Source: Candidatus Kapaibacterium sp.
Lineage (GTDB): Bacteria > Bacteroidota > Ignavibacteria > Kapaibacteriales > UBA4661
NCBI GenBank assembly: GCA_004292595.1
Contig: RDXM01000090.1
Span: forward strand, 1-57,859
Length of the DNA stretch: 57,859 nt
Reading direction: 5' to 3'
The position numbers and the translations under genes were made by a program. Below the pieces are notes generated by a model that saw only the letters and a list, made by a program, of their open reading frames with translations, did not search any database and was not told the origin of the DNA. The stretch's first letter is position 1. Every line of letters begins with the position of its first letter. Shown here piece by piece: positions 1 to 57,859 of this stretch.

Positions 1-34
1 ATGGTATGCCGAAATCCGTTATTCGACAAGCCGC

Positions 35-520
35 TTAAAGTTGTTGAACAATGAAGTATCGGGGGTCATCTGTTTTTTGATTTATGCAACAAAGCCATTC
101 CAATAAATCAATCGGGTGCTGTTGCGTTTGTTTCTCCGATAATCTGTCCAGATATATCCGATGCACGCGCCCTTCCAATTCGCGGTATTGCTTCGGAATG
201 CCTCTATCTAAGCTCTCTTCAGCATAGACCACAACGGCTTGCCAATCATGGTCGCTTTCGTTGCGTCGTAAATATACGAAGAGTTCAGCAAATAAGCGGG
301 AGTAGAAACGCGGGTCGTTCTGGAATTGTATTTCCACAAAAAACAGCGTTCCATCGTCGGTGTCAGGAATCAAGACACCATCAAGGCGAAAGGTCGTTTC
401 TTTCACTTCTACCGACGAAAAGGTATAATGCTTGCTTTCTTCAGCATCGCGTCCGATAAGCACAAAGACCATTGAAGGCATTTGCACAAGCATTTGGTGG
501 AGAATAGTATCGGTGCGCAT
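35..520 (-). CDS. Rpn-family (DUF2887-like) PD-(D/E)XK nuclease, short
   Basis: Member of the Rpn/DUF2887 group, recombination-promoting nuclease or putative transposase relatives with a PD-(D/E)XK core. The 161-residue product opens with the family-type start MRTDTILHQMLVQMPS and carries VEVKE near residues 37-41, Asp47 in FRLDGVLIP, and Glu63-x-Gln65 in FVEIQFQ. These match the D...ExQ active-site pattern of the family. The motif DWQAVVVYAEESLDRG and the RVHRIYLD strand follow, as in homologues. Family members I know are usually longer, with a further C-terminal helical part. This one stops soon after WLCCINQKTDDPRYF, so it is probably C-terminally shortened. It is transcribed in the same direction as pheT and ends close to the window edge. 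Family call is firm; activity is inferred. Confidence 0.82.
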   Translation of the reverse strand: MRTDTILHQMLVQMPSMVFVLIGRDAEESKHYTFSSVEVKETTFRLDGVLIPDTDDGTLFFVEIQFQNDPRFYSRLFAELFVYLRRNESDHDWQAVVVYAEESLDRGIPKQYRELEGRVHRIYLDRLSEKQTQQHPIDLLEWLCCINQKTDDPRYFIVQQL

Positions 521-579
521 CGGAAGAGTTTTTTGGGGAATGTTTTGTGAAATAAAACGACCTTGAAATCAAGAATTTC

Positions 580-3048
580 TTAGCCCCGCAAACTCGCCCC
601 AAATTCCTTCTTCACCCGCTCAATAATCGTATTTATCTGGGTTTCTACTTCTGCATCTTCCAGCGTTTTTTCGGCAGAATTAAACTCCAAACCAAAGGCA
701 ACGCTTTTTTTGCCTTCGCCAATCGTTTGCACGGCGTGTTTGCCTTGAAACACGTCGAAGATGCGGACTGCGCGGAGAATTTCGCTCGCGCTTTTCCAAA
801 TGAGGTCTTGCACCTTACCCGCATCAATACTCGTGTCCAGCACAAATGCTAAATCACGCTGCACTGTTGGATACGGTGAAACAGACGTGTATTTGCGCTG
901 CTTACTTTGCACACCAGCAACGCGAGAAATGTTCAAGAGCGCGGCAAAGACGGGCATTCCAACATCGAAGGCTTTCAATGCCAACGGCGCAATTTCCCCT
1001 GCAACGCCCACCGCACCGCCGCCAACAACCAATTCAATACAATTCGCCGAGAAAAGCGGGTACGCACTTCCCGCGCCTGTTTGTTCCGCAATGCGCACGG
1101 TCGCATCCGCAAAGCCGCATACTTGCACAATACTTTCCAACAATCCTTTTGCATCGTAAAAATCAAATGGGCGTTCTGGCGTGTCCCAGTTTTTATGCGG
1201 AATTGCGTTGCCGGTCAGCGCGGCACACACATACTGCTCTTCCCGAATGCCGTGAATAAAGGACGGCTCTGTTGTTGCGGAATTTGTTGCAGAAAAGGTC
1301 GCGCCAAGTTCCACCAAACGCAAGTTTTTCTGCCCGTAGCGGTGGTTGCGCTCAATCACGCGCAGCATTGACGGCAAGAGCGAGGGGCGCATACAGGAAA
1401 GCTCTTCGCCAAGCGGATTGGCAATGCGAATCGGCTCCGGAGTGAAGAACGATGCGGCTTTCGGGTCAATCATGTTTTGCGTAATCACATCGTAAAAACC
1501 ATTCGAGCGGAAAAACGCGAGAAGCTCCACGCCAAACGGCAAGGCTTGATACTGCTTCGGCGTTTGTTCGCCGCTTAAATTCACCCGCGAAACGAGTGCT
1601 GGTGCGATGTTGTCGTACCCGTGCAACCGCGCAATTTCTTCAATCAAATCCGTTTCGGTTTCAATATCCACGCGGTAGGTGGGAATTTGTACGAGCATTT
1701 CCGTTGCGGAATGGCTTACAATCACGCATCCGAGACGTTCCAAGAGCGTTTTTTGCTCGTCGGGCGCAATGTCCTTGCCAATAAGCATCGTCGCCCGTGC
1801 AAAGCGCACGGTTGCTTGCTTCGGCGGCTGTGGCACGGCAATAATATCCGTTGGCTCGGCAGCAATCATCCCGCCCGCAACCTCGTGGATAAGCTGCGCT
1901 GCACGTTCTGCGGCATACAGCGAGGTTTCGTAATCCACACCGCGCTCAAAACGGTAACTTGCATCGCTCGAAATACCGAGCTTTTTCGCGGTTCGGCGAA
2001 TAGCAGAAGGCTTCCACACGGCAGATTCGATGCACACATTCACCGTTGCATCCGAAATTTCGCTAATCTCCCCGCCCATAATACCACCAACGGCTGAACT
2101 CCGCTCGGCATCAGCAACCATCGTCATTTCAGCGTCCAGCACGCGGTCTTTGCCGTCGAGCGTACGGAATTTCTCACCTTCTACGGCTCTCTTCACAACG
2201 AGCTTTTTGCCCGCAACTTTGTCTAAATCGAAGGCGTGAATTGGCTTGCCGCATTCCAACATCACGTAATTTGTAACATCCACCACGTTGTTGATAGGAC
2301 GCTGACCGCAAGCATTCAAGCGGTCTTGCAGCCATTTTGGGGAAGGCGCAATTTTCACACCGCGCACCACACGCGCCGAAAACCGCCAGCACGTTTCTTT
2401 GTCGTCAATCACGATGTCGATATGCTCATTTGTGCGCGACGAATCCTCGTTCACACCAGCACTAATGCGAGCTTCAGGCTTGCGCAACGGAACGCTAAAA
2501 TATGCCGCAATTTCCCGCGCAATGCCCAAATGACTGAGGCAATCCGCGCGGTTTGGCGTGATGGAAATTTCATATAACACATCGTCCAACGCGAGATATT
2601 TCGCCAACGATTCGCCAACAGGAGCGTTTTCTTCAAGGGGCCAGATGCCATCGCTTGCTTCCGCCAAACCAAGTTCTGCCTTGCTGCAAATCATCCCGTT
2701 CGATTCCACGCCGCGTAGCTTGCGCTTTTCAATCGTAAAGCCGCCATTTGGCACGACTGCGCCATTCAGAGCGATTGGCACTTTCTGTCCCGCCGCTACA
2801 TTCGGCGCACCGCAAACGATAGTATTGACAACGCCTCCGCCGACATCGACCGTACAAACCGAGAGTTTATCAGCGTTTGGGTGCTTTTCTTTTGTGAGAA
2901 CCTCGCCCACAACGAAGTTGCGGAGCTTTTCGCCCGGACGTTCTATTTTCTCAATTTCCAAGCCGAGCATGGTCAGAATGCGCTCCAGTTCTTCGGGCGA
3001 CACGGAAAAATCAACAAATTCTTTGAGCCAGTTTTGGGAAATAAGCAT
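580..3048 (-). CDS. pheT: Phenylalanyl-tRNA synthetase beta subunit
   Basis: Beta chain of the cytoplasmic alpha2-beta2 phenylalanine-tRNA ligase, which charges tRNA-Phe. The 822 residues match the long bacterial PheT form. In order: the N-terminal start MLISQNWLKEFVDF; a tRNA-binding OB-fold at about 40-150 (VGEVLTKEKHPNADKLSVC, IVCGAPNV); the B3/B4 editing region (SITPNRADCLSHLGIAREIA); B5; the catalytic-like core; and a C-terminal FDX-ACB anticodon-binding domain (YPTVQRDLAFVLD near 715). The ATG is well placed by homology to other PheT starts. pheS is not adjacent, so the subunits are encoded apart or pheS lies outside this window. A CACAGACA-type palindrome lies just upstream of the start. 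Confidence 0.98.
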   Translation of the reverse strand: MLISQNWLKEFVDFSVSPEELERILTMLGLEIEKIERPGEKLRNFVVGEVLTKEKHPNADKLSVCTVDVGGGVVNTIVCGAPNVAAGQKVPIALNGAVVPNGGFTIEKRKLRGVESNGMICSKAELGLAEASDGIWPLEENAPVGESLAKYLALDDVLYEISITPNRADCLSHLGIAREIAAYFSVPLRKPEARISAGVNEDSSRTNEHIDIVIDDKETCWRFSARVVRGVKIAPSPKWLQDRLNACGQRPINNVVDVTNYVMLECGKPIHAFDLDKVAGKKLVVKRAVEGEKFRTLDGKDRVLDAEMTMVADAERSSAVGGIMGGEISEISDATVNVCIESAVWKPSAIRRTAKKLGISSDASYRFERGVDYETSLYAAERAAQLIHEVAGGMIAAEPTDIIAVPQPPKQATVRFARATMLIGKDIAPDEQKTLLERLGCVIVSHSATEMLVQIPTYRVDIETETDLIEEIARLHGYDNIAPALVSRVNLSGEQTPKQYQALPFGVELLAFFRSNGFYDVITQNMIDPKAASFFTPEPIRIANPLGEELSCMRPSLLPSMLRVIERNHRYGQKNLRLVELGATFSATNSATTEPSFIHGIREEQYVCAALTGNAIPHKNWDTPERPFDFYDAKGLLESIVQVCGFADATVRIAEQTGAGSAYPLFSANCIELVVGGGAVGVAGEIAPLALKAFDVGMPVFAALLNISRVAGVQSKQRKYTSVSPYPTVQRDLAFVLDTSIDAGKVQDLIWKSASEILRAVRIFDVFQGKHAVQTIGEGKKSVAFGLEFNSAEKTLEDAEVETQINTIIERVKKEFGASLRG

Positions 3049-3115
3049 GATTGAAGAAGTAGAATTGTGAACAGAATAACTTTAGAGAAGGTAAAAATAA
3101 GTGGTCAAAGCCAAT

Positions 3116-3193
3116 AGTGGCACAGACATTCTTGTCTGTGTTTGTTGTCTGAAACCCGCACCAATACTCACAGACAAGAAGTCTCAAGCCACT
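3116..3193. repeat. CACAGACA-class palindromic repeat, copy 1
   Basis: The left arm (3116-3140, AGTGGCACAGACATTCTTG then TCTGTG) pairs with the right arm (3169-3193) as an imperfect hairpin of about 25 bp, with a roughly 28-nt loop. The left arm is nearly identical to that of the copy at 38011-38099. It lies between the methyltransferase stop and the pheT start. Confidence 0.8.
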
Positions 3194-3234
3194 CAATATT
3201 TGGAAATTTAGCTGTTTAATTTTTGAGCTTTCAT

Positions 3235-4200
3235 TTACAATACTTTCTTAATCCACAACGAACCCGTAAAATTCTTCTCAGGGTCATAGACCGAAACGAC
3301 GCTCTGAAGCGACTTCGGGGCATTGTGGTGCATATAGCTTCCGCAGAGCAAAATCTCAAATGCGGGATTAAACGCCAGAAACGCCTGCACAAGCGGCGAT
3401 TCGTTCCAGAACTGGTGTTGGCGGAAAATCCAGGTTTCTGGTTCGGGCGTTGGGTAGGGAAAGAAAATATCGTGAATGTGAATCACCACGCCTTTGTTCA
3501 AGCGCGGCAAAATCTCTAAGTACAAGTATTGCACGTCGCTATCGGTTTTCAAAACGTGGCTGGAATCAATAAACAGCACGTCGTTTTCGCCGAGTTGTTG
3601 GAAAGTTTCGATATCCACATTCTGCACAAATTCCACCGTAAGGCGCACCTTTCCTTCGCTCGCCAGCTTTTCCAAGCCACGACGCGGAAACGGCTCAATA
3701 CACGTAATGCCAGTATTCGCGCTGCTTTCAGCGTTATTCTCTGCATTATTTTTCGCCAATGCTTCCAACGCAAAAAACGTAGAAACACCTGAGCCAACCT
3801 CAATCATGGTGCGGGGTTTGAAGTGGCGGAGCATGAGGTAGAGCGTGTGCGCATCCACGATGTTATAGCCTTCGCCCAAGCCGCGCTGTGTTACGTCGTT
3901 GTAGTCGGGAAGCGAGGCGCATTCTTGCTTGTAGGGTGCGAGGCTTTGCAAAAATGCTTCTTGCATTGGCACATCAATCTTCACGCCACCGAGCGCCGAC
4001 GGCGTGTACCAGCGTTTGAAGGTTTGGCGCAAAATGCGGGTGTCGGGGACGGGACTGTAAAAATGCGCGGGAAGAATGCTTAATCCAAAGAGTTCTCCGA
4101 AGGAAAAAAGTTTTGTCCAAAGGAAATTTTCCCACTTCATTTGAAGTGCTTTTTTGAAACCGAGAGCGCGTAAACGCTCCATTTGTCGTTGCAGAGCCAT
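3235..4200 (-). CDS. Class I SAM-dependent methyltransferase
   Basis: A 321-residue protein with a Rossmann-type methyltransferase core: motif I is MIEVGSGVSTFFALEAL (about residues 137-153), followed by an acidic loop (CIEPFPRRGLEKL), motif IV DVLFIDSSHVLKTDSD, and a VIHIHDIFFPYP strand. This is the pattern of Methyltransf_24-like enzymes often linked to glycan or small-molecule modification. The substrate cannot be read from sequence. The ATG opens a basic N-terminus (MALQRQMERLRALGFKKALQ). Between motif I and the next strand is a low-complexity Asn/Ala/Glu stretch (NNAENNAESSANTG) that looks like a repeat expansion. It lies between pheT and fni on the same strand with gaps, so co-transcription is uncertain. 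Confidence 0.88.
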   Translation of the reverse strand: MALQRQMERLRALGFKKALQMKWENFLWTKLFSFGELFGLSILPAHFYSPVPDTRILRQTFKRWYTPSALGGVKIDVPMQEAFLQSLAPYKQECASLPDYNDVTQRGLGEGYNIVDAHTLYLMLRHFKPRTMIEVGSGVSTFFALEALAKNNAENNAESSANTGITCIEPFPRRGLEKLASEGKVRLTVEFVQNVDIETFQQLGENDVLFIDSSHVLKTDSDVQYLYLEILPRLNKGVVIHIHDIFFPYPTPEPETWIFRQHQFWNESPLVQAFLAFNPAFEILLCGSYMHHNAPKSLQSVVSVYDPEKNFTGSLWIKKVL

Positions 4201-4396
4201 TCGGGGAAAGAATTGCTGAAAAAATAAATGAAAGAGAACGGCAAATTTACGATGTTTTTGGGGAGTGTGCGAATTGTTTTTTGAAGCGCGGTTTTACGCA
4301 AGTTCCAGCCGAATTGCCCGTAGTTCTTCTCGCGCTGCTTCTCGTAAACGGACTCGTGAAAAATAAGCTACAGTACACTTTTTTCCATGCCTATCC

Positions 4397-5512
4397 TCAC
4401 ACCTCGCGTAATTCCACGCTCTGCAAGGCACGAAGATTCGCCGCGCCCGTCAAAAACATCACCGCTCGCACTTGATATTGCCAGCCCAAAAGTGCCGTTT
4501 CAAGCGCGTTCTGTCCATGCTCCATGAGAATTTGCAAGAGCGGACGCGCCGAAGCCGCCATATCTGCCCCCAACGCCAGTGATTTCGCCACTTCCACGCC
4601 AGAGCTTATTCCGCCAGAAGCAACAAGTGTAAAGTTTTTTTCTGCTTTCAAAGGGCGAATGCGGCGCAAACACTCGCTTGTGGGCAATCCCCAATCCCAA
4701 AACGCACGTTGGTAGGGCGCAAGTGCATCGCCTTCCTTCGCGCGTAAAAGCTCGACTCCCGCCCAGCTTGTGCCGCCCGCGCCCGCTACGTCAATCACGC
4801 TCACACCTACGTCCAAAAGCCGCCGCGCAACGCCCTCCGACAGACCCGCGCCGACTTCTTTGGCAATAATCGGAACGCCCAGCGAGGCGCGTATTTGCTC
4901 AATGCCAGCAAGTACGCCGCGAAAATCGGGATTACCCTCAGGCTGCATCAATTCTTGAAGCGGGTTCAGGTGAACGGTGAGCGCGTCGGCATGAATCATG
5001 TCAATTAAGCGAGCAATACTGGCGCGGACACTTGGTTTTACCAGTTCCGCAGCACCGATATTTGCGGTCAGCGCAATCGAAGGCGCGTGTTTGCGGGCGG
5101 CTTGGAAGGTATGATGAAACTCCGCTTTTTCCAATGCCTGACGCTGCGAGCCAACGCCCATCGGCAAGCGCAGCGATTCGCACACTTCCGCCAGTTCGCG
5201 GTTGATGCGCTCTGCTTCGGCGTAGCCGCCCGTCATGCTGGAGATTTGCAGAGGAAAGAAAATGGATTTACCCAAAAAAGTTGTTTCGGTGGAAATCTCG
5301 CTAAAATCCAGCTCTGGCAAAGCATTGTGAACAAAATCAAACCGCTCAAAACCGCTTGTTTTCTCACGAAAACTCACGCGCTCACCAACGCAAAGTTCTA
5401 CGTGGTCTTTTTTGCGCGAGACTGTTTGTGCAGTGTGGTTTTGTGCGATTTGGTTTTGTGCGGCTTCTGGCAAGTTCTCTTGCGCTGTTGTGCTTGAGGA
5501 AGGAGTGTACAT
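4397..5512 (-). CDS. fni: Type 2 isopentenyl-diphosphate delta-isomerase (FMN dependent)
   Basis: Interconverts isopentenyl and dimethylallyl diphosphate in isoprenoid synthesis, using reduced FMN in the cytoplasm. The 371-residue product shows IDI-2 marks: RKKDHVELC near 34-42, ISSMTGGYAEAERIN near 92-106, GVGSQRQALE, TANIGAAEL, VHLNPLQELMQPEGNPDF, KEVGAGLS, VIDVAGAGGTSWAGVE and GGISSGVEVAKSLALGAD. These line the flavin and diphosphate sites of the TIM barrel. About 30 residues ahead of the conserved start are Gln/Asn-rich (QNQIAQNHTAQ) and arise from a short DNA repeat, so the true start could lie further in, but no better ATG is seen. It is the only isoprenoid gene in the window. Confidence 0.95.
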   Translation of the reverse strand: MYTPSSSTTAQENLPEAAQNQIAQNHTAQTVSRKKDHVELCVGERVSFREKTSGFERFDFVHNALPELDFSEISTETTFLGKSIFFPLQISSMTGGYAEAERINRELAEVCESLRLPMGVGSQRQALEKAEFHHTFQAARKHAPSIALTANIGAAELVKPSVRASIARLIDMIHADALTVHLNPLQELMQPEGNPDFRGVLAGIEQIRASLGVPIIAKEVGAGLSEGVARRLLDVGVSVIDVAGAGGTSWAGVELLRAKEGDALAPYQRAFWDWGLPTSECLRRIRPLKAEKNFTLVASGGISSGVEVAKSLALGADMAASARPLLQILMEHGQNALETALLGWQYQVRAVMFLTGAANLRALQSVELREV

Positions 5513-5596
5513 AAAAAGTGTACATAAAAGGAGTGTGGCTGTTCATGCCTACCGCGCAGCGAGAGCCTCGTACGCGTGGCTTACCTAACTGTTATT

Positions 5597-5789
5597 GTAA
5601 CTGGTCAGGTCTCAACAATGAAAAGGGGACGCAGATGAAGATGATTGGATTGATGAAGATGATGTTGATAAAAATTAAGAAGAGTGAATGCAGACTTCGT
5701 CTGTTATTGATGTTTTCATCATTTTCATCATTTTCATCCATTTAATCATCTTCATCTGCGTCCAAAAAAATCATGACCTGACCAGTTAC
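5597..5789. repeat. Nested inverted-repeat element, GTCAGGTC class, copy 1
   Basis: The outer arms are a perfect 15-bp inverted repeat (GTAACTGGTCAGGTC at 5597-5611 and its complement at 5775-5789). Inside them a perfect 20-bp inverted pair begins GGACGCAGATGAAGATG (5627-5646 and 5744-5763), flanked by degenerate GATGAAGATGATG runs. No open frame of interest lies inside. The same outer and inner words recur at 57504-57764. The element fills most of the gap between the porZ-like gene and fni. Confidence 0.85.
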
Positions 5790-5792
5790 CTG

Positions 5793-8171
5793 TTATTTTT
5801 GAATGACCATTGCTTTGACCACAGCGTTTGTGCCGTTTGCCTCAGAATACGCCGAGATAACAAACACGCCACTTTGCACGGCACGACCAAAATTATCGAA
5901 GCCGTCCCAAACAACCGTGCGCGAATTTGATTTCGCAAACGAGCGAACAAGGATGCCGTCAATCGTCGAAATTTTTACTTCCGAATTTTCTGCCAAGCCG
6001 TCAATCACGAGTTCGTTGTCTTGCTGCGGTACGAAGGGTTGCGGGAAGCAACGGAGCGCGGAAAAATCAGCATTCGGCTTGACCGACAGTGTTTGTGCGA
6101 CCGACAAGCCATTGTCTGTGCCGAAATAGACCTTGCCAGAGTTGTCGTCAATCGCAATGGCAAAGACGGAATTGCTGGTAAGCGGGGAGTTTTGCGTGGT
6201 AAATTGCGCCAGCACCTTGCCGCCGACTTCATCCAGCACCCACACGCCGTTGTTTGTGCCAATCCACTTGTAATTGAGTGCGTCCACCGCAATCGCATTG
6301 ATGCTTTGGTCGGCGAGTGCGCGGTTGGTTTCGAGTGAAATGCGCACGGGCGATGTTGTGTTCAACACTACGCCTGGATTGATAATTGCATACAAATTTT
6401 TCGGTGTGCCAATCCAGACAAAATCTTGCTTGTCCGCCACAATGCAGCTTTGTCCTTCCTCAATCAGTCCGCTTGGCAGATAATACCAAATGTCGTCGTT
6501 GGGATTACTCAGCGTGTTGTTGTCGTTGTAGGCGAGAATTTGCGTACCGCGCCAGGTTGCGAACCAGCGAGTATTTGCGCGGTCAATGGCTTGGAAAATG
6601 TATTGCTTCTCGCGGAGAATCGGGCTGGAGCGTTTGTAGAATCTGCCTTGCGCGTCGCGCTGGATAACGAGACTATCCGCCAAAAAATTCGGCATCGAAA
6701 GAACGCCGCGCTCATCGGTGCGGACTTGTCCCGTAACGATAAATTCTCCCGACGAAAAACTGAGCGTAGAATTAGTTGTGGTGAAACTTGTCAAGCGGAA
6801 GCCAGTATTTGCGCTCGTTCCCGTACCGCTTCCCGTCCGTTCAATTTGCAACACGCCCGCGCGTCCGAAATTTGCTGCCCAGACCGAACCGTCTGGCTGC
6901 GCGTCAATTTGGTAGTACGTGTTTGCTCGCATTTGCGGATAATTTGCCACATTAAAGACCGACCATTTCTCATTTTCAAAAAGCGAAATGCCCGTCGCGC
7001 CGCCGTCGTTGGGGATTTGCGCTGGAAAGCCCGCGCCAGAAACACACCACAAACCGCCTTGTTTATCCACCGTGAGAGAGCGGAAGCGGTTTGCAAGCGG
7101 GGAATTGAGTGAAATAAAGTTCACGGGCGTGGCGGGCGGCATTGTCATTCCGCCGACGCTTGGCGTGAGGAAGCCGAAACTTTGCGTGGTATTTACTGAA
7201 AGCCGCTCCATTCCTTGCACCTGAACAACATTCAAACCATTGATAAAACGCGGGTCGGCGACCATGAGCTGCTCTTCTTGACGCAATCGCCAAACGCGGC
7301 TCTGCGAGGCGTAGTAAAGCTGGTTTTGGAAGGCTTGCATGGAAACAATCGGCTCAAAAGCGGTTACGAGCGTCGTATCGAAGCGGTTTTGGCGCATTTG
7401 CCAAAGGCTTTTGTCCTGCACCGCATAAACGCTCGTTCCCAGCACGGCAATCTGCGAGACCGCTTGCTGCGTGAGCGGCGTGTTGTTTGCTACGAGCGGG
7501 TGAATTGTCCAGAGCGCAGGACTGACGTAGCTCCGCGAACCAAGCTGCGCGGAAACCACGCCGCCGTCGGTGGCAGCCCAGATGCGGTTTTGCGCAAGCA
7601 AAAGTTGCTTTACGGGTAAATTCGGCTGCAAAGCACCAAAACGCTGGACGGTCTCGGTAATCACATTTCGTGCGGGGTCGAAGACAATCAGCCCAAATTC
7701 ACCACCGATAAACACGAGATTGTCAATAAACAAAAAGCTGTTAATCTGCTTGCGCGGCGTGTTTGCGCTGAGAACATCGGTGATATTGCGCCAATTTTTG
7801 CCGTCGAAAATATTAATCACACCATTGAAGCCGCCAGCGTAGATGTCGCCCGTTGTTGGGTGAATGGCGAGCGCGGTAATATCCAAGCCCAAAAGCGCGT
7901 TCACATTGCGATACTCCTGCACCGCATTGGTACTGGGGTTGTAGGAAAATACGCCGCCCGACGTGCCTGCCCAGACCGTACCATTCCTATCGGAGGCGGT
8001 TGCGCGAATGTTCAGCATGGAAGAATATGTCTGCCATGCGCTGACGCGCACCTGCGCTACAAGGCGCGTGGGAGCTTGCATTGCAGCAAAAGATATCGAA
8101 ATCATTGCAACAAAAAACAACACTGCACCAGCGCGAAACGAGCGTTGGGAGCGATATTGGGAGAAATTCAT
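5793..8171 (-). CDS. porZ: PorZ-like two-propeller protein with T9SS-type C-terminal domain
   Basis: Predicted exported protein of 792 residues. A signal peptide (residues 1 to about 40, ending near TRLVAQ) is followed by repeated propeller blades of the type NGTVWAGTSGGVFSYNP, GDIYAGGFNGVINIFDGKNW, NRIWAATDGGV, NYKWIGTNNGVW and GKVYFGTDNGLSV, then a FlgD-like sorting domain (VVWDGFDNFGRAVQSGVFV) at the end. The blade text INSFLFIDNLVFIGGEFGL resembles PorZ, the surface T9SS component that presents anionic lipopolysaccharide to the sortase in Porphyromonas. Length and architecture also fit PorZ. I chose the ATG at 8171 because it begins a normal signal peptide; an in-frame ATG at 8216 adds 15 residues. 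It could instead be a generic propeller cargo protein. Confidence 0.8.
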   Translation of the reverse strand: MNFSQYRSQRSFRAGAVLFFVAMISISFAAMQAPTRLVAQVRVSAWQTYSSMLNIRATASDRNGTVWAGTSGGVFSYNPSTNAVQEYRNVNALLGLDITALAIHPTTGDIYAGGFNGVINIFDGKNWRNITDVLSANTPRKQINSFLFIDNLVFIGGEFGLIVFDPARNVITETVQRFGALQPNLPVKQLLLAQNRIWAATDGGVVSAQLGSRSYVSPALWTIHPLVANNTPLTQQAVSQIAVLGTSVYAVQDKSLWQMRQNRFDTTLVTAFEPIVSMQAFQNQLYYASQSRVWRLRQEEQLMVADPRFINGLNVVQVQGMERLSVNTTQSFGFLTPSVGGMTMPPATPVNFISLNSPLANRFRSLTVDKQGGLWCVSGAGFPAQIPNDGGATGISLFENEKWSVFNVANYPQMRANTYYQIDAQPDGSVWAANFGRAGVLQIERTGSGTGTSANTGFRLTSFTTTNSTLSFSSGEFIVTGQVRTDERGVLSMPNFLADSLVIQRDAQGRFYKRSSPILREKQYIFQAIDRANTRWFATWRGTQILAYNDNNTLSNPNDDIWYYLPSGLIEEGQSCIVADKQDFVWIGTPKNLYAIINPGVVLNTTSPVRISLETNRALADQSINAIAVDALNYKWIGTNNGVWVLDEVGGKVLAQFTTQNSPLTSNSVFAIAIDDNSGKVYFGTDNGLSVAQTLSVKPNADFSALRCFPQPFVPQQDNELVIDGLAENSEVKISTIDGILVRSFAKSNSRTVVWDGFDNFGRAVQSGVFVISAYSEANGTNAVVKAMVIQK

Positions 8172-8336
8172 AACATCCAACAAAGAAGTGAAACAACAGG
8201 GGATACGGCGGGTCAATGCGTCATGCGTCGTGAAATGTGGGAGAAGTGGGAATCGTCAAGCGAAACGATGACGAGAAGGCAAAAATACGAGTTTTTTTGA
8301 AACAATGTGCGGGAATAATTCCTCAACGATGATTCT

Positions 8337-10667
8337 TCAGCGATGATTCTTCGCGGGCGCACGGTGCGCGTCCTTGACAGGCGGGGGCGGTGTTTTTCCT
8401 GAAAGCTCCAATTCATCGGCAATGCGAGGCGCGTCGTACACGGTGCGTAGTGCTTCGATGATATACGCTGGATGCACACAAATACTGCGCCCAGCCGCTT
8501 CGTTATAGGCAAAGCGTCCCGCTAAACTTTCGATATTTCCGTCGAATATCAATCCAACAAATTCGAGCTTTGTGTTCACAAGCGGCGAGCCAGAGTTTCC
8601 GCCAACAATATCGCAATTAGTGATAAAATTCACGGGCGTGGAAAGCGTGAGTTTGTCGCGGCAAGCATTGATGCGCTCTGGCAGAACGAAATCGTTGTTG
8701 GGATCGTCGCCAGCAAAACTTTGTGCGCGGTCGAGCAAGCCGTAGAGCGTTGTGCGGGGCGGCGCAATGCTGCCATTCATGGGATATTTTGCAATTTCAC
8801 CAAAGCTGAGGCGCAGCGTGAAGGTTGCATCGGGATAGGCACTTTTTCCATAGACCGCAAACCGCGCCAATGCTATCTGTTCGAGTGCGGAGGCAAGCGG
8901 GGCTTGGATATTTGCGCGGTTATATTCCTCGCGCTCAAGCCAGAGCGGAACGAGCTTGCGGAGGAAGAGTATCATTGGGTCGGTGGATTTGTCAATCGCT
9001 GTGCGCCCGCCACTGAGCAGGGCTTTGCGAAACGATATATCGGTCAGGCGCGTACCGCGCACCGCTTCTTTGGCAATATCCGCCGGAGTGCGAAGAATGC
9101 TGCCTTCGCCGAGCATCACCTTGACAAGCGGGTCGCCAGCACTGAGTTCGGCAAGAAGAAATTCTAATTCGGCGGTCAGCTTGATTTCTTCATAGTCAAG
9201 GTCGAGCGGTGGCTCGGCAAGGGCTTGAAGGCGGAGTTCGGCAAGATAATTTTTTGCAGCTTCGGTACTTGCAGAAGTATTCGGCAATTTTTTGCTGGAT
9301 GTATTTCCAGAAGCATTTTTGGAAGTATTTCTAGAAGTATTTATCGAAGTATTTTTTGCTTTATTCTCGGCAAGCCTTTCTGCTTCGAGCGTTGCACGAA
9401 TAAGCGCGAAGGTAATATCGGCAAGGGGTGTGGAAAACGTGGCTGTATATTCTTTGAAAACAACGGTTTGCTTCTGCACAATGCGTTCGGCAATATCCCA
9501 CGCATTGCCGTACAATCGCTGAAACTCCGCATCGCTCCGCACTTTCTCGCGCAATTCTTGTTCTGCGCGGCGGCATTTTTCTTCCAACGCTTTTTCTTGC
9601 AAGCCCTGATATTCTCCTACGAGCGATTTTTTTGCATTTTCATAGTTCAAAATATCGTCTAAAGCTCGTCGTTCCTCGTTTTTCCCTCGTGCTGCATAGC
9701 GACGACTTGCCTGAAGCCACATCTCTAGGCGGCGGAGCGAGAACGGATACAGCACATCGCGGTTGAACTGGAACTGCGCAAGCGTATTAAAGCGGTTCGT
9801 TGCGCCTGGATGCCCCGAAACAGCAAGAAGCTCTTTCGCTGTTGCGCCTTGGGTGTTCCATTTCAAAAAGTGTGTGCTATGATAGGGTTTACCATGTTCA
9901 TACACACGAACAAGCGCGAAATCAAGTGCGAAGCGGGGATAGGCAAAGTTATCAAAATCGCCGCCAAAATTTGCGGCTTGCAGCTCTGGCGCAGCAACAA
10001 GGCGCACATCGGTGAAGCGTTTGTAGGTGTAGAGCCAGTATTCGCCGCCAGCATAGAGCGAAACCACCTCAGCGCGAGTATTGGTGCGGCTTGCGGCATC
10101 ATTTTCGAGAGAGCGGATGTATGCTGCTCGTGACTTGTAGAGCGCATCAGCACTCATTCCGGGCTGAGAAATGCGCAGCATCTGCGTTGTGATGTTTTCC
10201 ATGCTCATAAGCACGTCTAATTCCATACCAAGGCATTTCAATTCCTGCGCTCGTTCGCTCGCTGTGAAGCCCTGTTTGACAATATCGCGGGTCGCTGTGG
10301 ACAAGGCTTGCAGGTGGTCCATGACAACGTGATGATTGGTAATGACCAAGCCCTGCGGACTCACAAACGCACCCGAACCGCCACCGCTCGTGAAGCGAAC
10401 ACTCGCCAAACGCAAGGTATCGAGCCATTCTTTGCTTGGCGTAAACCGATATTTCTCAAATAAATGCTTGAGCGGCGGGCTGTCAAAGGTCCACATTCCT
10501 TCGTCGGGATGACTGTGTTTGCTGGATGCACTGCTCCGAAGCGGCACGAGAACAAGCACTGCTGCGGATACGAATACGAATACGATGCACGATGCTTGCT
10601 TTACGAAAAAGCGAAAACATGAAGGAAAGATATTCTGCGCCAAAATGAGGCGATAAAAATGAAACAT
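8337..10667 (-). CDS. S46 family dipeptidyl-peptidase (DPP7/DPP11-like), secreted
   Basis: Periplasmic serine exopeptidase that removes dipeptides from oligopeptide N-termini. The 776-residue precursor has a signal peptide (hydrophobic core about 25-45), the family start HPDEGMWTFDSPPLKHLFEKY cut here to its core DEGMWTFD, the catalytic His in ITNHHV (about 110-114), the catalytic Asp in FALDFALVRVY (about Asp249), and the nucleophile in GGNSGSP (about Ser692). The motif FDGN carries Gly at about 710, the position reported to be Gly in DPP7 and Arg in DPP11, so a DPP7-like preference for hydrophobic P1 residues is likely. A low-complexity NTS-rich linker at about 440-470 interrupts the helical domain and is encoded by a 12-nt repeat. 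It sits between the Xer gene and the PorZ-like gene. Confidence 0.94.
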   Translation of the reverse strand: MFHFYRLILAQNIFPSCFRFFVKQASCIVFVFVSAAVLVLVPLRSSASSKHSHPDEGMWTFDSPPLKHLFEKYRFTPSKEWLDTLRLASVRFTSGGGSGAFVSPQGLVITNHHVVMDHLQALSTATRDIVKQGFTASERAQELKCLGMELDVLMSMENITTQMLRISQPGMSADALYKSRAAYIRSLENDAASRTNTRAEVVSLYAGGEYWLYTYKRFTDVRLVAAPELQAANFGGDFDNFAYPRFALDFALVRVYEHGKPYHSTHFLKWNTQGATAKELLAVSGHPGATNRFNTLAQFQFNRDVLYPFSLRRLEMWLQASRRYAARGKNEERRALDDILNYENAKKSLVGEYQGLQEKALEEKCRRAEQELREKVRSDAEFQRLYGNAWDIAERIVQKQTVVFKEYTATFSTPLADITFALIRATLEAERLAENKAKNTSINTSRNTSKNASGNTSSKKLPNTSASTEAAKNYLAELRLQALAEPPLDLDYEEIKLTAELEFLLAELSAGDPLVKVMLGEGSILRTPADIAKEAVRGTRLTDISFRKALLSGGRTAIDKSTDPMILFLRKLVPLWLEREEYNRANIQAPLASALEQIALARFAVYGKSAYPDATFTLRLSFGEIAKYPMNGSIAPPRTTLYGLLDRAQSFAGDDPNNDFVLPERINACRDKLTLSTPVNFITNCDIVGGNSGSPLVNTKLEFVGLIFDGNIESLAGRFAYNEAAGRSICVHPAYIIEALRTVYDAPRIADELELSGKTPPPPVKDAHRAPAKNHR
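9292..9355 (-). repeat. 12-nt coding repeat in the S46 gene
   Basis: Read on the minus strand, the unit AAATACTTCNNN occurs about five times in a row with small changes and encodes N-T-S-x. The period is a multiple of three, so copy-number change would keep the frame. Confidence 0.75.
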
Positions 10668-10977
10668 CGTTTAATTTTGAGACAAGAAAACAAAAACCAA
10701 GAACACACCGAAGCGCGTTGGAATGAAATATTTGAATAAGCTCAAAAGCTCATAGCATCGGGCTTCCAGAGATATATTCTGATTCTTCAGCACGGATGTG
10801 CTTTTATATGGCATACTCTTTGACAAAACGCTTTGAAGCAAGCAGAAGTAGTTTTTGACTTCGATTTTGACAGCGTACACACTTTCGTTTGTTCGTCTGC
10901 GCTATATTTCATTGGGAAAATTTGTACAAACAAAAGTCTTTGCGCTGCCGTAAAAGATTATTGTTCCTCTGTCGTCT
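10668..10977. other. Intergenic gap with no recognised feature
   Basis: This 310-base gap separates the S46 peptidase start from the stop of the Xer recombinase. A 69-codon minus-strand frame (10671-10880) has no recognisable family and overlaps the likely promoter region. A short palindrome TTTGTACAAA lies near 10920. I see no RNA gene here. Confidence 0.5.
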
Positions 10978-11961
10978 CTAGGAGCGCGGATGGGCTTGTT
11001 TATAGGATTCTTTTAAGCGTTCAATGGAAACGTGCGTGTAGATTTGCGTGGTAGAAAGCGACGCATGACCAAGCATTTGGCTCACGGCATAAATATCCGC
11101 GCCATTGTCCAGTAAGTGCGTCGCAAAGCTGTGGCGAAGCACGTGCGGGCTTTTTTGTGGCGACTCTGTCGTCGAGCGCATTGCCGTATTAACAATGCGA
11201 TAAATTCCTTGCGATGTCATGCGCTTACCTTTTGCGCTCAGAAAGAAAGCATATGCATCATTTGTCTGATGTATCTCGCTGGATAGCTGATAATTACTTG
11301 CATTCGAGTTTTTGTGATAGTATGTGTTACGCACCGCTAACCATGCTTGCATTGCTTCGAGCGCACATTTGCCCACAGGCACAATCCGTTCTTTTTTACC
11401 TTTTCCCAGCACACGCACCGTTCGTTCATAAATGCTGAAATCACGGAGATTTAAGCCCGTTAGCTCGCTCACGCGCAAGCCAGAACTGTAGAGCAGTTCA
11501 GTAATAGCTTTATTGCGAATGCCGTCGGTGGTGCTGAGGTCGAAGGTTTTGAGGGTTTCGCCAACCTCGCTCACCTGCAAAACACTCGGCAGCTTCTTTT
11601 CTTTTTTTGGTGTCGGTATGCCAGAAGCGGGGCTTTTGGGAATAATGTGCTTTTTGACGGCAAATTTACATAATGATTTGACTGCTGCAAGGTATTTCGC
11701 AATCGTGGCATTTTGATGTCCTTTGTCGTGCAACCAGCCCGCGAAAGAACGGACATCCGTCGCGGTAATATTTGCAAGGCAGGGATATTCACCATACAGT
11801 TCAAAAAGATAATCAGCAAAGCGCTCCAGCGCAAAAGAGTAGGTTTCCACTGTTAGAATAGAATACGCTCGTTCGATTTCGCAATATTGCAAAAAAGATT
11901 TCAAAATATCAGCAAAAGTGAAGGAAGGCGGTGGTGTAGATGAAAGTTGCTCTCTTGGCAT
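10978..11961 (-). CDS. Tyrosine recombinase of the XerC/XerD type
   Basis: Site-specific recombinase, most likely resolving chromosome dimers at dif with a partner or alone. The 327 residues contain an N-terminal SAM-like core-binding domain (about 15-105) and a catalytic domain with all active residues: Arg163 (SGLRVSEL), Lys187 (LGKGKKER), His273 and Arg276 (HVLRHSFATHLLD), His299 (LGHASLSTTQIYTH) and Tyr308. The start is supported by an SD-like GAGGA (complement of 11967-11971) six bases upstream. XerC and XerD cannot be told apart by eye. A linker of about 20 residues between the Lys strand and the HxxR motif (NTYYHKNSNASNYQLSSEI) is longer than usual. No transposase or integron features flank it, so a housekeeping Xer is favoured. 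Confidence 0.94.
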   Translation of the reverse strand: MPREQLSSTPPPSFTFADILKSFLQYCEIERAYSILTVETYSFALERFADYLFELYGEYPCLANITATDVRSFAGWLHDKGHQNATIAKYLAAVKSLCKFAVKKHIIPKSPASGIPTPKKEKKLPSVLQVSEVGETLKTFDLSTTDGIRNKAITELLYSSGLRVSELTGLNLRDFSIYERTVRVLGKGKKERIVPVGKCALEAMQAWLAVRNTYYHKNSNASNYQLSSEIHQTNDAYAFFLSAKGKRMTSQGIYRIVNTAMRSTTESPQKSPHVLRHSFATHLLDNGADIYAVSQMLGHASLSTTQIYTHVSIERLKESYKQAHPRS

Positions 11962-12433
11962 AAAATCCTCATTGGTAACATTGTGTAGTAAAATAGGTTA
12001 AAGAAAATAGCTAGGTTTTTCAACATGATGCGCCTAGCCACTTCATAGACAACTTGAACTGCAATTCACACGCCAAAAAAATAAGAGCATAAAAAAAACT
12101 TTTGAAAAAAAGGCGAAGTCTCGTACTTTGCAAGGCAATTTACACTGTACGCTCTAATGCTTGTGGCAGCAACAGAGGCTCAGTTTTTCTTCAAAAACAG
12201 CTATCAACCCAATTACATCAGCTATACATAACATTTTCTCCATGCTTGAAACACATGAAAACACGCCTATTGATAGGTCTTTTGATAGGTTTTTCATCGT
12301 GAAATTGCTTCACGTGGGAGGTGCTACCATTAGCAAAACACTATCTTTATTCATTGATGGAGACGTACTTAGTTCGATATTATCCCATAATATTCTCCTT
12401 TAAGCAAGGAAATACGGACGCACGTTTTTTCAA
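11962..12433. other. Non-coding stretch upstream of ftsQ, left part
   Basis: The full gap between the divergent Xer and ftsQ genes is 746 bases. This left part is AT-rich and holds only short frames without recognisable products. At 12363-12372 is ACGTACTTAG, the complement of the CTAAGTACGT end of the adjacent palindromic element, and may be another end or a remnant. The promoters of both genes must lie in this gap, but I cannot assign them with confidence. Confidence 0.45.
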
Positions 12434-12559
12434 TGATAAGTACGTGACTAAATGTAGTTGAGGATGCTTCGACAGGGCTCAGCATGAGGTCGGAAGCGGT
12501 CTTGACCCTGAGCTTGTCGAAGGGTATAATACAAACTATATTGAGTGACGTACTTAGCA
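12434..12559. repeat. 126-bp palindromic element with 26-bp inverted ends
   Basis: The left end 12434-12459 and the right end 12534-12559 are inverted copies matching at 22 of 26 positions; shared parts are TAAGTACGT and TAGTT. The interior contains CTTCGACAGGGCTCAG (12466 onward) and the complement of CTTCGACAAGCTCAGGG (about 12505-12523), so the whole unit can fold on itself. No coding frame is inside. The form is that of a miniature inverted-repeat element. Confidence 0.82.
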
Positions 12560-12707
12560 CTCTCTAGGTTGCTTGGTTGGTGTTCTGCAATGCTCTAATA
12601 GCAAAAATCTCTATCATTGAGGTTCACGTTGTGGTGAGGTCAGTACGCTGTTGTTTGGTCGTTATCACTTGTCATTGTAGGTTATTATCACTTTTTTATC
12701 TGCTGCT

Positions 12708-13577
12708 ATGGATAGCGTACAAATATTATTTCGTCGGCGTTCTCTCCGCGTGTTGTTTATAGCACTGGTGGCACTGGGCGTAGTTATACTTGCAGCAACA
12801 CGGTGGCAAGCGGCGCGGAGCATTGGGCGGGTAAACGTTGTGGGTACAAGCCTTATTCGTACATCGGAAATTATTGATATTGTCTTGCAAGCCCCGAAAA
12901 ATAACACGTCTGCGTCATCCTCTGGCACACCTTCGCAAACGCTCTCCACTACCTTATCAGGGAAGTTTCAAAAAGCCTACATCAATACCGACGAGATTGC
13001 ACGGCGTGTGGAAAAGCATCCTTTTGTAAAAAGCGCGACTGTGTTTATTGGCGCAAGCGATGCAATTACAGTGGAAGTAGAGGAGCGTGTTCCGATTGCA
13101 TTTGTGATGATGAAAGGGAAGCAGTTTTATCTCGACCACGATGCTCGTATTCTACCATACCGTTTGACGGAAAGTGTATTGGATTTGCCTGTTATTGCTG
13201 CGCTTGGCAGGGCAAAACTTGATTCTACACGCCTTGCAGAAGTTCTCGGTATTTTGCAAGCGGTCGAAGTCTTTGATAAAGAGCAGCCCGAAGCCGAAAA
13301 ACACCGCCAGGCACAGCCTTTATCGCAAATGCTCTCAGAGATAGATGTATTGCCAAACGGTGATTATACCTTGCGTTTAACGAAATACTCTACCCCAATT
13401 CGCTTCGGCAGAGTAGAACACAAAGAAGCCAAAATTGCTCGATTAGCAGCATTTTTGAGCCATTGTGCCGAAAACAAGGTAGAAGTTCACGATTGTAAAT
13501 ATGTAGATGTGCGTTGGGAACACCAAATTGTATTGTTTCCTGCATTGCGGGCAATGGCACATAATGCGCACGAGTAG
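12708..13577 (+). CDS. ftsQ: Cell division protein FtsQ
   Basis: Bitopic inner-membrane divisome protein linking early and late division proteins in the periplasm. The 289 residues show a short basic cytoplasmic start (MDSVQILFRRRSLR), one membrane segment (about 15-32), a POTRA-type stretch (GRVNVVGTSLIRTSEIIDI, then EIARRVEKHPFVKSATVFI), and the FtsQ-type beta domain (VEVEERVPIAFVMMKGKQF, YLDHDARILP). Within the POTRA is a Ser/Thr/Asn-rich insertion (about 65-85) that looks like a local expansion. ftsA follows after 186 bases and then ftsZ, the usual dcw order. murC, murG and ftsW are not next to it in this window. Confidence 0.9.
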   Translation: MDSVQILFRRRSLRVLFIALVALGVVILAATRWQAARSIGRVNVVGTSLIRTSEIIDIVLQAPKNNTSASSSGTPSQTLSTTLSGKFQKAYINTDEIARRVEKHPFVKSATVFIGASDAITVEVEERVPIAFVMMKGKQFYLDHDARILPYRLTESVLDLPVIAALGRAKLDSTRLAEVLGILQAVEVFDKEQPEAEKHRQAQPLSQMLSEIDVLPNGDYTLRLTKYSTPIRFGRVEHKEAKIARLAAFLSHCAENKVEVHDCKYVDVRWEHQIVLFPALRAMAHNAHE

Positions 13578-13763
13578 TATAGCGATGGTAGTATAACAAA
13601 GAATTTGGTGCATAGTGCATCACGCATAATGGTGCGAATATGAATGTGTGCATTGCCCCGAATAGCCGAGTTTTGGTAGCATAGATGCACTGTCTGTGCC
13701 TTCCCAACTACATCCGCCAAGGACTAGCCCAGCCTTTTTTAAGGACACCTTTTTATCAAATAT

Positions 13764-15173
13764 ATGAACGGCATAAATACTATAGTAGCCGCACCAGCAC
13801 TGGCTTCCAAAGGTCGTAATTTTGTTGTTGGGCTAGACATTGGGACAACAAAAATTTGTGCGGTGGTAGCTGAAGCCCACGACGAGGACGGTTCAATGAC
13901 CGTTGTTGGAATTGGCAAGGCACCAAGCGAGGGCTTAAATCGTGGTGTTGTGGTAAATATCGAAAAAACCATCAATGCTATTCGGGAAGCAATTGACCAA
14001 GCGCAACAGCAATCGGGCGTGGCAATCGAAGAAGCTATCGTGGGCATTGCGGGCGACCATATTCAGTCATTTCAAACCACAGGAATTGTTTCGATTTCTA
14101 ATTCAAACCGCGAAATTACACAGCACGATGTCAATCGTCTGCTTGATGAAACACGTAAAATTGCGCTTCCAGCTGACCGCCGTATCTTGCATATTATTCC
14201 CCAAGATTACATTATCGACGGGCAAGATGGTATCAAGGAACCCGTTGGTATGAGTGGAATACGCATGGAGGCTCGTGTACACGTCGTTACGGGTTTAGTG
14301 ACAGCAGCACAGAACATTTACCGTTGCGTAGAGCGTGTTGGCTTGAGTGTCCGCGATATCGTTTTAGAGCCAATAGCCAGCAGTTATTCGGTGCTTGATG
14401 ATGAAGAAAAAGAAATTGGTGTTGCCTTGATTGATATTGGTGGCGGCACAACAGATATTGCCATTTTTGAAGAAGGAATCATCCGGCATACGGCTGTTTT
14501 CGGCATTGCGGGTAGGCAAGTAACCGATGATATTCGCAAAGGTTTGGGTATTTTGGCAAAAGAAGCCGAGCGCGTAAAACGCGAATACGGGCATACTTTC
14601 ATGCGCTCGCTCATGCAAGACGAAGTGTTTATGATTCCAGGTGTTGGCGGACGCAAGCCTCTTGAGTTCACAAAAAGTATGTTGTGCCAAATTGTCCAGC
14701 CCCGTATGGAAGAATTGTTAGAATTTGCTTTTGCGGAAATTCGTCGCTCTGGCTATATTGAGCGTTTGTCAGCAGGCGTGGTGCTGACAGGCGGCGGTTC
14801 GCTTTTGCGCGGTACGGAAGAATTGGCATCGGAAATTTTTGGTTTACCAATTAAAATTGGTATTCCTGTTGGTTGCGGAAGTGAAGGATTGGCTCCAGAA
14901 ATTGAAAACCCGCAATATGCCACAGGTATTGGACTTATTCGTTATGGAGTGCGGCACGGTCAATACTTAACACTGAATGATCTTGTTTCGCCAGATATTG
15001 AGGACAATGATATGGCGGTAACACAAGAACAACCGTTCGCGCAGCAAGATAATTTTGTTAGCTTGGAATCTGCGCAAAATGGAGCCTTGTATGCGCCCGA
15101 TGCGCCCAGCGAGGCTTCCGAACCCAGGATCAATGTACTAGAAAAGATGAAGTCATTCTTTCAGGAATTATAG
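13764..15173 (+). CDS. ftsA: Cell division protein FtsA
   Basis: Actin-like ATPase that tethers FtsZ to the membrane at mid-cell. The 469-residue protein has the phosphate-1 motif GLDIGTTKICAVVAE (about 24-38), the SHS2/1C domain with IVGIAGDHIQS, phosphate-2 DIGGGTTDIAIFEEG (about 222-236) and the adenosine motif GVVLTGGGSLLRGTEELA (about 341-358). The C-terminal INVLEKMKSFFQEL is the amphipathic membrane-targeting helix expected for FtsA. The acidic linker before it (about 400-450) is variable, as in other FtsA proteins. The preceding 186-base gap and the following 341-base gap are both larger than usual for this operon, and the latter contains a palindromic element. Confidence 0.97.
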   Translation: MNGINTIVAAPALASKGRNFVVGLDIGTTKICAVVAEAHDEDGSMTVVGIGKAPSEGLNRGVVVNIEKTINAIREAIDQAQQQSGVAIEEAIVGIAGDHIQSFQTTGIVSISNSNREITQHDVNRLLDETRKIALPADRRILHIIPQDYIIDGQDGIKEPVGMSGIRMEARVHVVTGLVTAAQNIYRCVERVGLSVRDIVLEPIASSYSVLDDEEKEIGVALIDIGGGTTDIAIFEEGIIRHTAVFGIAGRQVTDDIRKGLGILAKEAERVKREYGHTFMRSLMQDEVFMIPGVGGRKPLEFTKSMLCQIVQPRMEELLEFAFAEIRRSGYIERLSAGVVLTGGGSLLRGTEELASEIFGLPIKIGIPVGCGSEGLAPEIENPQYATGIGLIRYGVRHGQYLTLNDLVSPDIEDNDMAVTQEQPFAQQDNFVSLESAQNGALYAPDAPSEASEPRINVLEKMKSFFQEL

Positions 15174-15220
15174 TGTTGAGCAAGTTGAGCAAACTGTATG
15201 CCTATCAGAGCAACACCGTA

Positions 15221-15351
15221 CGTACTACATTGTTTAAGAGAATTTTATAGCTAGAGTTGTAGTCCACCTCAGAGGTGGACTACAACTGCGACACTTACAA
15301 CAACGTCATAACAAGATGAAACTATAAAAATCAACGAAACAATGTAGTACG
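15221..15351. repeat. Palindromic element between ftsA and ftsZ
   Basis: The ends are a perfect 15-bp inverted pair (CGTACTACATTGTTT at 15221-15235, complement at 15337-15351), extending as imperfect 30-nt arms to 15250 and from 15322. Inside is a perfect 31-nt palindrome at 15256-15286 (GTTGTAGTCCACCTC, one A, then its complement). No T-run follows the inner hairpin, so a classical terminator is not indicated. Confidence 0.85.
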
Positions 15352-15502
15352 CATCAAATACGATGAGACTATAAGACTATGCATCGGCTCAACAGGAAGG
15401 CAATGCGGATATGCTCGTAGTTAGGCAATCAATAAGCCGTTAAATTATCTGCTCTTCACCACACTGACAAGCAAAAATCGTAACATAACTTTATCACACT
15501 TC

Positions 15503-15507
15503 GAGGA
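15503..15507 (+). promoter_or_regulatory. Ribosome binding site deciding the ftsZ GTG start
   Basis: GAGGA ends seven bases before the GTG at 15515. The next ATG (15524) would be 16 bases away, which is too far, so the GTG start is preferred. Confidence 0.65.
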
Positions 15508-15514
15508 TACCGTA

Positions 15515-16843
15515 GTGATTGAAATGGAATCAAACATCATACAAGGCGCACGTATTTGCGTGGTCGGCGTTGGCGGGGGTGGTGGAAATGCCGTCAATAG
15601 CATGATTGCCAAGGGATTATCTGGCGTGGAATTTATTGCCGCGAATACGGATATTCAGTCTCTTCAAAATAATCTTGCCCCATTAAAAATTCAGCTCGGT
15701 AAAGCCTCTACACGCGGTTTGGGAGCAGGTGCAGACCCGACAACAGGTCATAAAGCTGTTGAGGAAAGCTCGGAAGAAATTCGACAAGCACTTGCAGGCG
15801 CAGATATGGTTTTTGTTACAGCAGGAATGGGCGGTGGCACGGGTACAGGTGCAGCTCCAGTAGTCGCAAAAATTGCGCGGGATTTAGGTGCGCTTGTTGT
15901 TGGTATTGTTACCAAGCCGTTTAAGTGGGAAGCTGGCAAACGCTCCCAAGTAGCCGAGCGTGGCGTAGAGGAATTGCGCAAAAACGTGGATGCACTGATT
16001 GTGATTCCAAATCAGCGCCTTATGGCGATCATTGACAAACACACTTCCTTCCGCGATGCTTTTTTGCGCGTGGATGATGTGCTGTACAACGCCACACGAG
16101 GCATTTCCGATATTATTTCTGGCGTGGGCTATATCAATGTGGACTTCGCTGATGTCCGCACTATCATGCGCAATACTGGCGACGCGCTCATGGGAACGGG
16201 CTTTGCCAAAGGCGAGCATCGTGCTATCGAAGCCGCGCAAAATGCCATCTCTTCGCCACTTTTGGAGGGATTGTCCATCAAGGGTGCGCAAGGCGTTCTC
16301 GTGAATATTACCGCCAGCCCCGATGTAACTATGTTTGAAGTCGGCGATGCTGTTTCGACCATCGAACAATCAACCGGCAATGATGTCAATTTGATTCACG
16401 GCGTAGTTTTTGACGAAACAATGGGCGAAACCCTCATGGTAACAGTCGTAGCGACGGGTTTTAATGAAACGTCCAAAGCTATTCATCTCCATGAGTTTCA
16501 CTCAGTGCCAGCAAGCATGGCAGAACAAGGTATGGTAGAAAGAGCCGCACAAAAAGCACCCGCTCCTGCTCCCATCCCTGAAGTTGCGCCACCGCCACAG
16601 CAGCGTCCAATCATAGTGCCGCCACCAGAACCGCGCCATATCCCCTCGCGCAGTCCAAGTGGCATCGCTGAATTGCAAAAATATGACGAACCAGCCTACG
16701 CACGACGGAATAATGCCGCAAGTAACGGCTTTAGCAATGGCGTAAAAATCAATCGCTTCGCGGAAAACGACCCCACGCAGTATGACGAACAAAATACCGA
16801 ATCCATCAACAAACCCGCTTTCCTTCGTCGTATTATGGATTAA
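15515..16843 (+). CDS. ftsZ: Cell division protein FtsZ
   Basis: Tubulin-like GTPase that forms the division ring. In the 442-residue product the N-terminal [16 protein letters not shown] binds nucleotide, the tubulin signature GGGTGTG lies at 106-112, NQRLMAIID follows, and the T7 synergy loop NVDFADVRT (about 208) supplies the acidic residues for GTP hydrolysis. The C-terminal peptide [10 protein letters not shown] is the conserved tail that binds FtsA and other partners. It is preceded by a Pro-rich linker (about 350-420). The start is GTG, supported by a GAGGA seven bases upstream. A strong hairpin with a T-run directly follows the gene, so ftsZ is probably the last gene of the ftsQAZ unit. 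Confidence 0.98.
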
Positions 16844-16871
16844 ACAAACTACGTGAACGACAATATCAACA

Positions 16872-16925
16872 AAAAAAGTCGCGCTCAGAATACTTGCAAT
16901 CAAAGTATCTCGGCGCGACTTTTTT
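16872..16925. terminator. Bidirectional rho-independent terminator after ftsZ
   Basis: A 13-bp stem AAAAAAGTCGCGC (16872-16884) pairs with GCGCGACTTTTTT (16913-16925), with a second inner stem AATACTT/AAGTATT-like near the loop. A-run and T-run on either side suit both ftsZ and the convergent gene at 16965. Confidence 0.85.
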
Positions 16926-16964
16926 GTGTCAATACAGGCATCATTGGCAAAGAGTCTTTCGGTT

Positions 16965-17732
16965 CTATTCTTTCAAATCATCAAATTCGCAATACAAACT
17001 TTGTGCAATGCGCACAGGCAGCGTTCCCTTTTTTGCTTGCGCCAAAACGGAATCATTGTCCGCAAGCGGCGTATTTGCTCGCTTGGGAAGCATGAGAGCG
17101 GCGAATAGATTTTTTGCGAGAAGCTGCGCAAGTGCAGAGGAATTTTGCACTGAGCAGATTTGGTCGAAGTCAGGCTTTGCCGAAATAGTATGAGCCACAA
17201 AGGCTTCTTTTGCTGTCCCGAAAACGAAATACTCCGATGTTGCAGCGCGTTTTTGCTGCGGGTCAAACTTCCGAACATGAAGAATGGTGCGGATTTCAAC
17301 CACAACATTTTCCGCAATTTTTGTTCCACCGCGCTCAAAATGCCCGCGATACAACTGCACCTTGAACGGGCGCGGATGCCGCATCATTTCTGGCAATACG
17401 AATACTTCTGGCTCAATCGTATAGACACGCTCATTCGGAAATTGCTGGCGTGAAGCCTTGTACAGCGCATGAACGCTCTCTGGCAAGGCAAGGCGCAACA
17501 ACACTTGATAGTCGTGTGGCGAGTGAAACATTGGCAAATGCGAGGCGTAGATGTTCGCGTCGGCAGTTCCGCCAAAGAGCAACATTCCGTGCGTGGAGGG
17601 CTTGTCGGAGACTGTTACGCCTGTGTGATGCTGTGCAATGCCTGTAAGCGGCACATTTACGAGCAAGGCAAGTAACAATGCACTTTTGCGCCACTTTGAG
17701 AAAGATATACTTTTCAAGAAACAAGCATTCAT
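16965..17732 (-). CDS. Secreted protein of unknown function
   Basis: I do not recognise this family. The 255-residue product has a signal peptide (MNACFLKSISFSKWRKSALL then a hydrophobic core ending near TGIAQHH), so it is likely periplasmic or outer-membrane associated. The mature part has alternating strands such as YQVLLRLALP, FKVQLYRGHF and VVVEIRTILHV, and no cysteine pattern or catalytic motif that I can name. The start is the ATG at 17732, which overlaps the upstream stop as TGATG; a TTG one codon earlier is also open. The overlap indicates translational coupling with the small membrane protein and probably the GH3 enzyme upstream. Confidence 0.8.
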   Translation of the reverse strand: MNACFLKSISFSKWRKSALLLALLVNVPLTGIAQHHTGVTVSDKPSTHGMLLFGGTADANIYASHLPMFHSPHDYQVLLRLALPESVHALYKASRQQFPNERVYTIEPEVFVLPEMMRHPRPFKVQLYRGHFERGGTKIAENVVVEIRTILHVRKFDPQQKRAATSEYFVFGTAKEAFVAHTISAKPDFDQICSVQNSSALAQLLAKNLFAALMLPKRANTPLADNDSVLAQAKKGTLPVRIAQSLYCEFDDLKE

Positions 17733-17932
17733 CAATCTTCCATCCCTGTAAATTTGAGAACAGCCGAAATAACCAGCACCAAAATAAATGCAACCAAAAT
17801 ACCACCAATCGCTTGCGTCAGTAGATATTTTTCCTGCCCTTTGTATTCTTCTCGCCCAATGCGCTTAAACAGCAGAAACGACCGCGCAACCAGCGTCCCA
17901 CCAACAAGAGCGACAATAATAATGGAAATCAT
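17732..17932 (-). CDS. Small two-segment inner-membrane protein
   Basis: A 66-residue protein with two hydrophobic segments (ISIIIVALVGGTLVARSFLLF and AIGGILVAFILVLVISAVL) joined by a charged loop (KRIGREEYKGQEKYLLTQ). No family name can be assigned. The ATG at 17932 has an AAAGGA four bases upstream and is preferred. An in-frame ATG at 17989 would add 19 basic residues (MRIAKFLFRNFLKTFTKEN) and would start only eight bases after the GH3 stop. Its stop overlaps the start of the next gene by one base (TGATG), giving a three-gene run of GH3, small membrane protein and secreted protein. Confidence 0.72.
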   Translation of the reverse strand: MISIIIVALVGGTLVARSFLLFKRIGREEYKGQEKYLLTQAIGGILVAFILVLVISAVLKFTGMED

Positions 17933-17997
17933 GTTTTCCTTTGTGAAAGTTTTGAGAAAATTTCTGAACAAAAATTTTGCGATGCGCATTCACGCAA

Positions 17998-19119
17998 TTA
18001 CAATTTTTGCTTGAGCGCGACAATTCTGCGATACGATTCATCCACGCGAGCGCGTGAAATCTTACCTTCCAGCACCAAACGCTTCAAAATGCTGCTTGCT
18101 TTGGTGATAATGTCGGGGTCATATTGCAAATTATTCCCAAAGCAGACAATATCCACACCTGCATTGATGCACTTTTCCAATGCCACGTCCAGCCCGTAGT
18201 GGTCAGCGATTGCGCCCATTTGCATATCGTCGGAAATAACCACGCCTTGATATTTCAAGCTATCGCGTAGAATGCCCGTAATCACGCGCTTTGAGAGCGT
18301 TGCTGGAACATCAGCATCTAAGCGGTTATTGAAAATATGCGCTGTCATAATCATATCAACCTTGTTTTGGCGAATAAGTTCCGCGTAGGGCTTGATTTCA
18401 TCGGGCTTCCACGTGTCGCTCACATCCACAAAGCCCTTGTGCGAATCCGCTTTCGAGGAGCCGTGTCCAGGAAAATGCTTCAGCGTTGTGATGACCTTCT
18501 TTTTGCGATGCTCTTCCACAATCACCGCCGCTTGAGAGGCAACAATACTCGGTTCGGCGGAGAAACTCCGTTCGATTTTGCCAATAACGGGATTTTCGGG
18601 ATTCACATTCACATCCACCGACGGCGCGAAGTTCAAATTAAAACCGTTCTCAGCAAGTGTTTGTGCGGTCTTTGCGGCATAGAAGCGCGTGGAATCCATG
18701 TTGTTCAATTTGCCCAAATATTGCTGCGACACCGATGGCGGAAAGCCATAGCGAGGTTTCAAGCGGTTTACGCGCCCACCTTCTTGGTCAATGCTGATAA
18801 AAAGCGGCAGCCCAACATTGCTTTCCCGCGCTGCTTTGGCGAGTTGTGCCGTCAGACCGCGTACTTGCTGGGGTGATTCGATATTGCGTTTGAATTCTTT
18901 CGTCGGAACATCATAATCGAACAAAATCACACTGCCCACGCGCCCAGCTTTTACGTCCTTCAGAAACGGGTCTGTTTCTTGCAGCGACATACCGCGAAAA
19001 CCGATAAGCAGCATTTGTGCGATTTTGAGGTCGAGAGAATCTCGTGTTTGCGCGAGGCATGAGCCAGAGAGCGATGTCAGAACAAGGAATGACGCTATGG
19101 TGAAAAGTTTTGTATTCAT
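17998..19119 (-). CDS. Glycoside hydrolase family 3, NagZ-like beta-N-acetylhexosaminidase, exported
   Basis: Predicted exported enzyme cleaving terminal beta-N-acetylglucosamine, probably from peptidoglycan fragments. The 373 residues have a signal peptide (about 1-24, ending SCLAQ) and then the GH3 N-terminal barrel. Key parts are ISIDQEGGRVNRL (109-121), LNFAPSVDVN, KHFPGHG (214-220) with the downstream DSH (225-227) that supplies the NagZ acid/base His, and VISDDMQMGA with the nucleophile Asp at about 297-298. The protein lacks a second GH3 domain, as is usual for NagZ. Unlike the cytoplasmic NagZ of enterobacteria it has a leader, so it acts outside the cytoplasm. It heads the short operon described for the two downstream genes. 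Confidence 0.93.
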   Translation of the reverse strand: MNTKLFTIASFLVLTSLSGSCLAQTRDSLDLKIAQMLLIGFRGMSLQETDPFLKDVKAGRVGSVILFDYDVPTKEFKRNIESPQQVRGLTAQLAKAARESNVGLPLFISIDQEGGRVNRLKPRYGFPPSVSQQYLGKLNNMDSTRFYAAKTAQTLAENGFNLNFAPSVDVNVNPENPVIGKIERSFSAEPSIVASQAAVIVEEHRKKKVITTLKHFPGHGSSKADSHKGFVDVSDTWKPDEIKPYAELIRQNKVDMIMTAHIFNNRLDADVPATLSKRVITGILRDSLKYQGVVISDDMQMGAIADHYGLDVALEKCINAGVDIVCFGNNLQYDPDIITKASSILKRLVLEGKISRARVDESYRRIVALKQKL

Positions 19120-19155
19120 TATGGTTGGTTTCTTCAGTAATGACAGATGTTGAAT

Positions 19156-19437
19156 TCAATTTAAAAATGATGGTCGAAAAAGCGGATTTGTTTCTTGCAG
19201 TGGCACATCGGAATAATCAGGCTCATGTTCATCATAAGCATACTGAAGATTGTGTGCTGCCAAGGCATACCAATCCTGCTGTTCTTCACGGAACGCGCCG
19301 CTAGAGTCCTGTTTTTCAGATTCTTCTGGCTTTTTGAGAATAACAATAATTGCTTCGGCTGATTCTGGCAATATTGCTCCCGCATCAAGAACAATGCGGT
19401 GTTGGCGGATATGCGCTGAGTATGTTGTATAGCTCAT
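19156..19437 (-). CDS. Orphan antitoxin-like small protein
   Basis: A 93-residue protein of the type often paired with toxins. Its N-terminal part is a short strand-rich segment (AHIRQHRIVLDAGAILPES) like the start of small DNA-binding antitoxins. Its C-terminal part, DWYALAAHNLQYAYDEHE then PDYSDVPLQETNPLF, matches a W..L...L..AY...EP.Y......NP pattern I associate with antitoxin families. The start at 19437 is supported by GAGG (complement of 19444-19447) seven bases upstream; the reading frame continues to a TTG at 19449. No toxin gene is adjacent: radA is upstream and the GH3 gene downstream. The function is therefore uncertain; it may be a solitary antitoxin or a regulator. Confidence 0.65.
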   Translation of the reverse strand: MSYTTYSAHIRQHRIVLDAGAILPESAEAIIVILKKPEESEKQDSSGAFREEQQDWYALAAHNLQYAYDEHEPDYSDVPLQETNPLFRPSFLN

Positions 19438-19498
19438 GCCGTACCTCAAAGAATAAATGAGATGAAAGGGTAATGTTCAGAAGCAAAATGTTCTATCA

Positions 19499-20932
19499 CT
19501 ATCCACCAACAACATCCAACAAGGCTTTCAAAATGCGGTCTGCTGGCTTCAAACCTTGCATGGAGAGCGGTGTCGCATTTGGTGTACCTTTGGTGGATTG
19601 TTCTTTTGCGGCAGATTTCATAAAGCGTTTCATGTTTGCTTCGGGTAGCACAATGTTCTGGAAACCGAGTTTTCGTGCCTCGTTCACACGCTGTTCAATC
19701 GAAACAACTGCGCGAACTTCGCCCGTCAAACCAATTTCACCAATCAGCGCGGTGTCTGCTTGAATTGCAATATCGCGGAAGGAACTCACAATCGCTGCCG
19801 CCACGCCTAAATCCACCGCAGGATCGTCCAAACGCAAGCCGCCTGCGATGTTCACGAACACATCATGCTTGCCGAGCGCGAGACCAAGCCGCTTTTCAAG
19901 CACTGCCAGAATCATTTGCAGGCGGCGGTAATCCAAGCCTGTCGCGCTGCGCTGAGGCTGATTGTAGCTTGTCGGCGTAACTAAGGCTTGCACTTCCACC
20001 AAAATTGGGCGCGAACCCTCCATTGCCGCCGTTACTGCCGTGCCAGACTCACCCGCATTGCGTTGCGATAAAAACACTTCGGAAGGATTTGTCACCTCCT
20101 GCAAACCGTCTTCGCTCATTTCAAACACGCCAATTTCATTCGTCGAACCATACCGATTTTTTGCCGCTCGTAAAATGCGATACGAGTAAATATGCTCGCC
20201 CTCGAATTGCAAGACCGTATCCACGATATGTTCCAGCACTTTCGGTCCCGCGAGCGAACCTTCTTTCGTAACGTGTCCGACGAGAAAAACTGGCTTGCCA
20301 AGCGTCTTTGCGGCGTGCATGAGCAAGGCAGCGCACTCGCGCACCTGCGCCACGCTACCGGGCGCGGACTCAATATCCGTGCGGAACATGGTCTGAATCG
20401 AATCAGCTATTACCAAGCCCGCATCGGTGGTGCGCATTGCTTCGACGATTTCATCGGCGTTGGTTTCGGCGAGAACACTGAGCGTCGAAAAGTCAAGATT
20501 CAAGCGGTTTGCACGGGATTTTATTTGTTGTAATGATTCCTCGCCCGTCACGTACAAGGGCTTCACATCGCCCAAGCGAGCGCACATTTGCAGCATCAGC
20601 GTTGATTTTCCAATACCTGGGTCGCCGCCCACCAGCGTAATTGAACCCAGCATAATTCCGCCACCCAACACGCGGTCAAGCTCGGTAATGCCAGTTTTTA
20701 TGCGGTCTTCAGCGACTTGTTCAATGTCTTGGAGCAATATCGGTTTTTGCTTCACAAGCGACGCACCGCCCAAGCCCCCTCTCGCTTCCACGCGACGCGA
20801 TGTTGCTGCGCTTTGTTTTACCTGCGTTTCTTCGGTCATCGTGTTCCATTCGCCGCAGGACGGGCATTTTCCCGCCCAGCGCGGCGCGGAAAATCCGCAG
20901 CTTTGACAGGCGTAAATCGTTTTTGTTTTCAT
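19499..20932 (-). CDS. radA: DNA repair protein RadA (Sms)
   Basis: RecA-like ATPase and branch-migration helicase used in recombinational repair. The 477 residues contain the N-terminal four-cysteine zinc finger (CQSCGFSAPRWAGKCPSCG, about 9-27), Walker A GDPGIGKST (about 103-111), Walker B LVIADSIQTM, the family-specific KNRYG motif (AAKNRYGSTNEIG, near 257), and the C-terminal Lon-protease-like domain (FVNIAGGLRLDDPAVDLGV, ALIGEIGLTGEVRAV) without protease activity. Length matches the family. A glycine-rich stretch after the zinc finger (EARGGLGGASLV) is unremarkable. Confidence 0.97.
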   Translation of the reverse strand: MKTKTIYACQSCGFSAPRWAGKCPSCGEWNTMTEETQVKQSAATSRRVEARGGLGGASLVKQKPILLQDIEQVAEDRIKTGITELDRVLGGGIMLGSITLVGGDPGIGKSTLMLQMCARLGDVKPLYVTGEESLQQIKSRANRLNLDFSTLSVLAETNADEIVEAMRTTDAGLVIADSIQTMFRTDIESAPGSVAQVRECAALLMHAAKTLGKPVFLVGHVTKEGSLAGPKVLEHIVDTVLQFEGEHIYSYRILRAAKNRYGSTNEIGVFEMSEDGLQEVTNPSEVFLSQRNAGESGTAVTAAMEGSRPILVEVQALVTPTSYNQPQRSATGLDYRRLQMILAVLEKRLGLALGKHDVFVNIAGGLRLDDPAVDLGVAAAIVSSFRDIAIQADTALIGEIGLTGEVRAVVSIEQRVNEARKLGFQNIVLPEANMKRFMKSAAKEQSTKGTPNATPLSMQGLKPADRILKALLDVVGG

Positions 20933-20984
20933 GGTGGTATTTGTGTGGTAATCCTACAAAGCTGATAAATACTGGCTTCAGACT

Positions 20985-21263
20985 TTATGCTAAAACGGGT
21001 TCTTCCATCACTTCCGTCAGCAACATGAGTGAAATACGATAGCCATATTCTTCGAGTATTTCCGCCTCAATTTCGCCTGTCAAATCTTGCACATCGCTCT
21101 CTTCCTGCGCTGTCACATAGCCTGTGGCGAATATCCAAATATGATTTGGGTCGTCGGGACTGAATTGTATTTCATCCGTCCTCTGAAGGCTGGGAAACTG
21201 TGCATGGACACGCTCGAAAAGCTCATCCATGAGTGCTTGCTGGCGGTGATTGATAGTGTTCAT
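20985..21263 (-). CDS. Small partner of HEPN protein, possible antitoxin
   Basis: A 92-residue acidic protein encoded directly after the HEPN gene with an ATGA overlap, so the two are translationally coupled. It has no GS...D.D motif, so it is not a minimal nucleotidyltransferase, the usual HEPN partner. Visible parts are a predicted helix (RQQALMDELFERVHAQFPS), a strand segment (NHIWIFATGYVTAQEESDV), an acidic helix (DLTGEIEAEILEEYGY) and a strand (RISLMLLTEV). The order resembles a reduced nucleotidyltransferase-like fold, but that is a guess. Role as an antitoxin or binding partner is inferred from gene order. Confidence 0.7.
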   Translation of the reverse strand: MNTINHRQQALMDELFERVHAQFPSLQRTDEIQFSPDDPNHIWIFATGYVTAQEESDVQDLTGEIEAEILEEYGYRISLMLLTEVMEEPVLA

Positions 21264-21634
21264 TGCTGTTCTAGCTCCATGCGAATAACGTTGATAAATT
21301 CTTTCGCCATCAATAGTTGTTTTTCTGCTTTTTGGCGACTGAGCATTGTTGGATAATAATCGGCAAGATTTCGTGCGTCTTGCATTGTCAAAAGGTAGCG
21401 TTTGAAGGAAACGGAAATGTGCTTTGAACGGCGTATTACCTCGCCATTAAAGGTTGCCTGTACTTTTGCATGGTCGGTATTTGCCTGCAATCCTTTCATC
21501 TGAATCATCGCTAAAGCTGCTTGAAATGCTGCATAATACGCACGGTTCGTTGCTGCATTGTACAATCGTGCATCGCACAGTAACTGCGCTCCTTGGAGAT
21601 TCTCTTCGGCTTTGAGGAAAAATTCGTTTACCAT
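21260..21634 (-). CDS. HEPN domain protein
   Basis: A 124-residue all-helical protein of the HEPN superfamily. The hallmark is YNAATNRAYYAAFQAAL (about 25-41), followed by a second helical pair with RYLLTMQDARNLADYYP (about 79-95). HEPN toxins that cut RNA normally use an R-x4-6-H motif; here the equivalent site reads ARNLADYY with Tyr where His would be expected, so RNase activity is doubtful or uses a variant site. It overlaps the downstream partner by four bases (ATGA). The pair sits between uvrC and radA on the same strand and looks like a small accessory module. Confidence 0.85.
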   Translation of the reverse strand: MVNEFFLKAEENLQGAQLLCDARLYNAATNRAYYAAFQAALAMIQMKGLQANTDHAKVQATFNGEVIRRSKHISVSFKRYLLTMQDARNLADYYPTMLSRQKAEKQLLMAKEFINVIRMELEQQ

Positions 21635-21666
21635 TGCTGCATTATATTTTTGGGGACATTTGCAAA

Positions 21667-21698
21667 TGGCACAGACAGGAGTGTCTGTGCTATCGAAG
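21667..21698. repeat. CACAGACA-class repeat, single arm
   Basis: A single arm with a perfect inner inverted repeat (GCACAGACA, GGAG, TGTCTGTGC) and the flank TATCGAAG. It matches the right arm of the copy at 38011-38099, including that flank. It lies just after the uvrC stop. Confidence 0.75.
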
Positions 21699-21700
21699 CC

Positions 21701-23575
21701 TCAATTTTCATCATTTTCTTCACTCAATTCAATTACCTGCTCCGCAAAATACGCCTGCAACAACGCCGCCGTTTTCTTGCCTGCAACCCGCTCCAAATCT
21801 TCGTTGGAAGCAGTACGCACACCTTGTACCGAGCCGAGTTCTTTGAGCAGTTTCTGCGCCGTCTGCTCGCCAATTCCTTTGATGTTCGTGAGTTCGGTTT
21901 GCAACGTGCGCTTGTCGCGGAGCGAGCGATGGAACTCAATGGCAAAGCGGTGTGCCTCGTCGCGGGCTTGCTGCAAGAGTTTGAGGCTGCTGGAAGTTTT
22001 TGGCAAAAGAATTGCTTCCGACGAATTCGGGAAAAATACTTCTTCCAAACGCTTCGCTAGTCCAATCATCGGAATATCCTGCAAGCCTAGTTCTCGCATG
22101 ATTTCAACGGCATGGGAAAGCTGCCCTTTACCGCCGTCGATGATGATGAGGTCTGGGCGCGGCGTATCTTCGGCAATCATGCGCGTATAGCGGCGGCGCA
22201 CCACTTCTTGCATGGACTTAAAGTCGTCAATCCCTTCAACGGTGCGGATTTTGAACTTGCGATAATCAGATTTTTTCGCCTTGCCATCAACAAACACCAC
22301 AAGCGATGAAACCGTCTCCGAACCTTGAAAATGCGAGTTGTCGAAGCATTCAATACGGCGCGGAGCCTTGCTGAGGCGCAAATCACGTTGCAAGGAAAGG
22401 ACAGCGCGTGGAATAAGCGAATCTTTATTTTCCTCGCGTTTCAGACGTTGCAATTCCAATTCTTTCAAAAGAAAATCCGCATTCATGCTTGCCATGTTCA
22501 CCAATTTCCGCTTATCGCCAAGTTGCGGAACGGTGAGGAGAATCTTGCCAGAACGCTTGCTTTGAAGCCATGCCGCGAGTATTTCCGTGTCGTCAATTTC
22601 GGTTTGCAGAAAAATTTCATCGGGAACGTCGTCGCTTTCCAAGTAAAAACGCTCGCAAGTGGCTCGTAAAAGCTCGGCATCGCTTTTTTCCTCGCTGTGC
22701 TGAATGTAGTAGTGCTGCTTGCCAATAAGTTTGCCATCGCGGACTTTCAAAATCACCGCGCAGGCATCTTTTTCGTTGCGCGAAAGTGCGAGAACGTCCC
22801 TATCGACGGGGTCTGTAGAGACAACTTTCTGCTTTTCGGAATATTCCCTCAGCGCGATAAGACGATTGCGCACAACGACCGCTTTTTCAAATTCCATTTC
22901 CTCCGAAAGCCGCTCCATTTCTTGCTCCAAGCTCTTTTCAACGCTGCGTGATTTCCCTTTCAAAATCTGCACCGCGTGAGTAATCATGCCGCTGTAGTGT
23001 TCTTTCGTAACAAAGCCTTCGCACGGACCTTCGCATTTTTTAATGTGAAAATCCAAGCACACTTTGAACTTCCCTTTGGCAATGCTTTCGGGCGTTAAAT
23101 CAAGCTGGCACGAGCGAATCGGGAAGAGCGAGCGCAGCAAATTGAGCATGATGTACATATACTTCGTCTCGGTGTAGGGACCAAAGTATTTGCTGCCGTC
23201 ACGCACGATGCGGCGCGTGGGGAAAATGCGGGGAAATTGCTCGCTCGTAACGCAGATGTAGGGGTAGGATTTGTCGTCTTTCAAGAGGATGTTGTAGCGC
23301 GGCTGATGCTCCTTGATAAGCGTATTTTCAAGGATAAGTGCTTCTATTTCGGAATCGGTAACAATAATTTCCAAATCACGGATTTTGCTCACCAAAACCC
23401 GCGTCTTTGCGTCTCTTGGGCGACCTTGCTGAAAATACGAGCGCACTCGACTCCGCAGATTTTTCGCTTTCCCGACGTACAAAATCTTGCCCTCCGCGTC
23501 CTTGTGCAAGTACACGCCTGGCTGTGTGGGAAGATTATGCAGTTTTTCAGCAAGCGTGATGCTCGGAATCTGCAT
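21701..23575 (-). CDS. uvrC: Excinuclease ABC subunit C
   Basis: Dual-incision nuclease of nucleotide excision repair. From the ATG at 23575 the product is 624 residues: GIY-YIG endonuclease for the 3-prime cut (PGVYLHKDAEGKILYVGKAK, about 19-38), a cysteine-rich central part (CEGPCEGFVTKEHY), a UVR domain binding UvrB (LEQEMERLSEEMEFEKAVVV), an RNase H-like nuclease for the 5-prime cut (IECFDNSHFQGSETVSSLV, IIIDGGKGQLS) and C-terminal helix-hairpin-helix (LTNIKGIGEQTAQKLLKEL). The frame stays open to a TTG at 23677, adding 34 residues with a QTLEAQTLQSQTLED repeat. I prefer the ATG because it gives the normal distance to PGVY. Confidence 0.95.
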   Translation of the reverse strand: MQIPSITLAEKLHNLPTQPGVYLHKDAEGKILYVGKAKNLRSRVRSYFQQGRPRDAKTRVLVSKIRDLEIIVTDSEIEALILENTLIKEHQPRYNILLKDDKSYPYICVTSEQFPRIFPTRRIVRDGSKYFGPYTETKYMYIMLNLLRSLFPIRSCQLDLTPESIAKGKFKVCLDFHIKKCEGPCEGFVTKEHYSGMITHAVQILKGKSRSVEKSLEQEMERLSEEMEFEKAVVVRNRLIALREYSEKQKVVSTDPVDRDVLALSRNEKDACAVILKVRDGKLIGKQHYYIQHSEEKSDAELLRATCERFYLESDDVPDEIFLQTEIDDTEILAAWLQSKRSGKILLTVPQLGDKRKLVNMASMNADFLLKELELQRLKREENKDSLIPRAVLSLQRDLRLSKAPRRIECFDNSHFQGSETVSSLVVFVDGKAKKSDYRKFKIRTVEGIDDFKSMQEVVRRRYTRMIAEDTPRPDLIIIDGGKGQLSHAVEIMRELGLQDIPMIGLAKRLEEVFFPNSSEAILLPKTSSSLKLLQQARDEAHRFAIEFHRSLRDKRTLQTELTNIKGIGEQTAQKLLKELGSVQGVRTASNEDLERVAGKKTAALLQAYFAEQVIELSEENDEN

Positions 23576-23753
23576 CGCGCCAACATCGTCAGCATTGACA
23601 ATATCTTCTAGCGTTTGGGATTGCAACGTTTGAGCTTCAAGCGTTTGAGAGGATTCTTCCAGCACAACCAGCCTCAAAAGAAAGAGAAAATGTTTATAGG
23701 TCGTTGATTATGTTGTAAAAAGAAGTATTTTTGGAGATACAACCCTTCACGAT

Positions 23754-24077
23754 ATGATATTTATTGAATCCGATAAGTTTACGAAAAAAGTATCAACAAT
23801 TCTTTCTGACGACCAACTTGCACAGATTCAGAATGCGATAATGAGCAATCCAAATATTGGCGTTCTCATCAAGCCCAATCTGTGCGGATTGCGGAAATTA
23901 CGAGCTTCTGACGGTACAAAAGGCAAACGCGGCGGTGTGAGAGTGATTTATTTTTGGATAGTCAGTGATACCATGACGTTGCTTTTAGACCTCTGCACAA
24001 AAGGTAAAAAAGAAGACCTTACGAAAAAAGAAATGCAAGAACTTTGTGCAATTATCAAGGAATTAAGCAATGCCTAG
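23754..24077 (+). CDS. RelE/HigB-type toxin
   Basis: A 107-residue RelE-superfamily protein, likely a ribosome-dependent mRNA interferase. The fold is recognisable from IFIESDKFTKKVSTILSDD at the start, the basic segment LRKLRASDGTKGKRGGVRVI (about 45-64) and the strand-helix IYFWIVSDTMTLLLDLCTKG followed by KKEDLTKKEMQEL. The R.....GKRGG.R.IY pattern is typical of HigB/RelE toxins of the NadS-partner type. The antitoxin start lies eight bases inside the end of this gene, so the order is toxin first, as in hig loci. It is divergent from uvrC. Confidence 0.88.
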   Translation: MIFIESDKFTKKVSTILSDDQLAQIQNAIMSNPNIGVLIKPNLCGLRKLRASDGTKGKRGGVRVIYFWIVSDTMTLLLDLCTKGKKEDLTKKEMQELCAIIKELSNA

Positions 24078-24276
24078 CCAACATTTCCAAGACCTCAAGG
24101 AAAGTCTTTTAAATACTAAAGACGTTCTCGCTGGTAAACTTCCGCCCGCCCGCGTCTGGCACATTGATGAGAAAACAGGTGAACGTACCTTGCGGGAAGA
24201 TAATACGGAATTTTATCGCCAACAGAGCACAAATGCTCATGTTGCCGAACCAGTTACTCTTGCTGAAAATGATTAA
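24070..24276 (+). CDS. Short antitoxin of a RelE/HigB pair, lacking HTH
   Basis: A 68-residue protein overlapping the toxin gene by eight bases. The N-terminal half (FQDLKESLLNTKDVLAGKLP, then PARVWHID) matches the start of HigA/NadS antitoxins, which normally continue into an XRE helix-turn-helix domain of about 55 residues. Here the sequence runs instead into a polar tail (EKTGERTLREDNTEFYRQQS) and stops, with no HTH. It may therefore bind the toxin but not DNA. The frame is intact and gatB converges 26 bases downstream. Whether the short form is functional or a remnant cannot be decided by eye. Confidence 0.75.
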   Translation: MPSQHFQDLKESLLNTKDVLAGKLPPARVWHIDEKTGERTLREDNTEFYRQQSTNAHVAEPVTLAEND

Positions 24277-24302
24277 CGAAGTTCAAGACCTTTCGCAAAT
24301 GA

Positions 24303-25784
24303 CTACCCATCCAAGCGTTCTTGCAAAATCTGCGTAACAACTTTCGGATTCGCTTTGCCTTTGGTTTCCTTCAATGCCTGCCCAACAAAAAAGCCCATCA
24401 CATTCGTCTTGCCACCGCGATAACGCGAGACTTCATCAGGGTTTCCAGCGAGAATGCGGTCAACAATTTCCACAATCAACGACGTGTCGGAAACCTGCGC
24501 CAAACCTTTCTCCTCAACCACTTTTTTCGGTGATTTTCCTTGCAGCACATCAGGGAAAATTTCTTTGGCAATTTTCGAGGAAATTGCATCGCTGGCAAAA
24601 AGCTCGACCAGCTCCGCGACGTGTTGTGGTGAGAGGTTCAGCTCTTGAATCGTGATTTTCTTCTCGCCCAGCGTCCGCATAACTTCGGTCATAATCCAGT
24701 TGCTGACGAGCTTGGTGCGATCTTTCGTTTTTTCGGATAAATGGCTACACGCATCCTCGAAGAACTGAGCAACGGCGCGCTCTTGCGTGAGAACGTGCGC
24801 ATCGTAGCCTGGCAAACCAAATTCTCGTACAAAGCGGTGTTTGCGGTCGAGTGCGAGTTCGGGCATTGCAGATTGAATACTGGCGAGCCAGTCTTTGCTC
24901 ACGCGAAGCGGTGGCAAATCTGGTTCGGGGAAATAGCGATAGTCATGCGCTTGTTCCTTGCTGCGTTGGGATTTTGTTGTTTGCGAGGCAGCGTCCCAAC
25001 CGCGTGTTTCCTGCACAACTGTTCCGCCTGCTTCAACAAGCTCAATCTGGCGCGCAATCTCGTATTCAATGGCTTTCTCCACATTGCGGAAGCTATTCAT
25101 ATTTTTCACTTCGGTCTTTGTGCCGAATTCTTCTTGTCCAATGGGGCGAATGGAAATATTTGCGTCGCAGCGCATAGAACCTTCTTCCATGTTGCCGTCA
25201 CAAATGCCCAAGTACAGCAGGATTTGGCGGATTTGCGTGAGGTACGCGACGGAATCTTGCGCCGAGCGCAAATCTGGCTCGCTCACAATTTCGATAAGTG
25301 CAACACCAGCGCGGTTCAAATCAACAAGCGTATCAATATCAAGGTCGTGGATAGATTTTCCCGCGTCCTCTTCCATATGGATGCGCGTAATCCCGATGCG
25401 CTTTGTCGCGGTGTTTTCCACTTTTGGGTCTTCTTCAATATCAATCCAACCTTCGTAGCAAAGCGGCTCGTCGAACTGCGAAATTTGGTAGCCTTTCGGC
25501 AAATCGGGGTAAAAATAATGCTTCCGCGCAAAGAGCGAGACAGGGCGAATCTGGCAATGCGTCGCCACGCCCATTTTGATAGCAAATTCCACCGCTTGCT
25601 TGTTCAGCACAGGCAATACGCCTGGATGACCCAGCGAAACGGGAGAAATGTTGGTGTTCGGCGGCATGCCAAATTCGGTGGAATCGCCGCAGAAAATCTT
25701 GCTTTTGGTAAGCAATTGCGCGTGAACTTCCAAGCCGATAACCGCTTCGTATTTAGCGGCGGGCAGAGATGAAGATTGAGCCAT
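24303..25784 (-). CDS. gatB: Aspartyl/glutamyl-tRNA amidotransferase subunit B
   Basis: Kinase-like subunit of GatCAB, which converts misacylated Glu-tRNA-Gln or Asp-tRNA-Asn to the correct amides. The 493 residues carry the start YEAVIGLEVHAQLLTKSKIF, the catalytic core with HKHYFYPDLPKGYQISQ-like text (ARKHYFYPDLPKGYQISQFD), RIHMEEDAGKSIHD, VDLNRAGVALIEIVSEPD, MRCDANISIRP and KNMNSFRNVEKAIEYE, a cradle domain, and the C-terminal YqeY-like tail (VMGFFVGQALKETKGKANPK) that contacts tRNA. Length is normal. gatA and gatC are not adjacent. Confidence 0.98.
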   Translation of the reverse strand: MAQSSSLPAAKYEAVIGLEVHAQLLTKSKIFCGDSTEFGMPPNTNISPVSLGHPGVLPVLNKQAVEFAIKMGVATHCQIRPVSLFARKHYFYPDLPKGYQISQFDEPLCYEGWIDIEEDPKVENTATKRIGITRIHMEEDAGKSIHDLDIDTLVDLNRAGVALIEIVSEPDLRSAQDSVAYLTQIRQILLYLGICDGNMEEGSMRCDANISIRPIGQEEFGTKTEVKNMNSFRNVEKAIEYEIARQIELVEAGGTVVQETRGWDAASQTTKSQRSKEQAHDYRYFPEPDLPPLRVSKDWLASIQSAMPELALDRKHRFVREFGLPGYDAHVLTQERAVAQFFEDACSHLSEKTKDRTKLVSNWIMTEVMRTLGEKKITIQELNLSPQHVAELVELFASDAISSKIAKEIFPDVLQGKSPKKVVEEKGLAQVSDTSLIVEIVDRILAGNPDEVSRYRGGKTNVMGFFVGQALKETKGKANPKVVTQILQERLDG

Positions 25785-25846
25785 AGATTGAAAAAAATGA
25801 AGAGTGAAAACGAGTATTCTAAAAAATGTTCGACAGCTACAAAATC

Positions 25847-26512
25847 TTACACAATCTTTGCAAATGGCGTAAAATCTGGTGGCACGGCAGCAAATTCTGC
25901 AAGGTCGTCCTGCACGGTGACCAAGTACAAGCCTGCAGCAAACACCTCGTCGCGCTGCACAGGCGAGACCGCATCAACAGCCGCGAGGACACCGTAAAGC
26001 GTCATGCCTTTGTAGTGCGGGTAAAAATCTCCGAAACGGCGCATCTGCTCTTGTATCTGGGCAATACTGCGCTTATCCAGCAAACTTTTTACTTCCACAA
26101 TAAAGCCGATATTTTTCGCACCATTCACAAAACCAAAGCCGTCTAATTCCTGCCATTCCTCACCGCGCTTGGTTTTAAGACGTGTGTAGAAATCGGTAAT
26201 GCCAAAACGTTTGCGCAGCATTGCTTCAACGGACGGCAAAAGCAAGCCTTCGGTGAAGTAGCCAAATTTATTGCCCAAGCCGCCAATTTGCTTACCGAGT
26301 TCGTCAATGCGGCGTTTGAGCTGGCGTGTTTCTTCGGCGGCTTCGGCAGCGCGGCGGTCACCAAGTTCCTTTGCTTCTGTAAAAAGGCGGTCTGCTTCGA
26401 TAGCACGGCGGTCGGCGGCTTCTTGCGATGCTGCCATTTGCGCCTTGAAGGCTTCGGTACTCAAGATGCTTTGCGCCACAAGGTTTTGGAGTTCTTCAAG
26501 TGTTGCGTTCAT
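25847..26512 (-). CDS. Coiled-coil protein with PD-(D/E)XK nuclease-like domain (DUF3782-like)
   Basis: A 221-residue protein. Residues 20-75 form an Ala/Glu/Arg-rich helix (EAADRRAIEADRLFTEAKEL, ETRQLKRRIDELGKQIGGLG) predicted as a coiled coil. The rest is a PD-(D/E)XK-like core with Asp124 in ELDGFGFVNG and Glu140-x-Lys142 in GFIVEVKSLL, followed by IAQIQEQMRRFGDFYPHYKG. This arrangement is seen in the DUF3782 group of uncharacterised proteins. Biochemical role is not established. The ATG at 26512 opens the coiled coil directly; an ATG at 26539 adds nine residues. It lies upstream of gatB on the same strand without overlap. Confidence 0.8.
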   Translation of the reverse strand: MNATLEELQNLVAQSILSTEAFKAQMAASQEAADRRAIEADRLFTEAKELGDRRAAEAAEETRQLKRRIDELGKQIGGLGNKFGYFTEGLLLPSVEAMLRKRFGITDFYTRLKTKRGEEWQELDGFGFVNGAKNIGFIVEVKSLLDKRSIAQIQEQMRRFGDFYPHYKGMTLYGVLAAVDAVSPVQRDEVFAAGLYLVTVQDDLAEFAAVPPDFTPFAKIV

Positions 26513-26612
26513 GGCGGGAAGGGAATTATTGGGGAACATTCAACGAGGAATCACAACAAAAATACGAATTTTTTGGATTGTGTGCATCAATGCGCTGCAA
26601 CGCAAAAAGTCA

Positions 26613-27152
26613 TTACTCAGCACTTGAAACCTTGCGCATGGGCTGAACAATCAGAAAAAAGACCGCCGTTGCATAGCCAAGCATCGCAAGAAATGGTCCG
26701 GCACCGCTTAAAATCGTGATACGCTTGGTCAGAAGCTGCTTTGCGGTTTCGAGCGGAAAATCCTTGTACGTCGCATACTGTGTGGCTTTGACAAGCAAAA
26801 TGTCGTAATAGCCTTGCCAAATCTCAATCGGAATATACAAACAGACTAACATTCCACCAATAAACAAACCACCCCGCTCGCGCCACAATGTCTTGTGCTG
26901 TAACCACAACCACGCACCCAGCACCACAACAAGACCGTAGCTGATAAGCGTATAAAACGACGCTCGTGCGAAGAGACGAAGCGTCTGTGCTTGCGCATCG
27001 GGCGGCATATCTGCTTTAAAGGTGAGCGTTCCCGGCACGAACAAATCAAAGCCAATCGCCGCACGGACAATCGTGCCACCAAGCCAGACAATGCCCGAAA
27101 GAGCGAATAAAAAAAGTGCGAAACGCTGGAATGATGAGAGGTGTATAGTCAT
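26613..27152 (-). CDS. Four-segment membrane protein of unknown function
   Basis: A 179-residue integral membrane protein with hydrophobic segments near FALFLFALSGIVWLGGTIVR, FYTLISYGLVVVLGAWLWL, GLFIGGMLVCLYIPIEIWQG and FLAMLGYATAVFFLIVQPM. Between the first two is a periplasmic-looking loop (FDLFVPGTLTFKADMPPDAQ). No catalytic motif is apparent and I cannot name a family. The ATG at 27152 is preferred over a TTG at 27179. It follows the PD40-OmpA gene with a 31-base gap on the same strand, so the two may be co-transcribed. Confidence 0.78.
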   Translation of the reverse strand: MTIHLSSFQRFALFLFALSGIVWLGGTIVRAAIGFDLFVPGTLTFKADMPPDAQAQTLRLFARASFYTLISYGLVVVLGAWLWLQHKTLWRERGGLFIGGMLVCLYIPIEIWQGYYDILLVKATQYATYKDFPLETAKQLLTKRITILSGAGPFLAMLGYATAVFFLIVQPMRKVSSAE

Positions 27153-27183
27153 ATCTGATGGAGAGAATTTTAGGTTCAATAGC

Positions 27184-29391
27184 TTACTTTTCCGTCATTG
27201 CAACAGCATCAATAATAAATTCTACGCGGCGATTTTGCTGCCGTCCTTCTTCGGAATCATTCGTGCCGACGGGCTTATCTTCGCCGAAACCTTTGGACAG
27301 AACACGCTTGCGGTCGATGCCGAGCGTCTCTAAATACTTGTACACCGCTTCGGCACGTTTGCGCGAAAGTTCGATATTATTTTTCTTTGAGCCAACATTA
27401 TCGCTGAAGCCAGCAATGGTGATGTTGAGCGAGGGATTGCGTGTCATCATGTCCACCACGCGGCGGAGTTCGGGGTCGGATTCGGGTTTTAATTCCCATT
27501 TTCCTGTTTCAAAAAAGATATTGTTCAGCACGACCGATTGTCCTTTTTCAAGCTGCACAAGGCGCAAATCTCGCTTCACTTCTTGATATTTTTGCAATGA
27601 GCGTAAGTCAATATTTTCATTCACCGATACATAGCGATCTGCTTCAGCACGAAAACCGTATAATTCTCCAACAGGCAGCGAAATTTGAAAACGCCCTGTA
27701 AGCGAGTCGCTATGCGCTATTCCAAGCTCTCTGCCTGTTGTGAGCGATTCATAGCGAATAGCAGCGCCGCCGATAGGCTTTTTCGTACGAGCATCCAACA
27801 CACGACCCGAAATCAGCACCACAGGGCGCGGGCGCAAGCCCTCTGGCACGACGATACGAAAAATATCACTGCCACCAAGCGAGTTTTTCTCCGAAACAAA
27901 ATACGCAAACTCACCCGAAGCTGGCAGCGAAAAATACGCATCCCAATCCGAAGAATTGATGCTGGGTCCAAGGTTTTGCGGCTCTGTCCAGCGCGTCCAT
28001 GTTGAATCCAAGCGGCGCGACATGAAAATATCGTTACTGCCGTAGCCGTTATGCCCATCGGACGAGAAATAGAGCGTCATGCCGTCGCTTGCCAGAAACA
28101 CGGTGGATTCATCGCCCGCCGTATTCACCTCGCGTCCCAAATTGAGCGGCGGCGACCATTTGCCGTTGCTTTGCATAAAACTTACGAATAAATCCATCCC
28201 GCCAAGCGAGGTATTGCGGTCCAAAGCCATGAGCAAGGTTTTTCCGTCCGAAGCGAGCGAGTAGTTCACAAGCTGCTTGTTTACTTGATAGTCCTGAATG
28301 TATTGCCGCGTGGGTTGCCCCCAGCCGCTTGTGGTCTTTTGCGAGAGCGAAACGCCCGCCGTTACTGAGCCGTTGGGCAAATACACATTCCCAACGAGCA
28401 TCGTATTTCCGTCAGGCAAAATGCCGCAGACAAAGTTTGGATATTGGTTGTTGAGCGGCGCACCAATGTTTTTCGCCACGCCCCAGCCCACCACGTGTGT
28501 AAGGCTGTCTTCGGTGATTTCCGCATACCAAATATCTTCTTCGCGGCGCACACCAAAGTTGTCGGGATGCTGCTTGCGGCAGAAATACAGGGTTTTGCCG
28601 TCGGTGGTGATAATGGGAAATACTTCTTCGTACTCAGAATTAACCGCTTTTCCAAGATTTTCTGGCTTGGTCGTATTCGTAAGCCCTTTTAAGGTATTGA
28701 TTTCAGGCTTTACCGTATCGGTCGAGGTAGAAAGCGCAATCGCATCAATTTCGTTGATACCCTGCACCAATCCTACATTCAGCACCAATTCTACCTCCGC
28801 AACTTTATACGGACGCGCTTCAAAAACAATGTTCAGCATTCGCCAGGCTTCAGGAACGGCGCGGGGTGCAGCGCGGTACACGGTGTCCATTTCGCGGGGC
28901 GTTGTTCCGCGAACAATCACGGCGGTAATTGCGCCCGGATTAAAATTCTCTGCAATGGCTATCTGCCGCGCTGGAACGGGAACATCGAAACCAACGCGAA
29001 TGTTATCCGTAATGGAAACGGGGATTTGATTATTATCTTTTCCCGAAGCCCACGAGCAAGGATTACTCACGCCCGCGCGAGCAAAGATATTCGGCTTGCC
29101 CAAAAGCTGATGCGAAGAATACGGTCCGATATTCGACTTCTGCGACGTAACCCGCACCACGCGCGAAGCCCATTGCACCTTCGGTTCATGCAGAACTTGC
29201 TGGGAAGGCACGCCAGAGGGAGTATCGGACGAAGAGGTGAAGTGTGCGATAGTTTGCGCTTGCACAAATAATGGCGTTGTACAAAGAACAATGCTGAACG
29301 TCAGGAATAATGCTGCTTGGAGCATTCTTTTGCTCGCAAGAAATTCGCACCACTGTTTGTATTGCAATAAGAAAAAACGAAGTGAAATCAT
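27184..29391 (-). CDS. OmpA-family protein with PD40 propeller and CarboxypepD-like domain
   Basis: Envelope protein of 735 residues that probably anchors an outer-membrane assembly to peptidoglycan. In order: signal peptide (hydrophobic core about 24-40, ending VQAQT); an N-terminal discoidin-like region (about 60-220); PD40 blades (EEVFPIITTDGKTLYFCRKQ, DESTVFLASDGMTLYFSSDG, WDAYFSLPASGEFAYFVSEK); a carboxypeptidase regulatory-like domain (ISGRVLDARTKKPIGGAAIR, about 530-550); and a C-terminal OmpA domain with NNIELSRKRAEAVYKYLE and GEDKPVGTNDSEEGRQQNRR. PorE of the T9SS has a related propeller-CRD-OmpA order plus TPRs, which are absent here. An ATG at 29325 gives a cleaner leader and is an alternative start. 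Confidence 0.9.
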   Translation of the reverse strand: MISLRFFLLQYKQWCEFLASKRMLQAALFLTFSIVLCTTPLFVQAQTIAHFTSSSDTPSGVPSQQVLHEPKVQWASRVVRVTSQKSNIGPYSSHQLLGKPNIFARAGVSNPCSWASGKDNNQIPVSITDNIRVGFDVPVPARQIAIAENFNPGAITAVIVRGTTPREMDTVYRAAPRAVPEAWRMLNIVFEARPYKVAEVELVLNVGLVQGINEIDAIALSTSTDTVKPEINTLKGLTNTTKPENLGKAVNSEYEEVFPIITTDGKTLYFCRKQHPDNFGVRREEDIWYAEITEDSLTHVVGWGVAKNIGAPLNNQYPNFVCGILPDGNTMLVGNVYLPNGSVTAGVSLSQKTTSGWGQPTRQYIQDYQVNKQLVNYSLASDGKTLLMALDRNTSLGGMDLFVSFMQSNGKWSPPLNLGREVNTAGDESTVFLASDGMTLYFSSDGHNGYGSNDIFMSRRLDSTWTRWTEPQNLGPSINSSDWDAYFSLPASGEFAYFVSEKNSLGGSDIFRIVVPEGLRPRPVVLISGRVLDARTKKPIGGAAIRYESLTTGRELGIAHSDSLTGRFQISLPVGELYGFRAEADRYVSVNENIDLRSLQKYQEVKRDLRLVQLEKGQSVVLNNIFFETGKWELKPESDPELRRVVDMMTRNPSLNITIAGFSDNVGSKKNNIELSRKRAEAVYKYLETLGIDRKRVLSKGFGEDKPVGTNDSEEGRQQNRRVEFIIDAVAMTEK

Positions 29392-29674
29392 TCCGAAAAA
29401 AAAATGTGAACAAGGACGTTAAACGTGAAAACCTGCTGCGTGGCTCTCACGGGGGGAAGGTAGAAAACACCGCGCCTTGACGCGCAATGCTTTCGAGAGT
29501 GGATGATGATGGTTGGTTCTTGATTTGAGAAATACTTGCTTGCGATTATCTCTGTTGGACATCATCCATAAAATTGACAAATTACAAAGCTACGGATTTT
29601 CGTGGAATGTACCCACGCCAAATTTTTTAGGCTTATCTTCTCTTATGATTTCTCTCACCATTTCTGAGTTTGCC

Positions 29675-31024
29675 ATGAACTTCGCTTATTCACCTGCATT
29701 TGTGCGTGTTGCTCGTGCTTCGCGTGCGCATAGTTTAGGCACACGTGCGCTTTCGATTAGTTTAATGTGCGGCTTGCTTCTGCTTGGAATGCTTGCAGGA
29801 CGCACCAATGCTCATGCACAAGCAAAATTGCTGATTCCAATGGACGTAAGCCAAAGCGACCACCTGAAGAGCTACGGCGTGGCGTATTGGACGCTCTCGC
29901 GGAATCAAAATGTGGATTGGCTTTTGAATTATCGCGGCGGCGCGTTTATGACCGAATATAGCGAGACACTTGCCGCAGAGTGCCGTATTCGTGGGGTTTC
30001 GTTTGAACAAATTGATGCGGCAAGCGCGGCGCGAATCTACGCCGAAGTGCAAAACGAAGGCAATAACATGGATGTTGTGCGTCTTGAGAAGCAGCCTCGC
30101 GTGGGCGTGTACGTGCCGCCTGGCTTCAAGCCTTGGGACGATGCGGTTACGCTGGTCATGGAATACGCCGAAATTCCCTACACAAAAATTTGGGATGAAG
30201 AAGTTATCAATGATTCGCTTGCTCGCTTCGATTGGCTGCACGTCCACCACGAAGATTTTACGGGGCAGTACGGGAAATTTTTCGCTAGTTTTGCAACCGC
30301 GCCGTGGTATATTCAGCAAGTGGCATTGCTCGAAAGTACCTCGAAAAAGCTGGGTTTCCGCAAGGTTTCGGAATTGAAAAAAGCGGTCGTGGAGAAGATT
30401 CGGCGCTGGATTGGCGAGGGCGGATTTATGTTCGCAATGTGCGGCGCGACCGATACCTTCGACATTGCGCAAGCCGCCCAAAATACCGATATTTGCGACG
30501 TAATGTTCGACGGCGACGCGCCCGACCCCAATGCCAACGGCAAACTTGATTTCTCGCGCACCTTCGCCTTTGAAAACTTCTCGCTCGTAATGAATCCATA
30601 TGAGTACGAGTATTCCAACATCGACTGCGACGCAAACTACCGCTCGCTCGATCCCGCCAGCGACTACTTCACGCTCTTCGATTTTTCCGCAAAATACGAC
30701 CCCGTTCCCACGATGCTCACGCAATGCCACGTGAACGTTGTGCGCGGATTTCTTGGGCAAACAACCGCATTCCACAAAGAATTTATCAAGAAATCTATCT
30801 TGCTTTTGGGTGAAAAAGAAGGTTCGGATGAGGTAAAATATCTGCATGGAAACTTCGGACGCGGCACGTTCACGTGGTACGGCGGACACGACCCCGAAGA
30901 CTACCGCCACGCCGTTGGCGACCCCGCAACGGATTTATCTTTGCACCGCAATTCGGCTGGCTATCGTTTAATTTTGAATAATGTTTTGTTTCCAGCAGCA
31001 AAGAAAAAGAAGCAAAAAACCTGA
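29675..31024 (+). CDS. Exported GATase1-like protein (named asparagine synthetase B in Bacteroidota)
   Basis: A 449-residue exported protein of a family widespread in Bacteroidota and carrying the database name asparagine synthetase B, although it lacks the N-terminal Cys and the ATP-pyrophosphatase domain of true AsnB. Recognisable are LLIPMDVSQSDHLKSYGVAY (about 52-71), VDWLLNYRGGAFM, the PRVGVYVPPGFKPWDDAVTL strand that begins a class I glutamine-amidotransferase-like fold, FDWLHVHHEDFTGQYGKF, FMFAMCGATDTFD (Cys in a nucleophile-elbow-like turn) and WYGGHDPEDYRH (His-Asp). A protease- or amidase-like role is possible but unproven. The ATG at 29675 opens a signal peptide ending NAHAQA; an ATG at 29645 adds ten residues. 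Confidence 0.82.
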   Translation: MNFAYSPAFVRVARASRAHSLGTRALSISLMCGLLLLGMLAGRTNAHAQAKLLIPMDVSQSDHLKSYGVAYWTLSRNQNVDWLLNYRGGAFMTEYSETLAAECRIRGVSFEQIDAASAARIYAEVQNEGNNMDVVRLEKQPRVGVYVPPGFKPWDDAVTLVMEYAEIPYTKIWDEEVINDSLARFDWLHVHHEDFTGQYGKFFASFATAPWYIQQVALLESTSKKLGFRKVSELKKAVVEKIRRWIGEGGFMFAMCGATDTFDIAQAAQNTDICDVMFDGDAPDPNANGKLDFSRTFAFENFSLVMNPYEYEYSNIDCDANYRSLDPASDYFTLFDFSAKYDPVPTMLTQCHVNVVRGFLGQTTAFHKEFIKKSILLLGEKEGSDEVKYLHGNFGRGTFTWYGGHDPEDYRHAVGDPATDLSLHRNSAGYRLILNNVLFPAAKKKKQKT

Positions 31025-31135
31025 GAAAAAAGGATGAAGTCTGAGGGCGGAAAGATGTAGAGAAGTATTGTTCTGTACACATCATAAATGCTTGCTTGTG
31101 AGCAACAAGCATTTGTGAAAAACTATCGAAAATGT

Positions 31136-31900
31136 ATGAAATTTACCATCTTAGGAAGCGGCACATCAACGGGCGTTCCGCTTGCGGGCTGTGGGTGCGA
31201 GACGTGCCGTTCTACCGATACGCGGGATAAACGCTTGCGTCCGTCGCTGCTTGTGGAATCCGCCACAACAACGATTGTAATTGACACCTCCGCCGATTTT
31301 CGCTATCAAATGCTGCGTTTGGGTGTGCAGAAAATTGACGGCGTTGTTTTCACGCATCACCATTTCGACCACATTGGCGGCTTCGACGACCTCCGCGCCT
31401 TCAATTTCCTGCTCCGCAAGGCATTGCCGATTTATCTCATGGAAGAAACGATGGAAAATTTGCGCCGCACCTTTTTGTACGCCTTCGTGGATACGGGACA
31501 AAAAGGCGGCGGCGTGCCAGTTGTGGAGCAAAATATCATCACTACTGCGCCCTTTACGGTGGGCGATATTGAGTTTCTACCAATCCCCATGATGCATGGA
31601 AAAATGCGCGTGAACGGTTATCGCATTGGGAATTTCGCGTATTGCACCGATACTAACTTTATTTTTGAAGAATCTTTCGAGCTTTTACGCGGTCTGGACG
31701 TACTTATCTTGGACGCACTGCGCTACGACGCGCATCCAACGCATTTCACCGTGAACGAAGCTATTGCCTGTGCCGAGCGTATTGGCGCGAAACAGACGTA
31801 TTTCACCCACATAGCGCATAATATCTTGCACGCCGACCTCAGCCAGCGCTTGCCGCAGGGGATCGCGTTGGCGTATGATGGTTTGGTGATGGAATGCTAG
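31136..31900 (+). CDS. Metallo-beta-lactamase-fold hydrolase, PhnP-like
   Basis: Cytoplasmic metal-dependent hydrolase of 254 residues with start MKFTILGSGTSTGVPLAGC, a Cys-rich turn GCGCETCR (about 19-25) as in PhnP-type phosphodiesterases, and the metal motif THHHFDHIGG (His74, His76, Asp78, His79). Further metal ligands are MMHGKM, YCTDTNFI (Asp) and FTHIAHN near the end. The group hydrolyses cyclic phosphodiesters or related substrates; the exact substrate is unknown. The ATG at 31136 matches family starts; an upstream in-frame ATG at 31088 adds 16 residues without homology. It stands alone between the GATase-like gene and the M1 pair. Confidence 0.9.
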   Translation: MKFTILGSGTSTGVPLAGCGCETCRSTDTRDKRLRPSLLVESATTTIVIDTSADFRYQMLRLGVQKIDGVVFTHHHFDHIGGFDDLRAFNFLLRKALPIYLMEETMENLRRTFLYAFVDTGQKGGGVPVVEQNIITTAPFTVGDIEFLPIPMMHGKMRVNGYRIGNFAYCTDTNFIFEESFELLRGLDVLILDALRYDAHPTHFTVNEAIACAERIGAKQTYFTHIAHNILHADLSQRLPQGIALAYDGLVMEC

Positions 31901-32096
31901 GCATTTCGCTCTTCAAAGCAGAAAGATTATTTTCAAAACCGCCCTGCACAAACGATTGTTCCATTGTCTGTTTTCATTTCGTTTTGTAATTTGTTTTCTG
32001 CTCGCTGGAAACGAGCAAATACCCGAAAAATGCTCCCGCCACTACCGCATAAACACTCTTCTCTTTCAATTTTACCGCATTCTTCCTCTCTTTCAT

Positions 32097-34505
32097 ATGA
32101 AACACTCTTTTCCTTTGTTTCGCAAAGCGATACAAGCCGCATCAACGCTTGCGTTGAGCGTTCTTTGCCTCAGCAGCGCACCGCTCCTTGCGCAGTACAC
32201 CGTCGATGGCAATCCAAACCGTAAATTTGAGCCGATTGATATGCTTCTTCCTTCGCCAAACAGCTACCGCACCGCCTCTGGTGCGCCTGGCAAGGATTAC
32301 TGGCAACAAAAAGCAGATTATGTTATTTCGGTGGAATTAAACGAGCAAACCCGCTCCATTACTGGCTCAGAGACCATCACCTACACCAATAATTCCCCCG
32401 ACGCGCTCGAGTATTTGTGGTTGCAACTCGACCAAAATGCCTTTGAAAAAAACTCCGAAAAATACATGACGCAAACAAGTACGCCGTTTGCGAACCAAGT
32501 GTCGCTCAACACCGTCAAACGCTCACTTGATAAAATAACGTTTGATGGCGGCTACAAAATTAAAACTGTGAAAGATGCATCGGGAAAGCCGCTTAAATAC
32601 GCGGTTGTTGGAACAATGATGCGCGTGGATTTGCCAACAGCTTTACGTACAGGACAAAAGTTTAGCTTTGGCGTAGAATGGTCGTTCAACATCGTTCCGA
32701 AGGACTTCGGCGAGCGTTCCAACTACGAATTTTTCCCCGCCGACAGCAATGACATTTTCGGTGTGGCGCAGTTTTTCCCGCGTATGGCAGTGTATATCGA
32801 CCACAAAGGCTGGCAGCACAAGTCATTCCTTGGAACAGGCGAATTTACCTTGCCTTTCGGCGATTACAAAGTGAGCATCACCGTTCCTGCCGACCACGTT
32901 GTGGGCGCGACAGGAGCATTGCAAAATGCGGATAAAGTTCTGAGTCCCGACCAGCGTAGCCGCTTGAAGCAAGCCGAAACCGCAACTGCGCCTGTACTCA
33001 TTGTTACGAGCGACGAAGCGAAGAAAAACGAGGCTTCGCGCACCACTGCTGCTGCGAAGCAGAAAAAAACATGGGTTTACACCGCAGAGCGTGTACGCGA
33101 TTTTGCATTCTGTTCTTCGCGCAAATTTATTTGGGATGCACTTGGCGTAAACGTAGAAGGCAAGCGGGTTCTGGCGATGTCGTTTTTCCCAAAAGAAGGC
33201 GACCCGCTTTGGGGACAATACTCCACCCGCGCCATTGCTCACACTTTGAAAACGTATTCAAAATACACCTTCCCGTATCCATATCCTGTCGCAATCTCCG
33301 CAAACGTGGACATTGGCGGCGGTATGGAATACCCGATGATTGCTTTCAATGCGCCGCGTCCTGATGCGGACGGCACGTATCATCCGCGCGTGAAGGACTT
33401 TTTGCTTTTGGTTATTTTCCACGAAGTTGGACACAACTATTTCCCAATGATTGTGAATTCCGACGAGCGTCAGTGGGCGTGGATGGATGAGGGTTTGAAT
33501 ACGTTTATGCAATTTTTAGCAGAACAAGAATGGGATAGAAATTTTAACTCGTCGGCAGGTTTTCCGCGCACGATTACCGATTACATGAAAGCGGAAAAGA
33601 ACGTGCTTACGCCGATTATGACCACTTCGGACAACATTCCAGGACGCGAATACGGCGACAATTCATACGACAAACCCGCAACTGCTCTTAATATCTTGCG
33701 CGAAACCGTTTTGGGGCGCGAACTCTTTGATTATGCGTTCAAAAAATATGCACAACGGTGGATGTTCAAGCATCCAGAACCAGCAGACTTTTTCCGCACA
33801 ATGGAAGATGCTTCGGGCGTAGATTTGGACTGGTTCTGGCGCGGTTGGTTCTACACCACCGACCATTGCGATATTGCGCTGAACAAAGTACAACGCTACG
33901 TGATTGACACGCGCAATCCCGACGTGGAACTTGTTGCCAAAAAGCAAGATAAAACCTTGCTTCCACCAGATTTGACCACCATGCGCAATCAAACCGACAT
34001 TGCCCAAACCGTCACCGAACTTGATTCCAACGCCCGCGATTACTACGACAAAAACGACCCATTTGCGCCGCGTTCATGGCAGAAGAAAGATTTTGAGAGG
34101 TTTGTGAACGGTTTGAACGACAAAGAACGTGCGATTGTGAACGGTGGTATGAATTTCTACGAATTGGAATTGGAGAACATTGGCGGCTTGGTTATGCCCG
34201 TCATTGTGGAACTCACCTACGCCGACAGCACGAAGGAAATACGCCGCATTCCAGCGGAAATTTGGCGATACAACAACCAAAAAGTGACCAAGCAACTCAC
34301 TACCACCAAGCCCGTCATTTCTATCACGATTGACCCGTACTTGGAAACCGCCGATACCGACCTTGCAAACAACAGTTTCCCGCGTCGTCAGGTAGAATCT
34401 CGCTTCCAGCTTTTCAAAGGTCGTCAGTCGAGTACGCCGAATCCGATGCAGCTTGAACGCCAAGAAAAAGCGGTGAAAGAAGGCAAGGACAAAGGAACGA
34501 ATTAG
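32097..34505 (+). CDS. Secreted M1-family metallopeptidase, copy 1
   Basis: Gluzincin aminopeptidase-like enzyme of 802 residues with a signal peptide (hydrophobic core about 12-30, ending APLLAQ). The beta-rich N-terminal domain has SITGSETITYTNNSPDALEY and LWLQLDQN. The exopeptidase-type motif GGGMEYPMIAF replaces GAMEN. The zinc site is HEVGHNYFPM with Glu 18 residues after the second His (WAWMDEGLNTF), giving HExxH-x18-E. A C-terminal part of about 200 residues follows the LDWFWRGWFYTTDHCDIAL segment. It is likely exported to digest peptides. A close paralogue follows 400 bases downstream. The ATG at 32097 is chosen for the leader; the frame is open upstream to 31956. Confidence 0.95.
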   Translation: MKHSFPLFRKAIQAASTLALSVLCLSSAPLLAQYTVDGNPNRKFEPIDMLLPSPNSYRTASGAPGKDYWQQKADYVISVELNEQTRSITGSETITYTNNSPDALEYLWLQLDQNAFEKNSEKYMTQTSTPFANQVSLNTVKRSLDKITFDGGYKIKTVKDASGKPLKYAVVGTMMRVDLPTALRTGQKFSFGVEWSFNIVPKDFGERSNYEFFPADSNDIFGVAQFFPRMAVYIDHKGWQHKSFLGTGEFTLPFGDYKVSITVPADHVVGATGALQNADKVLSPDQRSRLKQAETATAPVLIVTSDEAKKNEASRTTAAAKQKKTWVYTAERVRDFAFCSSRKFIWDALGVNVEGKRVLAMSFFPKEGDPLWGQYSTRAIAHTLKTYSKYTFPYPYPVAISANVDIGGGMEYPMIAFNAPRPDADGTYHPRVKDFLLLVIFHEVGHNYFPMIVNSDERQWAWMDEGLNTFMQFLAEQEWDRNFNSSAGFPRTITDYMKAEKNVLTPIMTTSDNIPGREYGDNSYDKPATALNILRETVLGRELFDYAFKKYAQRWMFKHPEPADFFRTMEDASGVDLDWFWRGWFYTTDHCDIALNKVQRYVIDTRNPDVELVAKKQDKTLLPPDLTTMRNQTDIAQTVTELDSNARDYYDKNDPFAPRSWQKKDFERFVNGLNDKERAIVNGGMNFYELELENIGGLVMPVIVELTYADSTKEIRRIPAEIWRYNNQKVTKQLTTTKPVISITIDPYLETADTDLANNSFPRRQVESRFQLFKGRQSSTPNPMQLERQEKAVKEGKDKGTN

Positions 34506-34509
34506 AAGA

Positions 34510-34630
34510 AAGTATGAGGGCTGAAGTATGAGGGATGAAGGTTTGATGCCAGACGGAGGAGATAGCCCCCACATTTTAGTTCTCATCCTTGTACAACTTC
34601 AGCCCTCAAACTTCATATTTCATCCTTTCT
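34510..34630. repeat. Imperfect palindrome between the M1 paralogues
   Basis: GAGGGCTGAAGT (34516-34527) and its complement (34596-34607) form a 12-bp inverted pair, with further GGATGAAGG/CATCCTT-type matches outside and inside. Similar GGATGAAG/GAGGG words follow the gene ending at 31024. Confidence 0.6.
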
Positions 34631-34641
34631 TGAGAAATATC

Positions 34642-34857
34642 ATGGACAAAACAGAACACATCATCAGCCTCTTGCATGAAATTCTCGCCAATCAACGCGA
34701 ACTCCATGCCGACGTAAAAGCCATGCACCGCCGCATCGACGATATGCACTGGAAAATAGACGATATGTACGAAGAACTTCGCGCCTTTCACAACACATTG
34801 CGCATGGTCGAAAAGCGTCTGGAAGAGCCGCCGCGCCTGAATATTTTTCCGAATTGA
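34642..34857 (+). CDS. Small coiled-coil protein
   Basis: A 71-residue protein that is almost entirely one amphipathic helix: IISLLHEILANQRELHADVK, then MHRRIDDMHWKIDDMYEELR, with heptad-spaced hydrophobics and a short tail ending PRLNIFPN. A family name cannot be given. The repeated M..(R/K)IDDM units at seven-residue spacing suggest a dimeric or trimeric coiled coil. It lies between two M1 peptidase genes in the same direction, 46 bases upstream of the second. The frame extends upstream into a palindromic repeat, but the ATG at 34642 is the sensible start. Confidence 0.7.
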   Translation: MDKTEHIISLLHEILANQRELHADVKAMHRRIDDMHWKIDDMYEELRAFHNTLRMVEKRLEEPPRLNIFPN

Positions 34858-34902
34858 TACAATACGAACAATACATTTTACTCACACATTTTCACTCCCC
34901 CA

Positions 34903-37284
34903 ATGAAACGCTTTGCTTCGCTTCTTTGCGGCATTGCCATCTCAGGCGCATCACACCTCGCTGCGCAAGGCATTAGCAATACCGCCGACAACCTCACGGG
35001 AAAGTTTGAGCAGCTTGGGCAGCTCCTTCCCACGCCGAACACCTACCGCACAGCCTCTGGTGCGCCTGGACACCAGTATTGGCAACAAAAAGCGGATTAC
35101 GTCATCAATGCTGAATTGAACGACGACAACCAGTCTATAAGCGGCTCGGAGACGATTACCTACACGAATAACTCCCCCGACGCGCTTACTTACTTGTGGT
35201 TGCAGCTTGACCAAAATCATTTTGCAAAAACCTCCGAAACCTATTTGACGCAAACAGGCAAGCTGCAAGGCGGCACAGGTCGCGCAAATCCCCAAGGTTC
35301 GACGATGGATGCAGCAAAAAACTATGTGTTCCAAGAAACCTTTGATGGCGGCTTCAAAATCAAAAGCATCAAAGACGCAGCGACGGGAAACCCGCTTAAA
35401 TTCACGGTTGTCAAGACGATGATGCGCATTGACCTGCCCGCAACCTTGCGGAACGGACAAAAATTCGCGTTTTCTATTGAGTGGAATTTTAACATCGTTC
35501 CCTCTGAAACCCGCGCCCGTTCTTGCTACGAGTATTTTCCAAAAGATAAAAACTACTTGTACGAAGTCGCGCAATGGTTCCCACGCATGGCGGTGTATGG
35601 CGACAACTGTGGTTGGAATCACAAGCAATTCCTTGGCGGCGGCGAATTTACCTTGCCTTTTGGCGACTACAAAGTGAGCATTACTGCGCCTTCCGATATG
35701 GTTGTTGGTGCGACGGGCGAATTGCAAAATGCTTCGAGTGTGCTGAGTGCCGAGCAGCAAGCGCGGTTTGCGCAAGCGAAAAGTGCGGATGTTCCCGTGA
35801 AAATTATCACCAACGACGAAGCATTGAAAAATGAATCTTCTCGCGCTACAAGCAAGAAAACATGGGTCTTTCAAGCCGACAACGTGCGTGATTTCGCCTT
35901 TGCTGCATCGCGCAAGTTTATTTGGGATGCAATGGGCGTGAACGTCGAAGGCAAGCGGGTTTTGGCAATGTCGTACTATCCGAAAGAGGGAAATCCGCTC
36001 TGGGAGCAGTATTCGACGCGCTCAGTGGCTCACACGCTGCGCACCTACTCGAAGTTCACGGTAGCGTATCCGTACCCAGTCGCAATTTCCGTGCATGGTC
36101 CCGTCTTTGGCATGGAATACCCGATGATTTGCTTTAATGGCGGTCGCCCGCTTCCCGACGGCACGTATCCTGAAGCCACGAAATTCGCGCTTATTTCGGT
36201 GATTATTCACGAAGTCGGACACAATTATTTCCCCATGATTATCAACTCCGACGAGCGTCAGTGGGCGTGGATGGATGAGGGGTTAAACTCATTTGTGCAA
36301 TTTCTTTCCGAGCAGGAATGGGACAGAAACTACCCGTCGCGTCGCGGTCCAGCGCGGAATATGGTGGATTACATGAAAGCCGACAAGCAGCGCACTCAGC
36401 CAATTATGACAAATCCTGAACAGGTTACGGAGCTTGGGAATAATTCCTACGGAAAGCCCGCAACTGCCCTGAATATCTTGCGCGAGACCATTTTGGGACG
36501 CGAATTATTTGACTATGCGTTCAAAGAATACTCCCGCCGTTGGGCATTCAAACACCCGACTCCAGCAGACTTTTTCCGCACGATGGAAGATGCTTCGGGA
36601 ACAGATTTGGACTGGTTCTGGCGTGGTTGGTTCTACACGACGGATTATTGCGATATTGCGCTTGAGGGCGTTCGCCGCTATTCAATTGACACGCAAAATC
36701 CCGACGTAGAAAAGCCGAAAGAACAAGCATTGGCGGGCAAAGAGCCGCAAAATATCACGGTGGAGCGCAATCGCAAAGATGTTGCGAAAACCTACATTGA
36801 GCAGGACACCGCCGCGCTTGATTACTACAACAAAACAAGCCAATTTGCCGTAAAACCTTGGGAAAAAGAGGACTACGAGCAATACGTGGCAAGCCTGAAC
36901 GAAGAAGAGCGTAAAATCGTGAACTCTGGCAAAATCTTCTACGAATTGGATTTGGCGAACAAAGGCGGACTCATGATGCCCGTCATCATCCAATTCAGCT
37001 ATGAGGACGGAACAAAGGAAGTACGCCGCATTCCAGCGGAAATCTGGCGACAAAACACGCAAAAAGTGACGAAAGTATTCATGGTCAGCAAGCCCGTACA
37101 GTCGTTCCTCATTGACCCGTACCAAGAAACAACGGACATTGACCCAGCAAACAACGCATTGCCGCTTCAGGTGCCGCCGACGCGCTTCCAAGTTTTCAAG
37201 CAGCAACAACAGCCCTTCCCGAATGAAATGCGCGATGCTCGTGAGTTCGAGTCACGCCAGAAAGAAACCAAAGGAAGCAAGTAA
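34903..37284 (+). CDS. Secreted M1-family metallopeptidase, copy 2
   Basis: A 793-residue paralogue of the gene at 32097, with the same order: signal peptide (about 1-22, ending HLAAQG), beta domain with SISGSETITYTNNSPDALTY, catalytic domain with FGMEYPMICF and HEVGHNYFPM plus WAWMDEGLNSF (HExxH-x18-E), LDWFWRGWFYTTDYCDIAL, and a C-terminal region ending in a Lys/Gln-rich tail. All zinc and exopeptidase motif residues are kept, so both copies should be active. Differences concentrate in the linker after the beta domain (residues about 105-135) and near the tail. A hairpin terminator follows the stop. Tandem duplication is clear; divergence in substrate choice is inferred. Confidence 0.95.
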   Translation: MKRFASLLCGIAISGASHLAAQGISNTADNLTGKFEQLGQLLPTPNTYRTASGAPGHQYWQQKADYVINAELNDDNQSISGSETITYTNNSPDALTYLWLQLDQNHFAKTSETYLTQTGKLQGGTGRANPQGSTMDAAKNYVFQETFDGGFKIKSIKDAATGNPLKFTVVKTMMRIDLPATLRNGQKFAFSIEWNFNIVPSETRARSCYEYFPKDKNYLYEVAQWFPRMAVYGDNCGWNHKQFLGGGEFTLPFGDYKVSITAPSDMVVGATGELQNASSVLSAEQQARFAQAKSADVPVKIITNDEALKNESSRATSKKTWVFQADNVRDFAFAASRKFIWDAMGVNVEGKRVLAMSYYPKEGNPLWEQYSTRSVAHTLRTYSKFTVAYPYPVAISVHGPVFGMEYPMICFNGGRPLPDGTYPEATKFALISVIIHEVGHNYFPMIINSDERQWAWMDEGLNSFVQFLSEQEWDRNYPSRRGPARNMVDYMKADKQRTQPIMTNPEQVTELGNNSYGKPATALNILRETILGRELFDYAFKEYSRRWAFKHPTPADFFRTMEDASGTDLDWFWRGWFYTTDYCDIALEGVRRYSIDTQNPDVEKPKEQALAGKEPQNITVERNRKDVAKTYIEQDTAALDYYNKTSQFAVKPWEKEDYEQYVASLNEEERKIVNSGKIFYELDLANKGGLMMPVIIQFSYEDGTKEVRRIPAEIWRQNTQKVTKVFMVSKPVQSFLIDPYQETTDIDPANNALPLQVPPTRFQVFKQQQQPFPNEMRDAREFESRQKETKGSK

Positions 37285-37316
37285 AGGGCAAAAGGATAAG
37301 GGATAAAGGCAGAAGG

Positions 37317-37371
37317 AAAAACGAAGGACGAAGTACGGCGCGATTTGCGTCAATGCTTCGTCCTTTTTTGT
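37317..37371 (+). terminator. Rho-independent terminator after the second M1 gene
   Basis: A 10-bp stem AAGGACGAAG (37324-37333) pairs with CTTCGTCCTT (37356-37365), with flanking A-run and T-run (TTTTTT) extending the stem. An inner GCGC/GCG stem sits in the loop. Confidence 0.82.
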
Positions 37372-37456
37372 GATAAATTTACGATAAATTTTTGTGATGA
37401 AGAATCCAACACCTGATGTGGACAAACTTTGCTGGATTCAGGACTAGAAAAGTCGT

Positions 37457-37505
37457 ATATTTGTGTGTCGCTAAAATAATATCGGACAAATTCCGTCTGA
37501 GATAC
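37457..37505 (+). promoter_or_regulatory. Candidate promoter and operator of the Rrf2 gene
   Basis: TATATTTG at 37457-37464 fits the Bacteroidota -7 consensus TAnnTTTG. A TTTG at 37428-37431 is a possible -33 but is rather far away. An imperfect dyad from TATCGGAC (37481) to GATA (37505) lies just before the start codon and could be the autoregulatory operator. Both are pattern matches only. Confidence 0.35.
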
Positions 37506-37506
37506 C

Positions 37507-37983
37507 ATGCTACGATTATCAAAAAAATCTGAATATGCACTCATGGCAGTGCAGTACATCGCCTCGTGCGATGGGCGCGTGGTCTCGGCGAAGGAAATTG
37601 CCGAGAAGTACGCCATTTCCTTTGAGTTTGTTTCCAAGGCTCTTCAAGCCCTCATGCGGCGCAAGTTTATCGCCTCGCAGCAAGGCGCGACGGGCGGTTA
37701 TATCATGCTGCGCGACCCGAAAACGCTTTCCGTTGCGGAGATTTTGGAGGCAGTCGAAGGCAAGCAACGCTTGGTGGAATGCTGTGGCGAAGGCGGCGCG
37801 GGTGCGTGTTCCATGCACGGACGCTGCTCCATTCGCACACCGCTCGCTATTATCCAACGCCGCTTGGATGCTGTGTTGCAGTCCATGACCGTTGCGCAAA
37901 TGGCATTTCCCGATGAAAATATTGAGCAGTACGTTGTTATCTCGCAGTTTACAGGCTCGTTTGAGACAAGTTTTTCCAATTAA
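37507..37983 (+). CDS. Rrf2-family regulator with Fe-S ligand cysteines, SUF-linked
   Basis: Winged-helix transcription factor of the IscR/Rrf2 family, 158 residues. The start MLRLSKKSEYALMAVQYIAS and the helix-turn-helix (SAKEIAEKYAISFEFVSKAL, about 27-46) with wing RRKFIASQQGATGGYIML are standard. The ligand region is LVECCGEGGAGACSMHGRCS with Cys92/93, Cys101 and Cys107, so the spacing is C-x7-C-x5-C (IscR has C-x5-C-x5-C). It heads the SUF cluster and probably senses Fe-S status to control it. A dyad lies directly upstream of the start. Family call is firm; specificity is inferred from position. Confidence 0.93.
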   Translation: MLRLSKKSEYALMAVQYIASCDGRVVSAKEIAEKYAISFEFVSKALQALMRRKFIASQQGATGGYIMLRDPKTLSVAEILEAVEGKQRLVECCGEGGAGACSMHGRCSIRTPLAIIQRRLDAVLQSMTVAQMAFPDENIEQYVVISQFTGSFETSFSN

Positions 37984-38010
37984 AAATTTTGGCTAAACTC
38001 ATAAGTCAGG

Positions 38011-38099
38011 CTTCAGTGGCACAGACATTCTTGTCTGTGTTCTCCGCTTGAATCTTGCGCTAACAATCACAGACAGGAATGTCTGTGCCACTATCGAAG
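38011..38099. repeat. CACAGACA-class palindromic repeat, copy 2
   Basis: Arms 38011-38039 and 38068-38099 are inverted copies over about 28 bases (CACAGACA, AGGAATGTCTGTGCCACT and a terminal CGAAG). Loop of about 28 bases. It lies between the Rrf2 gene and sufA and could form a long hairpin in the mRNA. Confidence 0.85.
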
Positions 38100-38151
38100 A
38101 AGAACGATACCAATTCCTCCAATCATTTTTCATTTCATTCTATCACGTTTC

Positions 38152-38157
38152 AAGGAG
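38152..38157 (+). promoter_or_regulatory. Strong ribosome binding site of the HesB/SufA gene
   Basis: AAGGAG seven bases before the ATG at 38165. It decides this start over the open frame reaching back to 38048, which would run through the palindromic repeat. Confidence 0.8.
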
Positions 38158-38164
38158 AACCATC

Positions 38165-38539
38165 ATGGTAGAAACAATTTCGACAGGCGTTGTCGGCACA
38201 GATGCTGCCGATAACATTACCGTAACACAACGAGCAATTAGCGAAATCAAAAAAATTAAAGACCAAAATAGCATTCCGTCGGACTACGGTCTGCGCGTCG
38301 GCGTAAAAGGTGGCGGCTGCTCAGGGCTTTCCTACACGCTTGGCTTCGATGCAGAGTCCCGCGACAACGATAAAATCTTGCCAATGGGCGAGGTAAACAT
38401 TTTCGTTGATAAAAAAAGCCTCTTCTACCTCATGGGCGTAGAGCTTGATTTCACCGATGGTCTGAACGGACGCGGTTTTACGTTTAATAATCCGAATGCT
38501 ACGAAAACGTGCGGTTGCGGTTCGTCGTTTGGTGTGTAA
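38165..38539 (+). CDS. Fe-S cluster assembly scaffold/carrier, HesB/IscA/SufA type
   Basis: A-type carrier of 124 residues. The three conserved cysteines are present: Cys52 in KGGGCSGLSY, and Cys116 and Cys118 in KTCGCGSSF near the C-terminus. ITVTQRAISEIKKI and VDKKSLFYLMGVELDFTDGL are typical family strands and helices. It transfers or stores Fe-S or iron for target proteins. The start is fixed by an AAGGAG seven bases upstream. It lies between the Rrf2 regulator and sufB, so it is likely a SUF component; intervening genes separate it from sufB by 1.7 kb. Confidence 0.94.
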   Translation: MVETISTGVVGTDAADNITVTQRAISEIKKIKDQNSIPSDYGLRVGVKGGGCSGLSYTLGFDAESRDNDKILPMGEVNIFVDKKSLFYLMGVELDFTDGLNGRGFTFNNPNATKTCGCGSSFGV

Positions 38540-38562
38540 GCACGTACTTTTCTCAATTTTTA

Positions 38563-38648
38563 TCCACGAATCTCACGAACGCACACGAATTAAAAGCACT
38601 ACGAGATAAGATTTCATTAGCTTCGTAGAGATTTGTGCGATTCGTGGA
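38563..38648. repeat. Palindromic element of the TCCACGAATC class
   Basis: TCCACGAATCTCACGAA (38563-38579) pairs imperfectly with TTTGTGCGATTCGTGGA (38632-38648). An inner CTACGA/TCGTAG pair lies at 38599-38604 and 38623-38628. It fills the gap between sufA and the DUF4177 gene. Confidence 0.78.
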
Positions 38649-38665
38649 CAAAATTAAAAACAATC

Positions 38666-38881
38666 ATGCACCAACCCAGATACGAATACACCTTTGTTCG
38701 CTTCGGCGAAACATGGATGGAAGGCGGGAAAATCGCACAAGAAGATTACCGCCACGTCATTCAGGAACACGCTGGCGAAGGCTGGCGTTTGGTGCAGATT
38801 TTCGCGCCAGAACTAGGCGAAAGTACAGAGCATTATTATGAATTGATTTTTGAACGACCGATTATTGACGCAGAGGTGTAA
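38666..38881 (+). CDS. DUF4177-like small protein
   Basis: A 71-residue protein resembling DUF4177: start YEYTFVRFGETWMEGGKI, then HAGEGWRLVQIFAPELG, then a final strand YELIFERPI. The GW(R/E)L...I pattern and the terminal F.RP are the recognisable parts. Function is unknown. The ATG at 38666 is preferred; the frame continues upstream into a palindromic element. Its stop is two bases before the next gene, so it is coupled with the DUF29 array. Confidence 0.75.
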   Translation: MHQPRYEYTFVRFGETWMEGGKIAQEDYRHVIQEHAGEGWRLVQIFAPELGESTEHYYELIFERPIIDAEV

Positions 38882-38883
38882 GC

Positions 38884-39384
38884 ATGACAGGGCAGCATAA
38901 CTGGCAAGAACTCGCCGCCACGTCGCATTATCAAACCGCAGTAGAAGTGCGGCAGGAGCTGTACGCAGGCAATATGCCGGAAGCAATCATGGGCGTTACC
39001 GAGCTTATTGACGCGCTCTATCGCAGCGATAAGCGGACATTGCGCGGGCAGCTTATTCGCGCCATGAAGCATATTTTAAAATGGCATCTTGGGCGTGAGT
39101 ACCGCACCACTGCTTGTGTTGTGAGCATTGCTTCGGCACGTGATGAAATCGAATTTTTGTTGGAAGATGAGCCACGTTTGGCAGCAGAATATCGCACGTA
39201 TTTGGAATCACTCTTGCAGCGTGCTTTCCAGTTTGCCTACAATGAGGTTATTATCGAAACAGGCAACAAACCAGCAATCACGCAGCTTTCATGGCATGAG
39301 GTGTTTGAGCAAGACTATCCGCAAGATGTAGAATTTGCCGAAGCACCAATATTTCGTACAGCGCAAAACGGCACAAATACTTGA
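38884..39384 (+). CDS. DUF29-like protein, array member 1
   Basis: A 166-residue helical protein of the DUF29 type. Typical features are NWQELAATSHYQTAVEVRQE near the start, RSDKRTLRGQLIRAMKHILK and WHLG in the middle (about 47-70), a helical RTYLESLLQRAFQFAYNEVI, and the closing motif LSWHEVFEQDYP. Compared with its neighbours it has about 20 extra C-terminal residues (QDVEFAEAPIFRTAQ). DUF29 has no established function. It begins two bases after the DUF4177 stop. The three copies run in tandem inside the SUF gene group. Confidence 0.82.
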   Translation: MTGQHNWQELAATSHYQTAVEVRQELYAGNMPEAIMGVTELIDALYRSDKRTLRGQLIRAMKHILKWHLGREYRTTACVVSIASARDEIEFLLEDEPRLAAEYRTYLESLLQRAFQFAYNEVIIETGNKPAITQLSWHEVFEQDYPQDVEFAEAPIFRTAQNGTNT

Positions 39385-39396
39385 TGCGACGGCAGC

Positions 39397-39699
39397 ATGA
39401 GTCGCCGCGACCACCGCTCAGTGCAGAGCTATTTAGTGATTGCAATGCTGCACATCATCAAATGGAAAACGCAGCCGAATAAACGTTCTCATAGCTGGAT
39501 GTTTTCTATTGCCAACAGCCGTCAAGCGATTGCGGACATTTGTGCCGCCGAACCAAGCATCAATCAAGCCGTTCTCGTTTCGTATTGGGAACAATCATTT
39601 CGCAAAGCACGAAAAAAGGCGATAGATGAAATGCGGCAAAGCACTGATATTACCTCGCTTTCATGGCAGGAAGTGTTTGAAGAAAAATACACCCTATAA
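39397..39699 (+). CDS. DUF29-like protein, array member 2, N-terminally truncated
   Basis: A 100-residue DUF29-like frame that begins in the middle of the domain: SRRDHRSVQSYLVIAMLHII aligns with IDRRAVKSHLIILMMHIIKW of member 3. The N-terminal W.EL... region present in members 1 and 3 is absent, and there are only 12 bases between the previous stop and this ATG. The C-terminal motif LSWQEVFEEKYTL is intact. This looks like a deletion between tandem copies. It may be a non-functional remnant or a short expressed form. Confidence 0.65.
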   Translation: MSRRDHRSVQSYLVIAMLHIIKWKTQPNKRSHSWMFSIANSRQAIADICAAEPSINQAVLVSYWEQSFRKARKKAIDEMRQSTDITSLSWQEVFEEKYTL

Positions 39700-39707
39700 A
39701 GCGTACT

Positions 39708-40160
39708 ATGGAAACAGCAACCAAAAATCAACAGCATTGGCAAGAGCTTATTTTTTCGTCGCATTACCTCACCACCGCAGCTATTCACCGAGAGTTGCAG
39801 GACGGCAATGTGGAAGCGGCTCTGCTAGGAACAACTGAACTTATGAATGCTATGGCAAGTATTGACCGCCGTGCCGTCAAGAGCCATTTGATAATTTTGA
39901 TGATGCACATTATCAAATGGAAAACGCAAGAAAACGCTCGCTCTCGCTCATGGACACGCACCATACGCAACGCACGGCATGAGATTTCTGAAATTCGAGA
40001 GGCAACGCCAAGTATTACCGATTCTACCATCCTTGCCTTCTGGGACAAAGCCTTTTCCGTCGCACTGGTAGATGCCGAAGACGAAATGAATTGTCGTACA
40101 ACAATTACCTCACTTTCATGGCACGAAGTCTTTGAAGAAGAATACTCGTTGCCCTTCTAA
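39708..40160 (+). CDS. DUF29-like protein, array member 3
   Basis: Full-length DUF29-type protein of 150 residues: QHWQELIFSSHYLTTAAIHR at the start, VEAALLGTTELMNAMASIDR, the core helix HLIILMMHIIKWKTQENARS, RSWTRTIRNARHEISEI, and the final LSWHEVFEEEYSLPF. It starts eight bases after member 2 and is followed by 54 bases before sufB. It is closest in text to member 2 (HIIKWKTQ...RS.SW). Function is unknown; the location suggests co-expression with the SUF genes but not a proven role in them. Confidence 0.82.
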   Translation: METATKNQQHWQELIFSSHYLTTAAIHRELQDGNVEAALLGTTELMNAMASIDRRAVKSHLIILMMHIIKWKTQENARSRSWTRTIRNARHEISEIREATPSITDSTILAFWDKAFSVALVDAEDEMNCRTTITSLSWHEVFEEEYSLPF

Positions 40161-40214
40161 ACCGCATACACTCTACAATTATCACTATCACCACCACCAT
40201 TTCCACGACAGGTT

Positions 40215-41675
40215 ATGCCCAAAGAACAAATTGACATCTTAGATGAAGTCGTTTCCAGTGAGTACAAATACGGCTTCGTAACAGACATTGAGCAGGAAAT
40301 TGCCCCGAAAGGCTTGAACGAAGACGTTGTGCGCATGATTTCGGCAAAGAAAAACGAGCCGGAATGGATGTTGGAATGGCGTTTGAAGGCGTATCGGCAC
40401 TGGCTCACCATGAAAGAACCGACATGGCACAATGTCCATTTTCCGCCGATTGATTATCAAGAAGCAAGCTACTATGCGGCTCCCAAGCAAAAAGTCAAGC
40501 CAAAAAGTTTGGATGAAATTGACCCCGAACTGCGCAAAACCTTTGAGAAACTCGGTATTTCCTTGTCCGAGCAGGAGCGTATATCTGGCGTAGAAGGTAC
40601 ACAAATGGCGGTGGACTTCGTCATGGACAGTGTTTCGGTTGCAACATCTTTCAAAGAAAAATTGGGCGAACTCGGCATCATTTTCTGTGCAATCAGCGAT
40701 GCAATTCAGGAACATCCCGAACTCGTGAAAAAGTACATCGGCACTGTTGTTCCAGCAAATGACAACTACTACGCCGCGCTCAATTCTGCGGTCTTCTCCG
40801 ACGGTTCATTTTGCTACATTCCCAAAGGCGTGCGCTCTCCAATGGAGCTTTCCACCTACTTCCGCATCAATGCCGAAAACACGGGGCAATTCGAGCGCAC
40901 CTTGCTCGTAGCAGACGAAGGCAGCTACGTGAGCTACTTGGAAGGCTGCACCGCTCCTATGCGCGACGAGAACCAGCTTCACGCAGCAGTGGTGGAACTG
41001 ATTGCGCTGGACAACGCGGAAATCAAGTATTCAACCGTGCAGAACTGGTATCCAGGCGACAAAGACGGCAAAGGCGGCATTTACAACTTCGTAACAAAGC
41101 GCGGAACAGCATATAAAAATGCGAAAATCTCTTGGACGCAAGTAGAGACGGGCTCGGCAATCACATGGAAATATCCAAGCGTAGTGCTGAAAGGCGATAA
41201 TTCCGTTGGTGAATTTTACTCCGTCGCCGTTACCAACAACAAGCAACAAGCCGACACAGGCACGAAAATGCTCCACATCGGAAAGAACACGCGCAGCCGC
41301 ATTGTTTCCAAAGGCATTTCTGCTGGAACAAGCCAAAATAGCTATCGCGGACAAGTGAAAGTGAACAAAACCGCCGACAATGCGCGTAATTTCTCGCAGT
41401 GCGATTCCTTGCTCATTGGCGACCGTTGCGGAGCGCATACGTTCCCGTACATCGAAGTCGGCAACCCGTCTGGAACGGTGGAGCATGAAGCAACCACCTC
41501 GAAAATTGGCGAAGATATGCTTTTTTACTTCAATCAGCGTGGAATCGACACCGAGCAGGCAGTAGCAATGATTGTGAACGGCTATGCGAAAGAAGTAATG
41601 AACCAGCTCCCGATGGAATTTGCGGTGGAAGCCCAGAAGCTGCTTGCAGTCTCGCTCGAAGGCAGTGTCGGGTAA
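40215..41675 (+). CDS. sufB: Fe-S cluster assembly protein SufB
   Basis: Scaffold subunit of the SufBCD complex on which clusters are built, 486 residues. Recognisable are [20 protein letters not shown] near 40-59, [60 protein letters not shown] with Cys, [20 protein letters not shown], and the C-terminal [20 protein letters not shown] and [20 protein letters not shown] core. Length is as expected. sufC and sufD lie 2.8 kb further, separated by three unrelated genes, so the complex is encoded in a split arrangement on one strand. Confidence 0.98.
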
Positions 41676-41789
41676 AGGCAAAAATCAAAAGGAAAAGAAA
41701 TAAGCTGTAAGCCTCATCGTAACACACTTCTGCGAATGTATACTGGCAATTTACACGGGCAATTTTTACACCTTTTTGGGAAAAATACC

Positions 41790-43229
41790 ATGATACATAA
41801 CCGTACTTTGTGGAAAGCCGCACAAACACTTGTATTGTCGGCAAGCGTGATTTTATTTGCAAGCATTACTGTAAAGGCTCAAACCATCCAAGAGCAGATA
41901 GATGCTGCTGTTCAGCGTGAAATGACGGCACAGAATATTCCGGGCTTGGCATTGGCGATTGTGAAAAATGGTACGATTGCCTTCAGCAAAGGCTATGGCT
42001 TGGCTGACCGTGAACGCAATATCGCGATGACACCCGCAACACGCTTTCAAATTGCTTCAACATCAAAAGCTGTCACAGCAGTAGCAGTGATGCAGCTTGT
42101 CGAGGAAGGACGCATCGCGCTTGCGGACGACATCAATAAGTTTCTTCCCTTTCCGGTGCGGAATCCGATGTTTGCTGACCGTCCAATTACCGTTGAAATG
42201 GTGCTTGCGCACACATCAAGCATCAATGACGGTCCGACGCTCTTTAATTTGGTTGTACCTGGCGATTCACCGATTTCGCTTGCGGATTTGATTAGCCGTT
42301 CCCTCCAACCCACTGGAAATCTCTACGACCAAGCAGCAACGTTTGCCACAAGAGCACCTGGCACGGAGTTCAGGTACACCAATATGAATACCGCGCTTTT
42401 AGGCTATATCGTGGAGCGTGTTGCAGGAAGACCGTTTAATGTTCAGTGCAATGAGCGCATCTTTACACCGCTCTGTATGAATGCTTCGCGCTGGTTTTTA
42501 TCGGAATTGGATTCGTCCAACGTTGCGCGTCCGTATCGCAAATCAGGAATGACGCTCACGCCGCGTCCACACACGGGTTTCCCCGATTATCCCGATGGAC
42601 AGTTGCGCTCAACGGTACTGGACTTGAGCAAGTTTTTATGGGCATTTATCAATGGCGGCGTACCCTTTGCGGGCGCACGAATGCTACGCTCGGAGACAAT
42701 TTCTACCATGACGCGCGTTCGCTTTGCAGGCTCAGAGATGGGATTGCACCTGTTTTCGGATGATTTGGACGGCACAATAACATGGGGACATGGCGGCTCA
42801 CTGGAGGACGCTGGTTCGGATTTGCAGTTTAGTGTTGGCGATAGTATTGGTGTGAGTATTTTGGCAAATACGGACGTAAGAATAACAAGTTTGCGCAATG
42901 CCATCATGCGCCTTGCAAGGGAATTACCCGTAAACCCCCGTAATCCCGTGCAGTGCATTCTGGCAACATCGGTACGCAGCCAAGCAAGTATAGATGCGGC
43001 TTCCATAGAGATTTCACCAAATCCCACCGCCGACGTGTTGCGTGTGAATTGTTCCGAAAAGAACGTATCGGTGCGCCTCGTGGACGTGTTGGGTAATATC
43101 GTTTTTCAGCAAGAGAATGTCTCTACACCGCTTCATATCTCGCTTGCAGAGCTTGTACAGGGTTCGTATTACCTAGTCATTTCGCGTGAAGGTTCGGTTG
43201 TGGCGACAAAATATGTTGTCAAAATGTAA
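41790..43229 (+). CDS. Secreted serine hydrolase (class C beta-lactamase fold) with T9SS sorting domain
   Basis: A 479-residue exported protein. Signal peptide about 1-30 (ending ITVKAQT), then a beta-lactamase/DD-peptidase domain with Ser90-x-x-Lys93 in IASTSKAVTAVAV, Tyr-x-Asn in FRYTNMNTALLGYIVERVAG and a His-x-Gly in TWGHGGS. These are the three catalytic elements of the serine beta-lactamase-like family. The last 70 residues are a T9SS type A domain (ISPNPTADVLRVNCSEKNVS, RLVDVLGNIVFQQ, GSYYLVISREG). It is probably an esterase or peptidase on the surface rather than an antibiotic hydrolase. The ATG at 41790 is chosen for the leader. Confidence 0.92.
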   Translation: MIHNRTLWKAAQTLVLSASVILFASITVKAQTIQEQIDAAVQREMTAQNIPGLALAIVKNGTIAFSKGYGLADRERNIAMTPATRFQIASTSKAVTAVAVMQLVEEGRIALADDINKFLPFPVRNPMFADRPITVEMVLAHTSSINDGPTLFNLVVPGDSPISLADLISRSLQPTGNLYDQAATFATRAPGTEFRYTNMNTALLGYIVERVAGRPFNVQCNERIFTPLCMNASRWFLSELDSSNVARPYRKSGMTLTPRPHTGFPDYPDGQLRSTVLDLSKFLWAFINGGVPFAGARMLRSETISTMTRVRFAGSEMGLHLFSDDLDGTITWGHGGSLEDAGSDLQFSVGDSIGVSILANTDVRITSLRNAIMRLARELPVNPRNPVQCILATSVRSQASIDAASIEISPNPTADVLRVNCSEKNVSVRLVDVLGNIVFQQENVSTPLHISLAELVQGSYYLVISREGSVVATKYVVKM

Positions 43230-43273
43230 TCGCTCTTTTGTCATCATTGAGCAAAAGATATTTGGATGAAATT

Positions 43274-43888
43274 ATGGGATTTTCGCAATTCAAATCGCTT
43301 GGCGATGTTGCAAAACTTTTTCCTTTTCGCCTTGAGAAGCGTGATTTTATCACAATGCAAAAATTTTCACCCGCACTCCTCGTTGTTGAGAACATTCGTC
43401 TTGTTCTCGAAACAGACTTGCATCGCAGTTCGGAGGCGGCACGTTGTGAAACCCTGATATTTCCTATCTTGCAAGAGGTTTGGCGGCATTACGCGGATGT
43501 ACTGAAACTTTGGAATCACGCGCCTTTGCAAGTAGATGATCTCCTTGGTGGTGTTCCTGATTATCTTGTGGCAAAAAAATCGGAATTTGGTCCAATGATG
43601 ATGGGAATGCCGATTGTTGTTGCGATTGAAGCCAAACAAGATGATTTTGTAGCTGGTTGGGGACAATGTGTTGCCGAAATGTTTGCCGCACAAAAATATA
43701 ATGCTTCGGAAGCTGCTGTGTACGGCATTGTAAGTAATGGTGAGACATGGGAATTTAGTAAACTCGAAGGTTCAGTGCTGACACAGAATGTATTGCCTTT
43801 TGGTATTGCCGACCTTGATAAACTCTTCGGTGCATTGGCATTTGTCATGGAAGAATGTAAAAAGCAAGTAGAACTCATCAGCTCTTGA
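43274..43888 (+). CDS. PD-(D/E)XK nuclease-like protein
   Basis: A 204-residue protein with a restriction-endonuclease-like core: Pro95-Asp96 in GGVPDYLVAKK, Glu119-x-Lys121 in VVAIEAKQDDF, and the helix GWGQCVAEMFAAQKYN with Gln131. The final strands YGIVSNGETWEFSKLEG fit the nuclease-like N-domain found in type I restriction R subunits and solitary relatives. No restriction partner genes are near. The ATG at 43274 begins a sensible product; a TTG at 43238 is also in frame. The next open frame begins at its stop codon (TTGA). Confidence 0.75.
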   Translation: MGFSQFKSLGDVAKLFPFRLEKRDFITMQKFSPALLVVENIRLVLETDLHRSSEAARCETLIFPILQEVWRHYADVLKLWNHAPLQVDDLLGGVPDYLVAKKSEFGPMMMGMPIVVAIEAKQDDFVAGWGQCVAEMFAAQKYNASEAAVYGIVSNGETWEFSKLEGSVLTQNVLPFGIADLDKLFGALAFVMEECKKQVELISS

Positions 43889-43923
43889 GAGCAAGATTGT
43901 ATAACGTATTCACGGGAAAAGGT

Positions 43924-44391
43924 ATGCAAGAAATTACACTTGGAAGTCGAAAAATGAATCGTGGCGAGCAGATTGCCGCGATTGTCTGTGGTGCGCTGCT
44001 GATGTACCACGCAACGACGCTTGGCATCGGTTTGGTGTGGTATATTGCTGTCGCTATCTATGTTACAATTCTTTTTCTCATGCTCTTGCGCTCGCAGCGT
44101 TTTGTGCTTATTCACGACTCCGGCATCGAATACAAGCCGAATCCGCTCGGTTCGCCAGAGGAATTTTTGTGGACGAATATTGCGAAAATTATTTCCAATT
44201 CGCAAGGCGTAACGCTCCATTTTAATGACGGTAAAACGCGTGGTTTCACTCCCGAACACTCAAAATGGTTCAACTTCCGCAAGTTTCGGATGAATGTGGA
44301 ACGCTACGCAACCGCCCTCAACATTCCCGTGCTAATTTCGCAAGCAGAAGTCCCCGTCATGCCGCCTTCTCACAAGCGTTTGCCAGAATAA
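43924..44391 (+). CDS. Membrane protein with two N-terminal segments and a PH-like C-domain
   Basis: A 155-residue protein. Two adjacent hydrophobic segments (EQIAAIVCGALLMYHATTLG, IGLVWYIAVAIYVTILFLML) are followed by a soluble beta-rich part (SQRFVLIHDSGIEYKPNPLG, EFLWTNIAKIISNSQGVTLH, FNFRKFRMNVERYA) with the look of a small PH-like membrane-bound domain. No family name is certain. An AAAGG sits a few bases before the ATG at 43924; a TTG at 43885 overlaps the preceding stop. It stands between the PD-(D/E)XK gene and sufC. Confidence 0.75.
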   Translation: MQEITLGSRKMNRGEQIAAIVCGALLMYHATTLGIGLVWYIAVAIYVTILFLMLLRSQRFVLIHDSGIEYKPNPLGSPEEFLWTNIAKIISNSQGVTLHFNDGKTRGFTPEHSKWFNFRKFRMNVERYATALNIPVLISQAEVPVMPPSHKRLPE

Positions 44392-44445
44392 AAAAGCAAC
44401 AACAACAATTTTCATTTCACCACATTTACGAAAGAAACAGCACCG

Positions 44446-45210
44446 ATGCTCACTATCACCAATTTGCAAGCCTCCGTTGAGGGCAAGGAAATCTTGAAAG
44501 GTATCAACCTGACGGTCAACAAAGGCGAAATTCATGCGATTATGGGTCCGAACGGCTCAGGAAAAAGTACGCTTGCATCTATTCTTGCAGGACGCGAGGA
44601 TTATGAAATCACGGGCGGCGAGGTAAGTTTTAATGGCGGCGACCTTCTGGAAATGGCTCCCGAAGAGCGTGCGCGTGAAGGCGTGTTCCTTGCGTTTCAG
44701 TATCCAGTAGAAATTCCAGGCGTGAGCAACACAAACTTCCTCAAAGCTGCGGTGAACGAAACCCGCAAGCATCGTGGTTTGGAGCCAATGGAGCCAAAAG
44801 CATTCTTGAAAATGATGCGCGAGAAAATGGCACTCGTCGAAATGGAACAAGCAATGGTCAGCCGCTCGGTGAATGAAGGCTTTTCTGGCGGCGAGAAAAA
44901 ACGCAATGAAATCTTCCAAATGGCAATGTTGGAGCCGTCTCTGGCGATTTTGGATGAAACTGATTCTGGATTGGACATTGACGCGCTTAAAATCGTTGCA
45001 AATGGCGTAAACAAGCTCCGCTCCAAAGACAACGCGGTCGTGCTGATTACGCACTACCAGCGCCTTTTGGATTACATCGTGCCAGATTACGTTCACGTTC
45101 TCTACAAAGGGCGTATTGTCAAGTCTGGCGGCAAAGAGCTTGCACTGGAATTGGAAGCAAAAGGCTATGATTGGATAAAAGAAGGCGCGGCAGAGGAGGT
45201 TGCTGCATAA
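44446..45210 (+). CDS. sufC: Fe-S cluster assembly ATPase SufC
   Basis: ABC-type ATPase of the SufBCD scaffold, 254 residues. Walker [10 protein letters not shown] (about 35-43), the Q-loop region [20 protein letters not shown] specific to SufC, signature [14 protein letters not shown] (about 149-162), Walker [20 protein letters not shown] and the H-loop [20 protein letters not shown] are all in place. Its stop shares one base with the sufD start (TAATG), indicating tight coupling. The ATG is the family start. Confidence 0.98.
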
Positions 45211-46550
45211 TGGAAGCATTAGATTTTCAAACATCTCTTATCAAAGGCTTCACCGCCTTTGAAACCATGCTGAACGGGCAGAAAGTACCGCCCATTCACG
45301 ACATCCGCCGCCAAGCAATGACGCGCTTTGCAGAGCTTGGCTTTCCGACCGTACGCCACGAAGAATGGAAATATACCAGCCTCGTTGCAGCTATCAAGCA
45401 CGACTACAAATTACCCTCGCAAGCCGCTTCAACGCTGACGGCTGCGGAAATTGCACCATTTCTCATACCAGAGCTGGACGCACAAACACTCGTCTTCGTA
45501 AACGGCGTGTTCGCACCCGAACTTTCGATGATTCACATTCAGAAGGGCGTAACGGTGCGCTCTCTGGCGGAGGCGTTCCACGACAAACATCCGCTTGTGG
45601 AGAAACATTTTGCGAAAGTTGCCTCGTTTGAGAAAGACGCGCTCGTCGCGCTCAACACCGCATACGCACTGAATGGCGTGTTTATTGAGCTTGAGCGTGG
45701 TGTCGTTGCAGAACGCCCATTCCACCTTGTGTTTGTGAATGATACCCGCATGAGCAGCGTATTTACGCCCGTGCGGAATTTATTTGTTCTCGGTGAAAAT
45801 GCGGAAGCAACCGTGCTAGACAACTCACACACACTCACTGCGAGCAAAAATGACCAGCCGCATTACGGCTTCACGAGCAGCGTTACCGAAATTGTGCTTG
45901 GCGAGAACGCGCATTTGCACCATTACAAACTGCAAAACGACGTGGAAGCCTCGTATTACGTAGGCGCGACGAGTGTTCACCAAGAATCAACAAGCGTGTA
46001 CAACTCCGTCGTTATCACTCTTTCGGGCGGAATTGTGCGAAACAACCTTTCGTCGGTCTTGGCTGGAAAAGCTGCCGATGCGCATTATTACGGGCTTTAT
46101 TGCGTGAATGGCAAAACACTTGTCGATAATCACACGCTCGTAGATCACGCCGTAGCACATTGCACCAGCAACGAACTCTACAAAGGCATCATGGATGACC
46201 GCTCAACGGGCGTGTTCAATGGGAAAATTATGGTGCGTGAGGATGCGCAGAAAACCTTAGCGTATCAGTCGAATCGGAACATTTTGCTGTCCAATAATGC
46301 TACCATTAACACGAAACCGCAGTTGGAAATTTTTGCTGATGATGTGAAATGTAGTCATGGCTGCACGACAGGACAACTCGACGAGGAATCGCTCTTCTAC
46401 TTGCGTGCGCGGGGCTTGGACAAGGAACAAGCGCGGGCGTTATTGCTGACCGCTTTTGCGGGCGAAATTTTGGAGAAAATTTCTCTCGAACCGCTTCGCG
46501 ACCGCTTAGAAGCTATCATTGCAGAGCGTTTGCACCAAGAACTTGCATAA
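45210..46550 (+). CDS. sufD: Fe-S cluster assembly protein SufD
   Basis: SufB paralogue and partner in SufBCD, 446 residues. The N-terminal helical part includes TRFAELGFPTVRHEEWKYTS (the W-K-Y-T motif of SufD); the beta-helix core includes VYNSVVITLSGGIVRNNLSS, HYYGLYCVNGKTLVDNHTLV and DHAVAHCTSNELYKGIMDDR; and the end holds DVKCSHGCTTGQLDEESLFY followed by LRARGLDKEQARALLL. The His in CSHGCT contributes to cluster assembly in the family. The start overlaps the sufC stop by one base. No sufS, sufE or sufU follows in this window: the next gene is convergent. Confidence 0.97.
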   Translation: MEALDFQTSLIKGFTAFETMLNGQKVPPIHDIRRQAMTRFAELGFPTVRHEEWKYTSLVAAIKHDYKLPSQAASTLTAAEIAPFLIPELDAQTLVFVNGVFAPELSMIHIQKGVTVRSLAEAFHDKHPLVEKHFAKVASFEKDALVALNTAYALNGVFIELERGVVAERPFHLVFVNDTRMSSVFTPVRNLFVLGENAEATVLDNSHTLTASKNDQPHYGFTSSVTEIVLGENAHLHHYKLQNDVEASYYVGATSVHQESTSVYNSVVITLSGGIVRNNLSSVLAGKAADAHYYGLYCVNGKTLVDNHTLVDHAVAHCTSNELYKGIMDDRSTGVFNGKIMVREDAQKTLAYQSNRNILLSNNATINTKPQLEIFADDVKCSHGCTTGQLDEESLFYLRARGLDKEQARALLLTAFAGEILEKISLEPLRDRLEAIIAERLHQELA

Positions 46551-46572
46551 TATACCGAGGTTTTTAATTGAA

Positions 46573-46636
46573 CAGGCATTCTTTCCCGCTTTGGTGGCTG
46601 AAACAGCGCATCAATACTTGCGAGAAAGAATGCCTG
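46573..46636. repeat. Palindromic hairpin between convergent sufD and OmpA genes
   Basis: CAGGCATTCTTTCCCGC (46573-46589) pairs with GCGAGAAAGAATGCCTG (46620-46636) with one mismatch; the loop is about 30 bases. The core CATTCTT resembles the CACAGACA-class arms. It may serve as a two-way transcription end, although no T-run is adjacent. Confidence 0.75.
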
Positions 46637-46674
46637 TCCTGTTTGATACCACATTGACGATGACTGGGTGCTTC

Positions 46675-48894
46675 TCACTCTTTCAGAGGTGTATCGAGTT
46701 CAATAACCACCGCACGGCAGTAGAAACGTCCTTCGGGATAGTCGTTGTCGTAGAGGAGCGGTGATTCCTCGCCGCGTCCTTTCACCACGAGCGAGCGGAC
46801 ATTTTGCACGGTAAGACCAAGCGTTTGCGCGACAGATTCTGCGCGGCGCTGGGAAAGAACTTGGTTTGCGTCGTCTGCGCCGACCATATCCGAATAGCCT
46901 AACACTCTTACCGTTGCGGCACTAGAGAAGACATTTGCCGTGCGAATTGCTGCAACAATGCGGTCGTTCACACCAGAAACTTTCTCAGAACCAATATCAA
47001 ACAAGATAAGATTGTACTTATTTTTTCCAATGTCAGCGACTTTATTCTTCCGCTTGTTGGTAATGCCAATAGATTCAACGGGAATGCTCAACAAACGAGA
47101 TAGTGAGGGCTTCGGCTGATATTTATACTGTACTTCTAGCTGGCATTGTAGTGGCAGCGTATCGGTCGGGACAAAGCTCTGGCGCTTGCTTACTTGCCAA
47201 TCAATACTGCTGGGCAGAGAATTTCCGCCACCAGTCCACTTGCGCAGCGAGCGTCCGCCTTGCTCTACATGTATCCGCCAGCGCAAAACGTTCACGGTAT
47301 CAAGGATTCGCGCCCGAAAGCGTATAATCGCTGGGCTTGCCTCGCGGAGCGTATCCATGCACTGCACAGGGCGCAGAATATCCCACGAACTATGCAGCTC
47401 CACACGCCGATTCTCTTGGTCGCCAAAGGTATCATTTTGTTTGGAAGGCTTTTCGGGTAAATCACCAAATGCCACATACAAACGCGAAGTAGAAATATTC
47501 CAAACACTGGTCAAATATCGCTGAACGCTCTCTGCGCGGCGTAACGACAAGTCTGGAGCTTGCGTTTCAAAGCCATTTTGTGCATTGTAGCCAGTAATCG
47601 TGAGTGTTGCACGGGTATATTGTTGCATTCGGTAGCCAATGATATTCAACATATCGTAATAGACATCAAGTGTTTCGCGGTTTGTGAGGCGTTCTGGTTG
47701 AAAGTCTTTTACAGACTGCGGTGTTGAAAATTGGCGATAGCGAAGTGGCAAATACGTTGCATTTTCATCAAAAAAAATATAGTTCAAGAGCGAATGAATC
47801 TTCTCGCTCACAAATTCTTCTACGCGCACTTTTGTCAGTGGTTCTTCCTGAACAAGGTCGCCATTCAGGGTATGTACTGCCGTCGCGCGAAGCAAGGGTT
47901 CAGCAATAACGCGCTCGCTTGAGCTATGCGCTTTGGGTGGCGCACCAAAAAGAGCCGTTTCGTCGCCTGTATAAATTCCCCGCGATGTTCCCGCAAACAA
48001 CATATTCCCAACGGTTGCTAATCCCCAAATATTCATATTGGGAAGTCCTTCTTGCGTAACGCCCCACGTCGCGCCATTATCCTGCGAGCGAAGCACGACA
48101 CCGATTGCTCCAGCGTAGAGAATACCATTCGCCACAACAAGCGAGCGGGTGTTTTCACGGTTTGCGGTTGCTTGCCAGAGGTCGCCGTTATTGGTGGATT
48201 GATAAACGCCATCGGCGGTTGCGGCAAATACCACGCCATTGCTCACGACCATTGCCCAAATATCGGTTGGGTAGCGAAATCCGTTGTTTGTGGCTTGCCA
48301 GCTTGCTCCGCCATTGTTCGAGCGCAAAATACCACCCGATGTTCCTGCAAAAATGGTATTTCCGTTTGCAACAAGCGACTTAATAAACCAATTTTTGTTG
48401 TCGCGGTATGTGGTCTGCCATGTTTTTTGATTGTCGGTGGAAATCATAATGCTATCGAGCGAGCCGATAATCGTCGCCTTATCAAGCAAGAGAACGGAAT
48501 GAACATCAGCGTTTACGCTCGTTTTTATCCACGTTTGGGCGTTGTTTTGAGAAAGAAAGAGTCCTTTTGTTGTCGCGGCATACAGGTAGTCTTTTATGGC
48601 ATACAGCGACCAAATGTCAAAATTTTTCAAGCCCTTGTTCGATGGCTTCCACGACGCACCATTATCCGCCGAGCGATACACTCCTGCGCCAAACACCGCA
48701 CAAAATAACGTCTTGTTGTTGAGTGTTATCGCACGGACAATAGTATTTGTGTCGGGTAATCCTTTATTATTTATGTGCCAGACAGCACGCTGCGCCGACG
48801 GAACTTGAGCAACAGCATACATTTGAAACCACAATAGCAGCATCGTACTGAGTGCAATAGAACGTTGATACATCGCAGAACCAGAAGACATCAT
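46675..48894 (-). CDS. BNR-type propeller protein with C-terminal OmpA domain
   Basis: Exported envelope protein of 739 residues. Signal peptide about 8-30 (LSTMLLLWFQMYAVAQV), then at least six sortilin/YCF48-like blades (VYRSADNGASWKPSNKGLKN, LFLSQNNAQTWIKTS, ISTDNQKTWQTT, ILRSNNGGASWQATNNGFRY, VYQSTNNGDLWQATANRENT, VLRSQDNGATWGVTQEGLPN), a middle region with a first OmpA-like stretch (LSLRRAESVQRYLTSVWNIS) and a C-terminal OmpA domain (VLSQRRAESVAQTLGLTVQN). The two OmpA-like parts suggest peptidoglycan contact. I take the ATG at 48894; the frame extends to a GTG at 48930. It is divergent from the TonB receptor. Confidence 0.88.
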   Translation of the reverse strand: MMSSGSAMYQRSIALSTMLLLWFQMYAVAQVPSAQRAVWHINNKGLPDTNTIVRAITLNNKTLFCAVFGAGVYRSADNGASWKPSNKGLKNFDIWSLYAIKDYLYAATTKGLFLSQNNAQTWIKTSVNADVHSVLLLDKATIIGSLDSIMISTDNQKTWQTTYRDNKNWFIKSLVANGNTIFAGTSGGILRSNNGGASWQATNNGFRYPTDIWAMVVSNGVVFAATADGVYQSTNNGDLWQATANRENTRSLVVANGILYAGAIGVVLRSQDNGATWGVTQEGLPNMNIWGLATVGNMLFAGTSRGIYTGDETALFGAPPKAHSSSERVIAEPLLRATAVHTLNGDLVQEEPLTKVRVEEFVSEKIHSLLNYIFFDENATYLPLRYRQFSTPQSVKDFQPERLTNRETLDVYYDMLNIIGYRMQQYTRATLTITGYNAQNGFETQAPDLSLRRAESVQRYLTSVWNISTSRLYVAFGDLPEKPSKQNDTFGDQENRRVELHSSWDILRPVQCMDTLREASPAIIRFRARILDTVNVLRWRIHVEQGGRSLRKWTGGGNSLPSSIDWQVSKRQSFVPTDTLPLQCQLEVQYKYQPKPSLSRLLSIPVESIGITNKRKNKVADIGKNKYNLILFDIGSEKVSGVNDRIVAAIRTANVFSSAATVRVLGYSDMVGADDANQVLSQRRAESVAQTLGLTVQNVRSLVVKGRGEESPLLYDNDYPEGRFYCRAVVIELDTPLKE

Positions 48895-48976
48895 GGCGAC
48901 AGGGGAAAATATCGTAGAGGAGTGAAACACAATAGTGTGCGAATATTGGCAAAATGGTATGGTAATGTGAGCGTGT

Positions 48977-49009
48977 ATTACGTGAGTATTACGTGAGTAT
49001 TACGTGAAT
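48977..49009. repeat. Three 11-bp tandem repeats in a divergent promoter region
   Basis: ATTACGTGAGT, ATTACGTGAGT and ATTACGTGAAT follow each other without gaps between the divergent OmpA-propeller and TonB receptor genes. Each holds the near-palindrome TTACGTGA. The 11-base period puts all copies on one face of the helix, as expected for a regulator array. Confidence 0.75.
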
Positions 49010-49167
49010 TTAAAGACCACGAAAATACAATAAAACAAGCACAATTAAGACAAAATTGCTTGCTGTCGTCTTTGTAGCACGCCTTTCTCATACAGGACTG
49101 CGCTTTTTTTTTGCTACAAAATGAATTTTTTCTAAATTCCAGGCACTATCTACCATTTTCATTCTTT

Positions 49168-49172
49168 GGAGG
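49168..49172 (+). promoter_or_regulatory. Ribosome binding site of the TonB receptor gene
   Basis: GGAGG five bases before the ATG at 49178. This excludes the in-frame TTG at 49166, which overlaps the site. Confidence 0.8.
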
Positions 49173-49177
49173 TTATC

Positions 49178-51595
49178 ATGCAAACATCAACGATGTTGTT
49201 TTCTTTTGTCCAGTACGTGCGTGTTGTTGTGCTGGGTGTCTGTTGTGCCACTTGTTTTTCTTACCGTGCCAGCGCACAAACGCCGTCTGGTGCTGAAAAG
49301 CCGGCGAATCAGCTGGAAATGCTGAGTTTGGAGGATTTGTTGAACGTCGAAATTGTTACAGCGTCGCGCTCCTCAAAACAAAAGACCTCAAACGCTCCAG
49401 CGACGGTAATTACTATAACGGACGATGTTATCAAAGTACGCGGCTATCAATCGCTTTTTGATGTAATTATGGATTTGCCAGATTTTTTGGTGCAAACAAA
49501 CTCTACTCCCGAATACCTGCATCAGTTTACCTTGCGCGGCGTACAGGGCATGAACAATTTTATCCTGCTCTTGGACGGGATTAAAATTTCTTCGCCAACC
49601 AACGAACTGCTCCCCATTATGGAAAATTATCCCGTTCATTTGGCAAAACAAATCGAAATCGTGTATGGTCCGGCATCGGCACTCTATGGCGCGGATGCTG
49701 TAACGGGCGTAATCAACATTATCACCAAAACGCCTGAAGATATGAATGGAAAAGTTCTGCAGGCAACGCTCATGGGCGGTACGCACACGTATTTGAATGG
49801 TTCGGCATTTTTATCTACGCGCCTCAGCAAAGACGTGTCGATTAGCGTTGGTGCGCAATATATGTTCGACCAACAGCCGAATTTGAGCCAGATTGAAGCC
49901 TATAAAAAAGATTTCACCGGTATTGACGCTCTCAAAACAGGAAGTTTTAATACGGTCTTTGGTCCAGCAAAAGTGACCAATCCCGTCAAGCCCGAGTACT
50001 CTGCGCCACGCACGGCGAATAACATCTACGTTGGTGCGCAAATTGACAACTTCCGTCTGGCATTTTTCCGTAACTACGCCCGTGTCAGCCAAGCCACAGC
50101 ATACACGCCAAACAACGCCGTGTACAACGACGATGTATTTATGGGGCATACAATTACAACCATGTCTGGCTCATACACCAAAGAATTTGACAGCACATTT
50201 TCTTCCACAACACAATTCACGCTCTCGCGCTATGATATGGATCCGCTTTCCAACTACCGCAACGTCTTTACGGGAATGGAGCCGGGCTACAAATACGCTT
50301 TTGGCAGTATGCTGAAAGCAGAGCAAATTTTCGGCTATCGTCCAATCCGCGAACTCAGTCTTACGGGCGGCGCGACGTTTGAAAGTTTTTATTCAATTCC
50401 CAAAGGTGCAGATTTGGAAAAACCAGTGGATGAAACAGGCGCGATTCAAGCCACGCTCTTAGGCACACGAAATGCACGAAATCCCAACGGCATTGCGGCT
50501 GACTTTTTCACGGTAAAATTCTCCAATATCGGTGGCTTTTTGCAAGGACAATACAACCCGATTGAGCAGCTTTCCTTCACGCTCGGTGCGCGGTATGACT
50601 ACAATTCGCGCTTCGGCGGCGCATTCAATCCGCGCTTGGGCATTGTTTGGCGACCCAGCAATTCCACCACGATTAAAGCACTCTACGGCTCGGCATTTTT
50701 CGCACCAGCACCGTACTTTTCATTCCAGCACTTCGGCTCGTTTTTTTACGATGCTGCTCGCAATCAATACGGCTCGTTTTTTTGGCAATTACCCAATCCA
50801 GCACTTGGTCCGGTGCGCACACAAACTGCCGAACTTAGCCTTCGTAGCTTTATCGTTGAAAATTTCAGTGTCTCGCTCACGGGATATTTTTCGGCGTTAA
50901 GCGGCTTGGTATCGGATGTGCCAGACAGAGGAACGGTGAATCTCTACGTTGAGCGCGATGCGCAAGGCGCAATCGTTCCCAACGGACGCAATTTGTACAA
51001 AGGCATTCCCGTCGGATTTATTCAAACAACGATTAATCAAGGCAGCCAACAAAATTACGGTGGTACATTCCAAATGGATTACTTCCAAAATTTAGGAAAC
51101 AACGGCACAGACCGCCTTGTCGCCTTTGCATCGGTGAGCTACGTCGAGGGCAATGTTGATGCTTTGGGCAGAGGAAATGCGGCAGATATTCTTCAGATTG
51201 GCAATATTGCGCCTCTGAGCGCACGGGCGGGCATTGACCTGACCATTGGCGGCTTTAGTATTTCTCCGCGTTTGATATTTGTGGGAACACAACGTGTTGC
51301 CGCACGGCAAAGCGAAGCCGCTCCAACAGCAACCGACCCCAATGCACGGCGAACACTCAACACCCGCCAAATCATGCCTGGCTATGCGCTGGTCAATGTT
51401 TCGGCACGGTATCAAATCACCAGCAATATCGCAGTTTTTGTGAATGTTTGGAATGCTACCGATGCCCGCTATCGCACTATCAATGGCAGTGCCGCTCCCG
51501 AAGATGCTTTGCGGGGCGCAAGCGGTTTTGAGTTTTTTGCAGGTGCGCCCCAGCAGCCAATTCGCGTCTTTGGTGGTCTGCAAATTGATTTTTGA
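49178..51595 (+). CDS. TonB-dependent outer-membrane receptor
   Basis: Ligand-gated outer-membrane channel of 805 residues using TonB energy. Signal peptide about 1-30 (ending SYRASAQ), a TonB-box-like stretch (EMLSLEDLLNVEIVTASRSS, about 44-63), a plug domain (APATVITITDDVIKVRGYQS, FTLRGVQGMNNFILLLDGIK, EIVYGPASALYGADAVTGVI) and a beta-barrel ending in alternating aromatic strands with the final FGGLQIDF, a typical outer-membrane C-terminus with terminal Phe. The ligand is unknown; the SLEDLL start resembles colicin-I/vitamin-type receptors. There is no SusD partner, so glycan import of the SusCD type is unlikely. A perfect hairpin terminator follows the stop. Confidence 0.95.
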   Translation: MQTSTMLFSFVQYVRVVVLGVCCATCFSYRASAQTPSGAEKPANQLEMLSLEDLLNVEIVTASRSSKQKTSNAPATVITITDDVIKVRGYQSLFDVIMDLPDFLVQTNSTPEYLHQFTLRGVQGMNNFILLLDGIKISSPTNELLPIMENYPVHLAKQIEIVYGPASALYGADAVTGVINIITKTPEDMNGKVLQATLMGGTHTYLNGSAFLSTRLSKDVSISVGAQYMFDQQPNLSQIEAYKKDFTGIDALKTGSFNTVFGPAKVTNPVKPEYSAPRTANNIYVGAQIDNFRLAFFRNYARVSQATAYTPNNAVYNDDVFMGHTITTMSGSYTKEFDSTFSSTTQFTLSRYDMDPLSNYRNVFTGMEPGYKYAFGSMLKAEQIFGYRPIRELSLTGGATFESFYSIPKGADLEKPVDETGAIQATLLGTRNARNPNGIAADFFTVKFSNIGGFLQGQYNPIEQLSFTLGARYDYNSRFGGAFNPRLGIVWRPSNSTTIKALYGSAFFAPAPYFSFQHFGSFFYDAARNQYGSFFWQLPNPALGPVRTQTAELSLRSFIVENFSVSLTGYFSALSGLVSDVPDRGTVNLYVERDAQGAIVPNGRNLYKGIPVGFIQTTINQGSQQNYGGTFQMDYFQNLGNNGTDRLVAFASVSYVEGNVDALGRGNAADILQIGNIAPLSARAGIDLTIGGFSISPRLIFVGTQRVAARQSEAAPTATDPNARRTLNTRQIMPGYALVNVSARYQITSNIAVFVNVWNATDARYRTINGSAAPEDALRGASGFEFFAGAPQQPIRVFGGLQIDF

Positions 51596-51647
51596 GTAGG
51601 AATAACGAGCAATAAACGCCTCTCTTCTGGTTGCACAATCACACGCT

Positions 51648-51679
51648 CTCGCCAGACGGTTTCCTTACCGTCTGGCGAG
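51648..51679 (+). terminator. Hairpin terminator after the TonB receptor
   Basis: A perfect 13-bp stem CTCGCCAGACGGT (51648-51660) with ACCGTCTGGCGAG (51667-51679), a six-base loop, then TTTGTATTTAT. It lies between convergent genes. Confidence 0.85.
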
Positions 51680-51720
51680 TTTGTATTTATGGGGGTGCGT
51701 CGTGTTTATCACAGAAATTT

Positions 51721-53736
51721 TTATCGCTGAAAAACAACGCTGCGCTGCTGCACGACGTTCCCCATTTGCAAGCGTATCAGATATGTACCGTGCGGAAGTT
51801 GCGGTGTCAAAGACAGAGCGTGTTCTCCTGCGGACAAGTTTTCATCAAGGATTGTAGCTATTTCTTGCCCCAAAACATTGAATACTTTCAAGGAAACACG
51901 CTGGGATTGCTCTACCGAAAAACTCACCGTCGCAAGGTTTTGTGCGGGATTTGGGGAAATAGTGAGCGCAGTAGTATTCGGAGAAATACTTTCGTTATTG
52001 CGCACGGCTGTTGCCATCGCAGCAAGGCGACGAATAGGCTTCACCGCCCAATTTGATGGACCGTTCTGGCTGGGCGCGTCGCCCACAGGTGGCGTGAGTG
52101 CTGCTGGAACGGGGATTTGCTGCGCGGAAATGCTCGCCGAAGCAGTCGCAGAGCTACCGTCAGCCGATTGGTATGCCCGCGCAAGCAGCGCGAAATATTC
52201 CACTGGATTCAGCAAACGCCCGCCAATACTCACGTTTGACGGCATTCGCCCACCATATTGATTGCGAGAAATTTGCAATGTTAGCAAGCTATCTTGCTGA
52301 CGCGCCGCCTGAAGCACATCCGCAAACGTAAGCGTGGAACTTGCCCCCAAGCCCGCCCCATTGCCCAATGGCGGCACGAGGTCGCGCAAATTCAGGCTTT
52401 CGGGCAATCGTCCTGTTCGAGCATAGTCCGCAAGCGAGCGTTGGAGCGCGTAGTAGGCATCGGCAAGCGAGAAATACTCTGTTGTTTGGGGAATGGTAAA
52501 GAAATTTTTTGTAGGCATTCGGTAAATAGTCATGCCAAGTAATGTTGTCATAACACCGCTTGAAATCTGGCTTGCAAGGTTTCGGCATTGTTCGCGTGTG
52601 ATGCCACGTTCCCTATCGTCGGAGAGCGTCTGCACGAGCGATTGCATCGTCATTGTGCGAATATTCGGGTGTGAGCCGATGTATTGCATAAGCGAATCAT
52701 ACTTTGTCCAAATCGCATCTTTCTGTGCCTGCGACCAAGGAATGATGCGGTCTGTGGGAAAAGCATTCGTGTCGTAGGGAACGGGATTTGTCGCGCCTGC
52801 CGTGCCAGAAACGTAGTACACCGAATAAAATGGCGGACGGTCGTAGCTAAAATCGGTTTCGTGCATGATAGCATTCATCAGGGTTAGCTGGGTTTTGCTC
52901 ACCTGCGACATGAGGCGTTCTGCATAACGGCGCGGGCTGTAGGCATCAGCATCGGGCGTAAGCACCATTTTCCACCAAAACGTGTCGCGCCGCATTGTTC
53001 CTGCTGTCCAGCGCGTAATGCTGCTGTCGGCAGGACGCGAAAGCACACCGCGCAAGGACATAAACGGAAACTGAGCATCTGCGCCGCCTTCGTGGTCGTC
53101 GACCGTTGCTCGCAAGCCCGATTTTTTGAGCGAAATCATTGCACCAATCGCAATCGAATCGCCGTCGAAATTGCCGCTAATGCCGAATCCGACGCAGGTT
53201 GGCTTTGTTCCTGCTTTTTGCTCAAGGAAATCGTAACCGCCCGCAGCAGAATCTAAGCCGCCTGTGGCGACGTTCACGCGCCTACGTTCCCATTTTTCGC
53301 ACTCTTCAATCGCTTCGTCAGTGCGTCCTTGCCGAAAGAGCGTCATCACGCCAAGTTGCGGGTTTTCTGCTTCGCGGCGCGTTGGGCGAAACGTAATTGC
53401 GTGCGGCGAACGATGATGAATATTGATGCCCATTCCGGCGCGGCGAAGGGAATCCAAAAAGCCTGGAAACGACCATTCTAAGCGTTGCGCAAGCATATCG
53501 GTAAAATAAAAATCCGCTACAATGTTGTACTTGCGATACATACCAAAGAGCCGTGAAAGTGTTTGATACGAGGTGCGGACTTGCGAAAAATCATGGCAAT
53601 TCATCACCACATTCATATACACATATTTGTTGTTCTCAACGGCTCTAGGGCTGGTAAATACTTGCGCGGAGGCATTTGCGAATAGTACAATCACGCAAAT
53701 TGTTGTGATTGCGAGGAAAGAAAACATCGTTTTCAT
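51721..53736 (-). CDS. T9SS cargo protein with deacetylase-like N-domain and PMBR-like repeats
   Basis: Exported protein of 671 residues (signal peptide about 1-24, ending ANASAQ). The N-terminal domain has strand-helix text such as YVYMNVVMNCHDFSQVRTSY, YNIVADFYFTDMLAQRLEWS and GMGINIHHRSPHA that recalls a polysaccharide-deacetylase-like barrel, but I cannot place the metal ligands. Residues about 420-540 contain helix-strand units, the clearest being GRMPSNVSIGGRLLNPVEYF then ALLARAYQ, close to pseudomurein-binding repeats; YFSLADAYYALQRSLADYAR then TGRLPESLNLRDLV is a weaker one. The last 80 residues form a T9SS type A sorting domain (LTISPNPAQNLATVSFSVEQ, LKVFNVLGQEIATILDE). It overlaps the upstream gene by ATGA. 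Confidence 0.85.
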   Translation of the reverse strand: MKTMFSFLAITTICVIVLFANASAQVFTSPRAVENNKYVYMNVVMNCHDFSQVRTSYQTLSRLFGMYRKYNIVADFYFTDMLAQRLEWSFPGFLDSLRRAGMGINIHHRSPHAITFRPTRREAENPQLGVMTLFRQGRTDEAIEECEKWERRRVNVATGGLDSAAGGYDFLEQKAGTKPTCVGFGISGNFDGDSIAIGAMISLKKSGLRATVDDHEGGADAQFPFMSLRGVLSRPADSSITRWTAGTMRRDTFWWKMVLTPDADAYSPRRYAERLMSQVSKTQLTLMNAIMHETDFSYDRPPFYSVYYVSGTAGATNPVPYDTNAFPTDRIIPWSQAQKDAIWTKYDSLMQYIGSHPNIRTMTMQSLVQTLSDDRERGITREQCRNLASQISSGVMTTLLGMTIYRMPTKNFFTIPQTTEYFSLADAYYALQRSLADYARTGRLPESLNLRDLVPPLGNGAGLGASSTLTFADVLQAARQQDSLLTLQISRNQYGGRMPSNVSIGGRLLNPVEYFALLARAYQSADGSSATASASISAQQIPVPAALTPPVGDAPSQNGPSNWAVKPIRRLAAMATAVRNNESISPNTTALTISPNPAQNLATVSFSVEQSQRVSLKVFNVLGQEIATILDENLSAGEHALSLTPQLPHGTYLIRLQMGNVVQQRSVVFQR

Positions 53737-55139
53737 CGTATCACCTGTACAGCTTGAATGGTAGAATTAGTGCGGGATTGAAGGCGAATGAATACCATTC
53801 CTGATGGAAGATTTTGGGTGTCGAAACGTATCAAATGCTCACCTTCGGAACGCTGTTCATCAAGGATTAGTGCGACTTCCTGACCAAAAATATTTGTTGC
53901 CGAAAGGCGAATATGCTCGCTGCGCGGCAAGGTAAAGCGGATAGAAATTGCGTCGGAAGCGTGATTTGGTGCGATGTTCAGAGGATATGACGTTGAAGAA
54001 TGGACAAGGGTCATTGTGCGATTTGGCGGCGTGGAGCATCTGTCTGTGCCGTCGGTGTAGGGATAAAAATTGGGCTGCTCGTTGTAGAGAGCTTTCCATG
54101 TTGCCGCTTTTTCGCTGTGCGTTGCCCATTGTACGCGCTCTGTACGCATGAGAACATTGACTGAATCAATCACGCGGCTGATTTTATCCATGTAGCCCGC
54201 ACGGGTGAAGGCGCGTTGATTGGTTTGAATTTGCATCACGAAAAATTTGCCTTTATTTGCTTTCATTGCCGCAATAGTTGCCCGAATATTTGCCATGACC
54301 GCCGCAACATTGCTTGCAACATCGCCAGAATCGTTGATGAGCGCGTCGCCGCCCACGCCGAGATTGGCAAGCGCAGCAGTGCAGGTGTGATTTTTGTAGC
54401 CTGAAGTCGAGGTATCACGCGGTCTCCACGCGCCAGCGTGATTGAGGTCTTGTCCGTGCGAAGTCATCATCGTGCGTGGATTGTAGCTCGCGCCGCCCAG
54501 CAACACTTCTGCTTTCCACGTGTAATTTCGGAAAACACGCCCTTGCAAGCCTTTCCCTAGCGAATCCCACGTGTAGCCTCTTACGCTCATTCCCATCAGG
54601 CTAGAAGCCGCCATTGGACCATTCCACGTGAAGCCGCCCACATTTTTCGATGCTTTTACAACGGGCGAGACAGAATCTAGCATTTTAGCGACATCGGCGT
54701 AGTTGTAACGGGTTTCGTGGGCGTGGGGGTCGAGTTGGATGCGTCCGTTGTTGTCCTCTGCCATCCAGCGAAAGAGATTTTTGTTATTCGTCGAAGCATC
54801 GCCTCTATCGTATTTTATGCCGCCGTCGAGGAAATTCCAGTCCGATTGATAATTCCACTTCGCGCCTTTGGAGCGCACCATATCAGCGATTTGCTTGACC
54901 AAAGCGCGGTAGTGCGTATATTGAATCTGGTTTGCGGAATAATTGAGCGTCATGCCCTGCGGGTCGCGGTCGCTCTCTTCGGCGTGGGTGTTCAGATTGA
55001 TGTAGAGCGTATCTTGTGCGGGCTGGGCGTTCACGAGCAAGGAATTATGCGGCGTGTGGACAATTCCAAGCAAGAGCGCGAGAACAGCACTTCTCAACGA
55101 GCGCATCCCTAAATAATGTGCGAATTGTATCGTTTTCAT
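53733..55139 (-). CDS. T9SS cargo protein, deacetylase-like
   Basis: Exported protein of 468 residues, first gene of a two-gene operon (ATGA overlap with the next). A long leader (about 1-39, ending LLVNAQP) precedes a domain starting DTLYINLNTHAEESD, with IADMVRSKGAKWNYQSDWNF, RIQLDPHAHETRYNYADVAK and MLDS; the His/Asp-rich strands (NTHAEE, LDPHAHE) hint at a metal-binding deacetylase-like or glycosidase-like barrel. I cannot name the family firmly. The C-terminal 80 residues are a T9SS type A domain (LNIAPNHASDAISIRFTLPR, LSATNIFGQEVALILDE, GMVFIRLQSR). Its partner downstream shares the same overall plan, so the two may act together on a glycan. Confidence 0.83.
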   Translation of the reverse strand: MKTIQFAHYLGMRSLRSAVLALLLGIVHTPHNSLLVNAQPAQDTLYINLNTHAEESDRDPQGMTLNYSANQIQYTHYRALVKQIADMVRSKGAKWNYQSDWNFLDGGIKYDRGDASTNNKNLFRWMAEDNNGRIQLDPHAHETRYNYADVAKMLDSVSPVVKASKNVGGFTWNGPMAASSLMGMSVRGYTWDSLGKGLQGRVFRNYTWKAEVLLGGASYNPRTMMTSHGQDLNHAGAWRPRDTSTSGYKNHTCTAALANLGVGGDALINDSGDVASNVAAVMANIRATIAAMKANKGKFFVMQIQTNQRAFTRAGYMDKISRVIDSVNVLMRTERVQWATHSEKAATWKALYNEQPNFYPYTDGTDRCSTPPNRTMTLVHSSTSYPLNIAPNHASDAISIRFTLPRSEHIRLSATNIFGQEVALILDEQRSEGEHLIRFDTQNLPSGMVFIRLQSRTNSTIQAVQVIR

Positions 55140-55310
55140 GGCAACACCTTGAGAAAAAATGAGAAAAGAACAGAGTGAAAAATAATAATATTATGGAAGT
55201 GTGAAGTGCGCACATCATCTCCTCCTCCCTAACAAGAACAGCGTAAACAGATGTACGTTACATCCCAAAACGTCATTGTTTTCTCTACCAAAAAGTCATA
55301 GTGAGGTCTG

Positions 55311-55362
55311 AGAATGGCTTCGGTAGGGCAACTCCCATTGCCTGTTCTCCTGAAGCCATTCT
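55311..55362. repeat. Hairpin downstream of the ABC-F gene
   Basis: AGAATGGCTTC (55311-55321) pairs perfectly with GAAGCCATTCT (55352-55362) across a 30-base loop. It lies in the 291-base gap between the ABC-F stop and the T9SS operon start. No T-run follows on the minus strand, so termination is uncertain. The rest of the gap shows nothing I can identify. Confidence 0.65.
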
Positions 55363-55430
55363 GGTAAAAATATATTTCCCTCAATCATACCAACATCCCC
55401 ATCTGCTTCGGCAAAAAGTAGCGTATTCAA

Positions 55431-57476
55431 TTACACGCCAAGTCCCGCCAATTCTTCCTGCAATGCGCTCCATTCCTCCATTTTTACCTCCAATTCTTTA
55501 CGTTTCGCTTCGTGCTTGGCGAGCGTTTCTTTGAGGTTTGGTGCGGTGTAGAAGTCTGGTGCGTTCATTGCTTTGTCCATTGTTGCAACCTCGCCTTCGA
55601 GCGTGGCAATCTGTTTTTCACACTCCTCAATCTGCCGCTCGACGCGCCTCTGCTCGCGTTGGAGGCGTTTTTTCTCCTCGCGGTCGAGAGGAGCGGAAGA
55701 AGTGTTAAGTGTTGAGTGTTGAGTATTGAGTTGTTCGCTTGGAAGCGTTGTATTTACTGGATTTTCAACAATTCTTTCTTCCGCCTTTCCTTTATCCTTC
55801 TGAGCGTTGCGCTCAGTCCCTTTTCCTTCATCCTTTGCCTCCAATTCTTTCAGCGAATCAAGGTTCTTCAAGCGCAGAAATTCGTAAATATCGCCGTCGT
55901 ATTCTTTCAAATATCCGCCGCGAAATTCCACCACTTTATTCGTCAAACCCTGCAAGAAATCGCGGTCGTGCGAGACCACAATTACCGAGCCGTTGTAGTC
56001 CAAAAGTGCTTTTTTCAAAACGTCTTTCGAGCGCATATCCAAGTGGTTTGTTGGCTCGTCCAGAATGAGCGCGTTTACGGGTTCGAGCAAGAGTTTTGCA
56101 AGCGCGAGGCGTGATTTTTCGCCGCCAGAGAGGACTTTTACTTTTTTCTCAACTGCCTCGCCGCTAAACAAAAACGCGCCCAGCAAATCGCGTATTTTCG
56201 TGCGCATTTCGCCCGTTGCAGCGCGGTCAATGATGTCCAGCACGGTTGCATTCGGGTCGAGCATTTCTGCTTGATGCTGCGCGTAGTAGCCGATGCTCAC
56301 GTTATGCCCGATGATTACTTGCCCCTCAGCACTTTCCTTGCCCATCAGAATTTTGGAAAAGGTTGATTTTCCCTCACCATTCTTTCCAACAAATGCCACC
56401 TTTTCGCCGCGTTCAATAGCAAAGTTCACACCGCGCAAAATGGTCTTTTCTTCTTCATTTTCACCGTACTTTTTCACGACATTTTCCGCTTCAAACACCA
56501 CGCGCCCTGAGCGCGGTGCTTCGGGAAAACGAAAATGCACCGACGCGGTATCTTCTTCGTCAATTTCAATGCGCTCAACCTTGTCCAGTTGCTTGATGCG
56601 CGACTGCACCTGCACGGCTTTCGTGGCTTTGTAGCGAAAGCGTTCGATAAATTTTTCCGTGTCGGCAATTTGCTTTTGCTGATTTTTATACGCTGCCATC
56701 TGCTGTTCACGGCGTTCCTGACGCATTTCCACGTAGCGCGAATACGACGCGGGATAATCGTGAATCTCCGCAAGCGAGATTTCAAGCGTTCTGCGGGTGA
56801 TTGCATCCAAAAATGCGCGGTCGTGGGAAATCATCACCACTGCGCCGTCGTAGTTTTGCAAGAAGTCTTCTAGCCACGTCAGAGACTCAATATCGAGGTG
56901 GTTCGTTGGCTCGTCAAGCAAGATGTAATCAGGCTTGCGAAGGAGAATTTTTGCAAGCTCAATGCGCATTTGCCAGCCGCCGCTAAATTCGTCGGTGAGC
57001 CGCTCCAAATCTTGCTGCGTAAAGCCCAAGCCAATCAAAATACGCTCCACTTGCCCCCGTGTTTGAAAGCCGTCCAGCCGCGCAAAATGGTCGTTTGCAT
57101 CGGAAAGCTCGTGGATGAGCTTGGTGTATGCTTCGGAATCCGAATCAGTTCGGCGCGTTAATTCGTCGGCAAGTGCGTGGATGCGCTCTTCCAGCGCGAG
57201 TGCTTCGGCAAAGGCGGTAATTGCCTCGTCATAGACGGTGCGCCCTGCTTGCGTGATGCCGTCTTGCGGCAAATAGCCAATCGTTAAGCCGTTGGAGCGG
57301 TGGACTTTGCCTTCTTCTGGCTCTTGTAATCCCGCAAGAATTTTCATCAGCGTTGATTTTCCCGCGCCATTTTTGCCGACCAAACCAACACGGTCGCGGG
57401 GCTGAATCATAAAGGAAACATCGTCGAAAAGGAAGGTGCCGCCGAATTGAATCGAAAGAGAAGAAACTGTGAGCAT
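55431..57476 (-). CDS. ABC-F family ATPase (Uup/YdiF-like)
   Basis: Cytoplasmic protein of 681 residues with two ABC domains and no membrane part, the ABC-F type that acts on ribosomes. First ATPase: Walker A GLVGKNGAGKSTLMKIL (about 33-49), signature FSGGWQMRIELAK, Walker B YILLDEPTNHLD. Second: AFVGKNGEGKSTFSKIL, signature LSGGEKSRLALAKLLLEP, ALILDEPTNHLD. A C-terminal coiled coil (RRVERQIEECEKQIATLEGE) matches the Uup-like tail. Between the second ATPase and the coil is a low-complexity linker (about 540-600: DEGKGTERNAQKDKGKAEE, QLNTQHSTLNTSS) built from repeat words. The ATG at 57476 gives the family start MLTVSSLSIQFGG; an upstream ATG at 57500 adds eight residues. Confidence 0.95.
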   Translation of the reverse strand: MLTVSSLSIQFGGTFLFDDVSFMIQPRDRVGLVGKNGAGKSTLMKILAGLQEPEEGKVHRSNGLTIGYLPQDGITQAGRTVYDEAITAFAEALALEERIHALADELTRRTDSDSEAYTKLIHELSDANDHFARLDGFQTRGQVERILIGLGFTQQDLERLTDEFSGGWQMRIELAKILLRKPDYILLDEPTNHLDIESLTWLEDFLQNYDGAVVMISHDRAFLDAITRRTLEISLAEIHDYPASYSRYVEMRQERREQQMAAYKNQQKQIADTEKFIERFRYKATKAVQVQSRIKQLDKVERIEIDEEDTASVHFRFPEAPRSGRVVFEAENVVKKYGENEEEKTILRGVNFAIERGEKVAFVGKNGEGKSTFSKILMGKESAEGQVIIGHNVSIGYYAQHQAEMLDPNATVLDIIDRAATGEMRTKIRDLLGAFLFSGEAVEKKVKVLSGGEKSRLALAKLLLEPVNALILDEPTNHLDMRSKDVLKKALLDYNGSVIVVSHDRDFLQGLTNKVVEFRGGYLKEYDGDIYEFLRLKNLDSLKELEAKDEGKGTERNAQKDKGKAEERIVENPVNTTLPSEQLNTQHSTLNTSSAPLDREEKKRLQREQRRVERQIEECEKQIATLEGEVATMDKAMNAPDFYTAPNLKETLAKHEAKRKELEVKMEEWSALQEELAGLGV

Positions 57477-57503
57477 GATGAGAAGAAAATAAAGAAGCAA
57501 TGA

Positions 57504-57764
57504 AACTGGTCAGGTCTCGGTAATAAGGAGGGACGCAGATGAAGATGATTGAATGGATGAAGATGATGAAAGAGCAGAAAAATATCAAAGATGTCTGCAT
57601 ATTCATTTCATCATCGTAGCTGTTCAGGTCTAGGGGAATGCGGATTTAGAGGACTCAAGAGGACGTTGAGGATTTCAGAATATTTGGTACGAATGTGCCA
57701 GAGTCCTTATCCGTCCTCAAAAGTCCTCTAAATCCGTGTTCCTTGACGAATGACCTGACTAGTT
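57504..57764. repeat. Nested inverted-repeat element, GTCAGGTC class, copy 2
   Basis: The outer ends AACTGGTCAGGTC (57504-57516) and GACCTGACTAGTT (57752-57764) are inverted with one mismatch. Just inside the left end is the GGACGCAGATGAAGATG word shared with the copy at 5597. A third GTTCAGGTCT lies at 57621-57630. The right half holds a separate palindrome (57635-57742). Confidence 0.82.
57635..57742. repeat. Inner palindrome GGATTTAGAGGACT class
   Basis: Arms 57635-57665 and 57712-57742 are inverted copies of about 31 bases with a few mismatches (core GGATTTAGAGGACT), separated by a 46-base loop. It is nested in the larger element 57504-57764. Confidence 0.8.
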
Positions 57765-57807
57765 ATACCGTTTCGATTGTAAAATGAATAGTTTCAATTC
57801 TCCGAAA

Positions 57808-57827
57808 CAAGGCAGCATGCTGCCTTG
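57808..57827. repeat. Perfect 20-bp palindrome
   Basis: CAAGGCAGCATGCTGCCTTG is its own reverse complement. It lies near the window edge, beyond the last gene. No gene is visible between 57765 and 57859. Confidence 0.7.
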
Positions 57828-57859
57828 CTCAAATCAAAGTATTCAAAATACAGTCAAAA

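What the first reader, a model, noticed from the sequence alone, without database searches (positions are those of the whole stretch)
5597..5789. Two copies of a nested inverted-repeat element with GTCAGGTC ends
The copy at 5597-5789 has perfect 15-bp ends and an inner perfect 20-bp inverted repeat starting GGACGCAGATGAAGATG. The copy at 57504-57764 shares the end sequence and the inner word but has a different second half containing another palindrome. The modular exchange of interior parts between common ends is unusual for a simple repeat.
Basis: seen in the sequence. Interest (0 to 1): 0.6.

Follow-up and report, generated by a model that had tools for sequence, protein, structure and literature searches.

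The report
IS66-type MITEs with swapped hairpin cores
The two repeats are tiny transposons without genes that share the ends of an IS66-family jumping gene but carry interchangeable hairpin interiors, one of which is identical to the hairpin arms around a small nuclease-like gene elsewhere in the same bacterium.

Summary
The repeat at 5597-5789 is a complete miniature transposon (MITE): perfect 15-bp terminal repeats GTAACTGGTCAGGTC, a perfect 8-bp target duplication (CTGTTATT) and an inner palindrome. It belongs to a large dispersed family, not a single duplication: 22 of 31 paired copies examined in this genome have target duplications of at least 7/8 (swapped flanks 17/930). The copy at 57502-57766 is a chimera of half an element and a complete element with a different core, without a target duplication. 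In sibling species the same end abuts IS66-type transposase ends, and three IS copies pair by 8-bp duplications, so these are IS66-type MITEs; this genome shows no IS66 transposase. Across six genomes the same ends enclose 10 multi-member core families, and 99 of 106 cores are strongly self-complementary. So 'fixed ends, variable interiors' is right. Beyond that, the focal core is identical (38/38 nt) to the inverted arm beside a GxxExxY gene in the same genome, and 11 of 11 GxxExxY genes found in nine genomes have inverted arms (controls 2/185, 2/200). In sibling G007 a related core sits between unrelated ends. Capture and exchange of cores is inferred, not shown.

The parts
5589..5596 (.). 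target site duplication, left copy (CTGTTATT)
   Evidence: 8 of 8 identical to 5790-5797
5597..5611 (+). terminal inverted repeat GTAACTGGTCAGGTC
   Evidence: same end abuts IS66-type transposase in siblings
5627..5664 (+). left arm of inner palindrome (core family A), identical over 38 nt to the arm beside the GxxExxY gene in contig C112
5726..5763 (-). right arm of inner palindrome
   Evidence: 89% complementary to the left arm; outer 20 nt perfect
5775..5789 (-). terminal inverted repeat, right end
5790..5797 (.). target site duplication, right copy; holds the stop codon of the porZ-like ORF (ends at 5793)
57502..57615 (+). left part of a family-A element (end plus left arm plus part of the centre); its right end is missing
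57616..57766 (+). complete family-B element: ends GTAGCTGTTCAGGTC / GACCTGACTAGTTAT around the core GGAATGCGGATTTAGAGGACT; no target duplication in its present flanks
57635..57665 (+). left arm of family-B core
57712..57742 (-). right arm of family-B core

Best explanation
The elements are non-autonomous IS66-type transposons (MITEs). An IS66-family transposase, encoded by full insertion sequences in sibling species and not detected in this assembly, recognises the 15-bp ends GTAACTGGTCAGGTC and inserts whatever lies between them into mostly intergenic sites, duplicating 8 bp. Between those ends lie interchangeable hairpin cores. Three core families (A, F, E) match the inverted arms of a second kind of unit, a GxxExxY gene lying between arms built of short repeats; those MITE cores would be gene-less forms of such hairpins taken up between IS66 ends and then amplified. 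Shown: ends, target duplications, link of the ends to IS66-type transposase, variety and self-complementarity of cores, identity of core A with the GxxExxY arm. Inferred: mobilisation in trans, direction of capture (hairpin into MITE rather than the reverse), and that copies recombine to exchange arms.
For: TSD of 8 bp: 18/31 perfect and 22/31 >=7/8 in this genome, swapped flanks 17/930; 58/75 >=7/8 in five other genomes, swapped 51/5550. IS66 link: in G001 the end GTAACTAGTCAGGTC overlaps the stop of an ORF matching PF03050 at 5.6e-11; in G004 GTAACTGGTCAGGTC lies 2 nt past the stop of a piece 76% identical to it; in G002 nine 5' ends and nine 3' ends of one IS carry this end, and three pair by 8-bp flanks GATTTGCT, ATTTCAAC, CCTAAATC (paired by eye). 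Independent IS66 copies in a Caldilineaceae genome have GTAACTACTAAGCC ends with 8-bp duplications, 5 of 6 perfect and 1 at 7/8 (read by eye). Cores: 19 clusters, 10 with two or more members; 99/106 fold with z below -3. Core A arm equals the GxxExxY arm 38/38; core F matches over 31 nt at 96.8%, core E over 23 nt at 95.7%. 11/11 GxxExxY genes have arms at E<=1e-4, against 2/185 and 2/200 control placements. Empty sites: 17/20 not inside an ORF, random positions in the same flanks 119/400.
Against: No IS66 transposase (PF03050) in this genome, so the source of transposase is not shown here; G002, which has the IS66-type ends, also scored 0, so absence may be an assembly effect. The short G002/G004 transposase pieces gave no Pfam match on their own. 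4 of 11 GxxExxY arms match no MITE core and 4 more only over 13-17 nt. Cores C and D have no link to GxxExxY genes. One core family (4 members, median z -1.3) is not palindromic. 9 of 31 own-genome pairs lack a 7/8 duplication. No experiment shows movement.
Confidence: 0.88

Rival explanations
1. The hairpins are primarily functional RNA elements (processing sites or terminators), and the repeated ends are merely the base of a long stem.
For: The focal element folds at -82.3 kcal/mol, z -12.2, and lies between a porZ-like and an idi-like ORF on the same strand.
Against: Precise 8-bp target duplications at 22/31 copies, the same ends on IS66-type IS copies, no Rfam match in the window. Long inverted repeats fold well by construction.
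Confidence: 0.07
2. A single MITE family decayed and diversified by point mutation; the different cores are only distant relatives of one ancestor.
For: Cores A and E share the outer stem and spacer (ATGATTTTTTTTGGACGCAGAT, by eye).
Against: Cores such as D, F and the 202-bp non-palindromic family do not cluster with A while the ends are nearly identical; an A-type core in G007 has different ends altogether.
Confidence: 0.08
3. Direction reversed: GxxExxY genes were inserted into pre-existing MITE hairpins, so the gene-bearing form is derived from the MITE.
For: In this genome A-type palindromes are far more numerous than the single gene-bearing copy.
Against: The gene-bearing copy has no IS66 ends outside its arms; genes between arms of many unrelated sequences occur in genomes with few such ends (G001, G007, G009) and on three plasmids of other bacteria.
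Confidence: 0.2

Closest known systems
IS66 family insertion sequences
   Same: Ends starting GTAAC, 8-bp target duplications, transposase matching PF03050 next to this very kind of end in a sibling
   Different: The window's elements have no transposase gene, only about 15 bp of each IS end, and a hairpin core
Bacterial MITEs (Correia/NEMIS, RUP, Chunjie, MITECca01)
   Same: Short, non-coding, terminal inverted repeats, target duplications, many copies, hairpin-forming (passages of PMC10969869, PMC9769881, PMC2229807)
   Different: The passages read describe size variants or one core per family; here one set of ends encloses many unrelated hairpin cores
23S rRNA intervening sequences with S23/four-helix-bundle genes
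   Same: A small gene between inverted arms; 6 of 8 TIGR02436 genes in these genomes have arms of short repeats (the Coxiella IVS is known to me here from the abstract start of PMC4990558)
   Different: The units here were not seen in rRNA; the GxxExxY gene is a PDDEXK_3 protein
REP elements / REPINs
   Same: Paired hairpins in intergenic DNA; cores C and D look REP-like (by eye; recalled family)
   Different: Here flanked by IS66-type ends with 8-bp duplications; no RAYT transposase was searched for

Membership tests
MITE | Terminal inverted repeats | tested here: met
   perfect 15/15 at 5597-5611/5775-5789
MITE | Target site duplication of constant length | tested here: met
   8 bp; 22/31 >=7/8 against 17/930 swapped; other lengths near control
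MITE | Short, without a transposase gene, many copies | tested here: met
   core family A median 193 bp; 31 paired copies examined
MITE | Ends shared with an autonomous element | tested here: met
MITE | Mobilised in trans by that transposase | not testable with these tools
   needs a transposition assay
IS66-type ends | GTAA start and 8-bp duplication (recalled for the family, then checked on named copies) | tested here: met
   Caldilineaceae IS66 copies GTAACTACTAAGCC, 5/6 perfect 8-bp duplications, 1 at 7/8
GxxExxY hairpin unit (as seen here) | Inverted arms equal to the MITE core | tested here: met
   core A 38/38 nt
GxxExxY hairpin unit (as seen here) | Carries the gene | tested here: not met
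   matches of MITE interiors to the gene-bearing copy fall in its arms and the MITE nested in it, not in the gene

The most novel reading that the evidence does not exclude
GxxExxY (and four-helix-bundle) genes in these bacteria are the cargo of an undescribed class of mobile units defined not by a conserved end sequence but by arm-to-arm complementarity of short tandem repeats; their gene-less hairpins behave as exchangeable cores that different transposon ends (IS66-type here, TAGGACTTTCGCAAA-type in a sibling) pick up and spread.
Probability: 0.4. Interest if true: 0.75.

Novelty: new variant of a known kind. Interest (0 to 1): 0.58.

Why it matters
It shows a bacterial MITE system in which ends and interiors evolve as separate modules, and it gives the functionally blank GxxExxY family a concrete genomic setting (a gene between inverted, repeat-built arms) that can be tested as a mobile or RNA-processed unit.

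Tried and rejected
Rejected: integron attC-like sites (considered only by reading; 8-bp duplications explain the ends better); an autonomous element at the lone ends in contigs C76 and C11 (no transposase seen among the ORFs there). The pattern scan of genome contigs with both ends gave 0 hits, the own genome being possibly left out. GxxExxY relatives in viral contigs: none confirmed. Compensatory change in core A was not counted formally; by eye the arms of recent copies vary independently, so no claim of selection on pairing is made. Core B versus the G005 GxxExxY arm (L324): resemblance by eye only, no BLAST hit at 0.01.

Dropped rows: of 80 pairs found in sibling loci, 5 were dropped before as overlapping or chance pairings (L113 at 14, L157 at 1411, L163 at 2540, L216 at 48, L225 at 144); 26 loci without a pair were not counted. 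Listings were cut at about 100 places per genome, so counts of pairs cover part of the copies. My note says 6/6 perfect for the Caldilineaceae duplications; re-reading one search gives 5/6 perfect and one 7/8.

Full report
Observation. The element at 5597-5789 has perfect 15-nt terminal inverted repeats and an inner palindrome with 38-nt arms, outer 20 nt perfect. It is flanked by a perfect 8-bp duplication, CTGTTATT, the right copy of which contains the stop codon of a porZ-like ORF (5793-8216, minus strand). The copy at 57502-57766 starts as the same kind of element and, at 57616, continues as a complete element with its own, slightly decayed ends and another palindromic core; there is no duplication at its borders.

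A family, not a duplication. In the own genome (4.6 Mb, 199 contigs, window = contig C194) the 15-nt end with at most one mismatch occurs 74 times, the reversed-pattern control once; the inner word occurs 143 times, control 0. In 71 stretches held (187,609 bases; the listings that guided them were cut at 100 places) I found 31 paired copies. The 8 bp outside the ends agree perfectly in 18 and in at least 7 of 8 positions in 22; in swapped flanks 17 of 930 do; no other length from 4 to 12 stands out comparably. With flanks joined, 17 of 20 sites have no ORF of 100 codons across them, against 119 of 400 random positions in the same flanks. These are MITEs with an intergenic bias.

Which transposase. 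The own genome has no match to the IS66 transposase family PF03050; three of nine related genomes do. In G001 the end GTAACTAGTCAGGTC overlaps the stop codon of a broken PF03050 ORF (5.6e-11). In G004 the exact end sits beside a C-terminal piece 76% identical to it, and other contigs begin inside the opposite end of the same IS. In G002 nine 5' ends and nine 3' ends of one IS, all broken at contig edges, carry the exact end; three of them pair through 8-bp flanks (my pairing by eye). The pieces in G002 and G004 are too short for a Pfam match of their own. As an outside check, six IS66 copies in a Caldilineaceae genome start GTAACTACTAAGCC and have 8-bp duplications, five perfect and one 7/8. 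Contig lengths tie G001 and G004 to records titled Candidatus Kapaibacterium sp. and Ignavibacteria bacterium; the own organism is in the same genus by the tool's label.

Same ends, many cores. Among 61 genomes (own included), 10 have the end with at most one mismatch, three of the genus in dozens (G000 74, G002 73, G005 147). From G001, G002, G005, G007 and G009, 75 pairs were kept (5 of 80 dropped), 58 with duplications of at least 7/8, swapped 51 of 5550. Interiors of all 106 fall into 19 clusters at 70% mutual coverage, 10 with more than one member: among them GTCGGGCGGCTG (33 members, G005; called D here), GGACGCAGATGAAGATG (29, G000 and G005; A), GAACGCAGATTGCCATGATT (7; E), CCGTCCTACCG (6; C), CACGAATCGCACGAATCC (4, G002 and G005; F), GGAACGCGGATTTAGAGGAC (3; B) and a 202-bp non-palindromic one (4). 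99 of 106 interiors fold with z below -3 (40 shuffles each). In the 33-member family the two arms carry three alternative small hairpins in several combinations (h1/h2 11, h3/h1 6, h1/h3 5, h2/h1 5, unclear 6). Some MITEs carry a further hairpin element in their loop (C73:15553, C84:32180, L127, L166, L221).

Cores with other ends. In G007 the A-type palindrome matches at six places (eight matches); none has the IS66-type end within four mismatches; three have TAGGACTTTCGCAAA-type ends (<=2 mismatches) on both sides, two on one side, one on neither. The same TAGGACTTTCGCAAA ends occur in this genome around a different hairpin, once inside an A element (C84) and once at C113.

Cores and GxxExxY genes. 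A recalled lead was that hairpins of short repeats flank GxxExxY genes. Eleven such genes were found in six of nine genomes. All eleven lie between inverted arms (E<=1e-4, 33-49 nt, 77-97.5% identical); the same test on 330-bp placements gave 2 of 185 in the window and 2 of 200 in sibling loci. The own-genome gene (C112:25013-25339, PDDEXK_3, 1e-40) has arms identical over 38 nt to those of the focal MITE; the G002 gene's arm matches core F over 31 nt; a G007 gene's arm matches core E over 23 nt; four arms match no core and four only over 13-17 nt. The own gene-bearing copy has no IS66-type ends outside its arms, and a decayed MITE lies inside it. Of 114 inner-word ends with enough flank, 96 have an end-like 15-mer with at most 5 mismatches (2.5% in shuffled flanks) and 13 have none. 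Six of eight four-helix-bundle genes (TIGR02436) are also armed, with other repeats; the own-genome one is not. On plasmids of other bacteria 3 of 8 GxxExxY genes are armed.

Literature. Searches for IS66 with MITE, for bacterial MITEs with unrelated or palindromic interiors, and for nested MITEs (open-licence PMC texts only) listed no paper that, by title, abstract start or the passages read (PMC10969869, PMC9769881, PMC2229807), describes IS66 MITEs with exchangeable cores; IS66 appears in PMC9769881 only as one IS in a table. 'GxxExxY' occurs in two papers, whose passages do not mention flanking arms. Most subscription journals and ISfinder were not searchable, so this is weak evidence of novelty.

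Reading. The MITE identity and the IS66 link are secure. That hairpin cores occur with more than one end type is well supported by the G007 and GxxExxY comparisons, but the order of events is inferred. Most likely a gene-less GxxExxY-type hairpin came to lie between IS66-type ends and was amplified by IS66 transposase; other hairpins did the same independently, and recombination between copies shuffled arms and produced chimeras such as the one at 57.5 kb.

Noticed in passing
window 3114-3180, 38015-38094, 46559-46650: Another dispersed hairpin, AGTGGCACAGACATTCTTGTCTGTG; it also lies inside IS66-type MITEs of this and a sibling genome (C73:15553, C84:32180, L127, L166).
   Followed up: partly
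window 57767-57859: A palindromic repeat (ACCGTTTCGATTGT...GGCAGCATGCTGCC...) directly beside the MITE end and cut by the contig end; the same repeat abuts MITE ends at C102:22051 and C11:8546.
   Followed up: no
L328, L329, L330, L331, L333, L334: Six of eight four-helix-bundle (TIGR02436) genes in related genomes lie between inverted arms of short tandem repeats (e.g. TTGGTTACTTGGTTC).
   Followed up: partly
L340, L341, L342: GxxExxY genes on Bernardetia, Bacteroides finegoldii and Sphingomonas plasmids also have inverted arms of short repeats.
   Followed up: partly
L288/L289 (G004:C85): Two IS66-type ends in tandem 14 nt apart: one IS copy appears inserted just inside the 5' end of another.
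   Followed up: no
window 31956-37284: Two adjacent long ORFs are 72-83% similar over several stretches (2.8-kb tandem paralogues).
   Followed up: no
window 39285-40144: Short coding segments repeated two or three times (33-65 nt, spaced 372-455 nt).
   Followed up: no
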